A DNA stretch of 64,000 nucleotides from Actinomycetota bacterium (GTDB lineage: Bacteria; Actinomycetota; Acidimicrobiia; Acidimicrobiales; RAAP-2): contig JAJPJD010000018.1 of NCBI GenBank assembly GCA_021324355.1, positions 1 through 64,000 of the forward strand, read 5' to 3'. The notes under the pieces are model-generated. The model had not been told where the DNA came from. It did no database searches and was given only the letters and a program-made list of their open reading frames with translations. Position 1 is the stretch's first letter, and each line of letters starts with the position of its first letter. Of the stretch, positions 1-64,000 are shown in pieces. The translations under genes and the position numbers were made by a program.

Positions 1-2
1 AC

Positions 3-83
3 CGCTGCTGGGTCGACCGCACCCCCTACGACCCCGCGCACCACGGGGCGATCCTCCGCCTTGGAAAGTCTTTGGCCGCTTGA
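3..83 (+). CDS. C-terminal fragment of an unidentified CDS truncated by the window start (RCWVDRTPYDPAHHGAILRLGKSLAA*)
   Basis: Open frame from the window edge to a TGA stop; too short to assign a family. Confidence 0.25.
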   Translation, partial: RCWVDRTPYDPAHHGAILRLGKSLAA

Positions 84-343
84 GGTTGACACAGAGGGTG
101 TCATCGGGTGACCTGTCTCACAGCGTCTCCAGGCCCACGTCTATTCGAGACTCCGGGCCCTACTGTACGAGCAACTGGCCAGGCGGCCCAGGCCGGCCGG
201 CGAGCTGGCGCTTGCCGGTCAGTGCGCCCGGGTCCAGGCCCTGGGCGATCAGCCGGCCGAGCCGACCTGCCGTCCCGAGAGGGTTGGCGGCCCGGCTGCG
301 GGATGGCCCAGAGCCAGGTGCTGCATCGCAGGCAAGGACTGGT

Positions 344-937
344 TCAGAGTCCGCACTCGGCGGCCGTCGACCACTGGTCCCAACCGCCACGCAGGTAGAT
401 CTGGTAGTTGATCTGATCCTGCACCTCCGGCGGGGCATCGCTCGGAAGCCCGGTTCCGCCATTGGCCTCCCAGGTCGAGAGCAGGTCCTGGTATGCGCCG
501 TAGTAGCCGTTCCCGGTGTCTTCGCTGTAGTTGCCGCCGGACTCGTGGTCCCTGATGCACGCGACACCGGGGAGCGCGGCCCAGGCCGCTGCTGCTGACG
601 TCTCGGCTGGTTGCGGCGCGGTTGGCGGCTCGGGTGCCACTGGTGGCGTTGGCGCCGCTGAACTCGTCGTGGGGATGAACGCAGGCGTCTCGCCTTGGCC
701 GAGAGGGCGCGGCATTGGCGACGCAAAAGAAAGGTGAGCAGTGGGTTGGAAGGATCGCCGTGCAAGCGCAACGGCATGTGCTTGGCCTTTCCCGGCCAGC
801 AGCGCAGGGCTCGCCCACAAGGCGACGATCGCCACTGGGAGACCTATGTGCGCCAGTGCCTGCCTAAGGGGAATTCGGTGTCGATGCTCGGATCGCGGGT
901 GCGATCGCGCGCTGAGGTCGATGCGGCGGATGTCCAC
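344..937 (-). CDS. Secreted transglycosylase-like (resuscitation-promoting-factor type) protein
   Basis: N-terminal hydrophobic segment, Pro/Ala-rich linker, C-terminal CIRDHESGGNYSEDTGNGYYGAYQDLLSTWEANGG...QIYLRGGWDQWSTAAECGL typical of Rpf transglycosylase-like domains. Confidence 0.8.
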   Translation of the reverse strand: MDIRRIDLSARSHPRSEHRHRIPLRQALAHIGLPVAIVALWASPALLAGKGQAHAVALARRSFQPTAHLSFASPMPRPLGQGETPAFIPTTSSAAPTPPVAPEPPTAPQPAETSAAAAWAALPGVACIRDHESGGNYSEDTGNGYYGAYQDLLSTWEANGGTGLPSDAPPEVQDQINYQIYLRGGWDQWSTAAECGL

Positions 938-1501
938 GTCCGCTCCTTTCGTCGCCCGTACGGGCTGATCGGGTGTTCGTGGGCTGATCGCCGCTGGTCA
1001 CGCTCGCCGGTCGACTCCACGACCGTGGATGTCTGGGCAGTACGCGCTGCCATACCGGTTGCAGGAGCGGAGATTTCGAAAGCCCGGGCCAACTCAGCCA
1101 GGGGCGCCCCCGGTTTTCGATCCGCCGGGATCGCGCGGCGCCCACCGGGCGCAGCCAACCGGCCGCGCCCCTTGAGACCGAGGCGCGCTCCTGCCTGTCA
1201 ACCGGTAGGTGCCTGCCGTTCCGCGACCTCGCTGGTCGCGCTGGTCACAAGACGTTCTCATGGTCGGCCGGCCAGCACGCCTGCGCCAACCTGTTCGTGT
1301 CAGTTCGGTCCTGGTTGATGCACCCGGTCGGCCAAGCCATCTGGCGAGCCGACGTCGTCGTGCTGGCGGCATCGATACTGTAGCGGACCAGTGCACCCCC
1401 GCTGGAATCGAGAGGCTCCGTCCGAGGCCGAAGAGGCCGAGTCAGGCCCTTTGAACTGGGAGAATGGCTAGCGGACCCTGGAGGCTGGGCGAGCCGCGCA
1501 G

Positions 1502-2350
1502 TTAGCGAGCCAACACGGCAGCTACCACTGCATCGAGTGACGGGGCAGACGGCACGTCCTTGAACCCGGCCAGGCGTTCGTACACTGCAGCTGCCGCGAG
1601 CGCCGCACCGTCGGGGAGCTCAGCATCATCCAAGGTGTTGGCGATCTCCAGCATCTCGTCAACCCACCGCCAGGCACGGTCAGCAACCCTCCCTTCACCT
1701 TCGGAGCGAGCCAACAGATCGGGCTGCGTCTGGGCCCACAGGTCACACAGAGCGCTGTCGACGCCGTAGCGGCAGGCGGCGGACCGAACAGTGATGAGCA
1801 AGGCCGAGGAGCACTTGGTCCAGGCCGCGTGGCACATCTTTAGTGTCGACGCCGCGGTGGGATCCTCGCCGAGGTCGGTCACGACCAGCTCATTGGTTGT
1901 GAGGTCCTCGACCACGGCACCAGCATGGGGGCCTGAGACGAACAAGTCCGTTCTGCCCATGTCACGCGGTGGACCGCCGATGATCCCGCCGTCCAGGTAC
2001 TGCCCACCAGATTCTTCGATCGTTCGAGCGATCAGCTTTGCTCTGGCCGGTGAGATCGCGTTGGCATCGAGCACGACAGGGTGGTGCCCAGTCTCCGCCA
2101 TTGCGTCTGCAAGATGCTGTGCAACCTCCGCCGCGCGAGCAGGAGGAACGATCGAAAGAACAAGATCGCTCTGACCAACGAGCTCGGTGACGGTCCCGAC
2201 GTCGACCAGGCCCGCCCGCGCCGCTCGATCCGCCGTCTGTCGGCTTCGCTGCTCGAGGGCGACTACCACTCGTGTCCCCTTGGCGGCCAGGGTCTTGCCG
2301 ATGGCCGAACCCATCGAGCCGGCACTCACGATTCCGATACACCCGAGCAT
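1502..2350 (-). CDS. NAD(P)-binding 6-phosphogluconate dehydrogenase-like oxidoreductase (DUF1932-type C-terminus)
   Basis: N-terminal GCIGIVSAGSMGSAIGKTLAAKGTRV Rossmann motif; LDGGIIGGPP and LKMCHAAWTKCSSALL segments. Confidence 0.8.
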   Translation of the reverse strand: MLGCIGIVSAGSMGSAIGKTLAAKGTRVVVALEQRSRQTADRAARAGLVDVGTVTELVGQSDLVLSIVPPARAAEVAQHLADAMAETGHHPVVLDANAISPARAKLIARTIEESGGQYLDGGIIGGPPRDMGRTDLFVSGPHAGAVVEDLTTNELVVTDLGEDPTAASTLKMCHAAWTKCSSALLITVRSAACRYGVDSALCDLWAQTQPDLLARSEGEGRVADRAWRWVDEMLEIANTLDDAELPDGAALAAAAVYERLAGFKDVPSAPSLDAVVAAVLAR

Positions 2351-2369
2351 GATCTTCTCCTCCTGGAGC

Positions 2370-3122
2370 TCAGGCGAGCCTGGTCAGCGCCAGCGCTGTG
2401 GCCAGCAGGACCACACCCAGGGCGGTGGCTCGCAGGGCTGCCTCGAACGGGGCGAGCAGGAACGTCCGATCAAGGATCTGCTCGCCTCCCTCGACCAGTT
2501 CGATCTTGCCCGTCACGCCCAGGGTCTTGCGACGGAGGAGACGGGCGGGGGTGGACAAGGAACGCTGAGCCGCCGAGAGGGCAAGCGCGGCTACCGCGGC
2601 CAGGCCGGCCGGCCACGAGAGCCCGCCGGTTTGAGCCACGTACGCAGTGAGCACCGGGAAGGCTCCCCAGGAAGCGGCAAAGACGAGGTCCTTGTGAACA
2701 GCCCGGATGTCGAGGTTGTAGGCGACCACCAGGAGTGGGCCGACCACGATGAAGGGGATCAGGGAGGGACCAACTCGCCCGACACCGAGCGCCCCGAGCG
2801 AGACCGCACCGCCGAGCGAGAGAACCGCCACAACCACGAGCCACCGGGTCGGGATGACGGTCCTGAGCGGCCGTCCGCTCACCTCGTCGAGCGCGTGGGC
2901 AGCCACGCCGACAGCCAGGAGGAAGGCGAGCACGGTCGCGACCAGCCGATCGGTGCGTACGTGCGGTGCCAGACAGGCACCGATGACCACGTAGGCCAGG
3001 TGCCAGGCGGTGTAGGGCGGGTGCAAGAGTGTCCACCAGTCACGCCAGCCACCGGTGCCGGTGGCGTAGAACGCCGGTCGAAGGGTTCCTGGAGGGTCCG
3101 AGGGTGTGGTCGTGTTAGCCAC
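2370..3122 (-). CDS. UbiA-like polytopic membrane protein
   Basis: Multiple TM segments; HPPYTAWHLAYVVIGACLAP...AHALDEVSGRPL resembles UbiA-like membrane proteins. Confidence 0.55.
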   Translation of the reverse strand: MANTTTPSDPPGTLRPAFYATGTGGWRDWWTLLHPPYTAWHLAYVVIGACLAPHVRTDRLVATVLAFLLAVGVAAHALDEVSGRPLRTVIPTRWLVVVAVLSLGGAVSLGALGVGRVGPSLIPFIVVGPLLVVAYNLDIRAVHKDLVFAASWGAFPVLTAYVAQTGGLSWPAGLAAVAALALSAAQRSLSTPARLLRRKTLGVTGKIELVEGGEQILDRTFLLAPFEAALRATALGVVLLATALALTRLA

Positions 3123-3849
3123 CGGCCCGTCGCCCCCACATCACCAAGCCACCACCCAGGCTCATGGCCTTGGCGTGTACATCGACCATGCCTGCCGCCT
3201 CCCATGCCTGAACTGTCCAGGCAACCGGGTACCGGCGGTCGTGCGCGGTGATGCTCGGCCCGAGGAAACGCCCAACGCGCCACCAGGGAGGCCCTCCGGC
3301 CGCCCATCCAGCTGCCGGCAGGACGATGCGGGTGTAGCACCACCAGGCCAACCGCCACGGGAGGCTTGGTGGGACCAGGAAGTCGAGGCTGGCCATCGGC
3401 GCCCCAGGCTTGAGTACCCGAGCCAGCTCGGCCAGTGTGGCCCCGGGGTCCTCGACGTAGCGAAGCAGGTAGGTGAACGTGAGTGCGTCGAACGCGCCGT
3501 CGGGGAACGGTAGGTGTTCAGCTCGGGCCCGGGTCAGCGAGATTTGGTGATCCAGCCCGGCCGACTCCACCCGCCGACGCCCTGCTCGCAGCATCGAGTC
3601 GGTGAGGTCGCAGCCGACGATCTGTGCGTCGCACCGGTCGGCTAGCTCGATCGCGACCGCTCCGGTCCCGGTTGCCACGTCGAGGACTCGGGCCGGTCGC
3701 CGCTCGGCGATCGGCCCGACCATGGCTCGCCGCCAGCGCCGGTTCTGACCCAGGGAGAGGACCTCGCACAGCAGGTCATAACGCTCAGGCAGCGGCGAGA
3801 ACAGACCGATCGCGATCCCGCTTCTCCCGGCGGATGGAGCTGATGGCAC
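3115..3849 (-). CDS. UbiE/MenG-like class I SAM-dependent methyltransferase
   Basis: VLDVATGTGAVAIELADR motif, LPFPDGAFDALTFTYLLRYVEDP; ORF opens further upstream but homology-like sequence starts near a GTG at 3849. Confidence 0.75.
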   Translation of the reverse strand: MPSAPSAGRSGIAIGLFSPLPERYDLLCEVLSLGQNRRWRRAMVGPIAERRPARVLDVATGTGAVAIELADRCDAQIVGCDLTDSMLRAGRRRVESAGLDHQISLTRARAEHLPFPDGAFDALTFTYLLRYVEDPGATLAELARVLKPGAPMASLDFLVPPSLPWRLAWWCYTRIVLPAAGWAAGGPPWWRVGRFLGPSITAHDRRYPVAWTVQAWEAAGMVDVHAKAMSLGGGLVMWGRRAGG

Positions 3850-4143
3850 CCCGGCCACCCTACGTTGGCCGGCCACCGGCCGCTCCCCGGCCACCTTGTG
3901 AACAAAAGCCCAGCTCAACGGGGTGCTTGATCCCCGATCCTCGCGAATGGACCCTCTAGGCTTTTCCAGGATCGGAGGCTGCTTCGGTGCCGACGAAAAG
4001 GCAAAACCTTCGCGAGAGGGTGACGCAAAGCCACGGGACTCTGGGGAGTCAGCCGGGCCGCCGAACCGGTAGGTGCATCCCGGCTCAGGCTCTTCCCAGG
4101 TGGTGGACCAGGACAAGGACGGGGAAGGGCTGATGGCCAACGG

Positions 4144-6963
4144 GTGCGGCCCGATCGTCGGGTCGTGCTGAGCTTCTGGCGGGTGCTCTGGCGACGCCGT
4201 GACCGGCGCCGGCGCAACGGCGCGGCGCGAGCGCGCACAGACGAGGGCTTCGGCCTGATCGACTGCATCGTCGCGATGGTGGTGCTGCTCGCGGTCCTGG
4301 TCCCCACCAGTTACCTGTTCACCAACGTCCTGGCCAACGCCGCTTCGGCCCGCCAGCGTCTGACCGCGCTGTCCGTCGCCGAGCAGTGGATCGAGGTCCT
4401 TAACAACCAGGGGCCGCCAGCCGACGCCAACAACCAGCCCGAGGTCGGCGTCCCGATCTCAGAGCCACCGTCGCACCTCTCGGGCGTCACCTACAACGTC
4501 CTGGCGACATTCCACTGGACCGATGCCACCGGCGGCACCCCCGACTTCTGCACCACCGACACCGCGCCGTCTCTCGGGTTACAGGTCACCGTGTCGTGGG
4601 GAGTCGGCCAGAGCATCACCGATCAGGCGATCTTGGACTTCCCGCCTTCAGGGAACCTGACCGACGGGTTCCTGGCGATCCAGGTCAATGGCGATCCCGC
4701 CTACCCGGGTACCCCACCGACCGATGTGTTCTCCACCTCCTGGAGCAGCCGAGTCCAGAAGGTGCCGGTCCAGGTATCTGGATCGAACCTCACCACTCCC
4801 TACTCGCTCAACCCTGATGCCAACGGGTGCGTGTTCCTGGAGCTCACGCCGGGCGTGTACAACGTCCAGGTCGGCCCGGGACCAACCGCGGCGTACGTCG
4901 TCAACTACAACGAGGCGCCCTCGGAGACCCAGGCACTGGCCAACCAGTCCCCGGTCACGGTCAGCGTGGCCGAGATCACCGAGGTCCAGTTCCAGTACGA
5001 CGAGGGAGCCGACATCGGGCTTTCCTATCCGACCAGTACCGCGGTTGCCGACGGGATCAGCTGCCCGCACAAGGGTCCGCTCATCTGTCTGGTCGCTGGA
5101 CAGTCACCGGCCAGTCCTGCGGCCCCCAGCTCGTCTCCCCAGGCAACCGCCATCGTGCAGACCTCCTCGGGCTGGTCGGTCGCGTCGCTGCCCTCCTCGA
5201 TGGCCAGGCTCAAGGGAGTCGACTGCACGACCAGCGCGTGTCTTGCCGTCGGCTACGGCTCCTCCGGAGCGGTCGCTGCGGTGACGACCAACGGCACCAG
5301 CTGGACGCCCACCACCCTGCCGTCCGGAGTCTCGGCGCTGTCCAGCGTGGTCTGCCCCACCGGGGCAACGACCCCGGCCTGTGTCGCCATCGGTTCGGGG
5401 ACGTCCTCCAACGGCGTCCTGCTGACGGCAACCCTCTCGGGCTCGACGGTGACCTGGACTCGCGACACCATCCCCAGCACCACCGCCCTGAACCAGATCG
5501 TCTGCCCGAGCACCTCGTCGCAGCCGGTCTGCTACGTGACTGCCACCACCACCTCGGGGGCGATCATCTTCTCCAACAGCGGGTCGCCGTCGCCTGGGAC
5601 CACCTGGACGACCTACTCGACGCAGTCCGGCTTCACCATGAGCTCGCTCACCCAGCTGGTCTGTAACAGCACCACCTTTTGTGTGGCCATCGGGGCGGTT
5701 CAACCTCCGCCACCGCGCCGCGGCCCACCACCTCCCCCAGTGCCTGAGATCATCCAGCTAGTCAGCGGGACTTGGCAGGAGTACACCAACAGCACCGGCG
5801 TCACGCCGACCGGGTTCACCTCGATCGCCTGCACCACGTCGGGCAACCACTGCTGGGCTACCGGGACCACCGCATCGGCTCCGATCGCGATTTACTTGAG
5901 CAGCGGGACCACCTGGCAGTCGGACACCGGTATCCCCGCCGGCGCGACTGCGCTCGGCAACCTGACCTGCCCAGGGTCCACCTCGGGCTGCTTCGCGCTC
6001 TACCAGACCTCGACCAGTGCGGGCGTGATGTCCATCGGCAGCGGGACCAGCTGGTCGACCGCCTCCCTGCCCGCCGGTGTCGTATCCATGGAGCAGTTGG
6101 TGTGCCCGTCGGCCACCTCCTGCTTCGCGGTGGGGACCTCGGCCAACTCGGCCGTGATCGACGTCCTGGCCTCAGGCAGCTGGTCGTCCGCCACCTTCTC
6201 GGCCACCCCCGGTGGAAACCCAGTGGACATCACCGGTCTTTCCTGCAGCGCTGCGACCACCTGTGCGGCTGCAGGTACGACCGAGTCTGCGGGTGTGGTC
6301 CTCACCTACAACAACGGCACTTTCAGTGGCTCGGCTACCCCGACCGGCCTTTCGGGCATGTTCCTGGCCAATCCGCCGATCATGGTGTCGAACCCCAACC
6401 TGCAGCCCAACTCCATCATCGAGATGGCGGCGCCCACAACCGCCAACGGTCCCCAGGTCGCGGTCGGTCCCTTGTTCCCGTTCGTCTCGGGGTACTCGGT
6501 TGCCGCCGGATACTGCCCCTCGGAACTCACCACGGCCTCGGCGAACGCGTCGACGGTGCCTGGGGCCACGCCCAGCACCTCGCCGGCGGCACCGACGGTG
6601 ACCTTGCCGATGGGTCTGCTGCCCATCGAGGCGACCAACACCAGCGGGGTGCCGATCTCCGGTGCCACGATCTCGATCGCCGATGCGTCGTGCACCTCCT
6701 CGGCTGAGCTCACACCGCTCAGCTCTGGTTCGTTCCCCGCCCTATCCAACCCACCGGCCAACCCGTCCAACCCCACCAGTTACTCGATGCCGACCTCTGG
6801 GGCCGATGGGCTGAGCCGGCTCGCCGTCATCTATGGCACCTACCTCGTCACTGTCACCCTCGGCTCCGCCCATGCGACCACGACCGTCACCGTCAACCCA
6901 ACCTCGATCGTGGTCGGCTCGACCACCTATTACATGCCGGCCTTCGTTCCGGTGCCCGACTGA
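4144..6963 (+). CDS. Giant pseudopilin-like protein (PilV-type prepilin N-terminus) with Cys-paired repeat domain
   Basis: Basic leader then DEG|FGLIDCIVAMVVLLAVLVPTSYLFTNVLANAASARQRLTALSVAEQWIEVL, a type III signal/prepilin-like segment; then about 9 repeats of the form L-x-x-(I/V)-x-C-P...C-x-A-x-G...W. Confidence 0.75.
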   Translation: MRPDRRVVLSFWRVLWRRRDRRRRNGAARARTDEGFGLIDCIVAMVVLLAVLVPTSYLFTNVLANAASARQRLTALSVAEQWIEVLNNQGPPADANNQPEVGVPISEPPSHLSGVTYNVLATFHWTDATGGTPDFCTTDTAPSLGLQVTVSWGVGQSITDQAILDFPPSGNLTDGFLAIQVNGDPAYPGTPPTDVFSTSWSSRVQKVPVQVSGSNLTTPYSLNPDANGCVFLELTPGVYNVQVGPGPTAAYVVNYNEAPSETQALANQSPVTVSVAEITEVQFQYDEGADIGLSYPTSTAVADGISCPHKGPLICLVAGQSPASPAAPSSSPQATAIVQTSSGWSVASLPSSMARLKGVDCTTSACLAVGYGSSGAVAAVTTNGTSWTPTTLPSGVSALSSVVCPTGATTPACVAIGSGTSSNGVLLTATLSGSTVTWTRDTIPSTTALNQIVCPSTSSQPVCYVTATTTSGAIIFSNSGSPSPGTTWTTYSTQSGFTMSSLTQLVCNSTTFCVAIGAVQPPPPRRGPPPPPVPEIIQLVSGTWQEYTNSTGVTPTGFTSIACTTSGNHCWATGTTASAPIAIYLSSGTTWQSDTGIPAGATALGNLTCPGSTSGCFALYQTSTSAGVMSIGSGTSWSTASLPAGVVSMEQLVCPSATSCFAVGTSANSAVIDVLASGSWSSATFSATPGGNPVDITGLSCSAATTCAAAGTTESAGVVLTYNNGTFSGSATPTGLSGMFLANPPIMVSNPNLQPNSIIEMAAPTTANGPQVAVGPLFPFVSGYSVAAGYCPSELTTASANASTVPGATPSTSPAAPTVTLPMGLLPIEATNTSGVPISGATISIADASCTSSAELTPLSSGSFPALSNPPANPSNPTSYSMPTSGADGLSRLAVIYGTYLVTVTLGSAHATTTVTVNPTSIVVGSTTYYMPAFVPVPD
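5045..6360 (+). repeat. About 9 degenerate protein-level repeats (~45-55 aa), each with a Cys pair
   Basis: e.g. LKGVDCTTSACLAVGYG, LSSVVCPTGATTPACVAIGSG, FTSIACTTSGNHCWATGTT, LGNLTCPGSTSGCFALYQT, MEQLVCPSATSCFAVGTS, ITGLSCSAATTCAAAGTT. Confidence 0.75.
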
Positions 6964-7898
6964 TGCGAGCGATCGGCAACCTCTTCTGCTGCGTCCGGCG
7001 GGGCCTGGGCCGGCGTCCCCGAGGGGAGGAGGGACTTACCCTGGTCGAACTGATGGTTGCGGTGGTCACGTTGCTGACCTTGTTCATGATGACCGTCCCC
7101 ATCGTCGACACGTTGTTCTCGACGGTCGCGCGGGTGAACAACACCTACATCAATGTGAACCAGCTGCTGCCGATCTCGACCAACCTGCAGCGGTTCATCC
7201 GTTCTGCGGTCGAGCCCGGCCCGACCACCGGGGGGGTGCCGGATCCGGCCTTCGTCACCGGCAGCATCTCTCCGACATCGGTGACCTTCTACACGAACAT
7301 CGGCGATCCCAGTGGTCCGGCCCGGATCGTGGCGTCCTGCGCCTCCTCGCAGCCCTCGAGCGGGCTGTGTGATGCCGGCGGCGTGTTCTCGGTCACAGAG
7401 GCGACAGCCAACGCCGGGACGTGTCCGCCCGCCGGCTCCGGATGCACCTGGGGGACCCCTCGCACCCTGATCACGGTGGACGGCGTCTCCAATGCTCTCG
7501 ACAACCAGCCCCTGTTCGAGTACACGCTGCTGGTCGAGGACGCGACCTCGACCGCCACCACCTACACCACGCCAATGGTCGGGAACGCCACCATCAATGG
7601 CACCACCTATTCGTGCCTGCCCTCAAGTCCGAACACCCCATCGACCCCGTACCAACCCACCGTGGCCTCGTGCCTCTACGGGGCTGACACCAACACCTTC
7701 GCCACCTGTACCAGTACCCCGAATAGCTCCTCGGATCCCCTTGCCGATTGCCCTCCGGCAGAGATCTACGCAGTGACCATCGACCTGCAGGTCAACGGGG
7801 TCTCGAGCGGCCGCACGGCCGGGGGGCAGTCCGAGGACGACACGACGGTCTACTTGCTGTCTCCCACGTCCTCCCAGTACCAAGCGATGGTGGGGTGA
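6963..7898 (+). CDS. Prepilin-type N-terminal cleavage/methylation domain protein (PilW/minor pseudopilin-like)
   Basis: GEEG|LTLVELMVAVVTLLTLFMMTVPIVDTLF prepilin motif with Glu5; TGATG overlap with upstream gene. Confidence 0.85.
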   Translation: MRAIGNLFCCVRRGLGRRPRGEEGLTLVELMVAVVTLLTLFMMTVPIVDTLFSTVARVNNTYINVNQLLPISTNLQRFIRSAVEPGPTTGGVPDPAFVTGSISPTSVTFYTNIGDPSGPARIVASCASSQPSSGLCDAGGVFSVTEATANAGTCPPAGSGCTWGTPRTLITVDGVSNALDNQPLFEYTLLVEDATSTATTYTTPMVGNATINGTTYSCLPSSPNTPSTPYQPTVASCLYGADTNTFATCTSTPNSSSDPLADCPPAEIYAVTIDLQVNGVSSGRTAGGQSEDDTTVYLLSPTSSQYQAMVG

Positions 7899-7899
7899 G

Positions 7900-9918
7900 A
7901 TGACTCGGTTCCGGACCTGGCGGCTCGTCACCTATAACCTGCACGATCAGCGGGCCGTGCGACTGCTGAGCCGAGCGCACGACGTCGGGCAGGCGGGAAT
8001 GGCGATGGTGATCGGTCTGGTCCTGCTCATCTCGATCAGCGCTGGCACGCTGGCAGCCACCGCGATGCAGCATGACCCCTTGGTTTCCGAAGACGTGGTT
8101 CAGCACCTCGCCTATCGGGCTCTCGAGTCGGGCATCGACACTTATCTGGCGGCGATCAACCAGAACCCGAACCTGGTCAACTGCAACAGCAACAACACGT
8201 CGAGCACCAGCACCTCGTGCCCCTCTTCGGAGCTTCCGGCTCTCAACTCATGGGTGACGGTGACTGGGAACGCGAACAACCCGGTCACCGAGAAGTTCAT
8301 GTGGACCAACCCCGCGCTGTGCTTCAACACTGCGTGCAGCGCGGTGGGCTCGACGGCTGGGCAGACCCTCGACTACGTGAAGGAGCTGATCTACGGGGCC
8401 GCCAGCATCGGGCACATGGTGTCGTTCCAGAGCTCGTATGTCGATCTCACGCCCGAGAACGGGTTTCTCACCCACCTCTTCTGGAGCAACTACGAGTCCA
8501 CCGTGCCAGCGGCCGGGCAGACCCAGGACTGCACCTACGACTGGAACAATGACTACCAGGGCCCTGACATCACCCAACCGGGGAACTTCAACAGCTCGAA
8601 TTGCTCGGCGGTGTACTTCGGACCCCATGACGTCCTCTACGGTCCCATTTACACGAACGACTCGATCTATGTCTACGGGCAGCCGAACTTCGGCTCGAAC
8701 TCCAACCCGCAGACGGTTACCACCCATGACCCTCACTGTCTCTTCGTTGACCCGATCGACAACGTGGGGAGCCCGCCAGCCTGCTCGAATGCCCCTTCCT
8801 ACGTCGGCGCCTACAACCAGTCGACAAGCTCGGACAACGCCCCCTTCGAGCCCCTTCCCTCGACCGACAGCGCGCTGGCCAGCATCGCGGCCCGCAGTGG
8901 CTGCTTGTACTCAGGACCCACGACGATCACCCTCTCAAACTCGGGGACGACCGAGTACATGACCGTCACCAGCCCCGACACCCCCTACTCGTCGTCTGGG
9001 GTGAACGAGAACGATGCTCCGAGCAACCCGAACAACTGCGGGACCGGCAAGGTGCCGGCACCGGTCAATGGGGTGGTCTTCGTGCAGAACACGCCGTCGT
9101 CGCAGACCTGCCAGGCCTTCGCCAACCCCTTCGACGGCGAGGCCCCCAACGGGACCTACTCGCAGCTCGGCCTCTACTACGGCCAGACTGGCTCTCCTGA
9201 TTGCGAGGGCGACGCCTTCGTCCGCGGCACGGTGTCAGGAGCACTCACCATCGCCACTCAGAACGACATCGTGGTCGATGGGAACATCACCTATGCAGAC
9301 TGTGGCAGTTCCTTCAACAGCACGTACGCCAACCAGTGCGCCTACAACACCGCACCAGGGGTTCCCAATGACGTGCTTGGCCTGATCGCCTACGCCTACG
9401 TCGAGGTGGACCGGCCTCTTGCCACCTCCAACGGCACCACCTTCGTGATGACCAGCTGCGGGGCCCAGGGCGCACAGCCACCACCGCTGTGCGATCCGGG
9501 AGCCGGCGGCCTCACCATCGACGCCGCAATTCTGGCCCTCAACGACGGTTTCGGCGTGAACAACTACGCCTTCCAGGGCAACGGCAACTTCAACGGAAAC
9601 TCGGAGGGCGTCCTGGACGTCTACGGGACCATCGCCCAGGACTACCGACCCGCAGTCGGCACCTTCAGCGGGAACACTTTGGCCTCCGGCTACTCGAAGT
9701 ACTACGTCTGGGACAGCCGTCTGGAGTACGTGAACGTTCCCGACTATCTCGACCCGGGGACCCCGCACTGGTCTATCGCCTCGACCGCGGTCAACCAGGG
9801 AGTGGCTTGCACGGCGACCACACTGCTCCCGGGCTACTGGTCGCCCAACCAGAACTACGGCAGCTACCCGCAGTCGAGCGGGGAGCCCTACTGCGACACC
9901 GCCCCCAACCACCCCTGA
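7900..9918 (+). CDS. Large PilX-like pilus-associated surface protein
   Basis: GQAGMAMVIGLVLLISISAGTLAATAMQ hydrophobic N-terminus as in PilX-like proteins; long Asn/Ser/Tyr-rich extracellular region; same operon as two prepilins. Confidence 0.65.
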   Translation: MTRFRTWRLVTYNLHDQRAVRLLSRAHDVGQAGMAMVIGLVLLISISAGTLAATAMQHDPLVSEDVVQHLAYRALESGIDTYLAAINQNPNLVNCNSNNTSSTSTSCPSSELPALNSWVTVTGNANNPVTEKFMWTNPALCFNTACSAVGSTAGQTLDYVKELIYGAASIGHMVSFQSSYVDLTPENGFLTHLFWSNYESTVPAAGQTQDCTYDWNNDYQGPDITQPGNFNSSNCSAVYFGPHDVLYGPIYTNDSIYVYGQPNFGSNSNPQTVTTHDPHCLFVDPIDNVGSPPACSNAPSYVGAYNQSTSSDNAPFEPLPSTDSALASIAARSGCLYSGPTTITLSNSGTTEYMTVTSPDTPYSSSGVNENDAPSNPNNCGTGKVPAPVNGVVFVQNTPSSQTCQAFANPFDGEAPNGTYSQLGLYYGQTGSPDCEGDAFVRGTVSGALTIATQNDIVVDGNITYADCGSSFNSTYANQCAYNTAPGVPNDVLGLIAYAYVEVDRPLATSNGTTFVMTSCGAQGAQPPPLCDPGAGGLTIDAAILALNDGFGVNNYAFQGNGNFNGNSEGVLDVYGTIAQDYRPAVGTFSGNTLASGYSKYYVWDSRLEYVNVPDYLDPGTPHWSIASTAVNQGVACTATTLLPGYWSPNQNYGSYPQSSGEPYCDTAPNHP

Positions 9919-9997
9919 GTCGGCCAGGAGCGGTGCTGGACGCGGCGCCGACCGCGCGCGTCCCCGGCCCGCTGGCCCATCGGCCGGCGGACGCGCC

Positions 9998-11923
9998 CTA
10001 GCTCGGGTGACCGTCTGACGAGCGAGCGCGCGACGAGACGCGCGCCACCAGATCGAGGGCGGCGCGCTGAGGGTCCTGATCTGCGAGCACCGTTCCGGCG
10101 GCCGATCCGATGACAGCCGAGATCTCGCTTCCGACCAGCTCGTTTCGTTCGAGCAGGGCGTCACGCAAGGCCTCGACCACGCAGCGGTGCTCCCGCAGCA
10201 TCGTGCTGGCTTCCTCCTTGCACCGGGCGAGGAGCCGCTCGACCTCCTCTCGCCCCTTCTCGTGCTCGAGCACCCGGGCTGCCGGGTCGGTGCTGCCAGT
10301 GAGGCCGGGGGAGTTGTCGGCGATCAGCGAGCTTCCCATGCCCAGAGACCCGACCATCTGGCAGGCGGTTGCGGTGGCCGAGGCCAGATCCCCGCCGACC
10401 CCCGACGAGGACTCCCCGAAGAACAGCTCTTCGGCGGCCATACCACCCATCGCAATCTGGATCAGCGCCCGCATCTCGCTCTTGGTCCGAGTGAACCGCT
10501 CCTCGGCATCGGAGTGGGCAAGCAGACCAAGAGCGTCGCGCCGCTTGACAATGCTGAGCACGTCGAGGGAGCGTCCGCGCCCGACCAGCCAGGCGACGGT
10601 GGCATGGCCAGCCTCATGGGTGGCGATCATGCGGCGTTCGGCCTCGGTGTACACCGTCTCGTGCGCGAGCCCGATCTCGTTGGCCATCTTGGCGGTGGTG
10701 ATATCGGACCACGACAGCTCTGTTGCTCCTCGCCGCAGCGCCCAGACCAGCGCCTCGTCCAACAGGTGCTCGATCCTTACCGGTGAGTACCCCTGCGTCA
10801 TGCCGGCCAGCGCGTCGCGGCGAGCGGGGTCGTCGAGCTCGGCCTGGTGGGCCTTCTTCTCCAGGTAGTAGTCGATGATCTCCCGGCGCCCGGCTCTGGT
10901 CGGCAGGTCGAAGTAGATCGAGCGGTCGAATCGTCCCGGCCTGAGCAGGGCCGGATCGAGATCGCTGGCCCGGTTGGTCGCGCCGATCACCAAGATGTTG
11001 GCCGGCTGCACCGGCCGTTTGCGGAGCTGGTGGCTCCTGGGCAGCCACTGGTTGGCGAAGTCGATCGCAAGACCACGGACCCGGGCCCACAGCGTAGGGA
11101 CCTCGAACGACTGGAGCTGGATCAGCAGCTCGTTGACCACCCCGGCGATCCCCTCCCGGGGTCCGATCCCGTTATGAGCCCGGGCGGCCCCGATGGCGTC
11201 GATCTCCTCGATGAACCCGATGGCACCCCCCTCCCGCCGGGCGTGACGCCGAAGTGCCCGGAAGTAGGAGCGGATCTTTCGGTTGGTCGCCCCGTAGTAC
11301 ATGGATTGGAAGGCCGACGAGGACACGAAGAGGAAGGGGACCTGGGCCTCGGCAGCCAGGGCTTTGGCCAGGTACGTCTTCCCGGTCCCCGGCGGGCCTT
11401 CGAACAGGATGCCCCGGCGGGGCGTGCCGCCCATCCCTTGAGCGAAGGTGCGGTGGGCGAGGAACAAGTTGAGGGTCCGGCGGACCTCGTCGACGACCGG
11501 TCCTGCGCCTTTCACGTCCTCGAAGCGGACGTCGAGCTCGCCCGGGCGGTACAGCACATGGGGCGACCGGCCGGCACCGAGCAGCGAGACCGCCACCAGG
11601 GCGCCGAGCAGGGCGAGGAGCACAGCTGCGGGCAGGTAGTGAAGCTCATTGGGGGTGAGGTGGGGCAGCGAGAGCCCACCGCGGTGCCAGGCCAGGTCCC
11701 GGATCCCCAGCCAGGCTGCAATTGGGGTGAGAACCAGGGCCGCCACGAGAAGGCGACGCTGTCTGGCCCGTTCCCGGCTGCGGGCGACATCGGCACCGTC
11801 GAGGACCCCCGCCCCGGCCAGCTCGGCCAGGTCGGCGACAGGGCCGGCGCCCGGTCCAGGGGACCTGACTGAGGGGTCGGGGGCTGCGGGGGTGTTGGTG
11901 GCGTCCGTCTGCTTCGGCTCCAT
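9998..11923 (-). CDS. FtsH-like membrane AAA+ zinc metalloprotease (divergent)
   Basis: Walker A EGPPGTGKT, GATNRASDLDPALLRPGRFDRSIYFDLP, HEAGH zinc site, MGGMAAEELFFGESSSGVGGDLASAT; start taken at ATG 11923. Confidence 0.88.
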   Translation of the reverse strand: MEPKQTDATNTPAAPDPSVRSPGPGAGPVADLAELAGAGVLDGADVARSRERARQRRLLVAALVLTPIAAWLGIRDLAWHRGGLSLPHLTPNELHYLPAAVLLALLGALVAVSLLGAGRSPHVLYRPGELDVRFEDVKGAGPVVDEVRRTLNLFLAHRTFAQGMGGTPRRGILFEGPPGTGKTYLAKALAAEAQVPFLFVSSSAFQSMYYGATNRKIRSYFRALRRHARREGGAIGFIEEIDAIGAARAHNGIGPREGIAGVVNELLIQLQSFEVPTLWARVRGLAIDFANQWLPRSHQLRKRPVQPANILVIGATNRASDLDPALLRPGRFDRSIYFDLPTRAGRREIIDYYLEKKAHQAELDDPARRDALAGMTQGYSPVRIEHLLDEALVWALRRGATELSWSDITTAKMANEIGLAHETVYTEAERRMIATHEAGHATVAWLVGRGRSLDVLSIVKRRDALGLLAHSDAEERFTRTKSEMRALIQIAMGGMAAEELFFGESSSGVGGDLASATATACQMVGSLGMGSSLIADNSPGLTGSTDPAARVLEHEKGREEVERLLARCKEEASTMLREHRCVVEALRDALLERNELVGSEISAVIGSAAGTVLADQDPQRAALDLVARVSSRARSSDGHPS

Positions 11924-12171
11924 GGGCCGTCCTTTCGGCTCACCCGAAAGGGCGTCGGTTTCGCCACTCGCTCCCCGCCGGGCAGGCGACCACATGAGCC
12001 CGGCGGATCGATGCTCCGCCCCTGGTGCCAGCGGTGTTGGGGCACCGCCGGCAGTTTGCACCGATCTGTGTCTCCCCAGCGTCCCACACCTGTCCCGACC
12101 TGGGAAAGTGGGATTCGCTGGCGCTGCTCGGCCACGTTGCACGCGGGCACAGTTCGTGGTGGGCTGCACCG

Positions 12172-13158
12172 ATGCCCCGGACGTCCCTGTCCAGCGCGAC
12201 GTCGCCGGCCGAGCGGCTCCGACAGCGGTTGGCCGGAGCCCTCCCCGAGCCGGTGGTCGACGCCATCCAGTCCCTCCGGGGACGTCCGCGCCCGGAGGTC
12301 ATCACCCTCGGGGAGCTGGACGGCAAGCTCGCCCAGGCGGCCGAGCTCTTCGCCAGTTCGGAGGACGCCGCCCGCCGGTTCCTCCAGAGCTTCCGCCTCG
12401 CCCTGCCGGCGGGCCGACCGGCGGACCCCTTCACTGACCAGTACCGGGAGTGGGTGTGGGACCTCTACCGCCAGGTGTCTGGCCGCCCCAGCTACTCGCT
12501 GGCCAACGAGGCCAGCTCGTTCGACCTCGAGGAGGCGGTGGCCACGCCGTACCCGTACTCGACCCGCTCGACCACGGTGGTGGGCGAGGAGCTGATGGGG
12601 CGGGGGTTCCTCATCGCTGCCCTCGGCCTCGTCCCGCCAGCCCGCATCGTCGAATTCGGCTCCGGGTGGGGCAACCTGACCCTGGACCTCGCGGCGATCG
12701 GCTTCTCGGTTACCGCGGTAGAGGTCGAGGCCAAGTTCTGCGCCCTGACCGAGCGGCGGTGCCGCCACCGGGACCGGGTGTCGATCGTGCACGCCGGCAT
12801 GCTCGAATTCGAGCCTGAGGAGCCATTCGACGCCGCCATCTTCTACGAGTCATTCCACCACTGCGCTGACCATCTGGCGATGCTGGAGCGGCTCCAGCGG
12901 ATCGTCCGACCGGGGGGATCGGTGTTGTGGGCGGCAGAGCCGATCGCTCCCATGAGCTACCCGTGGGGCCTTCGGCTCGACGGGTACTCGCTGTGGTCGA
13001 CCCGCACCTACGGCTGGCTCGAGCTGGGATTCGACGAGGACTACTTCGCCGAGGCACTTGCTCGCACCGGCTGGAGGGGCTGCCGTCAGCGGCTGCGGGC
13101 CGGTTCGCCGCTGGCAGACGTCATCAGGGCGACCAGGGACCCCGACCCGCGGTTGTGA
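12172..13158 (+). CDS. Class I SAM-dependent methyltransferase
   Basis: IVEFGSGWGNLTLDLAAIGFSVTAVEVEAKF; ILWAAEPIAPM; start ATG 12172. Confidence 0.75.
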   Translation: MPRTSLSSATSPAERLRQRLAGALPEPVVDAIQSLRGRPRPEVITLGELDGKLAQAAELFASSEDAARRFLQSFRLALPAGRPADPFTDQYREWVWDLYRQVSGRPSYSLANEASSFDLEEAVATPYPYSTRSTTVVGEELMGRGFLIAALGLVPPARIVEFGSGWGNLTLDLAAIGFSVTAVEVEAKFCALTERRCRHRDRVSIVHAGMLEFEPEEPFDAAIFYESFHHCADHLAMLERLQRIVRPGGSVLWAAEPIAPMSYPWGLRLDGYSLWSTRTYGWLELGFDEDYFAEALARTGWRGCRQRLRAGSPLADVIRATRDPDPRL

Positions 13159-13195
13159 GGAGCGGAGCCGCTGGTTGGCCCTCGACAGTGCCAGC

Positions 13196-13720
13196 TCAGG
13201 CGACCGCCTGCGGACGGCGCCCAAGATCAGCGCACTGGAGGCAGACCCGCTCGGGGATGACCCCGACCCGCATCAGCAACGAGAAGATCTTGCAGCCGAG
13301 GCACAGCCCCAGCCCAGCCTCGAGCGCCGCCGCCGCGATCAGCGGAACCAGCACGAACCGGGCAACCCCCCAGCCGGAGAGAGACCAGGCGAGCAGGGCC
13401 GCCGTGCTCAGCGCGGCACCGATGGCCTGCGCGAACCGCTTCGGGGGGCCGGGGACCGGTCGGGGTGCCACCGGGAGCAGCTTGGGGCCCAGGCGGGTGG
13501 CCAGCTGCCCGAGCGGGCTCAGGGTGGGCCCGGTGAGCACGCGAGCCCAGAACCCGTAGGTCAAAGGGACGAGGAGCCACGGCTGCGCTAGCCCGAGCGC
13601 CAGCCCGCTCATGACCACCACGCCCGCTGCCACCAAGCGGGCTGCCACCTCGTTCACCGGGTCCGGGAACGAGAACACCGCTCGACCTTGCTGCGCCACT
13701 GCCCCTCCGTCAGCTCTCAA
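13196..13720 (-). CDS. DUF4395-type membrane protein
   Basis: FPDPVNEVAARLVAAGVVVM...YGFWARVLTGPTLSPLGQLATRL...CLGCKIFSLLMRVGVIPERVC pattern. Confidence 0.7.
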   Translation of the reverse strand: MRADGGAVAQQGRAVFSFPDPVNEVAARLVAAGVVVMSGLALGLAQPWLLVPLTYGFWARVLTGPTLSPLGQLATRLGPKLLPVAPRPVPGPPKRFAQAIGAALSTAALLAWSLSGWGVARFVLVPLIAAAALEAGLGLCLGCKIFSLLMRVGVIPERVCLQCADLGRRPQAVA

Positions 13721-14594
13721 CGGTCAACCGTCGCCGCCGACCACCTATTCCCTGGCCGGTCGCCAGCCGAGCCAGGGCGTAGGCGAGGAAGGCCAGGCTG
13801 GTGATGAAGAAGCTGACCGGGTAGGCGAAGTAGTAGCCGATGGCAAGGCCGAGCCAGCTGCAGGCCAGTGCCAGGCCGACCGCGACCGCCATGGCTGACC
13901 CCGGCCGAACGGTGAGCCGTTCGGCCACTGCCGCCGGAGTGACCAGCAGGGCGAAGATCAACAAGACGCCAACCACCTGGACAGCCACCGCGACCGCAAG
14001 GGCCAGCGTCAGGAGGAAGGCGATCGACAGCAGCCGGGCCGGCACCCGCCGAGCCACCGCAACCTCTTCGTCGACCGAGGCGAACAGAAGAGGGCGGTAC
14101 ATGGCGGCCATGCTGACCACGGCCACCGCCCCCACTGCGGCCGTCACCACCAGGTCGGACGGCGAGATCCCGAGAATCTCGCCGAACAGGATCGAGTAGG
14201 CCTCGGTCGAGAATCCGTTGTAGAGAGAGATGAACAAGACACCGAGGCCGAGCATGAAGGCCAGCACGATGCCGATGACCGTGTCGCGGTCCCGCAGGTG
14301 CTGGCCGAGGGAGCCCATCACCAGCGCCCCGCCGAGGCAGAAGGCGAGCAGACCCCAGACCGGGTTGATCCCCAGGACGACCGCCCCGGCTGCCCCGGCG
14401 AAACCGACGTGGGACAGGGCATGGGCGGCGAAGGCGGTTCGGCGAAGGACCACGTTGTAGCCCACCACCCCGGCGACCACCGAGACGATCGCCGCCGAGA
14501 GGAAGGCGTTGCGCATGAACTGGTAGGAGAGCATCTGGGAGAGGTCCGACCACAGGTTCCAGCTGAAGGTGGCTCCTCCGGCAGCGGCGGTCAC
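13710..14594 (-). CDS. znuB: Zinc/manganese-type ABC transporter permease (ZnuB-like)
   Basis: Polytopic; NAFLSAAIVSVVAGVVGYNVVLRRTAFAAHALSHVGFAGAAGAV typical ABC-3 family permease; operon with ATPase and binding protein. Confidence 0.85.
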   Translation of the reverse strand: MTAAAGGATFSWNLWSDLSQMLSYQFMRNAFLSAAIVSVVAGVVGYNVVLRRTAFAAHALSHVGFAGAAGAVVLGINPVWGLLAFCLGGALVMGSLGQHLRDRDTVIGIVLAFMLGLGVLFISLYNGFSTEAYSILFGEILGISPSDLVVTAAVGAVAVVSMAAMYRPLLFASVDEEVAVARRVPARLLSIAFLLTLALAVAVAVQVVGVLLIFALLVTPAAVAERLTVRPGSAMAVAVGLALACSWLGLAIGYYFAYPVSFFITSLAFLAYALARLATGQGIGGRRRRLTVES

Positions 14595-15487
14595 GGTCTG
14601 GTTCCCGGGGACGGCTGGTGGGGGTGCGCGGTTTCCTCCTCGATGCCGACCACGAACCGCCGGCCTCGACTGTCAACCAGCACCTCGACTGGCGCACCGT
14701 AGAGGTCGGAGAGCACGGCCGAGGTCACCACCTGGTCAGGCGGTCCGAAGGCGATCCGTCCGTTGGCCACGTAGCAGACCAGGTCGATGACCGTCCGCAG
14801 GGGGTTGAGGTCGTGGGCGACCAGCAGGACGGTGAGCCGTCGCTCGGCGGCCACCGTCGAGATCAGCTCGACCATCGCAGCCTGGTTGGCGACGTCCAGA
14901 CTGGCCAACGGCTCGTCGAGGAGCAGGAGCTCTGGTTCGCCGACCAGGGCCTGAGCCAGCAGGAGGCGCTGACGCTCACCGCCGGACATTGCGCCGAGCT
15001 TGCGGTTGGCGTAGCTGGCGGCCCCGACCGCCTCCACTGCTTGCCGAAGCGCCTGGTCCTGTCGGGCGCGCGGTTGCCACGGGGCCCGGAAGCCGAAGCG
15101 ATGGCCGTCGAGCCCGAGCCGGACGAGGTCGATCCCCCGGAAGGCGATCTGGGGATCGAGAGTCCGGGCTTGGGGCACATAGCCGATCGAGGGGTTCCCC
15201 CGGCGGGGCGGCTCGCCGAGTACCTCCAACCGACCGGCGAGCGGCGTGAGCAGGCCGAGGAGCTGGCGGAGGAGGGTGGACTTGCCCGAGCCGTTGGGCC
15301 CGAGGACCGCCACGAACGAGCCCCGCTCGATGTCGAAGGTCGCCCCGGACCACACCGGCCGGTCGCCGTATCCGGCGGCCAGGTCATGGGCGCAGACTGC
15401 CGGCCGGCCTGAGTGGAGGGTCGGGCTCACCGGACACGGGCCCGGGCCAGCGCCGCCCCCAGGCGGTCGAGCTCGCCCACCATCCAC
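14591..15487 (-). CDS. znuC: Zinc/manganese-type ABC transporter ATP-binding protein (ZnuC-like)
   Basis: GPNGSGKST, MSGGERQRLLLAQAL, LLLLDEPLASLD. Confidence 0.88.
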   Translation of the reverse strand: MDGGRARPPGGGAGPGPCPVSPTLHSGRPAVCAHDLAAGYGDRPVWSGATFDIERGSFVAVLGPNGSGKSTLLRQLLGLLTPLAGRLEVLGEPPRRGNPSIGYVPQARTLDPQIAFRGIDLVRLGLDGHRFGFRAPWQPRARQDQALRQAVEAVGAASYANRKLGAMSGGERQRLLLAQALVGEPELLLLDEPLASLDVANQAAMVELISTVAAERRLTVLLVAHDLNPLRTVIDLVCYVANGRIAFGPPDQVVTSAVLSDLYGAPVEVLVDSRGRRFVVGIEEETAHPHQPSPGTRP

Positions 15488-16332
15488 CGTTGGAAGGTCG
15501 TGGTCGGCGGGACCATGGTCTCAGAGACCGGGACCACCGGGATGTGCCGGGCCCGGGCCGCGGCGACCAAGCCGTCCGTGAGCGGGGTGACGGTCTGGGT
15601 GTTGTAGATCAGCACCGCCAGCTGGTGGCTGTCGATCTGGTGCTGAACGGTGACGAGCGTGTCGATCGGTGGATCCACTCCTTCGGAGACCGCGTCCATG
15701 AACGCGGGCGGGGTGACCAGCCGAAGCCCGAGGTCGCGTGCCAGGTAGACAAAGATGCTCTCGGTTGAGCCGACTGGAGTGCCGGCATACCGAGCTCGCA
15801 GGGCGGCGAGCTCCGAGCGGTAGCCGGCGAGCGCCGACTCGACGGCGCTATGCCGGGTGACGAAGTAGGCCCGCTCGGTGGGCACCATGGCCGAGTAGTC
15901 CGCGCTGATCGCGTTGACGACCGCGGCGACGTCGGGCGGGTCATACCACAGGTGCGGATTCGCGCCGTGCGGCACGTGCAGGAGGCTGGCCACGTCGAGC
16001 ACCCGGCGGCCGGGCCGGGGCTGGGCGGCAAGAAGCTTGCCCGCCCAGGTGTCGTACCCGGCCCCGTTGACGATCACCAGGTCAGCCGCGGCGAAGAGCC
16101 GGGCGTCGGCAGGGTTGCTCTCGTACTCGTGGGGGTCGGCGTTGGGGTCGGTGACGATGCTGGTCACTCGGACCATCCGGCCGCCCAGCTGGGCGGCCAG
16201 GCTGCCCCAGAAGTCCTCGGCCGCCACCACTCGGAGCACCTTCGGTGCCTGGGCGGCGCTGGCCGGCGTGGCAGCCGCCATCGGGGCCAGTGCGCTCAGC
16301 ACACCGAGGAGGAGGCTGGCCAGTCGTCGCAC
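15427..16332 (-). CDS. znuA: Metal ABC transporter substrate-binding protein (ZnuA-like, cluster A-I)
   Basis: Signal peptide RRLASLLLGVLSALAPMAAATPASAAQ; DPNADPHEYESNPAD, GANPHLWYDPPDV metal ligand motifs; start at GTG 16332. Confidence 0.85.
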   Translation of the reverse strand: MRRLASLLLGVLSALAPMAAATPASAAQAPKVLRVVAAEDFWGSLAAQLGGRMVRVTSIVTDPNADPHEYESNPADARLFAAADLVIVNGAGYDTWAGKLLAAQPRPGRRVLDVASLLHVPHGANPHLWYDPPDVAAVVNAISADYSAMVPTERAYFVTRHSAVESALAGYRSELAALRARYAGTPVGSTESIFVYLARDLGLRLVTPPAFMDAVSEGVDPPIDTLVTVQHQIDSHQLAVLIYNTQTVTPLTDGLVAAARARHIPVVPVSETMVPPTTTFQRWMVGELDRLGAALARARVR

Positions 16333-16335
16333 GTG

Positions 16336-16355
16336 GTAATAATAACGATAATGAC
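16336..16355. promoter_or_regulatory. Candidate Zur/Fur-type operator in znuA-zur divergent promoter
   Basis: GTAATAATAACGATAATGAC: AT-rich imperfect 10-10 inverted repeat (6/10 by eye) isolated in a GC-rich background, immediately upstream of znuA and zur. Confidence 0.5.
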
Positions 16356-16393
16356 TTTGGATTTCCAAGTTCCGGCCACCGGTCGGGGGTAAC

Positions 16394-16825
16394 ATGCGGC
16401 CGATGGCGGCGGAGCATGGCGGGGCCGCCCGGACCCGGCCCCGGGCAACCCGCCAGAAGCGTGCGGTGGCCTCCCTCCTCGAGGCCACCGGCGAGTTCAC
16501 CAGTGCCCAGGAGCTCCACGCCCGCCTCCGGGCGGCCGGGGAGCGGATCGGGCTGGCCACCGTCTACAGCCAGCTGCGATCCCTGGCCGCCGCGGGGGAG
16601 ATCGACAGCCTCCGGGCGGACTCGGGCGAGACCCTGTACCGGCGGTGCGGAACCCCCGTCCACCACCACCACCTGGTGTGCCGGCGGTGCGGGCGCACCG
16701 TCGAGGTCGACGCGCCCGAGCTCGAGACGCTGGCCGTGCGGCTCGGAGAGGACCACGGCTTCGCCGACCTCCGCCATGTGGTGGAGATCACCGGCATCTG
16801 CCCGGAGTGCACTCGATCGCCCTGA
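16394..16825 (+). CDS. zur: Fur-family metalloregulator, probably Zur
   Basis: TRQKRAVASLLEATGEFTSAQELHARLRAAGERIGLATVYSQLRSLAAAGEI; HHHHLVCRRCG and CPEC motifs; divergent from znuABC. Confidence 0.85.
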   Translation: MRPMAAEHGGAARTRPRATRQKRAVASLLEATGEFTSAQELHARLRAAGERIGLATVYSQLRSLAAAGEIDSLRADSGETLYRRCGTPVHHHHLVCRRCGRTVEVDAPELETLAVRLGEDHGFADLRHVVEITGICPECTRSP

Positions 16826-16908
16826 CCGGGGCCGTCCGGAGGCACGGTACGATGGCGGCAGTATCAGGCCTGCTGAGAGCAGCCGGGCAACGGGGACGAC
16901 ATTTCAGA

Positions 16909-18236
16909 TGACCAGCGAGCAGACCAGCGAGCACCAGCCCTCCGAGGAGATCCTCGAGGAGGTGCGCCGCTGGCTCAAGGAGAACTGGGAGCCTGACCTG
17001 ACGGTGGCCGAGTGGTGGGAGCGGCTCGGTCTGGCCGGGTGGTCGTCCCCGAGCCTCCCCCCAAACGCCTATGGCCGTGGACTGTCCCGGACCGACGCCA
17101 TGGCGGTCGGCCGGGAGATCGCCGCATTCGGTGCGCTGGGCCCGCCCGGAGGCTTGGGCCTCCTGCTGGCGGCACCGACCATCGCCACCCACGGGACCCA
17201 GGAGCAGATCGACCGCTACGTCCGGGGCATCGTGACTGGCCAGCAGGGATGGTGCCAGCTGTTCAGCGAGCCGGGGGCCGGCTCGGACCTGGCCGGCCTC
17301 ACCACCCGGGCAGTGCGGGACGGGGACGAGTGGGTGATCAACGGCCAAAAGGTCTGGACCTCCCTTGGCCAGTTCGCCGACCTGGGCATGCTGTTGGCCC
17401 GGACCGATCCCGAGGTCCCCAAGCACCAGGGGATCTCCTGGATGGTGCTCGACATGCACCAGCCGGGCGTGGAGGTCCGCCCGCTTCGGGAGATGACCGG
17501 CAACGCGATGTTCAACGAGGTGTTCATCACCGATGCTCGGGTGCCGGCGGACGCCGTGATCGGTGGCGTGAACAACGGGTGGGCAGTGGCCAACACCACC
17601 CTTGCCTTCGAGCGGGCCGGGCTCGGGTCCGGGGGCGGTGGGGCCAGCATCTCGGCCATGCCGGGAACCATCGCCGGCCAGCTCGGACGGCGGGCCGGCG
17701 ACTTCGTGGCCGCCCGGCGCGGCCGACGACGGCCTGACGACGACGGTCCGATCCTCCAACCGATGGGCTCCCAGATGCTGGCCTCGCTGGCCCGGGAGGT
17801 GGGCAAGGACAAGGACCCGGTGATCCGCCAGGGTCTGGCCCGGCTGTACATCCTGACCGAGCTGGGTCGGTTCAACACCGAGCGCCTGCGGGCGGCCCGT
17901 GCGATCGGGCGGGACATCCCCGGCCTGCCCAACATCGCCAAGCTTTCGATGAGCGAGATCATGCGCCAGTCCAGGGACCTGGGCATGGCGATCGCCGGGG
18001 CTGCGGGCATGCTGCACGCCTACCGGGACGAGGACCGCTCCCGGCTCGAGCAGCTCGACATCGCCCCGCAGGTCCCGGCCGTGACCGGACACGCCCTCTA
18101 CGCTCAGGCCCCGCCCATCTACGGCGGGACGGACCAGATCCAGCGCAACATCATCGGCGAGCGCGTGCTCGGCCTGCCGAGAGAACCGAGCAACGATCGC
18201 ACGGTCAAGTTCTCGGAGCTGCCTCGCAACGGCTGA
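16909..18236 (+). CDS. Acyl-CoA dehydrogenase
   Basis: WCQLFSEPGAGSDLAGLTTRAVRDGDEWVINGQKVWTS; IYGGTDQIQRNIIGERVLGLPREP; start ATG 16909. Confidence 0.9.
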
Positions 18237-18254
18237 GCAGGCGGCGGGTCCTCG

Positions 18255-19451
18255 TTACCCAGCCCCGCCGAACAGGTGCGAAAGCCAGTGGGAGACCGAG
18301 GGAAGGCCAGCGCTCAGGCCGCCGAAACCCATCGCCACCTGGAGTAGCCCTGCCGACCAGAGCAGCAGCCGCTCGTAGAGGCTGGGGCTCTCGGGCACCA
18401 AGACGAGCGAGACCGCGGCCAACAAGATCACCGTGGCCGGGCTGCCGAGGCCGACCCCGAGCCAACCGTCGACCACGGTGCACCCCACGACAGACGCCGC
18501 GGCAAGCGACGACCACGGCCGGCGCACGAGGAGCAGGATCGTTGCGACCACCAGCAAGGGGGTGAAGGCGAGGTCACGCGCCGTCGTGGCCAGCGAGTCC
18601 CCGAGCGATCCCCAGAGTCGGTGACCGAAGGTCGCGAGCGCTGGATCGGCGAGGACGAAGCTCCTCGTCCAGCTCCCGGTGAAGCGCCACTCGAGGAATC
18701 CCCAGCCCATCACCGCGGCCGCCGAGGGAAAGAGCACGACAGTTGCAGCAGCGCGCCGGCGGGCGATCTCCCGAGGGGCGTGGCTTCTCGGGGTGACCAG
18801 GAACGCCGCCAGTGCCCCAGTCAGCGCGAACGAAGCTGCGGCAAGGCTGCACATCGTGGCCAAGCCGAACCCGATTCCGGCGATGAAGCCGCTCTGGGTC
18901 GACCGGTTGAACGTGAAATCGAGGAGCCCGCTGAGCGCGACCGACAGGAAGCACAACGTGGCGAAGGTGCTCAGATCGGTGGTGGCGACGAACCAGAACG
19001 CTGGGACCAGCGCGACCGACGCAGTCAGCAGGGCAATGGTCGGCGGCGGGATCGAACGAAGGAACAGCCGCTCGGCTGTGAGCTGGAGCAGCCAGCCGGT
19101 GCACAGCGCGCCCAGCACGGCCAGGCTGCGAGCGCCACCGGGGACGAGCCGAGCCAGGGCGAGGGGGATCGGCGGGTAGGCGCGAGCCACCCATCCGAGC
19201 CCGGACGACCAGTGGAGCGCGGCTGCTCGCTGCACGAGCAGCGCGTTGGCTCCGGACGCCTTGCTCAGCGATCCCGCCAGCGCGACCAGCAGGACGTAGG
19301 GGGTCGCCAGGCCCACGCGCAGGGTCCAGCGTGCTCGGGCACTCCGAGGCCAGCGTTCCTGCCGCCAGCTGCGGAACGCTGGCGCTTGTAGCGACGTCGC
19401 TGCGCTGGCCATGGTCAATCGTCCAGCTGGGTCAGACCCGACGAGGACCAA
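18255..19451 (-). CDS. Polytopic membrane protein, possibly glycosyltransferase-like
   Basis: About 10 hydrophobic segments across the ORF; no catalytic motif securely recognised. Confidence 0.6.
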   Translation of the reverse strand: MVLVGSDPAGRLTMASAATSLQAPAFRSWRQERWPRSARARWTLRVGLATPYVLLVALAGSLSKASGANALLVQRAAALHWSSGLGWVARAYPPIPLALARLVPGGARSLAVLGALCTGWLLQLTAERLFLRSIPPPTIALLTASVALVPAFWFVATTDLSTFATLCFLSVALSGLLDFTFNRSTQSGFIAGIGFGLATMCSLAAASFALTGALAAFLVTPRSHAPREIARRRAAATVVLFPSAAAVMGWGFLEWRFTGSWTRSFVLADPALATFGHRLWGSLGDSLATTARDLAFTPLLVVATILLLVRRPWSSLAAASVVGCTVVDGWLGVGLGSPATVILLAAVSLVLVPESPSLYERLLLWSAGLLQVAMGFGGLSAGLPSVSHWLSHLFGGAG

Positions 19452-19833
19452 GGGGCGTGGTCAATCACGCGAGGAAACAGCGCCTTGCTGGGGACCGACG
19501 CCACCCCGATCCACCGCATCCCACGTACACGAGGTCGACATGCTCGAGCGCACTGCCTCGATGCTACGGGGCGACGCCGGCCCTTCTGTGGACTTTCACG
19601 CTTTGTTGACTCCGTTTGGCCGAGCCCACCGAAGCGCCATGTCACGCCATGGCAGCGACCTCATGAGCCGAGTTGCGGCGATCTGCCCGGCGCAACCTCG
19701 CCACCCCTGGACGCCGCGGCCCAACCCTGTTTTCGGGCCACCACGGTTCATGGAGTGCCATCTTGGGTGCGTGGCGATCAAGCCAGGGAGGAGACGATCG
19801 ATGTCAGCGGTGGCCAGACGGGTCGCCCGGTCC

Positions 19834-21687
19834 TCACGCGACCTCTGTACTGAGCCCATGTTCAGTCTTCTCCCAGTAGTGCGGCCGAGCCACCAGCTGC
19901 CACAGGGCCTTATAGGAAGCCAGAGAGTGGAGCAACCAATAGAGAGGGTTCGCAAGGGCCCAGAGCACCAGGCGGTAGCGGCGGCGCTTGAACACGCCCA
20001 TCATCGAGACGTAGATCATCATCGCATTGCCGAGGATGAGGCAGGCCACGCTCACCCAGAGGACCCATCCTGGGAAGAGACGGGCAACCGACTGGGGACC
20101 CAGGACCATCGTGACTGCGAACAGCACATAGAGCGGCGGCACGAAGAGAAAGGAGAGTGGGGTGCCACCGATCAACAGCGCGAAACCGAAAGCTTTCACC
20201 CAACCGATCCGGCGAACGAGCTCGATCGGGTGGCGAAGGTGGACAAGCGTGGTCTGCAGGTAGCCCTTGATCCAACGGGAACGCTGCCGAATGAAGTTCC
20301 CGTAGGCGCTGTTGGCCTCCTCCAGCGTGGTCGACGAGATGACCCCGACGGTCTCGCCCAGGGCGGACGAGCGGATCCCGAGGTCCGCGTCCTCGGTGAC
20401 GTTGAAGGGGTCCCATCCACCCAGCCGACGCAGAGCCTCGGTCCGGAAGTGATTGGAGGTCCCGCCGAGAGGGATCGGCAGGCCGAGCGCCTCGAGGCCG
20501 GGAAGCATGTAATCGAACCAAAAGGAGTACTCGAGCGTGAACATCCTGGTCAGCGCGTTCTCGCCAGCGTTGAAGTAGTTGAGTGCAGCCTGGACGCAGA
20601 CCTGGCGCTCGTCGGCACGGGAGAAGGCCACGAGGGCGGCCTTCAGCTGCTCGGGCTCGGGTCGGTCCTCGGCGTCGTAGATGACGAGGTACTCTCCGCG
20701 GGCGAGGAACAGCCCTACGTTGCACGCCTTGGGCTTGGTCTGCGGGGGGCCGGGCGGGACCGTGACGATGGTCACGGTCTCAGGTGGCCGTGCTGCCAGG
20801 ACCGCCTGGCGGGTCTTGTCGTCGTCGGCCTCCAGGAGGAGCAGGATCTCCAGCTTGTCGGCTGGGTAGTCCAGGCGGGACAGGTTGGCGACCAATGACC
20901 CGACCACGTTCGCCTCGTGGTACGCGGGCACGAGCACCGTGTACAGCGGCAGCTCGGCATCCGACAGTGCTTCGATATCGGCGCGGGTCACCGACTCGGC
21001 ATGCTCGTACCGGGCTCCCACCATGCAGACCACGAACTTGAACAGGACAGAGACGAGGAACCCGACACCGATCACCGCCGAGGCGACCACCATCGTGCCG
21101 ACGGGGTCCAAGAAGAAGGCCTCGGCCACGACCACTGCCAGCGCCACGGCCACCACCACCTGGGCTCGGCTGAGGACCTGACGGGCCGAGCGATCCTCGT
21201 CACGACGCCAGAGCCCGAGCGTTGCCTCGTCGACGATCGTGTCGGCGAAATGCCGGGCGATGGCATGGCGGATGTCCCAGTCAGTGGTGGCCGCCAACCT
21301 GACCGGTTGGCCGATGGCGAGGGCGATGTGCTCGGCCCGGCTGCGGTCGGGAGGCTCAGCGGTGGCGACCACGATCGAGCCGTCGTCGAGCCGCCGGACC
21401 GGCATCCACAGTTCCCCGGCGAGGCGGCGCGGGTCGAGTCCTCGGAGGATCTCTCGGTCGATCGGCGCCACCGTGAGGTCGACGAAGGGGCAGCCCCAGG
21501 ACTCGGAGAGGACCCGGTAGACGTCGAGGCGCCGGACCAGGCCGGCGGCAATGAGGATGGCACCCAGGCGGGAGCCGGTGGATTGCTGCACTGTGAGGGC
21601 CCAGTCGAGCTGGTCGGGGGTCAGCAGTCCTCGCTGGAGGAGCGACATCCCCAGCGGCTCGGCGGTGCGGCGCCGGGCGATGACCAT
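19834..21687 (-). CDS. MshEN/GspE-N-type domain fused to membrane GT2 glycosyltransferase
   Basis: N-terminal EPLGMSLLQRGLLTPDQLDWALTVQQSTGSRLGAILIAAGLVRRLDVYRVLSE; GT2 motifs DAEDRPEPEQL, TEDADLGIR, QRSRWIKGYLQT; C-terminal TM helices. Confidence 0.8.
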   Translation of the reverse strand: MVIARRRTAEPLGMSLLQRGLLTPDQLDWALTVQQSTGSRLGAILIAAGLVRRLDVYRVLSESWGCPFVDLTVAPIDREILRGLDPRRLAGELWMPVRRLDDGSIVVATAEPPDRSRAEHIALAIGQPVRLAATTDWDIRHAIARHFADTIVDEATLGLWRRDEDRSARQVLSRAQVVVAVALAVVVAEAFFLDPVGTMVVASAVIGVGFLVSVLFKFVVCMVGARYEHAESVTRADIEALSDAELPLYTVLVPAYHEANVVGSLVANLSRLDYPADKLEILLLLEADDDKTRQAVLAARPPETVTIVTVPPGPPQTKPKACNVGLFLARGEYLVIYDAEDRPEPEQLKAALVAFSRADERQVCVQAALNYFNAGENALTRMFTLEYSFWFDYMLPGLEALGLPIPLGGTSNHFRTEALRRLGGWDPFNVTEDADLGIRSSALGETVGVISSTTLEEANSAYGNFIRQRSRWIKGYLQTTLVHLRHPIELVRRIGWVKAFGFALLIGGTPLSFLFVPPLYVLFAVTMVLGPQSVARLFPGWVLWVSVACLILGNAMMIYVSMMGVFKRRRYRLVLWALANPLYWLLHSLASYKALWQLVARPHYWEKTEHGLSTEVA

Positions 21688-21737
21688 CCCGATCAGCCTA
21701 GGGTTGCCGTTCTTGTGGTCCGGGGACCGTGACCCAG

Positions 21738-22502
21738 TCAGACCACGAGCGTGACCCGGCCGGCGGTCACGGCCCGGCCACCCAGAACCACCCGCTCCCC
21801 TGCGCTTCGCATGTGGACGATGCCGCCTCGGGGCGAGGCCTGCTCCCCGACCAGCACCGGGCGGCCATGGCGGGCTGCCCAGAACGGTGCCAGGGTGCAG
21901 TGGGCGGAGCCCGTGACCGGGTCCTCGGGGACCCCGAGGTTGGGAGCAAAGAACCGGCTCACACAGTCGATGCCGGGCCGGTCGCCGGCGGCGGTGACGA
22001 TCAGGCCGGACTCGCAGCAGGCGGCCACGGCACGGAGGTCGGGAACCAGACGGCGGACCGCTCCGGCGTCCTCGAGGAGCGCCAGGTGGTAGGCGCGCCC
22101 CCGGCCGAACCACCGGATCCTCCCGATGCCCAGATCGCCAGGGACCGCGGCGGGCCTGGGCGGATCAGCTGGGAAGTCCATCTCGATTAGGTCGTCGGGG
22201 CCCCGGGAGCATCTCAGTTCGCCGCTGCGGGTCGAGAACCGGACCGGGCAGCCGACCACATGGGCAGCGGCCAAGGTGGCATGGCCGCAGAGGTCCACCT
22301 CGGTGGTCGGGGTAAACCACCGCAGGTCGTAGCGGTCGGGGCCCCGGGCGACCGTGAAGGCGGTCTCCGACAGGTTGAGCTCGCCAGCCACGGCCTGCAT
22401 GAGGGCTTGGTCGGGGAACTCCTCGAGGCGGCAGACCGCGGCCGGGTTCCCGGCAAACCGGCGATCGGTGAAGGCGTCGACCAACACCAGCTCCAACGGC
22501 AC
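21738..22502 (-). CDS. PhzF-family isomerase/epimerase
   Basis: DAFTDRRFAGNPAAVCRLEEF, LSETAFTV, RWFTPTTEVDLCGHATLAAAHV, GVPEDPVTGSAHCTLAPFW. Confidence 0.85.
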   Translation of the reverse strand: MPLELVLVDAFTDRRFAGNPAAVCRLEEFPDQALMQAVAGELNLSETAFTVARGPDRYDLRWFTPTTEVDLCGHATLAAAHVVGCPVRFSTRSGELRCSRGPDDLIEMDFPADPPRPAAVPGDLGIGRIRWFGRGRAYHLALLEDAGAVRRLVPDLRAVAACCESGLIVTAAGDRPGIDCVSRFFAPNLGVPEDPVTGSAHCTLAPFWAARHGRPVLVGEQASPRGGIVHMRSAGERVVLGGRAVTAGRVTLVV

Positions 22503-22617
22503 CGGATCAGGCCTCCTGAGCCGGCGGCGGCATGTGCGAAATCGTTTGCATTGGGCGAAGATAGGCCGGTCGAGCAAGCGGCCACCCGGTCGCCTGCCGT
22601 GGACGAGGAGGGATGCC

Positions 22618-23403
22618 GTGGGGGAGTTGTCCGGAAGGGTTGCCGTGGTCACCGGGGCCAGCCGGGGGATCGGAGCCGCGATCGCCGAGCGCCTGGCGCA
22701 GGCGGGAGCAGCGGTGGCAGTGACGGCACGAACCGCCCGGGAGGGCGATCACCCGTTCGAGGGCAGCGTCGCGACCGTGGTGGAGAAGATCAATGGGGAT
22801 GGCGGCCGAGCCATCGGGGTCCCGGCAGACCTGTCTGTCCAGGCGGACCGCGCGCGCATCGTCGACACGGTGACCTCCGAGCTCGGGCCGATCGACATAT
22901 TGGTCAACAACGCAGCCATCACCTACTTCGAGCCGGTGCTCGAGTTCACCGAGAAGCACTTCCGCCTCATGTTCGAAGTCCAGGTGCGGGCGCCGTTCGA
23001 GCTCGCCCAGCTGGTCCTGCCGGGCATGCGGGAGCGGAAGCGCGGCTGGATCGTCAACATCTCCTCTGGCGCGGCCCGGCACCCGGTCGGCCCGCCCTAT
23101 GCCGGGCGGATCGGCGGTGGCACCGTCTACGGCATGTGCAAGGCTGCCCTCGAGCGTTTCACGACCGGCCTGGCCTCCGAGGTCTACGCAGACAACATCG
23201 CGGTCAACGTGGTGTCCCCCTCTGGTCTGGTCGTCACCCCGGGGGTGAAGCACCACCGTCTGGACGAGTTCACCCCGCCCGAGCGTCAAGAGCCGGTCGA
23301 GGTGATGGCCGAGGCGGTCTACGCCCTGGCGAGCGGCGACCCGTCGACGTTGACCGGCAAGGTCACCTACGCCAAGGAGATTCTGGCCGAGCTGGGCAAG
23401 TAG
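22618..23403 (+). CDS. SDR family oxidoreductase
   Basis: VTGASRGIGAAIAERLAQAG, VNNAAIT, NISSG...VYGMCKAAL catalytic motif; start GTG 22618. Confidence 0.85.
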   Translation: MGELSGRVAVVTGASRGIGAAIAERLAQAGAAVAVTARTAREGDHPFEGSVATVVEKINGDGGRAIGVPADLSVQADRARIVDTVTSELGPIDILVNNAAITYFEPVLEFTEKHFRLMFEVQVRAPFELAQLVLPGMRERKRGWIVNISSGAARHPVGPPYAGRIGGGTVYGMCKAALERFTTGLASEVYADNIAVNVVSPSGLVVTPGVKHHRLDEFTPPERQEPVEVMAEAVYALASGDPSTLTGKVTYAKEILAELGK

Positions 23404-23581
23404 CGGGCAGGCCACACTCGCCGCGAACTCGAACCGGTTGGGCAGAGGCGGTCCCCGGCGCGGCGGGACCAGGCATCTAGGCCCGGCCAGGTTTGGCCAC
23501 AAGAGCGGGGGGCCGTGGCCGACCTCCCGGCCTGATGGCGCGGGAGGTCGGCCTGAGGCTCACCGCCTTACGCGCTGACCG

Positions 23582-25300
23582 TCACGACGCGATCGGTCCG
23601 GTCGAGCCGGGAGCAGTGAACAGTGGCGGCAGCTTGCTCGGCCACTGGCCGATGGAGAACCGCTTGCCGCCGAACAGGTCGATGTAGGTTCCCGGCTTCC
23701 CGTTCGCTGGGGAGGTCGCGTTCTGATCCCAGTAGACGAACATGTCGTTCACGATCGCGGTGTGGTCACCTTGGTTCGGAGACCCGCTCGGCCCGGTCCG
23801 GAAGTCCCAGAGCCCGTCGGAGGTGTTCCCGAGGATCGGGAGGGCGTGGGTTCCGCGGGCCAGGTTCTGCGGGGTGAGGTCGGGGCCGGCCGCCTGGAGC
23901 TGGTCGAAGATCTGGACCAGGTCGTAGTAGTCACCGTCGGTGCCCGGCGGGATCTGGTGCCCGGTGATCTTCTGGTAGAGCTTCCCGGCGAGCGAGTCTG
24001 GGCCGTAGAGGAGCTGTTGCGGGGGTGATTCGGCCACCCCGAAGAGGTGCCCCTCGGCCTCGTCGGCCGGGAAGGTCTGGGCGACCGAGTCGGTGTCCTC
24101 GAGGGCCACGCCGTCGGAAAGCCACTCTGGGTAGTAGTGCTGGGCCGCTGCCGCCTTCATCAACAGAGAGGCCGAGTAGGGGTCACAGGCCAGGTTGATG
24201 GTCGTGTCCCCGTCCGCCTTGAACTGGACTGCGGCTTGCTCAGCTGACTGAGGGAACGTCGAGACGTCCAGGTTGTAGGTGAAGAAGTTCGGTGCGGTGT
24301 TTGCGGGCAGGTGGTAGCGGTTCTTCAGCAGCTTGTTCATCGAGCTGTTCGGGCTGCCATTGCACTCGATGTACTGCGGAAGATTCGGGATGTAGGTGCC
24401 GATCTTGCGGATCTTGTCCCGCAGGCTCGCCTGCCCAGCGTAGATGGCCTTCTTGCCGGCTAGGTACTTGGCGATGATCTGGGCCTCGTTGTCTGCGATC
24501 CGCTGGCAGTCCTGGGTGATGTTCCAGACATACGGGTTCAGCGATTCGTACCAGGACTCCGAGAAGTAGGCACCACCGGTGAACTCGACGAGACCGTCAT
24601 GAGCCGCACACACCGAGAAGGGGCCGGTACCCCCGCCGCCGACCCCGTTGGGGTCCAGGGTGAAGCCCACTTCGCCAAAAGCATGCAACGTGCGCGCGAT
24701 GGTGTCCGCGTCGGCGCACGCCTGCTGCTGGCCCTGGTTCAGAGCTTCGGCAGTTGCATTGCCCACCGCGTGCTCTTCGACGAGCTTTACGTGGCGACCA
24801 TAGAGGTCATAGACCTTGTTGAAGTAGTTCACGAATACCTGCGCCACCTGATCGGTCACCGCGGGTACCGCTTGGCCCTCGGCCTTGGCCTCAGCCGCGA
24901 GCTGCTGCGAGTTGGCGGTCTGCGGGAAGGTGCGCATCGCGAGGGTGATCGTCGTCGCGGTGACGCCGTTGTAGGTCGCACCACCGTTGTTGCCGGACCA
25001 CTTGGCAATGCAGGGGGCTGCGTAGGGGGAGTCGAACTGGCCGACCCCCGGCCGGCAGGTCTGGCCGGTGATGGTCTTGCCGGTGCCGACCTGCACGTTC
25101 CCCGATGCTGGGTACTTCCACGGGTACGGCCCCTCGCCGCTAGGCCTGGCGCCACTGGCAGGGGTGGTGGCACCCACCAGCACGACCGACATGGCGGCGA
25201 CAACGGCGACTCGTGGCAGCGCCCAGCCGCCCAGGTGTCGTGATGTTCCTTTGGGCCTGTCGGCCAGTCGGGAGAACCACCCCACTAGGCGCCTCAGCAT
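23582..25300 (-). CDS. ABC transporter substrate-binding protein (branched-chain amino acid/Peripla_BP_6-like)
   Basis: Signal-like N-terminus; periplasmic-binding-like sequence (YNGVTATTITLAMRTFPQTA, VLAGKKAIYAG). No adjacent permease genes. Confidence 0.6.
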   Translation of the reverse strand: MLRRLVGWFSRLADRPKGTSRHLGGWALPRVAVVAAMSVVLVGATTPASGARPSGEGPYPWKYPASGNVQVGTGKTITGQTCRPGVGQFDSPYAAPCIAKWSGNNGGATYNGVTATTITLAMRTFPQTANSQQLAAEAKAEGQAVPAVTDQVAQVFVNYFNKVYDLYGRHVKLVEEHAVGNATAEALNQGQQQACADADTIARTLHAFGEVGFTLDPNGVGGGGTGPFSVCAAHDGLVEFTGGAYFSESWYESLNPYVWNITQDCQRIADNEAQIIAKYLAGKKAIYAGQASLRDKIRKIGTYIPNLPQYIECNGSPNSSMNKLLKNRYHLPANTAPNFFTYNLDVSTFPQSAEQAAVQFKADGDTTINLACDPYSASLLMKAAAAQHYYPEWLSDGVALEDTDSVAQTFPADEAEGHLFGVAESPPQQLLYGPDSLAGKLYQKITGHQIPPGTDGDYYDLVQIFDQLQAAGPDLTPQNLARGTHALPILGNTSDGLWDFRTGPSGSPNQGDHTAIVNDMFVYWDQNATSPANGKPGTYIDLFGGKRFSIGQWPSKLPPLFTAPGSTGPIAS

Positions 25301-25699
25301 GCTCCCCTCCCTCCTCCGGTCGATCCGCTCGACCGGCTACGCAATCGTTCCCATTTCTCGTAACACATTCGTCATCTGAGAACAAAGCGGGCCCTCACGC
25401 GGTCATCGTTCCTGTTCAGCGAGGTTGTTGATCGAGCGCCGCGTGGGCATGTGCCGCTCGAGACGGCGGGGCGACACCGATACCACCCCGTCACCAGCGT
25501 GGGGACCGCGGCAACGGGAGCCGGCGGGGGGCGGTGCGCTCGAGTTTCGGCCGCCGGCCGAAACCGGCCCGCCGCGGCGACTTCGTGCGAATGCGGCGCC
25601 GTCCTTCGGACCCGGGCACCACAGCGCCGCCGGGCCCCCGATCGCTCCGGAGGCCAGCGGCTGGGCCGGGCCGATCGCCCGACGAACCCAGCGCTGAGC

Positions 25700-27070
25700 T
25701 CAGAGCGGCGTGCTGGTCCGAGCCTCGTCGACCAGGGTGTCGGCCTCGCTCGGGCGGAGCACTCCGGCTGCGACAGCAGCCTTGGCCGCAGCCTCGAAGC
25801 GGGTCAGGTACCCGTTGCGATCACCATAGAGAGCGACCAGGACCTCGCGAGTGAAGGGCTCGTGGAGACCGTCGAGACCGGCCAGTCCGGTCTCGGGGCT
25901 GATCCCGGTGTTGTGGGCGATCGGGACCTCGATGCCGGGCAGGCGAACGCCACCGCGGGCGTTGCCGTGTTCGTCCCGTTCGATGGTGGGCGGATCGGTT
26001 GCCAGCACTGCGATCGGCGGCTGGGATGGAGGCGGCGGACCGCCCGCAGCCCAACGTCGAAGGTGGTCGAGCGCAGCCGACGCCGCCGGGACGTAGGAGA
26101 TGTGCGAGGGCTCGTGGAGGCTCTCGCGCATCGGCACACCGTCTCGCTCGCACTTGGCCGCCCGCCGGGCTCGCTGTGAGGCCGACACATGGGAGGCCCC
26201 CGCCACCTCCCAGAAGCAGAATCGATCGGAGTCCGGCTGCCGGGCCGGATAGTAGGCGAGGGTCTCGGTCTCGGAATTGACCACCATGATCCGGGCCTCA
26301 AGGTCGTCTCGGATCCGAGTCCTGGTCCGAAAGACCGGGGCAGGTCGCGGAGCGTTGGCATCAAAGACCTGGTCGTCGTCGATCGACGCGCCACTGCCGA
26401 AGTGGATGAGGACGAGGAAGCCGTCGAACGCGCTGGTAAGTGGCTGGACCGCGTTGATGTAGGTGGCCAGCCGGGCGGCCGACTGCGACGCCCCCAGGGC
26501 CAGCACCTGTTCGACCTGCAACCCGGCAAGGGGGTCCGACGGACCGGAGGGACGGTGCCGGCCCACCGCCTGCGCGCACGCGGTGAAGATGCCGTAGGAG
26601 AAGCGATCACCGGGGTGCCGGAGGCTGCCGTAGCGGTCAGGGTCCCAGGCCCGCAAGCCATGGGGTTCGGTTCCCACTCCGTCGATGCCGACTGCCTGAA
26701 CCGATGCCTGGACGTAAGCGTACCCCTCCTCCAGGATGCTGGGGAGCTCGGCCAGCAGCTCGTATCCGGCGGTCACGTTGTTCCAACCGACGACCACTGT
26801 CCCGTTGAACCGAGTGGGGTCCACTGGCCGCTGGACCAGGATCCGGGTGCGGAAGGGCGCGCTGCCAGCGGGCTCAACCGCCCAGAGGCCGTCGGGGCCG
26901 AACTCGGCCGTCGGCCGGTACGCGGTCGCCTCGCCCTCCACGAAGCGCTCCTCCTCCACGTACCCGGCAGCCGCCAGGTCGTCCATCGACGCAGCGAACG
27001 GCCAGCCCCGTTGACCTCCGGTCACCGGGGGCGACACCGAAGGCAATGCCGTCTTGGGCTCTGGACTCAC
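25700..27070 (-). CDS. Alpha/beta hydrolase domain-containing protein
   Basis: ILVQRPVDPTRFNGTVVVGWNNVTAGYE and VLALGASQSAARLATYINAVQPL (G-x-S-x-S/A nucleophile region), typical of Abhydrolase_10-type proteins. Confidence 0.7.
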   Translation of the reverse strand: MSPEPKTALPSVSPPVTGGQRGWPFAASMDDLAAAGYVEEERFVEGEATAYRPTAEFGPDGLWAVEPAGSAPFRTRILVQRPVDPTRFNGTVVVGWNNVTAGYELLAELPSILEEGYAYVQASVQAVGIDGVGTEPHGLRAWDPDRYGSLRHPGDRFSYGIFTACAQAVGRHRPSGPSDPLAGLQVEQVLALGASQSAARLATYINAVQPLTSAFDGFLVLIHFGSGASIDDDQVFDANAPRPAPVFRTRTRIRDDLEARIMVVNSETETLAYYPARQPDSDRFCFWEVAGASHVSASQRARRAAKCERDGVPMRESLHEPSHISYVPAASAALDHLRRWAAGGPPPPSQPPIAVLATDPPTIERDEHGNARGGVRLPGIEVPIAHNTGISPETGLAGLDGLHEPFTREVLVALYGDRNGYLTRFEAAAKAAVAAGVLRPSEADTLVDEARTSTPL

Positions 27071-27864
27071 GTGCCGGTGAAGTGTGGTGGTCGCCGTTCG
27101 CGGAAGCTGGCGATCGACTCGGCCAGGTCATTGGGGGCCCGGCGTGCGTAGCCCAGCCCGGCGGTCTCGTAGAGGAGCGCTTCGTGCAGCGCCACGTTGA
27201 TGTTGTGCTGCAGCACCCGCTTGGCCGACTGAATTGCAAGCGGCGGCAGGGAGGCGATGCTGGTTGCCAGCTCCACCGCCGCATCCAGCGCCCCCTCGCC
27301 CTCAGCCAGCCGGTCGAGCAGCCCCAGCCGGTAGGCCTCCTCGGCACCCACGTCGCGGCTGGTAAAGATCAGGTCGGCGGCCCGCGCATAGCCCACGATC
27401 CTGGGCAGGAAGTAGCTCATGCCCGAGTCGGGGCTCAGGGACCGTTCGGCGAAGACCGTGCGGAACCGACTCCGGCTGTCGCCGGTCCGCAGGTCGCACG
27501 CCAGGGCGAGGCTCATGCCGGCCCCGGCCGCGACGCCGTTCACCGCTGCCATGGTCGGTTTGGCGATCCCCGAGACGGCCAGCGCCTGGCGACCGACCCA
27601 GCCCAGCTCATCCAGCCGCTCGCTGTGGCTCTGCTCGGAAAGCTCCCGCCGGCGTCCGCCGCCGCTCAGGTCGACCCCCGAGCAGAAGCCCCTTCCGGCC
27701 CCGGTGATCACCAGGGTCCAGATGCTGTCGTCGTCGTTGACCTCCCGGCACAACCCAAGCAGTTCGGCCGAGAGCTCAGCGCTCAGAGCGTTGAGCCGTT
27801 CTGGCCGGTTGAGCGTGGCCACCGCGACGTGACCATCGCGCTCGAGGCCAAGGATCTCGCTCAC
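27067..27864 (-). CDS. Enoyl-CoA hydratase/isomerase
   Basis: VATLNRPERLNALSAELSAELL, ITGAGRGFCSGVDLSGG, KPTMAAVNGVAAGAGMSLALACDLR. Confidence 0.9.
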   Translation of the reverse strand: MSEILGLERDGHVAVATLNRPERLNALSAELSAELLGLCREVNDDDSIWTLVITGAGRGFCSGVDLSGGGRRRELSEQSHSERLDELGWVGRQALAVSGIAKPTMAAVNGVAAGAGMSLALACDLRTGDSRSRFRTVFAERSLSPDSGMSYFLPRIVGYARAADLIFTSRDVGAEEAYRLGLLDRLAEGEGALDAAVELATSIASLPPLAIQSAKRVLQHNINVALHEALLYETAGLGYARRAPNDLAESIASFRERRPPHFTGT

Positions 27865-27877
27865 CGGAGAGCCGCCG

Positions 27878-29074
27878 TCAGTTGAGCCGCTCGATGATCA
27901 TCGCCATGGCCATCCCGCCAGCAGCGCACATGGTCTCCAGCCCGATCGACTTGTCGAGGGTCTGGAGGTCGTTGATGAGGGTGGTCATGATCCTGGCCCC
28001 GGTCATCCCGAAGGGGTGGCCCAGAGCGATGGCTCCCCCGTGCGGGTTCAGCTGGTTCTCGATGTCGATCCCGGTCTCCCGGCACACCGGCAGCACCTGG
28101 GCCGCGAACGCCTCGTTCAGCTCGACGACGTCCACGTCCGAGAGCTTCATGTTGGCCGCTTCTAGAACCTTGGGCACGGCGTCGATCGGGGCCACCCCCA
28201 TGATCTCGGGATCGTTGCCGCTGATAGCCGAAGCCACGATCCGGGCCAACGGCTTGAGCCCGAGTTGGTTGGCCCTGGTACGGCTCATGACCAGGACGGC
28301 AGCTGCGCCGTCGTTGAGGGGACAGGCGTTGCCGGCGGTGACGGTGCCACCTTCCTTGAAGGCCGGCTGGAGCTCGGCCAGACGCTCCAGGGTTGTGCCA
28401 GGGCGGGGCCCGTCATCCTTGCTGACGACGGTGCCGTCCTCTTTGGTCACCGGGGTGATCTCCCGGTCGAAGAACCCTGCTGCCTGGGCCGCCACCGCCC
28501 GGTCCTGGCTGAGCTTGGCGAACGCGTCCTGGTCCTCCCGGGTGACGTGGAACCGCTCGGCGACGTTCTCGGCGGTCAGGCCCATGGGGATGTAGACGTT
28601 GGGGAAGGCCGGGTCCCGACCGGTCAGCTTCGGGTTGAGGCCCCCGGGCCCGATCCCCCGGCCGCGCGGCGGCGGTGCCTCGCCTTCGGGGGCCGGAGGT
28701 CGGGAGCTCTTCTCCACCCCGGCGGCGATGTAGGTGTGACCCTCACCCGCTTTGATCGCATGGGCTGCAGTCCGGATGGACTGCAGGCTGGACGAGCAGA
28801 AGCGGTTCAAGGTGAGCCCTGGGACGCTCAGCGGGAACCCAGCCAGGATCCCGGCGGTGCGGGCGATGCTGAACCCGGTCTCGCCCTGCTGAGCGACGTT
28901 GCCGCAGATGATGTCGGAGACGTCGGCCCGGTCGACTTCTGGGACCTTGTCCATCAGGGCGTTGAGGATGAACGCCATGAGCTCGTCGGCGCGGTAGTCG
29001 ACCAGCGAGCCCTTGTTGGCTCGGCCGATGGGGCTGCGAGCAGTTGCAACGATGACAGCTTCTTCTTCGGGCAC
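27878..29074 (-). CDS. Thiolase (acetyl-CoA acyltransferase)
   Basis: TLNRFCSSSLQSIRTAAHAI, NPHGGAIALGHPFGMTGARI, ETMCAAGGMAMAMI; start at GTG 29074. Confidence 0.92.
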   Translation of the reverse strand: MPEEEAVIVATARSPIGRANKGSLVDYRADELMAFILNALMDKVPEVDRADVSDIICGNVAQQGETGFSIARTAGILAGFPLSVPGLTLNRFCSSSLQSIRTAAHAIKAGEGHTYIAAGVEKSSRPPAPEGEAPPPRGRGIGPGGLNPKLTGRDPAFPNVYIPMGLTAENVAERFHVTREDQDAFAKLSQDRAVAAQAAGFFDREITPVTKEDGTVVSKDDGPRPGTTLERLAELQPAFKEGGTVTAGNACPLNDGAAAVLVMSRTRANQLGLKPLARIVASAISGNDPEIMGVAPIDAVPKVLEAANMKLSDVDVVELNEAFAAQVLPVCRETGIDIENQLNPHGGAIALGHPFGMTGARIMTTLINDLQTLDKSIGLETMCAAGGMAMAMIIERLN

Positions 29075-29133
29075 TCGGTGCTCCTCGTCTCGTAATGGTT
29101 GGTCTGGATGGATCAGGTCTTTGGGCGGTTCTC

Positions 29134-30354
29134 CTAGCCGACTGCCGGCTCCTTGGGGAGACCGAGGGCCCGTTCGCCGATGATGTTGTGCTGGATCTCG
29201 CTCGTGCCCGAGAAGATCGTCCCTGCCCGGCTGCCGAGGAAGACCTGCTGCCAGCGGTCGGTGCGGTAGCCGGGACCCTCCGGACGAATCATCCCCTGGG
29301 CTCCGAGCAGGTTGATGGCGATGTTGCCGAACCGCTTGTGGTACTCGGACCAGAACAGCTTGTTCACGCTCGCCTCCGGGCCCGGCTCCCGCTTGGCCGC
29401 CAGGGTCGACAGCAGACGCAGGCCCGAGTACCGCATGAGCTGGACATGGGTGTAGGCCCAGGCGAGGTCCTGGCGGACGAGGGGATCCTTGTCGGCCGAG
29501 AGCTTGCGGGCGGTGTCGACCAGGTCCCAGAACTCGCGCTCGTAGCGGAGGTGCTGGGTCGTTGCCCGGCCGCCCCGCTCGTTGCCCAGCGTGGTCATTG
29601 CCACCCGCCAGCCGTTGTTGAGGCCGCCGATGACGTTGAACAACGGTGCTCGAGCACCGTCGATGAACTCCTGGCAGAACCCGCTCGCCCCGGACATCTG
29701 GCGCAGTGGCCGCAGGTCGATGCCGTTGCTCGAGCCATCCTCCCGCTTCATTGGGACGAGGACGTATGACAACCCTCGGTGCTTGGGGGCGTCGGGGTCG
29801 GTGCGGCACAGGATGAAGATCGTGTTGGCTCGGTGGGCGCCCGATGTCCACACCTTCTGGCCGGTGATGACCACCTCGTCACCGTCCACCACGCCGCGAG
29901 TCTCCACACCGGCGAGGTCCGACCCGTGGTCGGGCTCGGAGAACCCCTGGCAGTACCGGTCGGTCCCGTCGATGATCCGGGGCAGGAAGTACGCCTTCTG
30001 CTCTTCGGTCCCGTGGACGATGATCGAGGGGCCGACCAGCGACTCGCCCATGCCCCGGACCACCCTGGGCATGCCGGCCCGGTCGAACTCCTCGTTCAAG
30101 ATGGCCATCTCGACCCCCGACAGCCCCCGGCCCCCGACCTCTTCGGGCCATTGGGGACAGATCAGGCGCTCTTTGGCCAGGGCCGCCTCCCACTCGCTCC
30201 ACGCCGCCGCCCTGGTCTCGGACTCCGGCTCGGCCTGGCCGGCGTACCCGGCCATCTCGTCCTGGCCGGCCAGCTCCTCGATCCGGTGCTCAGCCAGGAA
30301 GGTCCTGATCTCGTCGCGGAAGGCTCGCAGTTCGGGTCCGAGGTCGAGTTCCAT
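29134..30354 (-). CDS. Acyl-CoA dehydrogenase
   Basis: MELDLGPELRAFRDEIRTFLAEHR; QGFSEPDHGSDLAGVETRGVVDGDEVVITGQKVWTSGAH; SGTSEIQHNIIGERALGLPKEP. Confidence 0.92.
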   Translation of the reverse strand: MELDLGPELRAFRDEIRTFLAEHRIEELAGQDEMAGYAGQAEPESETRAAAWSEWEAALAKERLICPQWPEEVGGRGLSGVEMAILNEEFDRAGMPRVVRGMGESLVGPSIIVHGTEEQKAYFLPRIIDGTDRYCQGFSEPDHGSDLAGVETRGVVDGDEVVITGQKVWTSGAHRANTIFILCRTDPDAPKHRGLSYVLVPMKREDGSSNGIDLRPLRQMSGASGFCQEFIDGARAPLFNVIGGLNNGWRVAMTTLGNERGGRATTQHLRYEREFWDLVDTARKLSADKDPLVRQDLAWAYTHVQLMRYSGLRLLSTLAAKREPGPEASVNKLFWSEYHKRFGNIAINLLGAQGMIRPEGPGYRTDRWQQVFLGSRAGTIFSGTSEIQHNIIGERALGLPKEPAVG

Positions 30355-30684
30355 GTTCCCCCCTTTCGCGGTGGACAATCCCAGAAATTAGCCCCTGATC
30401 GGCCTCCGCACACTTTGGACGAATCCCTGGTGGGAGGAGGTGGGAACGGTTTCGAGCGTGGGGTGGCGCGTTTGTTGGGGACCCAGTCGGGTATATCTGG
30501 GGTGGCGGGCACGTCCCGTCAGCCACAAGCGCACGCGGCCCCTGGTCCACCCCCCGGACTCCAGGGGTCGTTGCGCGTCGGGTCATGATCGGGGAGTGAT
30601 GCCGGGACCGGCTGGGTATGCGGACAAGGCCGTGATCCCGCCCCGTGTCCCCTCCGCCCCCGGCCGACGAACTCGGCTCCACCG

Positions 30685-32379
30685 GTGACCGGCGGCCCTG
30701 CGGCCGAGGCCTCGGGAGCCCCGGCCGGCCTTGAGGTCAGCGCCCAGGGGCTCGGGTCGCCAGCCCAGGCAGTCGCCCTCGCCACCCTGTGCGTGGTCCT
30801 GTTCCTCACGTTCCTCGACAACACGATCGTGAGTGTGGGGCTGGCCGACGTCCAGCAGAGCCTGCACGCCGGAGTCACGTCGCTTCAGTGGGTGGTGAAC
30901 GGCTACGCCCTCACCTTTGCTGCGTTCATGCTCGCCGCGGGGTCCCTCGGAGACCTGCTGGGGCGGCGCCGGGTGATGCTCGTCGGGATCGGCGTGTTCT
31001 GCGCCGGCTCGGTCCTGGCGGCGATGAGCCCCGACGTCGCCACGCTCATCGGTGGGCGGGTCGTGATGGGCCTGGGAGCGGCCGCTTCTGAGCCCGGGAC
31101 GCTGTCCATCCTCCGCCACGTCTACCCGGACCGCCGGACTCGGGCCGACGCCCTCGGGGTGTGGGCGGCGGTGGCGGGCCTGGCCCTGGCCCTGGGACCG
31201 GTGGTCGGCGGCGCCATGGTCGGTCTGAGCAGCTGGCGGGACATCTTTTGGTTCAACCTGTTCGTCGGGGTGGTCGCGTTCGCGATGTCGGTGGCCTTCG
31301 TCCCCGAGACCGCGGACCCACAAGGCCGCCGGATCGACGTGCCAGGGATCGCCCTCGGGGCGGTGGCGCTGGCCGCCGGGTCCTTCGCGGTGATCCAGGG
31401 AGAGGAGTCCGGCTACACGACCTGGTGGATCGTGGCCCTCTTCGCCTTGGCGGTGCTGAGCGCGGCGGTCTTCGTGGCGGTCGAGCGGAGGGTGGCGAGC
31501 CCCCTGGTCGAACCCTCCATGCTGGCAGTTCCCTCGGTCGCCGGAGCCAATGTGGTGGCCTTTGCGGCCTACTTCGGGATCTTCTCGATCTTCTTCTTCA
31601 CTGCGTTGTACCTGCAGGTGGTCGTGGGCGTGAGCCCCTACCGGACTGCCGTCGACTTCGTGCCCATGGCGGCGGCACTCATCGTCGCCTCGCTGTTCAC
31701 CGGCTGGTGGGTGGCTCGCTCTGGTCCGCGCCTGCCGATGACGGTCGGCTGCTTGTTGGCGGCAGCCGGCGTGCTCACGACCGGAGCGCTCCTCGACCCT
31801 CAGGTGGGCCTGGGGACCCTGGGCTGGGTCCTTCCGCTGGCGGGGGCGGGCTTCGGGATCGCCGCGGTGCCGATGGCCTCGACCCCGCTGTCGGTGGTCC
31901 CGCCCGAGCGTTCGGGGATGGCCGCGTCGGCAACGAACACCAGCCGGGAGCTTGGGGCGGTCTTCGGCGTGGCCGTCCTAGGGTCCATCGTGAACGCCCG
32001 GTTGACCGGCGACCTCGCCGTCAAGCTCCGAGCGATTGGGATCCCGCCCAAGTTCCAGGCTCTCGTCCTCCAGGCGGTGACCAGTGGCGGGCTTTCCTCC
32101 GGCCAGGCCGCTCGGGCCCAGCACTCGAGCAACGCCGCGGTGGCCCGGCTCGCCAGCCGGATCGTCCATGCCGCCTATGGGGCATTCGGCTCCGGACTGC
32201 ACACCTCGCTCGAAGTCGCCGGGGCGCTGCTGTGCCTGGCCGCGCTGGTCGCCGCCCTCACGGTGCGGCCGCGGATGCCTCCGGCCGAGGACGGCGTGGG
32301 TGCCGCCGCGGTCGGAGGACCATCCCCCCCGCCGCGTGAGGCGAGCCCGTCGGTGGACCGGCTCGCCACCGGGAGCTAG
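30685..32379 (+). CDS. MFS transporter, DHA2/EmrB-QacA type
   Basis: 14-TM-like; FLDNTIVSVGLADVQQSL, LQWVVNGYALTFAAFMLAAGSLGDLLGRRRVML. Confidence 0.9.
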   Translation: MTGGPAAEASGAPAGLEVSAQGLGSPAQAVALATLCVVLFLTFLDNTIVSVGLADVQQSLHAGVTSLQWVVNGYALTFAAFMLAAGSLGDLLGRRRVMLVGIGVFCAGSVLAAMSPDVATLIGGRVVMGLGAAASEPGTLSILRHVYPDRRTRADALGVWAAVAGLALALGPVVGGAMVGLSSWRDIFWFNLFVGVVAFAMSVAFVPETADPQGRRIDVPGIALGAVALAAGSFAVIQGEESGYTTWWIVALFALAVLSAAVFVAVERRVASPLVEPSMLAVPSVAGANVVAFAAYFGIFSIFFFTALYLQVVVGVSPYRTAVDFVPMAAALIVASLFTGWWVARSGPRLPMTVGCLLAAAGVLTTGALLDPQVGLGTLGWVLPLAGAGFGIAAVPMASTPLSVVPPERSGMAASATNTSRELGAVFGVAVLGSIVNARLTGDLAVKLRAIGIPPKFQALVLQAVTSGGLSSGQAARAQHSSNAAVARLASRIVHAAYGAFGSGLHTSLEVAGALLCLAALVAALTVRPRMPPAEDGVGAAAVGGPSPPPREASPSVDRLATGS

Positions 32380-32799
32380 GGGTCGAGGCGCGCCGAGGCG
32401 GTGCCGGACAAGACTCGGTCACCGGCCTCGTTGACGGTGACCACCGAGAAGCGGGCAACCTTTCCCTGGTCGGTGTCCTCGATCGCCTCGACGGTGGCGG
32501 TCGCGGTCAGCGTGTCGCCCGGCCACACCTGCTTTTCGAACCGGGCGCCGTAGGAGAGGAGACGCCCGTCGCCGGCCCAGTCTGTGAGCAGCCTCCCAGT
32601 GAGGCCCATGGTCAGCATCCCGTGGGCGAACACGGAGGGAAACCCGGCCACCTGGGTCGTGTACACCTCGTCGGTGTGGAGCGGGTTGTAGTCGCCCGAG
32701 GCCCCCGCGTACTGCACGATCTGGGTCCGAGAGAGGTTGGTGACGACGACCTCGCTGCGGGAGTCGCCGACCTTGAGCGCTGATGCCGACAGTGCCATG
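32376..32799 (-). CDS. MaoC-like (R)-hydratase/dehydratase
   Basis: YAGASGDYNPLHTDEVYTTQVAGFPSVFAHGMLTMGL hydratase 2 motif. Confidence 0.88.
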
Positions 32800-32806
32800 G
32801 TGCCTC

Positions 32807-33322
32807 CTAGCTGCGCTGGGCCGGGCCGCTGGTCCGCACCCCGACCCCCCGAGCCGTGACCACCAGGTTTCCCTGGGCGTCTCGCCACTCGGTGATGGTC
32901 TCGCTGAAGACCAGGTGGCCTGAGCGGCCCTCCCGTTCCCAGGTCTTGCCCTCCTTGTTGGTGGGCGTGAGGACGTCGCCCGGTCGGATTGGGCGGTGGT
33001 ACTCGAAGTGCTGCTCGGCGTGGAGGCCGACGCCGCCACCACCGCCTCTGCGGCCGCCGCCGGCTGCCTCCTCGGGCGGCGCGGCGTTGGAGCCGGTCGG
33101 TCCCTTGCCGGAGCCGAACCAGTACTGGCCGATCTTGGGCCGCAGGAAGTAGTCCGGGTTGAACTGGGCGCTGGCCTGGATGAAGGTCGGGGGGGCGATG
33201 ATCCCACCTACCTCGGTCGACCGAGCAGCTTCCTCGTCGTAGTAGACCGGATTGGGGTCACCGATCGCTCGGGCGAACATCATGATGTGGCCCGCCTCGA
33301 CCGGGAAGCTCCACTGCGCCAT
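32807..33322 (-). CDS. FAS1-like/MaoC N-terminal-type dehydratase subunit
   Basis: FARAIGDPNPVYYDEEAARSTEVGGIIAPPTFIQ; paired with adjacent MaoC gene. Confidence 0.85.
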   Translation of the reverse strand: MAQWSFPVEAGHIMMFARAIGDPNPVYYDEEAARSTEVGGIIAPPTFIQASAQFNPDYFLRPKIGQYWFGSGKGPTGSNAAPPEEAAGGGRRGGGGGVGLHAEQHFEYHRPIRPGDVLTPTNKEGKTWEREGRSGHLVFSETITEWRDAQGNLVVTARGVGVRTSGPAQRS

Positions 33323-33447
33323 CTTCCACCTCCTCGGGGATCGACCGCGCCTGGGCCGACCGGGCGGCCAGGCTAGTCCGTCGGCACCCACCCTAGAATC
33401 GGGCGCTCACGGAGGGGGCCTGAGGCCATGCCGGAGAGGAGGGCGCG

Positions 33448-34605
33448 GTGAACAGTGCCGACTTCGCCCAGAACGTCTCGGTCACAAAGGAGTTCGTCCG
33501 AGACCGGGTCGTGCCGGCCGAGGACGAGATCGAAGAACGTGACGCGGTCCCCGACGACATCCGCCAGAGCGCCAAGGACCTGGGGCTCTATGGCTTCGCG
33601 ATCCCGCAAGCCTACGGCGGGCTGGGCCTCAACCTGGAGGAGGAGGTCCAGCTGGTCTTCGAGCTCGGCTATACGACGCCCGCCCTCCGTTCGATGTTCG
33701 GGACCAACAACGGGATCGCCGGGCACGTCCTCCTGGAGGGCGGGACCGAGGACCAGAAGCGGGAGTGGCTCCCGAAACTGGCCAGCGGCGAGCTGACCGC
33801 CTCGTTCGCGCTCACCGAGGCCGAAGCCGGCTCCGACCCCTCGACCCTCACCACGAGGGCAGAACGGGACGGGGACACCTGGGTGCTGAACGGCTCGAAG
33901 CGGTACATCACCAACGCGCCGATTGCCGACGTCTTCATGGTCTTCGCCCGGACCGATGCCGCGGCGAAGGCGACCCGCGGCATCTCAACCTTTCTGGTCC
34001 CCCGGGACACCCCGGGGCTCACCGTCGGACCCAAGGACCGCAAGATGGGCCAGTCCGGTGCTTGGACGTCGGAGGTCTTCTTCGACGACGTGCGAGTCGA
34101 CGGCTCGGCGGTGGTGGGTGGCGAGGAGGGGGTCGGCCGGGGATATGCCACCGCCATGCGGTGCCTGGCCCACGGCCGCGCCCACATGGCGGCGTGCTGC
34201 GTGGGGCTGGCCAGCCGGCTGGTGGACGAGTCGGTCCGCTACGCGCAGGAGCGCCGCCAGTCGGGCCGTCCCATCGGCAGCTTCCAGCTGGTCCAGGGCC
34301 TCATCGCGGACTCAGTGACCGAGTACCTCGCCGGCCGGGCCCTCACCTTGGAGGTTGCAAGGGCCTACGACGCCGGCACCGATCGCAAGCTCGGGCCGTC
34401 GGCCGCCAAGTACTTCTGTTCGGAGATGGTCGGTCGGGTGGCCGACCGGGCGGTGCAGATCCACGGCGGCGCGGGGTACATGCGCGGGGTGCCGGTCGAG
34501 CGCTTCTATCGAGACGCCCGCCTGTTCCGCATCTTCGAGGGGACGAGCCAGATCCAGCAGATCATCATCGCCCGGGCCGCCCTCGGTGCTGCCGCCGACG
34601 GGTAG
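33448..34605 (+). CDS. Acyl-CoA dehydrogenase
   Basis: SFALTEAEAGSDPSTLTTRAERDGDTWVLNGSKRYITNAP; QIHGGAGYMRGVPVERFYRDARLFRIFEGTSQIQQ. Confidence 0.93.
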   Translation: MNSADFAQNVSVTKEFVRDRVVPAEDEIEERDAVPDDIRQSAKDLGLYGFAIPQAYGGLGLNLEEEVQLVFELGYTTPALRSMFGTNNGIAGHVLLEGGTEDQKREWLPKLASGELTASFALTEAEAGSDPSTLTTRAERDGDTWVLNGSKRYITNAPIADVFMVFARTDAAAKATRGISTFLVPRDTPGLTVGPKDRKMGQSGAWTSEVFFDDVRVDGSAVVGGEEGVGRGYATAMRCLAHGRAHMAACCVGLASRLVDESVRYAQERRQSGRPIGSFQLVQGLIADSVTEYLAGRALTLEVARAYDAGTDRKLGPSAAKYFCSEMVGRVADRAVQIHGGAGYMRGVPVERFYRDARLFRIFEGTSQIQQIIIARAALGAAADG

Positions 34606-34615
34606 GGTACCGGCC

Positions 34616-35829
34616 CTACTCGGGCGCCTCGAAGATCGCGGCGATGCCTTGACCGCCGCCGATGCACATGGTTTCGAGGCCCAGTCGAGCTCCTCGACGG
34701 TCCATTTCTCGCAGCAAGGTGGCCAAGATCCGGGCGCCAGTGGCACCGATCGGGTGCCCGAGCGAGATCCCCGAGCCGTTCACGTTGAGGCGATCGAAAT
34801 CGCGTTCGGCAAATCCCCACTCGCGGGTTACCGCAAGCACCTGAGCGGCGAACGCCTCGTTGAGCTCGATGAGGTCAATGTCGGCCAGCCGCAGTCCGGC
34901 CCTATCGAGCGCCTTTGCCGTCGCCGGCACCGGCCCGATGCCCATGGTGGCAGGCGGGACTCCGGCCACCGCCCAGGATCGGAGCTTGGCCAGCGGGCGG
35001 AGCTCGAGCTCGCGGGCGCGCTCAGGACTGGTCACCAGGCAGATCGCGGCCCCATCGTTCTGACCACTGGCATTGCCGGCGGTGACCGTCGCGTCGGGAT
35101 CTTCCCGGAGGCGGATGGGCCGCAGGGCCGCCAGCGACTCGAGCGAGGTATCGGCGCGTGGATGCTCGTCCACCTCGACCAGGGTGTCGCCACCCCGAGT
35201 GGTCACCGGCACCGGGACGATCTCGTCCTTGAAGCGGCCCTCGTGCTGGGCCGCCACCGCCCGCTGGTGTGAGCGCAGGGCCAGCTCGTCTTGCTCCTGG
35301 CGGGAGATCCCGTACTCGCGGCGGAGGTTCTCGGCCGTCTCGATCATCCCGCCCGGCACCGGGTAGCGCTCACCGCCTGCGGTGACCCGGCCCCGTGCAA
35401 GGCGATCGAACATGGTCACGTGCTCGGCCCGAGCCCCCCAGCGCATCGACGTGCTGTAGTACTCGACCTGGCTCATGGACTCGGCTCCCCCGGCCAGCAC
35501 CACGTCGGCCACTCCCGTCTGCACCTGCATGGCGGCATAGAGGATTGCCTGGAGGCCCGAGCCGCAACGGCGGTCGAGCTGGACCCCGGGGACGCTGACC
35601 GGGAGCCCAGCATCGAGCGCAGTCACCCGTCCGAGCGCTGGTGCCTCGCCGTTCGGGTACCCCTGGCCGAGTACGACGTCGTCGATCGCCTCCGGAGGCA
35701 GTCCGGTACGGGTCATGACCTCGGAGATGACGAGTGCACCGAGGCGCTGGACGGACACGTCCTTGAGCACCCCACCGAACCGACCGACCGGGGTCCGCAC
35801 CGGCTCGCAGATCACAACCTCTCGCATCG
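34616..35829 (-). CDS. Thiolase (acetyl-CoA acetyltransferase)
   Basis: VQLDRRCGSGLQAILYAAMQV, NGSGISLGHPIGATGARI, ETMCIGGGQGIAAIFE; start ATG 35829. Confidence 0.92.
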
Positions 35830-36089
35830 TCCCTCCTCGTTGCGCTCGGCAGCGGGCGTCGGGGTGCTCCGACCTCCCGGGCCAGTCCCATGGTGGCAGC
35901 GGTGAGAGCACGCACCCGGAGCTGGTTCTTTGGAGCGTAGTTGGGGGGCGATCGGGAAGGTCGACGTGCTGGTGGCACGCCGAGCACCTCGGCCTGGCCA
36001 GGTCTACGCTTGCGCACGCACCAGTGCGCGAGGGCGCGCTCGGGGGCACAGAATGGAGGCTGTCCGGAGCAGCCTTCAAAGGAGCAGCA

Positions 36090-36443
36090 TTGAGCGACCA
36101 CGACATCCGCATGGTTGTCCTGTCAACGGACAACCTCGATGAGTCGATCAAGTTCTACAGCGAGACCCTCGGCATGCCGCTCAAGTTTCGCGACGGCGGT
36201 CACTTCGCGGCGCTCGACGGTGGGTCGATCACCCTCGCGCTGGCGACGGCGGTGGATCACCCGATGCCTGGCCAGGTCGTCGTCGGCATCATGACCGACG
36301 ACGTCGATGGTGCCGCCCAAGCAGTCGAGGCCAACGGGGGCGCAATCGTGAAGGGCCCCTACGACGACGCGCACGAGCGTCGAGCCGTCGTCTACGACCA
36401 CAAGGGTAACGGCCTGGTCTTCTACCGTCCCCTGGCTCGGTAG
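36090..36443 (+). CDS. VOC (glyoxalase/bleomycin-resistance-like) family protein
   Basis: RMVVLSTDNLDESIKFYSETLGMPLKFRDG...VVYDHKGNGLVFYRPL; TTG start preceded by AAAGGAG. Confidence 0.8.
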   Translation: MSDHDIRMVVLSTDNLDESIKFYSETLGMPLKFRDGGHFAALDGGSITLALATAVDHPMPGQVVVGIMTDDVDGAAQAVEANGGAIVKGPYDDAHERRAVVYDHKGNGLVFYRPLAR

Positions 36444-36471
36444 TCCCTTTCGCTCCGTTCCGCAGCCAGCA

Positions 36472-36531
36472 GGTCGAACCCGAAGTCGACTGACTTCGCA
36501 TCGAGCAACGCTGGCGACGTCGGGTTCGAAC
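36472..36531. other. Nested inverted repeats downstream of VOC gene
   Basis: Outer GGTCGAACCCGA / TCGGGTTCGAAC (11/12); inner CGAAGTC-GACT-GACTTCG perfect 7-bp hairpin (36481-36498). Confidence 0.55.
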
Positions 36532-36738
36532 GCGTCGCACTCTTCGGTCGGATGCGGCTGGGTGTCGGCGTTGCACCGACCGCGCACGCGCTCGTCGAGG
36601 TTCATGGCTCGACATATACGGGCGTCCACGCGACCCGAGCCGACCCGCTGACCATTCGCCACTTCTCAGCCGGGCTCGTGTACAACCGGCGGTGCCGTCA
36701 CCGACCTGTTGGAGGTATGACCCTCTGGAGAGTCAGCA

Positions 36739-37314
36739 ATGACCCGGGGACACCAGCAAGGCGTCCGGTCGGTGCTCGACCAGAGCACCGACGTGATCGT
36801 GGCGGCGCGCCGAGGCGAGGAGTGGGCCCTCACCTCTCTCTACCGTTCGATCCAGCCGGCCCTGTTGCGCTATCTCGCCGCGTGTGCGCCCGAGGATGAT
36901 GAAGACCTCGCGATGGAGGTCTGGCTGGACGTGGCGGCAGCGCTGCCCCGGTTCTCGGGGAGCCTCGAGGACCTGAATCGGCTCGTCTTCACCATTGCGC
37001 GGCGGCGTGCCATCGACCATGGTCGCAAGCGGCGCCGACGCCGGACCGAACCTGTAGGTGTCGAGCGCTTCGAGCGCATTCCGGGCTCGATCGATCCCGA
37101 GGCCGTGGTGCTCGATTCCATGAGCGGCCACGAGGCCGCAAGGCTGATCCGCGAAGTGCTCACCCCAGAGCAGGCCGAGGTGGTGCTCCTTCGAGTGGTC
37201 GCCGGTCTGAGCGTTTCCGAGGTCGCGTCGGTTGTGGGCCGTCGGCCCAGCGCAATCAGCGTGATCCAGCATCGGGCCCTTCGTCGGCTGGCCGCCAGAC
37301 TGTCGGACCGCTGA
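36739..37314 (+). CDS. ECF-type RNA polymerase sigma factor
   Basis: Sigma-70 region 2 and region 4 patterns: EEWALTSLYRSIQPALLRYL, EDLAMEVWLDV, LTPEQAEVVLLRVVAGLSVSEVASVVGRRPSAISVIQHRALRRL. Confidence 0.88.
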   Translation: MTRGHQQGVRSVLDQSTDVIVAARRGEEWALTSLYRSIQPALLRYLAACAPEDDEDLAMEVWLDVAAALPRFSGSLEDLNRLVFTIARRRAIDHGRKRRRRRTEPVGVERFERIPGSIDPEAVVLDSMSGHEAARLIREVLTPEQAEVVLLRVVAGLSVSEVASVVGRRPSAISVIQHRALRRLAARLSDR

Positions 37315-37368
37315 CCAGCGTCGGCGTCGTCGACCACTGCGCCCAAGGATGGGGGTCATGGTTCGACG

Positions 37369-38289
37369 GTGAAAGATTTCCCGACCTCGGGCGATGTTCA
37401 TGGCATGGCGACCCGTCGCAGGCTCGATCACCGCGTTGCCGAGCGGATGCTGGCCGGGTGGATGGCCGACACGGACGTTCCCCCTGGGTGTTCGGCGGTG
37501 GACACCCTGTTGCGACGACTCCGGGTGGGAGGAGTCTGCGCGCCGCTCCCTCGAGAGGCGGAAACCATCTCTGCCATGCGGGCAGTGGTTCTTGGTCGGC
37601 CGGTGCCGGTCGAGGTTCCCCGGTGGCCACATCCGGTGAGAAAGGTCTTGGCAGCCAAGGTCGTCGGGGTCGCGGCGGCTGCAGTCCTGGGTGCCGCTGG
37701 GGCTGCGGCGGCCACCGGCAACCTGCCTGGCGGTCTCCAGTCAGCGGCCAAGGACGTGTTGGGGACCTTGGGGGTCAGCGTGCCGGGACCGACCAGTGCG
37801 GCATCCGGCGGTAGCGGGGCAGGTTCGACAATCGGCGGCAGCGGTACTGCCAGCACCGACTCGGGCGGTGGGCACACCGTGACCGTCAGTCAGTCCACGA
37901 CGTCGGCGGGGGACACCAACGGTGACGTCAACGGGAACGCCGGGCGCTGCCTCGCGGAGTCTGCGGCGAACGGCCAGTCGAGCTCGACGGTCTTGTCTTC
38001 CTCGGCCAGCTGTGGCGGCACCACGACTGCGGGACCACGCAGCACTGGTTCGACCACCCGCGTTGCCGGCCCGCCGGTGACGACGCCCGCCGGCCCGCCA
38101 GCCTCGACTCCAGCGTCGGGGATTGCGCCGGTCACGACGCCGAACTTGGGTTCGGCAGCGACGTCGAGTCCGGGCAGCGGCGCCGGATCGTCCGCTGCGA
38201 GCAGTGGGTCGACGCACGGGAGCGGCGCCGGTTCTGCCGGCAGCACCGCCTCGGCCGCTGGCGCTGGCGGCGAACGGGGGCGGCCGTGA
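37369..38289 (+). CDS. Membrane-anchored protein with Gly/Ser/Thr/Pro-rich C-terminus, downstream of sigma factor
   Basis: Cytoplasmic-like N-terminus, one TM (VLAAKVVGVAAAAVLGAAGAAAA), low-complexity extracytoplasmic tail; anti-sigma role inferred only from context. Confidence 0.6.
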   Translation: MKDFPTSGDVHGMATRRRLDHRVAERMLAGWMADTDVPPGCSAVDTLLRRLRVGGVCAPLPREAETISAMRAVVLGRPVPVEVPRWPHPVRKVLAAKVVGVAAAAVLGAAGAAAATGNLPGGLQSAAKDVLGTLGVSVPGPTSAASGGSGAGSTIGGSGTASTDSGGGHTVTVSQSTTSAGDTNGDVNGNAGRCLAESAANGQSSSTVLSSSASCGGTTTAGPRSTGSTTRVAGPPVTTPAGPPASTPASGIAPVTTPNLGSAATSSPGSGAGSSAASSGSTHGSGAGSAGSTASAAGAGGERGRP

Positions 38290-38525
38290 CCGTGTCGCGC
38301 CCCACGGCACCAGAACGGCTGTGTGACCGCGAACCCCATCCCGAGGAGCTCGCGGGTGGGGGCCGGTGCCTCCATGACCCCAGTACCCTTCCGGCGATGC
38401 TGCAGGCTGGGGCGAGTGAGCGCCAGGTCCTCTTCCTGGCACTCGAGGCCCTGGTTCGGGCGTTGCCGTCCGAGCCCGCCAGGTCGGGCCCCAAGGCGAG
38501 CGGCGAGGGCAACCGCCGGCGCTGA
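38286..38525 (+). CDS. Small hypothetical protein (79 aa), overlapping upstream stop by GTGA
   Basis: GTG start overlaps TGA of the preceding gene; no family recognised. Confidence 0.4.
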   Translation: MTVSRPTAPERLCDREPHPEELAGGGRCLHDPSTLPAMLQAGASERQVLFLALEALVRALPSEPARSGPKASGEGNRRR

Positions 38526-38744
38526 GTCGACGTCGGGGTGCGTTCCGATCGCAGCGCGGTGGCACCGGGGTTAGACCGCAAGTCCTTCGTTGCCACCCAC
38601 CAGCGGCCTCCGATGCACGGCCAGCGGGGTCAGCACGGTGGACGCCTCGGCCAGCACGGGCATCGGCGCTCGCCAGTCGTCTGCTTCGGTCTGCCAGAAC
38701 GACCGTCCATTGACCGGGAACCCGGGGTTGCGATAGGGAGGAAC

Positions 38745-39254
38745 ATGGCCCGGTATGCAGAATGCCCGAGCGTGGAGGTGGCAACCCACGTCGACGCCCC
38801 GGCCGACGTGGTGTGGTCGCTGTTGTGCGACGTGAACCTCCCGGCTCGGTTCTCCAACGAGTTCCTCGGAGCCGAGTGGCTAGACGGCGCGACCGGGCCG
38901 GTCCTGGGCGCCCGGTTCCGGGGCAAGAATCGCCACCCGGCCATCGGTGAATGGGAGTCGGTGAGCGTGGTGACCGCCTGCGAGCCCGAGCGGGTGCTCG
39001 AGTGGAGCGTGGGGGACCCGGACCGGCCAGCGGCGGTGTGGCGCTTCGAGATCGAGCCGGACGGGGCGGGGGTGACCCTTCGTCAGCGAGCCCGGATGGG
39101 ACCTGGCCGCTCTGGGCTGAGCGCCGCAATCGAGGCCAACCCGGACCGAGAGGAGCGGATCGTCGAGCGTCGCCTGGAGGAGTACCGGACCAATATGGAG
39201 GCCAACTTGCGCGGCATCAGTGCCCTTGCCCGCCAGGCTGTGCAGGCTGGCTGA
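38745..39254 (+). CDS. SRPBCC/polyketide cyclase-like protein
   Basis: SVEVATHVDAPADVVWSLLCDVNLPARFSNEFLGAEWLDG; GGAGGAAC upstream of ATG. Confidence 0.75.
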   Translation: MARYAECPSVEVATHVDAPADVVWSLLCDVNLPARFSNEFLGAEWLDGATGPVLGARFRGKNRHPAIGEWESVSVVTACEPERVLEWSVGDPDRPAAVWRFEIEPDGAGVTLRQRARMGPGRSGLSAAIEANPDREERIVERRLEEYRTNMEANLRGISALARQAVQAG

Positions 39255-39271
39255 TCGGGCGCCGGACCAGC

Positions 39272-40312
39272 GTGACGCTCCAGATCGGTATCGGTGCCGC
39301 CTCTTTCTCGCCCGAAGGGGTTCGCTTCGTTCAGGACGCCGAGCGTCTCGGGATCGACTCGGTGTGGGCTGGGGAGGCCTGGGGTTATGACGCCCTCACT
39401 CCGCTCGCCTTCCTGGCTGCCGGGACGTCCCGGGTCCGGCTGGGGACTGCCATCGTGCAGCTGGGTGCCCGCACGCCGGCTGCACTGGCCATGGCCGCCC
39501 TCTCGCTCCAGGCTCTGTCGGGCGATCGCTTCGTACTCGGCATTGGTACCAGCGGCCCTCAGGTCATCGAGGGATGGCACGGCGTGCGATTCGATCGGCC
39601 GCTGCGCCGGACCCAAGAGACGATCGAGATCGTGCGCCTCCTCGCTTCGGGGGGCCGTTCCAGCTACGACGGATCGATCTATCGACTTCCGCTGGCGGGC
39701 GGGGAGGGGAAGGCGATCGCCAGCTCGGCACCGCCGCGGCGGGTACCGGTCTACGTTGCCTCCCTGGGGCCGGCCAACCTCGAGCTGACCGGCCGGCTGG
39801 CCGATGGGTGGATCGGGACCGCCTTCATGCCCGAGAGCGCCGACGCGTTCGTGGAGCCGCTCCGGCGTGGTGCCGCCTCGGCCGGCCGGGTGCTGTCGGA
39901 ACTGGATCTCACTGTCGCCGTGACCCTGGAGTTCACCGAGGACGTCGATGAGGCGGCCCGACGGCATGCTCGGGGCTACGCCTTCACCATGGGCGCCATG
40001 GGCAGTGAGACGCACAACTTCTACAACGACGCGTTCAGCCGGCAGGGCTTCGCCGACGACGTCGCGGCGGTTGCCCAGCTTTGGCGGGCTGGCCAGCGGG
40101 AGGCCGCTGCCGACCGGGTCCCGGTGGAGATTGGCCTGCGCACGAACCTCCTCGGCCCCCCCGACGTGGTGCGGGACCGCCTCCGCCGCTACCGCGACGT
40201 CGGGGTGGGGACCCTGCGAGTGGGCCTCGTCGGGCCGGACCGCACCGCCCGGCTGGACGCCCTGGGCACCCTCGTCGACTTGGTGGCCGAGGTCAACGCC
40301 GAGAAACGCTGA
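39272..40312 (+). CDS. LLM-class (F420-dependent-like) oxidoreductase
   Basis: IGIGAASFSPEGVRFVQDAERLGIDSVWAGEAWGYDALTPLAFLAAGTSRVRLGTAIVQLGARTPAALAMAALSLQALSGDRFVLGIGTSGPQV. Confidence 0.9.
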   Translation: MTLQIGIGAASFSPEGVRFVQDAERLGIDSVWAGEAWGYDALTPLAFLAAGTSRVRLGTAIVQLGARTPAALAMAALSLQALSGDRFVLGIGTSGPQVIEGWHGVRFDRPLRRTQETIEIVRLLASGGRSSYDGSIYRLPLAGGEGKAIASSAPPRRVPVYVASLGPANLELTGRLADGWIGTAFMPESADAFVEPLRRGAASAGRVLSELDLTVAVTLEFTEDVDEAARRHARGYAFTMGAMGSETHNFYNDAFSRQGFADDVAAVAQLWRAGQREAAADRVPVEIGLRTNLLGPPDVVRDRLRRYRDVGVGTLRVGLVGPDRTARLDALGTLVDLVAEVNAEKR

Positions 40313-40336
40313 GCGAGCACTAACCGCAACGGCCGC

Positions 40337-42304
40337 TCATGCGGCCTGACCCTCGGCGTGGGAGATCCAGGTCTCGTACATCTGCGCGTACCGGCCGCCC
40401 GCGGCCACCAGTTCGTCGTGGGAGCCGACCTCGACGATGCCCCCGTCGTCCACCACCACGATGCGGTCCGCCTTCATGGCGGTGGTGAGCCGGTGGGCGA
40501 TGAGAATGGCGGTCCGCCCCTCGAGAAGGACGTCCAGGGCCCGCTCGATCTTGCTCTCTGAGAGCAGATCGAGGTTGGAGGTCGCCTCGTCAAGGACGAG
40601 CACCCGGGGGTGAGCCACGAACGCTCGAGCGAGCGCGATGAGTTGGCGTTCACCGGAGGACAGCGACTGGCCGCGCTCGTGGACGACCGTCTCGATCTCG
40701 TCGGGGAGACGCTCGATCACGTCCATCAGCCCGACTGTCCGGATGGCCTCGCGCACCTCCTCATCGGTCACGTCTTCTCGGGCGAACGCGATGTTGTCGC
40801 GCACGGTGCCGGCGAAGAGGAACGGCTCCTGGGGTACCACGCCGAGCTGGCGCCGGAGCGATTGCACCGAGTAGTGCCGGATGTCGTGGCCGTCGATCAA
40901 GACCCGTCCCGAGGTCGGGTCGTAGAAGCGGGTCACCAGCTTTGCCAGCGTTGACTTGCCGGCCCCGGTCGGCCCCACGAAGGCGACGGTTTCACCAGCA
41001 TGGATCTCGAGGTTGATGTCACGGAGCACCGGGGTCTCAGGGTCGTATCCGAACGTGACGTTCTCGAACGTGATGTTTCCCTCGATCGGCGGCAGATCCG
41101 GTGCCCCTTCGTCCTCGGGCACGCTCGGAGTCTGGCTGAGCAGCGTGTTCAGCTTGATAACCGAGGCCTGCCCCTGTTGGTAGGTGTTGTACTGCTGGAC
41201 CAGCAGGGTGATCGGCTGCAGGAACCGGTTCAGATACAAGATGAAGGCGGTCAGCGCGCCGAGGGAGAGCTCGTGGTGGAGCACCATCACGCCGCCCACG
41301 CCCAGCAGCACTGCCTGGCCGAGGAACGACAGCATCTGGGTCCCGGGGCCGTAAATGGCGTTGATCTGGGCGGTGAAGATGTTGGCGTCCCGGTACTCGC
41401 CGACCACGTTTCGGTGGTGAAGGATGTTGTGGCGCTGGCGGTTGTGGGCAGTCACCACCCGTACCCCGTGGAGACTCTCTGACAGGTCGGCCAACACATT
41501 GGCGATCCCGTCCCGCACTCGTTGATAGCCGATTTCCGAGGCCGAGCGGAACCACAGCGACAGGGCAGTCAGCACCGGCACCACCGCCAGGACGGTGATG
41601 AGCGCCAGCTTGACGTTCAGCACGAACAGGATGATGGTGATCACGATCATCGTGAGGCCCTGAACCGCGAAACTGGCCAGGCCGTCCTGCAGCAGCTGCT
41701 GGAGGTTTTCGATGTCGCTGGTCATGCGGGTCATGATCACGCCCGCCTTCTCGTCGGTGTAGAAGTCGAGCGACATCCGCTGCAGGTGGGTGAACACCTT
41801 GACCCGCAGGTCGTTCATCACCCGTGCCGCCAGCCGACCGGTGGTGCGGACCTGGCTGCTCTGGGCGGTGCCGCTGATGGCGATGGCCACGAAGAACAGC
41901 ACCGCGTAGAAGACGACCTTGCCGAACACCCCCGAGGTCTGGTGAGTGAGGATCGCGCCCTCGATGACGTTGGTCCCGTGGTCGATCAGCAGGGGCCCGG
42001 CCTGGTTGGCCAGGCTGACCATGGTCACGAAGAGGATTGCCAGCGCGGCCAGCCACCAGTGCTGCAGGATCAGGTGTCGCAGGGTGAGCGGCCGGCGGTC
42101 GGCCTCGGTCATCTGGTAGCTGAACCTGGCAGTGGGCTCGCCGTGGTCTGGCTCCTTCTTGAGCAGCAGGTCGACGCCTTCTTGGAGCTCAGGTGGGATC
42201 CCCGCGAACGGAAGGCCGTTGCCCGGGTTGCCCGGCGAGCCGCCGGGGCGGCCACCCATGCCACCGCCGCCCCACATGCCACCGCCGGGGCCGCCCCAGG
42301 CCAT
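40337..42304 (-). CDS. ABC exporter half-transporter (TMD-NBD), consensus Walker B, degenerate signature
   Basis: VGPTGAGKST, QSLSSGERQLIALARAFV, VLVLDEATSNLD; Gly-rich N-terminus MAWGGPGGGMWGGGGMGG. Confidence 0.92.
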   Translation of the reverse strand: MAWGGPGGGMWGGGGMGGRPGGSPGNPGNGLPFAGIPPELQEGVDLLLKKEPDHGEPTARFSYQMTEADRRPLTLRHLILQHWWLAALAILFVTMVSLANQAGPLLIDHGTNVIEGAILTHQTSGVFGKVVFYAVLFFVAIAISGTAQSSQVRTTGRLAARVMNDLRVKVFTHLQRMSLDFYTDEKAGVIMTRMTSDIENLQQLLQDGLASFAVQGLTMIVITIILFVLNVKLALITVLAVVPVLTALSLWFRSASEIGYQRVRDGIANVLADLSESLHGVRVVTAHNRQRHNILHHRNVVGEYRDANIFTAQINAIYGPGTQMLSFLGQAVLLGVGGVMVLHHELSLGALTAFILYLNRFLQPITLLVQQYNTYQQGQASVIKLNTLLSQTPSVPEDEGAPDLPPIEGNITFENVTFGYDPETPVLRDINLEIHAGETVAFVGPTGAGKSTLAKLVTRFYDPTSGRVLIDGHDIRHYSVQSLRRQLGVVPQEPFLFAGTVRDNIAFAREDVTDEEVREAIRTVGLMDVIERLPDEIETVVHERGQSLSSGERQLIALARAFVAHPRVLVLDEATSNLDLLSESKIERALDVLLEGRTAILIAHRLTTAMKADRIVVVDDGGIVEVGSHDELVAAGGRYAQMYETWISHAEGQAA

Positions 42305-44274
42305 CAGAATCCCCCCCGCATGCCCAGGCCTTCGGGCTCGCTCGGACCGACGGGTCCGAGCCCTTCCAGGCGCAGGCGGCTGGCCGCGCCGTCGCCTCCC
42401 GCGTTCGCCATCCGCTCGGCGTCCTCCTTCTCCCCTTGGGCCAGGACCTCGGCGTAGAGAGGGACCGTCGCCATGAGCTCGGTGTGGGTTCCGTCGGCCA
42501 CGATCCGGCCCTGGTCCATCAGGAGCACCCGGTCGGCCAGGCTGATGGTGGACAGGCGGTGGGCGATGATCAGGGTGGTCCGCCCCTCCATGAGCCGGCG
42601 CAGTGCGCCGTGGATGGTCAGCTCGACCTGGACGTCGATCGCGCTGGTGGCGTCGTCGAGGATGAGGATCGGCGGGTTGACCAGCAGGGTGCGGGCGATC
42701 GCGATCCGCTGGCGCTGCCCGCCCGACAGGGTGTAGCCGCGCTCACCCACGACGGTGTCGTAGCCCTCGGGGAGCTCCCGGATGAACTCGTCGGCCCCCG
42801 CGGCCCGAGCTGCCGCGACGATGTCGTCAATGTCGGCGGTCGGTGCGCCGTACGCGATGTTGTCCCGGATCGACACCGAGAACAGGAACGGCTCGTCCAG
42901 CACGATGCCCACGTTTCCTCTCACGCTGGTCAGCGTGAGGTCCCGCACGTCCTTGTCATCGATGAGCACCCGGCCATCGGTGACGTCGTAGAAGCGGGCC
43001 AGCAGTCGGGCCACCGTCGACTTCCCCGATCCAGTCCGCCCGACCAGGGCCACGGTCTGGCCTGGTGGGATGTGGAGGTCGAAGTTGTCCAGGACGAGCG
43101 GGTTGTCGTCGCTGTACTTGAACTTCACCGAATCGAACCGCACGTCCCCACGGCAGTCGACCAGATCGACCGCGCCTGGCCGGTCGACCACAGTCGGCTG
43201 CTCGTCGAGGATCTCGTAGATCCGTTTCGACGACGCCGCTGCCCGCTGGCCCATCATGATGATCATCCCGAGCATCTGGAACGGGGCCTGCAGCATCACG
43301 ATGTAGAGGCTGAACGAGATGATCGCAGCGACCGGCAGGCTTCCCCGCAGGGCGAGCCAGCCGCCGAACAGCAGCACCAAGGCCAGGCCGATCTGAGGGA
43401 GGTTTTGGACGGTCGGGGTGAAGGTGGCTCGGATGTCTGCGTCCTTGATGTAGGACCACTGCAACCGGTCCGCCGCCTTGGCCAGGGTGGTGAGCTCCCT
43501 CTGCTCGGCGGCGAAGGACTTGACCACCCGGACCCCATTGGTGTTCTCGTCCACGATCGTCGCGACGTCGGCCAGCCGAGCCTGGATCAGCCACGACACC
43601 GGGAACATGCGCTTCCGCATCTGGACGCCCAGGAAGTAGACGAACGGCATGGGGATCATGGCGACCAGCGCGAGTGGGACGCTGATCGAGAGCATGTACC
43701 CGAACGCGACCAGAGCCACACTGCATTGGACCAGGATCGACGGTGCGAATGTCAGGTACATCTGCACCGAGCGGATATCGGAGTTGGCCCGCGAGATGAG
43801 CTGTCCCGACTGCACCCGGTCGTAGAAGGGGAACGACATCTTGGCCAGGTGCGTGTAGATGATGTTCCGCAGGTCGAACTCGATCTCGTACGCCGTGCGC
43901 ATCAGGAAGTACCGGGAGATGTAGCCAGCCACCCCGGCCGCGATCGCGAGTGCGACCATTGCGACGATGTAGGTATGCAGGGCCGCTCGGTGGGCGACGA
44001 CCGCGTTCTGGACCGCGTCCTGGAGGAGCTTGGGGATCTGGACCTGGATCATGAGGCCCACGAACGACAGGACCAGCGAGGTGATGAACATCCCCTTGTG
44101 GGCGAGCACCACCGGCAGCGCTCGGCGGAGCCAGGTCTTGCTCTGATCCGAGGAGATCGTCGCCTTCGGAGCCCGGTACCGGGCCTCGGTGGCGATTGGC
44201 TCGAAGGCCGAGGGTTGGCCGATGTCGAGGTCGACCTCGGCGCCCTCGGTGGGGCGGCGAGAGAGGATGGTCAT
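42304..44274 (-). CDS. ABC exporter half-transporter (TMD-NBD), consensus signature, Asp-Asp Walker B
   Basis: VGRTGSGKST, YTLSGGQRQRIAIARTLL, ILILDDATSAIDVQ. Confidence 0.92.
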   Translation of the reverse strand: MTILSRRPTEGAEVDLDIGQPSAFEPIATEARYRAPKATISSDQSKTWLRRALPVVLAHKGMFITSLVLSFVGLMIQVQIPKLLQDAVQNAVVAHRAALHTYIVAMVALAIAAGVAGYISRYFLMRTAYEIEFDLRNIIYTHLAKMSFPFYDRVQSGQLISRANSDIRSVQMYLTFAPSILVQCSVALVAFGYMLSISVPLALVAMIPMPFVYFLGVQMRKRMFPVSWLIQARLADVATIVDENTNGVRVVKSFAAEQRELTTLAKAADRLQWSYIKDADIRATFTPTVQNLPQIGLALVLLFGGWLALRGSLPVAAIISFSLYIVMLQAPFQMLGMIIMMGQRAAASSKRIYEILDEQPTVVDRPGAVDLVDCRGDVRFDSVKFKYSDDNPLVLDNFDLHIPPGQTVALVGRTGSGKSTVARLLARFYDVTDGRVLIDDKDVRDLTLTSVRGNVGIVLDEPFLFSVSIRDNIAYGAPTADIDDIVAAARAAGADEFIRELPEGYDTVVGERGYTLSGGQRQRIAIARTLLVNPPILILDDATSAIDVQVELTIHGALRRLMEGRTTLIIAHRLSTISLADRVLLMDQGRIVADGTHTELMATVPLYAEVLAQGEKEDAERMANAGGDGAASRLRLEGLGPVGPSEPEGLGMRGGF

Positions 44275-44726
44275 GACTTGGCCCGTGCGGCTCGGTAGCT
44301 GACCATGGCGTCGTGCCAACGAGCCAGGCAGGCCAGCGCCCGGCTGCCGGCCTTGGCTCCCAAGGCTCCGGCGATCTGCTCCAGTCGGTCGTTCACCGCG
44401 CGGTCGGCCGACGCCAGCAGCTCCTGGCCCTGGGTGGTGAGCTCCAGGGCCACCCGCCGCCGGTCGTCCTCCCGGTGGGCCCGCTCAACCAGGCCCCTTG
44501 AGACCAGCCCGTCGATCACCGCGGTCACGCTGGGCGGGCGCACGGCGAGCCGCTCGGCCAGGGACGAGGACTGGGCGGACCCTTCGGCCAAGATGGCGAG
44601 GATCCGGTACTGCGAGAGGGACAGGTCGACCGTGGCCAGGCCGAGCTCCACCTGTTTGGCCAGCCACGCGGCCGTCCGGCCGGGGTTGTAGACCCGGGCC
44701 GGCGTCTCCAGCTGTTCGACACTCAC
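44271..44726 (-). CDS. MarR-family transcriptional regulator
   Basis: LSLSQYRILAILAEGSAQSSSLAERLAVRPPSVTAVIDGLVSRGLVERAHREDDRRRVALELT winged helix; ATGA overlap with exporter gene. Confidence 0.88.
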   Translation of the reverse strand: MSVEQLETPARVYNPGRTAAWLAKQVELGLATVDLSLSQYRILAILAEGSAQSSSLAERLAVRPPSVTAVIDGLVSRGLVERAHREDDRRRVALELTTQGQELLASADRAVNDRLEQIAGALGAKAGSRALACLARWHDAMVSYRAARAKS

Positions 44727-44730
44727 ATTA

Positions 44731-44743
44731 TTAGGTTATCTAA
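44731..44743. promoter_or_regulatory. Candidate MarR operator
   Basis: TTAGGTTATCTAA (TTAG-N5-CTAA; also GTTA-TC-TAAC) 4 bp upstream of the marR GTG start, in a local AT island. Confidence 0.55.
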
Positions 44744-44855
44744 CAGATGGGGTGGCAGCAAGCGACCGCCGCGCCGGTGTTGTCCTTGGGCGGCCTCAGG
44801 GCGATACTGGGCCCCGAACCGGGCCGGGCCGGGAAGCAGGGAGACGGGAGGGTCG

Positions 44856-46013
44856 ATGCGGACTCGAGCAGCGGTCTGCCATGAGCAGGGATCCCCGTGG
44901 GTCACCGAGGAGATCGAGATCGACGAGCCCCACGCCCACGAGGTCCAGGTGCAGGTGGCCTTCGCTGGCCTCTGCCACTCCGACGAGCACCTCCGGCTGG
45001 GGGACATGACCGCGCCGCCCGAGGTGCTGTCCATGCTTGGTCTGACCTCAATGTTCCCGGTGATCGGGGGCCATGAGGGCTCCGGGGTGGTGACCGCCGT
45101 CGGCCCCGAGGTGTCCAACGTAACCGTGGGCGACAAGGTCGCGGTGGCCTTCATCCCGGCCTGCGGCACCTGCTTTTGGTGCGCGTCGGGCCGCCAACAC
45201 CTCTGCGACCTCGGCATGTACACCCTGGCCGGCCCCATGATCAGTGACGGCACCTGGCGGCACCACCTGGGCGAGGTGAACCTGGGGCGGATGACCCAGC
45301 TGGGCACCTTCGCCGAGACCATGGTGGTGCACGAATCGTCGGTGGTGAAGCTGGCTCCCGATGCCCCCCTGCGGGCAGCCGCCCTCATCAGCTGCGGCAT
45401 CGCGACCGGGTTCGGTTCGGTCGTCGAGCGGGCCCGGACCCGTCCGGGCGAGGTCGTCGTGGTGGTGGGCTGCGGGGGGGTGGGCTCCGGGGCGCTCCAA
45501 GGGGCCCGGCTGGCCGGAGCCCGCGCGATCGTCGCCGTCGACACGGTGCCGTTCAAGGTGGACCAGGCCAAGCGGATCGGGGCCACGCATGGGGCGGCGT
45601 CGATGGCCGAGGCTCTGCCCCTGGTGGCCGAGATCACCCAGGGTCGCATGGCCGACGTGGTCGTGCTGACGCCGGCCACCTTGACCGGCGACCTGATCGC
45701 GCCGGCCTGCTCGCTCGGCTCCAAGGACGCGCGCATCGTCTGCACGGCCGTGGCGCCGATCACCCAGACCGACGTCCAGCTCAACCTGTTCAACCTGGCT
45801 ATGTACAACCAGTCCCTGCTGGGCACGGTGTTCGGCTCGGTCAGCCCGAGGGTCCAGGTTCCCAAGCTGCTGGCCCTCTACCAGAGCGGCCAGCTCGAGA
45901 TCGACGAGCTCATCACCAAGGAGTACACCCTCGACCAGGTCCAGCAGGGCTACGACGACCTCCACGCGGGACGCAACATCCGCGGCGTGGTGCGGTTGGC
46001 CGGGGACTCCTGA
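44856..46013 (+). CDS. NDMA-dependent/nicotinoprotein-type Zn alcohol dehydrogenase (mycofactocin-associated)
   Basis: GHEGSGVVTAVGPEVSNV, CGTCFWCASGRQHLC zinc site, VVVVGCGGVGSGALQGARLAGA; located at the mycofactocin locus. Confidence 0.88.
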   Translation: MRTRAAVCHEQGSPWVTEEIEIDEPHAHEVQVQVAFAGLCHSDEHLRLGDMTAPPEVLSMLGLTSMFPVIGGHEGSGVVTAVGPEVSNVTVGDKVAVAFIPACGTCFWCASGRQHLCDLGMYTLAGPMISDGTWRHHLGEVNLGRMTQLGTFAETMVVHESSVVKLAPDAPLRAAALISCGIATGFGSVVERARTRPGEVVVVVGCGGVGSGALQGARLAGARAIVAVDTVPFKVDQAKRIGATHGAASMAEALPLVAEITQGRMADVVVLTPATLTGDLIAPACSLGSKDARIVCTAVAPITQTDVQLNLFNLAMYNQSLLGTVFGSVSPRVQVPKLLALYQSGQLEIDELITKEYTLDQVQQGYDDLHAGRNIRGVVRLAGDS

Positions 46014-46080
46014 CCCGACGCGTCCCTGACGAAAGGGTCGATCGGGCGAGGGTCGGCGTGGGCCGGCCGGGAGGACACGC

Positions 46081-47256
46081 ATGGCGGGGTCGTGGTTCGA
46101 GACCGTCGCAGAGGCCGAGCGCCGGGCTCGGCGGCGCCTGCCGCCCTCGGTGTACTCGGCGCTGGTGGCCGGGTCAGAGAAGGGGCTGACCGTCGCGGAC
46201 AACGTGGCTGCCTTTGGCGAGCTCGGCTTTGCTCCCCATGTGGCCGGGTTGGCCGAGAAGCGGGACCAGGCGGTGACCGTGATGGGCCAGCCGATTTCGC
46301 TGCCGGTGCTGCTCTCGCCGACCGGGGTCCAGGCTGTCCACCCCGACGCCGAGGTCGCGGTGGCCCGAGCGGCCGCCGCCCGGGGGACCGCGGTCGGCCT
46401 CAGCTCCTTCGCCTCCAAACCGATCGAGGAGGTGGTCGCGGCCAACCCGCAGACGTTCTTCCAGGTCTACTGGAGCGGGACCCGCGAGCACATGGCCGCC
46501 CGCCTCGAGCGGGCTCGCCGGGCGGGGGCGGTCGGGCTGATCGCGACCTTGGACTGGTCGTTCGCCAACGGTCGGGACTGGGGCAGCCCCCGGATCCCCG
46601 AGCGACTCGATCTGGCCACCATGCTCCGGTTCGCACCCGAGGTCCTGCGCCGTCCTCGCTGGCTGGCCTCCTTCGTCCGGGCGCGACGCCTGCCCGAGCT
46701 GACCGTGCCCAACATGGCGCTCCCGGGCGAGCCGGCGCCCAGCTTCTTCGGCGCCTACCGGGAGTGGATGCAGACTCCCCCTCCCACCTGGGACGACGTC
46801 GCGTGGTTGGCTGGCCAGTGGGGTGGTCCGTTCATGGTCAAGGGCGTGGTGCGGGTGGACGACGCGACCCGGGCGGCCGATGCCGGCGCCAGCGCGATCT
46901 CGGTCTCCAACCACGGAGGGAACAACCTGGACGGCACGCCGGCTGCGATCCGGGCCCTCCCGGCAGTGGCCGACGCGGTTGGCGACCGGGTTGAGGTTCT
47001 GCTGGATGGCGGAGTCCGGCGGGGGAGCGACGTGGTCAAGGCGCTGGCCCTGGGGGCCCGGGCGGTCATGATCGGCCGGGCCTACCTGTGGGGCTTGGCG
47101 GCGAACGGCCAGGCTGGGGTGGAGAACGTGCTCGACCTGCTTCGGGGCGGGATCGACTCGGCCCTGCTGGCCCTGGGGCGGGCCTCGGTTTCCGAGCTGT
47201 GCCCCGACGACGTCGTCGTGCCCCCGGGCTTCGCCCGGGCTCTGGGACTCCCCTAG
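46081..47256 (+). CDS. mftD: MftD-like FMN-dependent alpha-hydroxy-acid dehydrogenase family protein
   Basis: SPTGVQAVHPDAEVAVARAAAARGTAVGLSSFASKPIEEV, VKGVVRVDDATRAADAGASAISVSNHGGNNLDGTPAAIRALP, LLDGGVRRGSDVVKALALGARAVMIGRAYLWGLAANG. Confidence 0.88.
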   Translation: MAGSWFETVAEAERRARRRLPPSVYSALVAGSEKGLTVADNVAAFGELGFAPHVAGLAEKRDQAVTVMGQPISLPVLLSPTGVQAVHPDAEVAVARAAAARGTAVGLSSFASKPIEEVVAANPQTFFQVYWSGTREHMAARLERARRAGAVGLIATLDWSFANGRDWGSPRIPERLDLATMLRFAPEVLRRPRWLASFVRARRLPELTVPNMALPGEPAPSFFGAYREWMQTPPPTWDDVAWLAGQWGGPFMVKGVVRVDDATRAADAGASAISVSNHGGNNLDGTPAAIRALPAVADAVGDRVEVLLDGGVRRGSDVVKALALGARAVMIGRAYLWGLAANGQAGVENVLDLLRGGIDSALLALGRASVSELCPDDVVVPPGFARALGLP

Positions 47257-48716
47257 CGCCCCCGGGTCGGCGCGGCCCGGCGGGTGGCGATTGCCGGTAC
47301 CAGCGGCCGGAGCGTTCTGGCCCGCAGCGATCCCCACCAGACGCCAGCGCCGTAGGCGAGATCGTCGGCCAGCCGGAGGGCGAGGTAGCGCGCCGGGTCG
47401 AGGTCGGGTGGTCGGGTGCGCCATCCGCGGAACAGGCCCATGGCCAGGATGCCGGCGGCCGCCAGCCGGACCCGCCCGAGCCGCCGCACGGTGAGGGAGG
47501 CGACCAGCGCCGGCCCCCAGGCCCGAGCCAGCCCCGCCAGCGCCGGGACCGCGGAGCGGGCGACGCCAGTGATCGCCACGCGGGCCGCCAGCTCGAACGG
47601 GCGGTCGACCACCCCGTTGAGCCGGGCGCCGAGCGCGGCGCTCGACGCACCGAGCACGCCCAGCGCGGCGCCCGGCCGGCCGGCACAGGCCAGGACCCAG
47701 GCGGCTGCGGCCGCCGGTGAGAGCCGGAGCGGCGCGACCGCGTCCCGGTGCCGGACTGCCAGAGGCCCGGCCGAAGACCCGTACTCGGCGCGCCTGGCGG
47801 CCCACGAGGCCACGGTCAGCGGGCGATGGTGGGCGACTTCGACCTCTGGGACGTAGCGGGCTTCCCAGCCGGACGCGACCAGGCGCCAGACCAGGTCCAC
47901 GTCCTCGCCCACGCGCAGGTCGGGGTCGAAACAGGGCACCGGGGCGGCGGCCCGCCGCAGGACGAGCGCCGCCGACGGGACGTAGGCCACCGGCCGCCCG
48001 GGGCCGATCGGCCCCTCGCGGGTCCCAAGATCGAGTGGCGAGCGACCAGCCTCGTAGCGGGCGAGCGAGGAGCGGCCACCGGGGGTGACCACCCGGGGGG
48101 CGACCAGGGCCACCGCCGGGTCTGCGAAGTGGGCGACCAGCGGGCCGAGCCAGCCGGGCGGCACGGTGCAGTCGGAGTCGACGAAGGCCACCAGCGGGGA
48201 GGTCACCGTGGCCAGGCCGGCGTTGCGAGCTGCGGCCGGTCCGGTCCTCGTGTCCAGCCTCAGATACTCGGCCCCGGCTTCCCGGGTGACCTTCTCGACC
48301 TGGGCGCGCCCGATCGAGGCATCGTCGACCACCACGCAGCGGACCGGGCCCAACGAGCCGAGCAGCCGTTCGAGGAGCTCCGGTCGATCCCGGACCGGCA
48401 CCACCACGGTGACCAGCGCTCCTGGTTCCACCGGTTGGGGCCGGGGGTGCAGCATCCCCGCCGTCACCAGCCTCCGAGCTACGGCGCGCTCAGCTCGGTG
48501 GTCACCGACCGCCTCCCCGTCGAGCCAGCGTCGAAGCATCTGGGCGGCACGGGGACGCAGCCGGAGCAGCCGGGTCGGGCTCCCGCCCAGTAGGGCCCGG
48601 CCGTCGCCCAGGACCGCCAGGTCGCGGTCGGGGACCAGGTGGACGCCGGCCGGCAGCGGGACCGCCGGACCCCGCGGCCCCGTCCCGGGTCGGCCCGTCG
48701 CGCCGCCGGCTGCCAT
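47253..48716 (-). CDS. mftF: MftF-like mycofactocin glycosyltransferase (GT2)
   Basis: Long GT2: TVVVPVRDRPELLERLLGSLGPVRCVVVDDAS, VAFVDSDCTVPPGWLGPLVAHFADPAVALVAPRV; next to mftA and mftD. Confidence 0.88.
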   Translation of the reverse strand: MAAGGATGRPGTGPRGPAVPLPAGVHLVPDRDLAVLGDGRALLGGSPTRLLRLRPRAAQMLRRWLDGEAVGDHRAERAVARRLVTAGMLHPRPQPVEPGALVTVVVPVRDRPELLERLLGSLGPVRCVVVDDASIGRAQVEKVTREAGAEYLRLDTRTGPAAARNAGLATVTSPLVAFVDSDCTVPPGWLGPLVAHFADPAVALVAPRVVTPGGRSSLARYEAGRSPLDLGTREGPIGPGRPVAYVPSAALVLRRAAAPVPCFDPDLRVGEDVDLVWRLVASGWEARYVPEVEVAHHRPLTVASWAARRAEYGSSAGPLAVRHRDAVAPLRLSPAAAAAWVLACAGRPGAALGVLGASSAALGARLNGVVDRPFELAARVAITGVARSAVPALAGLARAWGPALVASLTVRRLGRVRLAAAGILAMGLFRGWRTRPPDLDPARYLALRLADDLAYGAGVWWGSLRARTLRPLVPAIATRRAAPTRGR

Positions 48717-48862
48717 GGCTCCATCTTCGCAGGGCCTTCACGGCCGGGAGTGCCGTGCCTCGACGCCCACCGGCCGCCCGGCCGACCAGGTCGTGCGCAG
48801 TAGGCTCGGTCGTCGGGGCCACCGGGGTTGCGGCCGGTGCTCCGGCGCACGGAGGAGGTGCG

Positions 48863-48985
48863 ATGACGACGATCGAGGACGCGACGGTATCGGTCGAGGA
48901 GGCCGAGGAGGCCGAGGCCGACGTCGAGGCCGACGAGGTCCTGGTCGAGGAGATCTCGATCGACGGGATGTGCGGGGTCTACTGA
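48863..48985 (+). CDS. mftA: Mycofactocin precursor peptide MftA (40 aa)
   Basis: MTTIEDATVSVEEAEEAEADVEADEVLVEEISIDGMCGVY; C-terminal IDGMCGVY is the mycofactocin core; GGAGGAGG upstream of ATG. Confidence 0.97.
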   Translation: MTTIEDATVSVEEAEEAEADVEADEVLVEEISIDGMCGVY

Positions 48986-48989
48986 CCCG

Positions 48990-49280
48990 GTGCCTGGCCA
49001 GCGGGTCGATCCGGCTGCTCCCGAGGTGGACCTCGGGCGTCCCTGGCGCCTGCACCCCCAGGTGGCGCTGCGGGACGAGCCCTTCGGCGCGCTCGCCTAC
49101 CACTACGGGAACCGCCGGCTGATCTTCCTGCGCAGCCCGGACCTGGTCCGGCTGGTCCGCTCGCTCGAGCGCTTCGACAGCGCAGATGCCGCGCTGGCCG
49201 CCGTGTCTCCGCCCCAGCGTGCGGCGTACCGGGCAGCGTTGGCCCGGCTGGCCGCCTCGGGGATGCTCGATGCCGGCTAG
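48990..49280 (+). CDS. mftB: MftB peptide chaperone/RRE-like protein
   Basis: Small ORF immediately after mftA: WRLHPQVALRDEPFGALAYHYGNRRLIFLRSPDLVRLVRSLERFDSADAAL. Confidence 0.93.
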   Translation: MPGQRVDPAAPEVDLGRPWRLHPQVALRDEPFGALAYHYGNRRLIFLRSPDLVRLVRSLERFDSADAALAAVSPPQRAAYRAALARLAASGMLDAG

Positions 49281-50391
49281 GGCGCCCGGGAGCGCCCTGC
49301 GGGACGAGCTGGCGAGGGGGCTCGACGCTCCCATCTGCCTCACGTGGGAGCTCACCTACGCCTGCAACCTGGCCTGCATCCACTGCCTCAGCTCGTCCGG
49401 GCGACGGGACCCGGCCGAGCTGTCCACCGCCGAAGCGATGGCCCTGGTGGACGAGCTGGCCTCGATGCAGGTGTTCTACGTGAACGTGGGCGGAGGCGAG
49501 CCGCTGCTGCGGCCCGACTTCTTCGAGCTCCTCGAGTACGCGGTCAGCCACCAGGTGGGGGTGAAGTTCTCGACCAACGGCACCCGCCTGGACCGAGCCA
49601 AGGCGGCCCGCCTGGCCGCGATGGACTACGTGGACGTGCAGGTCAGCCTGGACGGGGCGACCGCCGAGGTGAACGACGCGGTGCGAGGCCAGGGCAGCTA
49701 CCGGGCAGCTCGGCGGGCGATGGAGCACCTGGCCGACGCCGGCTTCGAGGGCTTCAAGCTCAGCGTCGTGGTGACCCGCCACAACGTCAGCCAGCTGGAC
49801 CAACTGGAGGCGCTGGCCGGTCAGTACGGGGCGCAGCTCCGGCTCACCCGGCTGCGGCCCTCGGGCCGCGGCGCCGCCTCATGGGCGGAGCTCCACCCGA
49901 GCCGGTCCCAGCAGCACGACCTGTACCGCTGGTTGCGAGATCGGCCGTGGGTCCTGACCGGTGACTCCTTCTTCCACCTGTCGGCCCTTGGCGAGCCCTT
50001 GGAGGGGCTGAACCTGTGCGGGGCCGGGCGGGTGGTGTGCCTGGTCGACCCGGTCGGCGACGTGTACGCGTGTCCCTTCGTAATCCACGAGCAGTTCCGG
50101 GCCGGGAACGTGCGGGGGCCGGGCGGGTTCACGGGGGTTTGGCGGAGCTCAGCGCTCTTCCGCTCGCTGCGGGAGCCGACCAGCGGCGGTGCCTGCACCA
50201 GCTGTGGCTCCTACGATGCCTGCCGGGGCGGCTGCATGGCGGCCAAGTTCTTCACCGGGCTCCCGTTGGACGGTCCCGACCCCGAGTGCGTCCACGGTCA
50301 CGGGGAGGCCGGGCTCTCGGACCGGGACCGGCCGGCGCCGGCTGCCGACCACTCGGTCCGGGTGCCGGTGCGCCTGTCGGCCCGTGCCTGA
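49270..50391 (+). CDS. mftC: MftC radical SAM/SPASM maturase
   Basis: WELTYACNLACIHCLSSSGRR (CxxxCxxC), C-terminal SPASM cysteines CTSCGSYDACRGGCMAAKFFTG...DPEC; follows mftB. Confidence 0.97.
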   Translation: MPARAPGSALRDELARGLDAPICLTWELTYACNLACIHCLSSSGRRDPAELSTAEAMALVDELASMQVFYVNVGGGEPLLRPDFFELLEYAVSHQVGVKFSTNGTRLDRAKAARLAAMDYVDVQVSLDGATAEVNDAVRGQGSYRAARRAMEHLADAGFEGFKLSVVVTRHNVSQLDQLEALAGQYGAQLRLTRLRPSGRGAASWAELHPSRSQQHDLYRWLRDRPWVLTGDSFFHLSALGEPLEGLNLCGAGRVVCLVDPVGDVYACPFVIHEQFRAGNVRGPGGFTGVWRSSALFRSLREPTSGGACTSCGSYDACRGGCMAAKFFTGLPLDGPDPECVHGHGEAGLSDRDRPAPAADHSVRVPVRLSARA

Positions 50392-51091
50392 CCGCCTCGC
50401 GGTGACCTGGCCGGACGTCGGCTCCCTGGCCCGGGCGTGCCTGCTGGTCGTCCCGGTCGGCTCCTGCGAGCAGCACGGCCCCCACCTCCCGCTCGACACC
50501 GACACCACCATCGCCCAGGCCCTGGTCGACGCGGTCTGTGGGCAGCCGCACGTCCTTGCGACGGCGCCTCTCGCCTACGGCGCGAGCGGCGAGCACCAGG
50601 GGTTCCCCGGCACGCTGTCAATTGGGACCCGGGTCCTCACCGAGGTGGTGGTCGAGCTGGTCCGCTCGGCTCGTGACAGCTGCGCCGGGGTGGTGTTGGT
50701 GAACGCCCACGGCGGCAACGCCCGGGCCCTGGCCGCGGCCCGCCGGCGCTGCGCCGCCGAGGGGGACCGGCTCTTCATCTTCCCGGTCCGCGTCGAGGGG
50801 GGCGACGCGCACGCCGGCCGGACCGAGACGTCGCTCATGCTGGCCATCGCGCCCGAGCAGGTCCGGATGGACCGGCTCGTCCCCGGGCGGACCGAGGGTC
50901 TCGAGACGCTGTGGCCGGTGCTGCGCTCGGCCGGCGTTCGAGGAGTCTCGCCGACCGGTGTGCTCGGAGACCCCACCCTCGCCTCGGCCGAAGAGGGCCA
51001 CCGGCTCCTCGCCGAGCTGGCCGACCGGCTGGCCGGGGCGCTGCAGTCGTGGTGGCGGGAGGTCGACGTCGCCGCGCTGACACGGTCGTGA
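50384..51091 (+). CDS. mftE: MftE creatininase-family peptidase
   Basis: VVPVGSCEQHGPHLPLDTDT, GASGEHQGFPGTLSIG, NAHGGNARAL, DAHAGRTETSLML; overlaps mftC. Confidence 0.95.
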   Translation: MPDRLAVTWPDVGSLARACLLVVPVGSCEQHGPHLPLDTDTTIAQALVDAVCGQPHVLATAPLAYGASGEHQGFPGTLSIGTRVLTEVVVELVRSARDSCAGVVLVNAHGGNARALAAARRRCAAEGDRLFIFPVRVEGGDAHAGRTETSLMLAIAPEQVRMDRLVPGRTEGLETLWPVLRSAGVRGVSPTGVLGDPTLASAEEGHRLLAELADRLAGALQSWWREVDVAALTRS

Positions 51092-51873
51092 GCCCGGTCG
51101 CGGTAGTGACCGGGGCCGCCCGGGGCATCGGGGCGGCCATCGTCGAGCGGCTGGTCGCCGACGGCTGGGCGGTGGTGGCGCTCGACGCCTGTGAGGACGA
51201 CCCGGTCGTCTCCTACCCTTTGGCCACCCGGGCCGAGCTCGAGGCGCTGGCCGAGCGGCTCGGGCCGTCGGTGGCTCCGGTGGTCGGCGACGTGCGGTCG
51301 GCCACCGATCTGGTCGAGGCGGTGGCGCTGGCCGAGCGGCGCTTCGGCCCGCTCGATGCCGCCGTGGCGTCGGCCGGCGTGCTGGTCGGGGGCCCGCCGG
51401 TCTGGGAGATCGGCGAAGAGGAGTGGGCCGCCGCCTTCGAGGTCAACGTCTCGGGCGTCCGGCGTCTGGTCTCGGCCGCAGTGCCGGCCCTCCTCCGCCG
51501 GCCGGTTCCGCGCCAGGGGCGGGTGGTCGTCGTGTCATCGGCGGCGGCGGTGCTCGGCCTGCGTCGCCTGGGGGCCTACGTTGCCTCCAAGCACGCGGTG
51601 GTTGGCCTGGTCCGTGCCCTGGCTGCCGACCTGGCCGGGACCGGGGTCACGGCCAACGCGGTGTGCCCGGGCTCGACCCGCACCGCGATGCTCGAGGCCT
51701 CGGCCGCCATCTACGGGCTCGGCTCGGCGGAGGACTTCGGCGCTCAGGCGCTGGTCGAGCGGTTGCTCGAGCCGGACGAGCCAGCCGCCCTGGTGGCCTG
51801 GCTCTGCGGGCCGGAGTCGAGCGGGGTGACCGGGGCGGTGCTCCCGGTTGACGGCGGGATGACCGTCACCTGA
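51088..51873 (+). CDS. Mycofactocin-coupled-type SDR oxidoreductase
   Basis: VTGAARGIGAAIVERLVADGWAVVALDACEDDPVVSYPLATRAELEALAERLGPSVAPVVGDVRS (insert after beta-2 as in mycofactocin SDRs), YVASK; GTGA overlap with mftE. Confidence 0.9.
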   Translation: MSPVAVVTGAARGIGAAIVERLVADGWAVVALDACEDDPVVSYPLATRAELEALAERLGPSVAPVVGDVRSATDLVEAVALAERRFGPLDAAVASAGVLVGGPPVWEIGEEEWAAAFEVNVSGVRRLVSAAVPALLRRPVPRQGRVVVVSSAAAVLGLRRLGAYVASKHAVVGLVRALAADLAGTGVTANAVCPGSTRTAMLEASAAIYGLGSAEDFGAQALVERLLEPDEPAALVAWLCGPESSGVTGAVLPVDGGMTVT

Positions 51874-52230
51874 GCGATGATGGGTCCCCGACCCGCCAAG
51901 CGCGCCGGGGCGTGCCGGGGACGGCGCTGATCGCGGGCCAGCCGGCCGAGCTGGACCCGCGGGTGGTTGTGGAGCACCCCGTTCCGACGGCCTGGTTCGG
52001 GTGCGAAACCGCCGAGTCGACGGCGCCCCCCTCCCTCGGCTGACCGGCGACGTCGCCCTCGCCTCCGAGGCGGTCGAGGGCCGGCGGATGGCAGACCCCG
52101 GCTGGTGTGCCGGACCTGCGGGCGGCCTCGCGCCGGTGCTCGGTCTGTGGCGGGTCCGAGACGCTCCGTGCCTGGCGGTGGCCCGCGCCGCGCACTTGCG
52201 GTGCTCGGCCGGGGCGGCCAGAGTCGGGCG

Positions 52231-52905
52231 GTGAGCGAGCGTCGGGGCACCTACCGGGTGACCGTCGGGTCCCAGGAGCTCGAGATCCCTCTCGTCCCCC
52301 TGGCAGAGGACCTCACGGTCGCGCTGCTCATCACGGTCGACCTGGGCGTCGCCTTCGCCCAGACCGCCGGGCGGGAGTTGGCGGCCAAGCTGGCTCCGGC
52401 CAGGCCGGAGATCGTTGTCTCGGTCGCCACGATGGGCATCCCGATCGCGATCGAGGTCACCCGGGCGCTCGGCCTCGACGACTACGTCATCTTGCACAAG
52501 ACCCCCAAGATCCACCTAGCCGACGCGATCGCCGAACCAGTGCGCTCGATCACCACCGCCACCCCTCAGCGGTTGCTGCTCGATCCGGCCCGGGTGGACG
52601 CGGTCGCCGGTCGCCGGGTGGCGGTGGTGGACGACGTGATCTCCACCGGCGGTTCCACCAAGGCCGCGCTCACCCTCATGCGCCGAGTCGGGGCGCAGCC
52701 AGTGGTGGTGGGCGCGCTGGTCACCGAGGGGGCCCAGTGGCGTTCCTACCTCGGCGAGGACGCCGCGCTGGTGCAGGCACTGGGCTCGATCCCGCTGTTC
52801 CGCCACGGTCCTGACGGCTCGCTGGTCGAGGACTGGGAGGGCCTCGGTGGCTCGACCCCGGCCCAGGCGGCGTCCAGCGCATCCGGTCCGCCCGGCGCGG
52901 GCTGA
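52231..52905 (+). CDS. Purine-type phosphoribosyltransferase
   Basis: RRVAVVDDVISTGGSTKAALTLMRRVGA PRPP-binding motif; ATMGIPIAIEVTRALG; start GTG 52231. Confidence 0.85.
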   Translation: MSERRGTYRVTVGSQELEIPLVPLAEDLTVALLITVDLGVAFAQTAGRELAAKLAPARPEIVVSVATMGIPIAIEVTRALGLDDYVILHKTPKIHLADAIAEPVRSITTATPQRLLLDPARVDAVAGRRVAVVDDVISTGGSTKAALTLMRRVGAQPVVVGALVTEGAQWRSYLGEDAALVQALGSIPLFRHGPDGSLVEDWEGLGGSTPAQAASSASGPPGAG

Positions 52906-52911
52906 GAGTTA

Positions 52912-54396
52912 CTAGTCGGGGGTTGCGGCCGCCAGGAGCCGGTCCTGCGCGTCGGCCTGCCGGCGCACCGAGCGCCAGGCGAGAGCCAGGTAGACCAGGG
53001 CGGCGACGCCGATCCCGAGGAAGACGCTGAAGTCGGCGCCGAAGCCGTCCTTGTCGGCGGTGTGGTAGGTGACCAGGTTGAGCCAGTGGGGCAGGTGGAA
53101 GGTGGCCGCCAGCGACTCGATGGCGGCAAACATCCCCACCAGCTGGGCGATGATCGCGGGCCAGAAGACCCCCCCGGTGCGGTAGTAGAGGCCGCCCCGG
53201 TCGGTTCGCTGGAGCTCGGCCGGGACGTAGCGGCTCCGGCGCATCCACCAGTCCACGATGAACACCCCGAACCAGGGTGCGATCCAGACGATCACCAGGT
53301 CGACGAAGTCCTTCAAGTAGGTGTTGAAGCTGGTGTTGAAGATGGCGACCATCGTCACCGTCCCGGCCAGCACGCAGTCGAGCAGGACCGCCTGGTTGCG
53401 CCGGATCGGAGCTCCGAGGGCCTGCAGGGTCACCCCCGAGGAGTACAGGTCCAAGCTGTTGATGGCGAACAGCTGGGCGATGGCCAGGACCAAGAAGACG
53501 TAGACGAACCAGGCCGGGAAGTAGGACTGGTGGATGAACGGCAGGAAAGCGTTGGCCGAGGTCCCCACCTTCACGAAGAAGGTGCCCACCGATGCGCCGA
53601 GCAGCATGATCAGGATCTCGGGGACTGCCGTCCCGAGGAACACCCAGCCGACGATGCCGGCCTTGGAGGTGTCCGGGGGGCAGTAGCGGGTGTAGTCGTT
53701 GCCGTTCTCGCACCAGCCCAGGCCGGACAGCACGATGACGAACGCCAGGCCCTCCATGTAGGTCTGCCAGTCGGCCGGATGCGCGACCCCGTGGGTGGTG
53801 GCGTGCGGGATCGCGAAGCCCAGCATGATCGCGAACATGACGAGGAACGGCACCACCAGCGCCCGCAGGGTCTTGAGGATGGTGGCATGCCCCAGGAACG
53901 GAAGCACCCCCTGGATCGCCACCGCCACCAGCACGAAGATCACCTTGGCCGGATCGCCACCGGCAAAGCCGGCCTTGGCCTGCAGGACCAGTGCCGCGCC
54001 GACGATGAGGATCAGCCCTTCGACCTCGAAACCGATCTGGGTGACCCAGTTGAACAGCGAGATGAGCCGGGAGCCGTTCGGGCCATAGCTGGCCCGGTTG
54101 GTCGCGAACACCGTCGTGCCGGTCTGGGGCGCTTGGAGGCTGGCCAGCCCGAGCAGGAAGTACGAGAGGTTCCCGATCAGGATCAGGCTCACGGCCTGGG
54201 CGAAGTCGAGGCCGAAGGTCATGAGCACCGCGCCGTAGATGAAGTACTCGACCTGTATGCTCGCCCCGGCCCACATCGCGCCGACATCGCGCGGGCGGGC
54301 CCAGCGCTCTGAGACCGGGATGTGGTCGATGCCGTGGGTCTCGACCCGGAACGCCTGATCGGTCGGCGGCAACGACTCCTGCGCAATGGTGGCCAA
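52912..54396 (-). CDS. NCS1-family nucleobase/cation symporter
   Basis: 12-TM-like; GLGWCENGNDYTRYCPPDTSKAGIVGWVFLGTAVPEI and FATNRASYGPNGSRLISLFNWVTQIGFEVEG; start assigned to TTG 54396 after GGAGGAGG. Confidence 0.88.
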   Translation of the reverse strand: MATIAQESLPPTDQAFRVETHGIDHIPVSERWARPRDVGAMWAGASIQVEYFIYGAVLMTFGLDFAQAVSLILIGNLSYFLLGLASLQAPQTGTTVFATNRASYGPNGSRLISLFNWVTQIGFEVEGLILIVGAALVLQAKAGFAGGDPAKVIFVLVAVAIQGVLPFLGHATILKTLRALVVPFLVMFAIMLGFAIPHATTHGVAHPADWQTYMEGLAFVIVLSGLGWCENGNDYTRYCPPDTSKAGIVGWVFLGTAVPEILIMLLGASVGTFFVKVGTSANAFLPFIHQSYFPAWFVYVFLVLAIAQLFAINSLDLYSSGVTLQALGAPIRRNQAVLLDCVLAGTVTMVAIFNTSFNTYLKDFVDLVIVWIAPWFGVFIVDWWMRRSRYVPAELQRTDRGGLYYRTGGVFWPAIIAQLVGMFAAIESLAATFHLPHWLNLVTYHTADKDGFGADFSVFLGIGVAALVYLALAWRSVRRQADAQDRLLAAATPD

Positions 54397-54557
54397 CGTC
54401 CCCTCCTCCACACCGCCCGGTGGCCGGACGGCGGGTGCTCCCTGGGCCACCCCCCCGGCGGGAGAAGGATGGGCGAGATCCACGGCGACGTCAAACGGGC
54501 AGCTGGTGCGCAGCCGGCCGGCGCGCGGTGGTGGCGCGGTTCGGTAGCGTACGGCCG

Positions 54558-55535
54558 GTGCACCCGCCTTCTGTCTCCTCGCTCGGCGCGCCCGGCGGCG
54601 GAGTCGAGGCCGCCGAGGGGGCCGTGGTCACGGCCCGCCGACTGACCAAGGCCTTCGGCGACCTGGTGGCGGTGGACCACATCGACTTCGACATCGTGCG
54701 GGGCGAGTCGTTCGGGTTCCTCGGTCCCAACGGAGCCGGGAAGACCTCGACCATGCGGATGATCGCCTGCATGTCGCCGCGGACCTCGGGCACCCTCACG
54801 GTGCTGGGCCGGGACCCCGAGACCGACGGGCCGGCAATCCGGGCCCGCATCGGGCTGGTGCCCCAGGAGGACAGCCTTGACCTCCAGCTGACCGTTCTCG
54901 ACAACCTCATGATCTACGGCCGCTACTTCGACCTGCCCAAGAAGGTCATCAGGGAGCGGGCCGAGCGACTGCTGGCCTTCGCCGAGCTGACCGAACGGGC
55001 GAGGGATACGGTCGAGCCGCTGTCGGGAGGCATGAAGCGCCGGCTCACCATCGCCCGGGCGCTGGTGTCCGAGCCCGACCTGTTGATCCTGGACGAGCCG
55101 ACCACCGGCCTCGATCCCCAGGCTCGGCACCTGCTGTGGGACCGCCTCTACCGCCTGAAGCTGGCCGGGGTCACCCTGGTGATCACCACCCACTACATGG
55201 ACGAGGCGGAGCAGCTGTGCGATCGGCTGGTGGTGATGGACAAGGGCCGGATCGCGGCCTCGGGCTCGCCGGCCGCCCTCATCGAGCGCTACTCGACCCG
55301 AGAGGTCTTGGAGCTGCGGTTCGTCGGCCACGAGCCGCCGGGGCACGACAGCCTGGCCGGCCTGGGCGAGCGAATCGAGGTGCTGCCAGATCGGGTGCTG
55401 GTCTACGCCGACGATGCCGAGCGGGCCCTTGGCGAGCTGGAGGGCCGCGGCATCCGGCCGGCCAACTGGCTGGTGCGCCGTTCCAGCCTCGAGGACGTGT
55501 TCCTGAGCCTGACCGGGCGCACGCTGGTCGATTGA
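54558..55535 (+). CDS. ABC transporter ATP-binding protein (DrrA-like)
   Basis: GPNGAGKTSTMRMIACMSPRTSGTLTVLGRDP, PLSGGMKRRLTIARAL, LLILDEPTTGLDPQAR. Confidence 0.92.
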   Translation: MHPPSVSSLGAPGGGVEAAEGAVVTARRLTKAFGDLVAVDHIDFDIVRGESFGFLGPNGAGKTSTMRMIACMSPRTSGTLTVLGRDPETDGPAIRARIGLVPQEDSLDLQLTVLDNLMIYGRYFDLPKKVIRERAERLLAFAELTERARDTVEPLSGGMKRRLTIARALVSEPDLLILDEPTTGLDPQARHLLWDRLYRLKLAGVTLVITTHYMDEAEQLCDRLVVMDKGRIAASGSPAALIERYSTREVLELRFVGHEPPGHDSLAGLGERIEVLPDRVLVYADDAERALGELEGRGIRPANWLVRRSSLEDVFLSLTGRTLVD

Positions 55536-55548
55536 TCGGGGTCGAGTC

Positions 55549-56364
55549 GTGACGACGATGGAGACCTGGGGAGCCCAGCACGCCGCCGGTGGCCGCCTGC
55601 CACCCAGCCTGCGGGTCCTGCGTTACCACCTGTTCAGCTACCTGCGGACCTGGCGGTCGTCGCTCACCACCAGCTTCCTCGCCCCGGTGCTGTACCTGGC
55701 GGCGATGGGAGTCGGCCTGGGCTCGCTCATCAACCACCACGTCGGGACCGTCGACCACGTCCGCTACCTGAGCTTCGTGGCCCCCGGCCTGCTGGCCGCC
55801 AGCGCGATGCAAGTGGCCGCCAGTGACTCGATGTACCCGGTGATGGCGGCGATCAAGTGGATCCGCACCTACTACGCGATGCTGGCCACCCCGTTGGCGG
55901 TGAAGGACGTCGTGCTGGGCCACTTCGGCTGGGTGACGGTTCGGCTGGTCATCACGAGCGTCGCCTACCTCGGGATCATGGCTGCGTTCGGCACCGTCCA
56001 CTCCGCACTGGCCCCCCTCGCGCTGGTCGCTGCGATCCTGGTCGGCCTGTCGTTCGCCGGGGTGATTTCGGCGTTCGCCGCCACCCAGGAGAACGACCAA
56101 GGTTTCGCGACCATCTCCCGTCTCGGACTCATCCCGCTGTTCTTGCTGTCGGCGACCTTCTTCCCGCTTCGCCAGCTGCCCGGGTGGCTGCACCCCCTCG
56201 CCTACGCCACCCCGTTGTTCCATGGGGTCGACCTGTGCCGGATGCTGGTGCTCGGTCAGCTGGACTGGGTCTCAGCGGGATGGGACCTGGCGTACCTGGT
56301 TGGGCTGTGCGCCCTCGGGCTGGTCCTGTCCCGACGCCTCTTCACCCGGCGGCTGGTCGTGTGA
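55549..56364 (+). CDS. ABC-2 type transporter permease
   Basis: SFVAPGLLAASAMQVAASDSMYPVMAAIKWIRTYYAMLATPL; ATFFPLRQLPGWLHPLAYATPLFHGVDL. Confidence 0.9.
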   Translation: MTTMETWGAQHAAGGRLPPSLRVLRYHLFSYLRTWRSSLTTSFLAPVLYLAAMGVGLGSLINHHVGTVDHVRYLSFVAPGLLAASAMQVAASDSMYPVMAAIKWIRTYYAMLATPLAVKDVVLGHFGWVTVRLVITSVAYLGIMAAFGTVHSALAPLALVAAILVGLSFAGVISAFAATQENDQGFATISRLGLIPLFLLSATFFPLRQLPGWLHPLAYATPLFHGVDLCRMLVLGQLDWVSAGWDLAYLVGLCALGLVLSRRLFTRRLVV

Positions 56365-57179
56365 CCGAGCCAGCCGCTGCCCTCGACTCCCGGGCCGCCG
56401 CCGGTCCCTTCCCGGCCGCGGGCCGGGGGGCGTGGCGAGTGTTCCAGCGCAACGTGGTCGTCTACCGCCGCGGGTGGCGGTTCTTGGTCTCGGGCTTCTT
56501 CGAGCCCTTCTTCTACCTGGTCTCGATCGGCCTGGGGCTGAGCAAGCTGGTGGGGACGGTCCACCTCGGTGGGCACGCCGTCGCCTACACCGCGTTCGTC
56601 GCCCCCGGCCTGCTGGCCGCGTCCGCAATGAACGGCGCGATCTTCGACTGCACGTTCAAGATCTTCTTTCAGCTCAAGATCATGAAGGTCTACGACTCGA
56701 TGCTGTCCACGCCGCTGTCCCCGGGCGACGTCGCCGCCGGGGAGCTGCTGTGGGCCCTCGCCCGCGGCGGCCTGTACTGCGGGGTCTTCATCTGCGTGAT
56801 GGCCGCCTTCGGCTACGTGGGCACGCCTTGGGTCGTGCTGTGCCTCCCGGGCTCGTTGTTCGCCGGCTTCGCCTTCGCCGGGGTCGCGATGGCCGGCACC
56901 TCCTTCATGCGCAGCTGGCAGGACTTCGACTTCGTGTTCCTGGCTGCCCTCCCGCTGTTCTTGTTCTCGGCCACCTTCTACCCGCTTGGTGTCTACCCAG
57001 GGTGGCTGCAGCTGGTGGTCCGGTGCACCCCGCTGTACCAGGCGGTCGCCTTGTTGCGAGGTCTGGATCTCGGGCTGTTCGACTGGTCCCTGCTCGGGCA
57101 TGCCGCGTACCTCTTGGTGATGGGCGCGGCCGGCCTGGCCGTGACCGGCCGGCGCATCGCCCACCTGGTGCTTCCCTGA
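56361..57179 (+). CDS. ABC-2 type transporter permease
   Basis: FVAPGLLAASAMNGAIFDCTFKIFFQLKIMKVYDSMLSTPLSPGDVAAGELLWAL; ATFYPLGVYPGWLQLVVRCTPLYQAVALLRGL. Confidence 0.9.
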   Translation: MTEPAAALDSRAAAGPFPAAGRGAWRVFQRNVVVYRRGWRFLVSGFFEPFFYLVSIGLGLSKLVGTVHLGGHAVAYTAFVAPGLLAASAMNGAIFDCTFKIFFQLKIMKVYDSMLSTPLSPGDVAAGELLWALARGGLYCGVFICVMAAFGYVGTPWVVLCLPGSLFAGFAFAGVAMAGTSFMRSWQDFDFVFLAALPLFLFSATFYPLGVYPGWLQLVVRCTPLYQAVALLRGLDLGLFDWSLLGHAAYLLVMGAAGLAVTGRRIAHLVLP

Positions 57180-57183
57180 GCCC

Positions 57184-57199
57184 GGCGCGCTGGCGCGCC
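57184..57199. terminator. Candidate intrinsic hairpin (no clear U-tract)
   Basis: GGCGCG-CTGG-CGCGCC perfect 6-bp stem, 4-nt loop, just after the permease stop. Confidence 0.35.
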
Positions 57200-57251
57200 C
57201 GGGGCCGGGCGCGGAAGTCTTGCGGAGCGGTTCTTCGGACCAGGAGGCGCG

Positions 57252-58028
57252 ATGGAGCTCGAGCTCGAGGGCAAGGCGGTGCTGGTGACCGGTGGCTCCA
57301 ACGGACTGGGCCGGGCGCTGTGCCACCGGCTGGTGGCCGAGGGCGCATCGGTGGCGTTCTGCGGCACCGACCCCGGGCGGGTCGAGACCGCCCGGGCTGC
57401 GCTCGAGTCCGCAGGCGGTGACGTGCTGGCGATGCGGGCCGACGTCACCGACCCGGCCGACCTGGCCCGTCTGGTGGCGGGCACCCTCGAGCGCTTCGGT
57501 CGTCTCGACGGTCTGGTCAACAACGCCGGCCGGTCGGCCGCCCGGCCGCTGGCCGAGCTGGGCGACGCCGATTGGGACGAGGACCTCTCCCTCAAGCTCT
57601 ACGCCGCCGCCCGCCTCTGCCGGCTGGCCATGGACGCGTTGGCTCGCCAGGGTGGGTCGATCCTCAACGTGCTCGCAATCGCGGCGAAGGCACCGGGCGC
57701 CGGTTCGATGCCCTCCTCGGTGAGCCGGGCTGCCGGCCTGGCCCTCACCAAGGCGCTTTCCAAGGAGGTCGGCCCGGCCGGGGTCCGGGTCAACGCGGTG
57801 CTGATCGGGCTGGTCGAGAGCGGCCAGTGGGAGCGGCGGGCAGCGGCAGCCGGGGTCCCGGTCGGCCAGCTCTACGAGGACATGGCTCGGGGCTCGGGGA
57901 TCCCGCTCGGCCGAGTGGGCCGGGCCGAGGAGTTTGCCGACCTGGCCACGTTCCTGCTGTCCCCGAGAGCCGGCTACGTGAGCGGGGCGGCCATCAACCT
58001 CGACGGCGGCCTGTGCGCCGTCGGATGA
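57252..58028 (+). CDS. SDR-fold protein with substituted catalytic motif
   Basis: VTGGSNGLGRALCHRLVAEGAS, VNNAGRSA; YxxxK region reads SSVSR. Confidence 0.85.
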   Translation: MELELEGKAVLVTGGSNGLGRALCHRLVAEGASVAFCGTDPGRVETARAALESAGGDVLAMRADVTDPADLARLVAGTLERFGRLDGLVNNAGRSAARPLAELGDADWDEDLSLKLYAAARLCRLAMDALARQGGSILNVLAIAAKAPGAGSMPSSVSRAAGLALTKALSKEVGPAGVRVNAVLIGLVESGQWERRAAAAGVPVGQLYEDMARGSGIPLGRVGRAEEFADLATFLLSPRAGYVSGAAINLDGGLCAVG

Positions 58029-58029
58029 G

Positions 58030-59865
58030 GTGACCGGGTCGCCAGAGCCGGTCGTGGTCACCGCGCCCCTCCAGGGGACGGTGGTCTCGGTGGTCGCCGT
58101 CGGCCAGCAGGTGGCGGCGGGCGACCAGGTGGCCGTGCTCGAGTCGATGAAGATGGAGCACGTCGTGGCGGCCGAGGTGGCCGGCACCGTGCGCGAGGTG
58201 CGGCCCGGCCCAGGCGACACCGTCGAGCGCGGCGAGCGTCTGGTGGTGATCGAACCGGGCCCGGTCGACGCCCCCCGGGCGGTCGAGGGACCCGAGGCGG
58301 CCGGGACGGTGCGACCCGAGCTGGCCGAGCTGTGGGCGCGACGGGCCCGCCTGGCCGACGAGGCCCGCCCCGAGGCGATGGCCCGCCGGCATGGGACCGG
58401 GCATCGCAGCGCCCGGGAGAACCTGGCCGATCTGGTCGATCCGGGGTCCTTCGTCGAGTACGGCGGCCTGGTGGTGGCAGCCCAGCGCCGCCGCCGTCCA
58501 CTGGAGGAGCTCATCGAGCGCACCCCGGCCGACGGCCTGGTCGGCGGGATCGCCCGGGTCAACGGCGACCGCTTCCCACCCGACGCGGCCCGCTGCGCCG
58601 TGCTCTCCTACGACTACACGGTCCTGGCTGGGACCCAGGGGCACATGAACCACCGGAAGAAGGACCGGCTGTTCGAGCTGGTCGAGCGGCTCCGGCTGCC
58701 GGTCGTCCTGTTCGCCGAGGGCGGCGGCGGCCGCCCGGGCGACACCGACGGGGCCACGGTCACCGGCTTGGACACCCGAGCCTTCGCCCTGTTCGCCCGG
58801 CTGAGCGGGCTCGTCCCGCTGGTGGGGGTGGTCGGCGGCCGCTGCTTCGCCGGCAACGCCGCCCTTCTCGGGTGTTGCGATGTGATCATCGCCACCGCCG
58901 ACACCACGGTGGGGATGGGAGGGCCGGCCATGATCGAGGGCGGCGGCCTCGGGGTGTTCCCGCCCGAGGCGGTCGGCCCCCTGGCGGTCCAGGTGCCCAA
59001 CGGGGTCGTCGACATCGCGGTGGACGACGACGCCGCTGCGGTGGCGGTGGCCAAACGGTACCTGTCCTACTTCCAAGGGCCGATCGGCCAGTGGGACTGC
59101 GCCGACCAGGAGCAGCTCCGGGCTTGCGTGCCCGAGGACCGTCGGCGGGTCTACGACGTCCACCAGGTCATCGAGCTGGTGGCCGACACCGGGTCGGTCC
59201 TTGAGCTGCGCCGCGACCACGCCCCGGCCATGGTGACCGCGCTGGCGCGCTTGGAGGGCCGGCCGATCGGGATCGTGGCCAACAATCCGGCCCACCTGGC
59301 CGGCGCCATCGACGGGCCGGGCGCGAACAAGGCGGCACGGTTCCTCGCCCTGTGCGACGCCTTCGACCTTCCGGTGGTGGCGTTCTGCGACACCCCCGGG
59401 TTCATGGTCGGGCCCGAGGCCGAGCGGGCCGCGCTGGTGCGGTCGGCCGGACGGCTGTTCGTGACCGGGGCCAGCTTGTCCGTTCCCTACTGCACGGTCG
59501 TGCTGCGCAAGGGCTACGGCCTCGGCGCCCAGGCCATGGCGGCCGGCAGCTTCCGCGAGCCGTTGTGGATCGGCTCATGGCCGACCGGGGAGTTCGGCGG
59601 GATGGGGCTCGAGGGCGCGGTCCGGCTCGGGTACCGGCGGGAGCTCGAAGCGGTCGAGGACCCGACCGAGCGGGAGGCCCTCTTCGAGGCGATGGTCCAG
59701 CGCTCCTACGCCGCCGGCAAGGCGCTCAACGTCGCCTCCCACTTCGAAGTGGACGAGGTGATCGACCCGGCCGAGACACGCAGCCGCCTCGGCGCGGTGC
59801 TGGCCGCCGCCCCGCCACCCCGGCCTCGGGCGGCGAAGAAGCGGCCGCTGGTCGACCCCTGGTGA
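58030..59865 (+). CDS. Biotin-carrier domain fused to acyl-CoA carboxyltransferase
   Basis: N-terminal biotinyl domain VAVLESMKMEHVVAAEVAGTVREV; CT domain GGGGRPGDTDGATVTGLDTRAFALFARLSGLVPLVGVVGGRCFAGNAALLGCCDVIIAT and VALCDTPGF-like motif. Confidence 0.9.
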   Translation: MTGSPEPVVVTAPLQGTVVSVVAVGQQVAAGDQVAVLESMKMEHVVAAEVAGTVREVRPGPGDTVERGERLVVIEPGPVDAPRAVEGPEAAGTVRPELAELWARRARLADEARPEAMARRHGTGHRSARENLADLVDPGSFVEYGGLVVAAQRRRRPLEELIERTPADGLVGGIARVNGDRFPPDAARCAVLSYDYTVLAGTQGHMNHRKKDRLFELVERLRLPVVLFAEGGGGRPGDTDGATVTGLDTRAFALFARLSGLVPLVGVVGGRCFAGNAALLGCCDVIIATADTTVGMGGPAMIEGGGLGVFPPEAVGPLAVQVPNGVVDIAVDDDAAAVAVAKRYLSYFQGPIGQWDCADQEQLRACVPEDRRRVYDVHQVIELVADTGSVLELRRDHAPAMVTALARLEGRPIGIVANNPAHLAGAIDGPGANKAARFLALCDAFDLPVVAFCDTPGFMVGPEAERAALVRSAGRLFVTGASLSVPYCTVVLRKGYGLGAQAMAAGSFREPLWIGSWPTGEFGGMGLEGAVRLGYRRELEAVEDPTEREALFEAMVQRSYAAGKALNVASHFEVDEVIDPAETRSRLGAVLAAAPPPRPRAAKKRPLVDPW

Positions 59866-60049
59866 CCGGCGAGGTCGCCTCCTCCCTGAGCCTGCCCATT
59901 GTCGGAGCCCCGCGGGACGGCTAGGTTCGGGCCGCCCCGGGACGTGCACCGTTCCGGCCGGGTTTGGGATGGGGGGTTCCGCGGGGCGGCGCCTCGGGGA
60001 GTCGGCGAGTGCCGCTCCCCGAGGAGGCCGTCGAGGCCAACCCCCTGGC

Positions 60050-60715
60050 TGTCGTCGACGCAGCGCTGGTCGAGCGCAGCGCACCGCCCGAAATGGCGCC
60101 CGCTCAGGTCCTTTGCCCGCTCGGCTTTGAGGTTGGGGACCGTCGTCTTTCGCCAGCGCTTCTTGCTCCGGCCCTTGAGACCGGCCCGGCGCATCAGCCA
60201 CCGCACCCGGTGCCGCCCGCAGTCGAGCCCCTGGCACCGCAGCTCGGCGTGGACCCGGGGGCTGCCACGGGTGCACTTGGAGGCAGTGTGCACGACGTCG
60301 GTCCTCTCGGTCTGCGAGCTTCCTCTGCGAGGGGGTCTGCTGGTGCTGGCACTTGGCGGCACGGGAGACCTCGAGCAGCGCACCACGCGGTGACCTGCAG
60401 GTCCCTCCGGCTCGATGAAGGGTCCATCACCGGGTCTTCTTCGCGAAGAAAGCCGTTGCTCGCTTGCGCAGGTCGACATCGGTCTTTTGGCGCCTGTGCT
60501 CCCGCCGCAGCCAGGAAAGCGCTCGCGCTCCTGCTGGTCAGGCCCGGCCGATACCGGTGTCGATCTCGGCCTGAGCCGCTCACCTGCGTACTGCCGACTC
60601 CGTCAGGTCGAATTCCCGGGCCACCCCTGCGATCGACCGGTCACCAGCCCGGCACCCCTCCACGATCTCCGACTTGAAGTCCGGGGTGTACGACCAACGG
60701 TCACTGCGCCCCGGC
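60050..60715 (-). pseudogene. Degenerate IS3-family transposase remnant (orfA + 5' part of orfB)
   Basis: Minus-strand fragments in different frames: YTPDFKSEIVEGCRAGDRSIAGVAREFDLTESAVRR* (orfA HTH, stop at Trp position), RREHRRQKTDVDLRKRATAFFAKKTR (orfA C-terminus), LLEVSRAAKCQHQQTP, RGSPRVHAELRCQGLDCGRHRVRWLMRRAGLKGRSKKRWRKTTVPN (orfB). Confidence 0.85.
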
Positions 60716-60834
60716 GCGGCGCGCCACTTTGTGGATATCCGTCAGAGCGTGCCAAGCCCAAGCCCTGGCACCGGACCCGAGCCTGGCCACGGACCTAGCA
60801 TGTCGGCGGGCAGGTCCGTTGTGCCAGGGGGCGC

Positions 60835-62118
60835 ATGAGGAGAGGTTGCTGGTCTTGGGAAGGCTGCGCTCGGGCGGCCTGCGCCGGCCTGGGGTTCGCA
60901 GCTCTCGCCCTCGGGACACTCGCCATCGGTTTCTCCCAGGCAACGGCCGCGGTCGTCGTGGGTCCGGACCATGGGACAAGCGCCGGGACCGGGAACTTCG
61001 CCACCGGCAGCTGGCCTGGTTGGGCCTCCCTCAACTGGTCAGGGTACGCGGTGTCGACGGGCGCGCCGTACCATTCGGTGAGCGCGACCTGGATCGTCCC
61101 TGCGGTGAGCGGTCCGAACGGGTCCTACTCGGCAGCGTGGGTGGGCATCGACGGCTTCACCAACGGCTCGCTCATCCAGACCGGCACCGAGCAGGACTTC
61201 CTCAACGGTGCTGCCCAGTATTCGGCCTGGTGGTCGACCTCGTCACAGAACTTCGTCGAGCAGACGATCACCAATGGCTGCTCCGGTGCCGTCGCCGGGC
61301 CAGCTCGGTCCCGTCCCCAGGGCCCCGGCGGGCTCCTCGCTGCGCCCACTGGCCGCGCCGGCGGTCCCCGAGCCTCTGCTCACGGCGGGTCGGGGCCGCC
61401 TGGGGCCACCACCGGCTCGGCGACCGGCGTGTCGTCGACCAGTGCCACCCTCAATGGGACCGTGAACCCCAATGGCCTTGCCACCTCCTACTACTTCGAG
61501 TTCGGCACGACCACGTCGTTCGGGTCGACGACGGCCGTCTCGAGCGCCGGATCCGGCAAGCGGGCTGTCACGGTGAGCGCGTCGCTGAGCGGTCTGTCGG
61601 CCGGCACGACGTACTACTTCGAGCTGGTTGCGACGAACGCCGACGGCACCACGGATGGGGGGCTTGGTTCGTTCACCACCAGCTCGGGCTCCGGCTCGGG
61701 CGGCAGCAGCTGCGGGCTGGTTGAGCCAGGGGACCCGATGTCGGCCACCATCGCGCAGGCTTCCGGGTCGACCTGGGACATCACGATCGGCGACGGCTCA
61801 AGCAGCCACGGGTGGAGTTTCACCACGGCCGTGACCTACAGCGGCCCCGGGGCGTCGGTGGAGTGGATCCTCGAAGCCCCCACGGTGTGCCGAGGCTCGC
61901 ACTGCACGGTCGCCACACTGGCCGACTACGGCTCGGTGGTCTTCGACCAGGCGACGGCGAACGCAGCCGGGCCAGGCCTTGTCATCGGTGATGCCGGCGA
62001 GATGGTGAACGTCTCGGACACGGCAGTGCTCTCGATCCCCTCGGGGCCTGATGCCAGCGCTGACGGCTTCACCGTCGCCTACGGCTCGACCCAGCCAAGC
62101 CCTCCACCGGGGTCCTAG
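60835..62118 (+). CDS. Secreted G1-family (eqolisin/glutamic endopeptidase-like) protein with internal FN3-like domain
   Basis: Signal peptide; NWSGYAVS...WIVPAVSG...AAWVGIDGFTNGSLIQTGTEQDF; FN3-like ATLNGTVNPNGLATSYYFEFGTTTSFGSTT...GTTYYFELVATNADGTTDGG; CGLVEPGDPMSATI...WDITIGD...VEWILEAPT...LADYGSVVF. Confidence 0.75.
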   Translation: MRRGCWSWEGCARAACAGLGFAALALGTLAIGFSQATAAVVVGPDHGTSAGTGNFATGSWPGWASLNWSGYAVSTGAPYHSVSATWIVPAVSGPNGSYSAAWVGIDGFTNGSLIQTGTEQDFLNGAAQYSAWWSTSSQNFVEQTITNGCSGAVAGPARSRPQGPGGLLAAPTGRAGGPRASAHGGSGPPGATTGSATGVSSTSATLNGTVNPNGLATSYYFEFGTTTSFGSTTAVSSAGSGKRAVTVSASLSGLSAGTTYYFELVATNADGTTDGGLGSFTTSSGSGSGGSSCGLVEPGDPMSATIAQASGSTWDITIGDGSSSHGWSFTTAVTYSGPGASVEWILEAPTVCRGSHCTVATLADYGSVVFDQATANAAGPGLVIGDAGEMVNVSDTAVLSIPSGPDASADGFTVAYGSTQPSPPPGS

Positions 62119-62161
62119 CCGAGCAGTCCGCGGCCGGCCGGCTGGACCCACGCCCGGTTGG

Positions 62162-62971
62162 TCAACCCCCTGCGACCGGGAGCGGGTTGCCGGTCTCGAG
62201 CAGCGACTTGAGGGCGGAGAGGATCCATGGCCACCCCTGACTGAGGCTCTCCAAGGTCGGGCTACCGGGCTCGAAGCCATCATGGATGACGGTCAGTCGC
62301 ACCACCTCACCGACCGGCTCGAGCTCGAAGGTGACCCTGGAGCGGGGCTCGGCCGACACCGCTGCGAAGTACTCGTCGTCGAACCCGGCGGCCTGGGCAA
62401 ACTCCGCGGTGATGGTCTGCCAGGTGTACGAAAGCCGGCGGTTGGGCTCAGCCTCCAGGACCACTTGTTCGGGGTCCTCGACGGTCACTCCGCCGTACTC
62501 CCAGGTCATGGGGGCGCCCGGTTCCCAGCTGGTCACGTGGGCGGCGCCCCAGTAGCGACGGGTGAAGGCCGGATCGGTGAGGGCCTGCCACAACCGTTCG
62601 GGGGTGGTGCGGATGTACGTGGTGTAGACGAACTGCGGTTTGTCCATGGGACTGTCCTCCAGGGCGTGCTTGAGCTCGGACAGGACGGCAGTCCGGGCTC
62701 GGTCGTAGCGGCTCATCCAGCGTTCGGCGATGTCGTTGAGTGGGACCGGGTTGAGATAGTGGAGCCGAACCCGGCCCCGGCGGACGCTCGTCACCAGGCC
62801 GGCCGCCTCGAGCACCGCCAGGTGCTTGGTCACCGACTGGCGGGCCATGGCCAGGCCCGCGCACAGCTCCCTGAGCGTCTGGCCGTTGCGGTCCCGTAGC
62901 CGGTCGAGCAACATCCGGCGGGACGGGTCGGCGAGCGCCTTGAACACCGTGTCCATCGCCTCCCCGCCCAT
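62162..62971 (-). CDS. ArsR-type HTH fused to SRPBCC/AHSA1-like domain
   Basis: MDTVFKALADPSRRMLLDRLRDRNGQTLRELCAGLAMARQSVTKHLAVLEAAGLV then VYTTYIRTTPERLWQALTDPAFTRRYWGAAHVTSWEPGAPMTWEY. Confidence 0.88.
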   Translation of the reverse strand: MGGEAMDTVFKALADPSRRMLLDRLRDRNGQTLRELCAGLAMARQSVTKHLAVLEAAGLVTSVRRGRVRLHYLNPVPLNDIAERWMSRYDRARTAVLSELKHALEDSPMDKPQFVYTTYIRTTPERLWQALTDPAFTRRYWGAAHVTSWEPGAPMTWEYGGVTVEDPEQVVLEAEPNRRLSYTWQTITAEFAQAAGFDDEYFAAVSAEPRSRVTFELEPVGEVVRLTVIHDGFEPGSPTLESLSQGWPWILSALKSLLETGNPLPVAGG

Positions 62972-63166
62972 CGTCGATGGAGGCCATTTTGGCAGCCTTT
63001 TGGCTGCCTATCAATGGCTACCAGGGAATCCGCAGACCCGCTGGGCGAGCAGACCGCGCGATCGTGCTCGCCGGTGCCGCCTCCCGGACATTCGCAGCCC
63101 AGCTTGTGGTCCATGGGGTCGTTGCGCTCCGGGCGCCGCCCGGGGCGCGCCCAGCACACTGGACCG

Positions 63167-63520
63167 ATGGCGGGCCGGCCACTCCTGCTGGTGGACATCG
63201 ATGGTGTCCTCAATGTCTTTGGTGTCGACGCGTGCCCTAACGGCTACGCCGAGCACGCGGTGTTCCCAGAAGACGACCAGCCGATGCGGTCGGCGACCAT
63301 CCACGGCGTCTGGCTCCGCGACCCGGCGGGCGCCTTCGACCTGGCGTGGGCCTCTGCCTGGGGCTTTCAAGCGCAGCAGCACCTGGGGCCGATCCTCGAC
63401 CTGGAGGAGTTCCCCTTCGTGCCCATGCCTGAGATCCCATCTCCACCGGCCGAGAGGGTCCCCGAGCGGCGCCATGTGGACCAGCTTCTTGCGTGGGCTC
63501 GGGCGCTCGCGCTCCGATGA
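63167..63520 (+). CDS. HAD-like domain protein
   Basis: RPLLLVDIDGVLNVFG motif I; FDLAWASAWGFQAQQHLGPILDLEEFPFV. Confidence 0.7.
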   Translation: MAGRPLLLVDIDGVLNVFGVDACPNGYAEHAVFPEDDQPMRSATIHGVWLRDPAGAFDLAWASAWGFQAQQHLGPILDLEEFPFVPMPEIPSPPAERVPERRHVDQLLAWARALALR

Positions 63521-63571
63521 CTCGAGGACACCCTCCGGCCGGTCGCGGCGCGACCGCCGGAGGGGCCGCCC

Positions 63572-64000
63572 TCAGCCCTCGGGCTGGTCCACCAGGACCA
63601 CCTTGCCCAGCTTGCCGCCGGCTTCGAAGCGGTCGTAGGCGCGTTCGGCATGGGCGAAGGCGAAGGTGTCGCAGACCGGCACCGTGATCGCCCCGGTGGC
63701 GAGGTGGGGGAGCACGTGGCGGGCGACGCCGTCGATCACCAGCCCCTTGGCCACCCGGTCGCGGCCGCGCAGCGTGGAGCCGGAGATCCGGGCCCGTTTG
63801 GCCATCACCACCCCCAGCTGCAGCTGGACTTCGCCGCCGCTGCCCAGTCCGATGACCGAGATCCGCCCCCGCTCAGCCAGCGCGCCGAGGGCGACGCCGA
63901 AGCTGGCGGCGCCCACCAGCTCGAGCACGACGTCGTAGGGACCGTGCTCGGCGATCGAGCCGGGGTCGATCACCTGGTGAGCGCCCAGGGACCGGACCGC
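63572..64000 (-). CDS. Zinc-binding dehydrogenase/quinone oxidoreductase (N-terminus beyond window end)
   Basis: AVRSLGAHQVIDPGSIAEHGPYDVVLELVGAASFGVALGALAERGRISVIGLGSG...GKLGKVVLVDQPEG; open frame runs to the window edge. Confidence 0.8.
   Translation of the reverse strand, partial: AVRSLGAHQVIDPGSIAEHGPYDVVLELVGAASFGVALGALAERGRISVIGLGSGGEVQLQLGVVMAKRARISGSTLRGRDRVAKGLVIDGVARHVLPHLATGAITVPVCDTFAFAHAERAYDRFEAGGKLGKVVLVDQPEG

Follow-up and report, generated by a model that had tools for sequence, protein, structure and literature searches.

The window, a stretch of 64,000 nucleotides, carries at 60835-62118 on the + strand a single stop-free open reading frame encoding a 427 aa protein, labelled P0001. 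The host assembly, a fragmented draft, totals 2.45 Mb over 64 contigs and has A4 peptidase matches in two proteins, P0001 and a fusion protein encoded on contig C3; the latter locus, L001 (C3, 18514-19155), is uninterrupted and lies C-terminally in its protein, the N-terminal part of which resembles cell-wall-binding repeats by eye. Directly upstream of the peptidase gene, at 60050-60700 on the - strand, is a decayed and frameshifted remnant of an IS3-type transposase (RCQGLDCGRHRVRWLMRRAGLKGRSKKRWRKTTVP), recognized from its sequence; downstream, at 62162-62971 on the - strand, an ArsR-type helix-turn-helix is fused to an AHSA1 domain.

The peptidase domain of P0001 is interrupted by 143 residues (150-292). 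The features of the gene are listed below, with equivalent residues given for SGP (scytalidoglutamic peptidase, an eqolisin of MEROPS G1; PDB 2ifw/1s2b); rows are those of an alignment of 39 homologues, and L062, L064 and L102 are homologous loci discussed further on.

60835..61014, + strand: putative signal peptide and short pro-region (residues 1-60), with an Arg-rich start and the hydrophobic core GLGFAALALGTLAIGFSQATAA, assigned by eye
61027..61278, + strand: N-terminal half of the G1/A4 domain (residues 65-148), aligned to PF01828 positions 2-83
61177..61179, + strand: catalytic Gln115, SGP Q53 by mapping, invariant (39/39 rows)
61240..61278, + strand: equivalent of the 70's loop (residues 136-148, SGP Y71-G80 by mapping), the loop being defined as in PMC6154417
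61279..61281, + strand: Cys149, bracketing the insert upstream; Cys in P0001, L062 and L064, the remaining 36 rows having no Cys in this column
61282..61398, + strand: Gly/Pro/Arg/Ala linker (residues 150-188), low-confidence or disordered in both models and not conserved in sequence with L062
61399..61683, + strand: FN3 domain (residues 189-283), from a sub-cut-off PF00041 match, an AlphaFold beta-sandwich and mostly FN3 Foldseek matches
61684..61710, + strand: Gly/Ser tail linker (residues 284-292), from the sequence
61711..61713, + strand: Cys293, bracketing the insert downstream; Cys in P0001, L062 and L064, and also in L102
61714..62109, + strand: C-terminal half of the G1/A4 domain (residues 294-425), PF01828 positions 91-186
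61873..61875, + strand: catalytic Glu347, SGP E136 by mapping, invariant (39/39 rows)
61888..61905, + strand: Cys352 and Cys357, a probable beta-loop disulfide (SGP C141-C148), C352 by mapping to C141 and C357 by its position in the loop

In a profile search the Pfam family Peptidase_A4 (PF01828) matches each half of P0001 separately; the score of 76.3 bits against a curated cut-off of 22.3 places it in the G1 (eqolisin) family, and the C-terminal half alone lies above the curated cut-off with an E-value of 3.2e-8. When the insert is removed in silico the two halves become one match (E 7.7e-25) spanning profile positions 2-186. The insert alone reaches 20.5 bits against PF00041 (E 5.6e-4), below the cut-off of 25; it is therefore called FN3-like by its fold and not as a curated PF00041 member.

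Host fold and FN3 were modeled from separate alignments, as mixed alignments of FN3 fragments and peptidases misplaced the 70's loop. An AlphaFold2 model of residues 59-427 built on 39 aligned sequences has both halves mostly at pLDDT >90; its best Foldseek match in the PDB is SGP (2ifw) with an E-value of 4.7e-9 and a TM-score of 0.78 normalized to SGP length, and since this match covers 360 alignment columns it runs through both halves and across the insert. The halves of P0001 are thus predicted to assemble as one eqolisin domain with the double beta-sheet fold. The linker and FN3 are of low confidence in this same-chain model (FN3 pLDDT ~48-64), where only two aligned rows are available. 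Modeled with 25 aligned FN3 sequences, the insert forms a beta-sandwich with pLDDT ~95-98 over the FN3 domain; a search with this model gives 40 matches in the PDB at E<=0.001; most are FN3 domains, and the top ones are the sensor domain of the anti-sigma factor RsgI4.

When the SGP sequence is aligned with the 39 homologues, Q115, E347 and W102 map to SGP Q53, E136 and W39, all invariant in the 39 rows; D106 corresponds to SGP D43 and is kept in 38 of them. Cys352 aligns with SGP C141; SGP C148 is left unpaired by the automatic alignment, and Cys357 is assigned to it from its position along the loop. The insertion point lies between the equivalents of SGP G80 and I81, where the 70's loop (Y71-G80) ends. 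In SGP this loop moves inward upon inhibitor binding and probably has a role in substrate binding (PMC6154417). In the clade of P0001 the loop is changed (WSTSSQNFVEQ versus WEILPAxET), and substrate specificity or activity may differ as a result. The earlier note had read the locus as a G1 peptidase split by an FN3 module between the catalytic Gln and Glu, and the separate and merged profile matches, the mapped dyad and insertion point, the modeled FN3 fold, the predicted assembly of the halves and, as described below, the uninterrupted relatives and a second inserted orthologue all agree with that reading; the linker, put there at ~50 aa, is shortened to ~39 aa.

A scan of public genome contigs returned 80 A4 loci, in 74 of which the distance between the AWW and EW motifs could be measured; it is 57-74 residues in 73 loci, which lack the insert, and 201 in L062 alone. 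L062 (JAJYWQ010000063.1, from the MAG FK3.bin129) carries a 137-residue Cys-linker-FN3-Cys insert, in frame and at a site identical to that of P0001; identity between the two proteins is 62% across the aligned match, 66% in the peptidase columns and 59% in FN3. The neighbors of L062, judged from sequence to be penicillin-binding-protein-like and chloride-channel-like genes, differ from those of P0001. A search for relatives around the L062 genome (G631) gave loci with loop sequences matching Chloroflexota/Dormibacterota MAG records. Among 198 relatives of the window genome the pairs of half-domain matches, as listed, look uninterrupted. Only two inserted members are known, P0001 and L062. On the Chloroflexota/Dormibacterota loop matches, the inserted gene may have been shared across phyla by transfer; searches for carriers returned no viral relative and no plasmid match.

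L062 also bears on whether the architecture is an artefact. An assembly chimera, a frameshift or a pseudogene would be in keeping with a draft of 64 contigs and with the flat codon-position bias of the linker; however, an independent orthologue holds the same in-frame insert at the same residue between other flanking genes, and the P0001 frame is open along its whole length with the catalytic residues intact, which makes such an origin extremely improbable. The same orthologue speaks against a mis-assembly or frameshift at 61265-61440, which the earlier note had named among the findings that would overturn its reading. On composition, compensating frameshifts confined to the linker are conceivable; these would leave the architecture unchanged.

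In a peptidase tree built without the insert columns P0001 and L062 group together (100/96), are joined by L064 (99/93) and then by L067 and L004 (100/98). L064 (DBS1-3.bin51) reads TSGC-TPSSSS-CGVV at the insert site, having both bracketing cysteines with six residues between them (C-x6-C), and L067 and L004 have neither bracketing cysteine nor insert; L102, a more distant A4 peptidase from Chloroflexi CF_134, has a Cys-bracketed loop of its own, AC-SVSVTTN-C, at this site. The mini-loop of L064 argues that the cysteines predate FN3, and the simplest order suggested by these sequences is from no loop to a stapled Cys mini-loop and then to FN3 loaded into the loop; gain of the whole insert and its later loss in L064 is a conceivable alternative. 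The FN3 tree, a short one of 97 columns, does not unite the FN3s of P0001 and L062, and their union is not rejected (p-AU 0.40); a single insertion event is favored because the two proteins are sisters in the peptidase tree and have the same insertion site. A recent FN3 copy from the same genome was also considered and set aside, as the closest other FN3 of that genome is only 50% identical at the protein level. The neck of the insert is most likely closed by a disulfide between C149 and C293. P0001 is Cys-poor, so a chance pairing of the two is formally possible, although P0001, L062 and L064 all have Cys at both positions.

P0001 is probably a secreted, acid-active glutamic endopeptidase in which the two halves form one eqolisin domain, FN3 is looped out behind the 70's loop as an accessory module, and a C149-C293 bond staples the insert; this reading is held with reasonable confidence. 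The halves would fold into an ordinary eqolisin domain with the flexible linker looping FN3 out, and the insert, its neck closed by the disulfide, would appear to the host fold as no more than a short stapled loop; such a neck would keep the fold closed even after nicking of the linker. FN3 would then act as an accessory module in cis, tethering the enzyme to a polymer, a surface or a substrate beside the cleft, or alternatively could damp the movement of the 70's loop.

The insertion site also allows FN3 to be imagined as a gate, placed over or beside the cleft, which would restrict access or inhibit the enzyme until autolysis of the linker, the disulfide then holding the pieces together. The loop closing over the substrate (PMC6154417) has the insert directly on its C-terminal side, the insert has a flexible linker of ~39 aa at one end only, and it is bracketed by cysteines, all of which would suit such a device; however, the orientation of FN3 relative to the cleft is not fixed by the full-length model (FN3 pLDDT ~48-64), the long linker and Gly/Ser tail would let FN3 swing away, and the linkers of P0001 and L062 have no obvious cleavage motif in common, so that gating is considered unlikely. 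Slightly less likely again is that FN3 is a neutral passenger, which landed in a tolerant disulfide loop and was kept without a role: FN3 modules of similar type are numerous in relatives, and extra length is tolerated at this site among them, but two orthologues whose FN3s are only 59% identical have both kept an open frame, an intact FN3 core and both cysteines.

A comparable arrangement occurs outside the peptidases. The linker-plus-FN3 query also matches HlyD/RND periplasmic adaptors in the relatives (family assigned by NCBIfam TIGR01730), in which, for example in L015, L006 and L010, the coiled-coil hairpin carries FN3 close to its tip in the form GCP..linker..FN3..SSC, the hairpin position being judged from heptad-like flanks. 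In adaptors of the same order that lack FN3, the hairpin-tip site is often occupied by a short loop between two cysteines (C-x6 to x34-C); among the adaptor rows 12 have an FN3 loop, 11 a short Cys loop and seven neither (L216, with its cysteines N-terminal, is counted as neither). Adaptors with FN3 in a Cys loop include L205-L209, L039, L040, L043, L044 and L047-L049. In the adaptor tree those with FN3 group as a single clade (83/91); in the FN3 tree their FN3s likewise group together (91/88), leaving out both peptidase FN3s, with a common clade not rejected (p-AU 0.41). Because the adaptor FN3s form a clade of their own, FN3 loading of a Cys loop probably arose separately in peptidase and adaptors; transfer of a single Cys-FN3 cassette from adaptor to peptidase was set aside on the grounds of this clade and of the L064 mini-loop. 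It can be proposed, tentatively and at less than even odds, that disulfide-stapled hairpin loops in these bacteria repeatedly serve as landing sites for FN3, that short pre-existing Cys-x(n)-Cys loops were loaded with linker and FN3 in the G1 peptidase and in the HlyD/RND adaptors, and that the FN3 of the peptidase now modulates the capture of substrate at the 70's loop.

The earlier note had suspected that the architecture is undescribed; it does not mention the cysteines on either side of the insert, the sister protein with a Cys mini-loop, the placement directly behind the 70's loop or the HlyD/RND parallel. In line with that suspicion, a search of open-licence PMC papers that combined glutamic peptidase and fibronectin brought up nothing of relevance, and no paper describing a whole-domain insertion into a glutamic peptidase was found there, absence from this set being weak evidence; the terms insertion and fibronectin gave no match inside PMC3009609 and PMC6154417. 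The main eqolisin survey dropped sequences with unmatched inserts of >15 aa (PMC6154417), and inserted forms such as P0001 would therefore have been missed. G1 is a rare class of acid protease, and here a whole FN3 domain lies inside the catalytic fold, with a second genome showing the same arrangement. L067/L004, L064 and L062/P0001 form a natural series within one well-supported clade, running from no loop through a stapled mini-loop to a stapled loop that holds FN3; it looks like a natural experiment in which a module has been added to an enzyme and the enzyme has not been broken. The series offers a direct way to test how a domain can be accommodated between the catalytic residues of an enzyme and what the enzyme gains from it. 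The adaptor parallel suggests a general rule, that a loop can be loaded safely when its neck is closed by a disulfide.

Compared with known systems, P0001 is most readily set beside SGP, with which it shares the fold, the Gln/Glu dyad, the W39 and D43 equivalents and counterparts of the beta-loop cysteines C141 and probably C148; unlike P0001, SGP has no insert behind the 70's loop, the sequence and length of that loop also differ, and SGP C127 (the partner of C47) has no cysteine equivalent in P0001. The characterized bacterial G1 peptidase pepG1 from Alicyclobacillus sp. DSM 15716 likewise has the dyad conserved; its mature enzyme, 28 kDa in size, starts shortly before the NWxGY motif (PMC3009609). 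Within the clade of P0001, the Acidimicrobiia/Actinomycetes homologues L004/L073 and L067 are uninterrupted, lack the cysteines and have a 70's loop reading WWTTSAQGFxEQ, and L064, sister to P0001 and L062, shares the bracketing cysteines with a mini-loop in place of the 143-aa insert. The HlyD/RND adaptors resemble P0001 in having Cys, a low-complexity linker, FN3 and Cys placed in succession in a loop; however, the host protein is unrelated and their FN3s belong to a separate clade.
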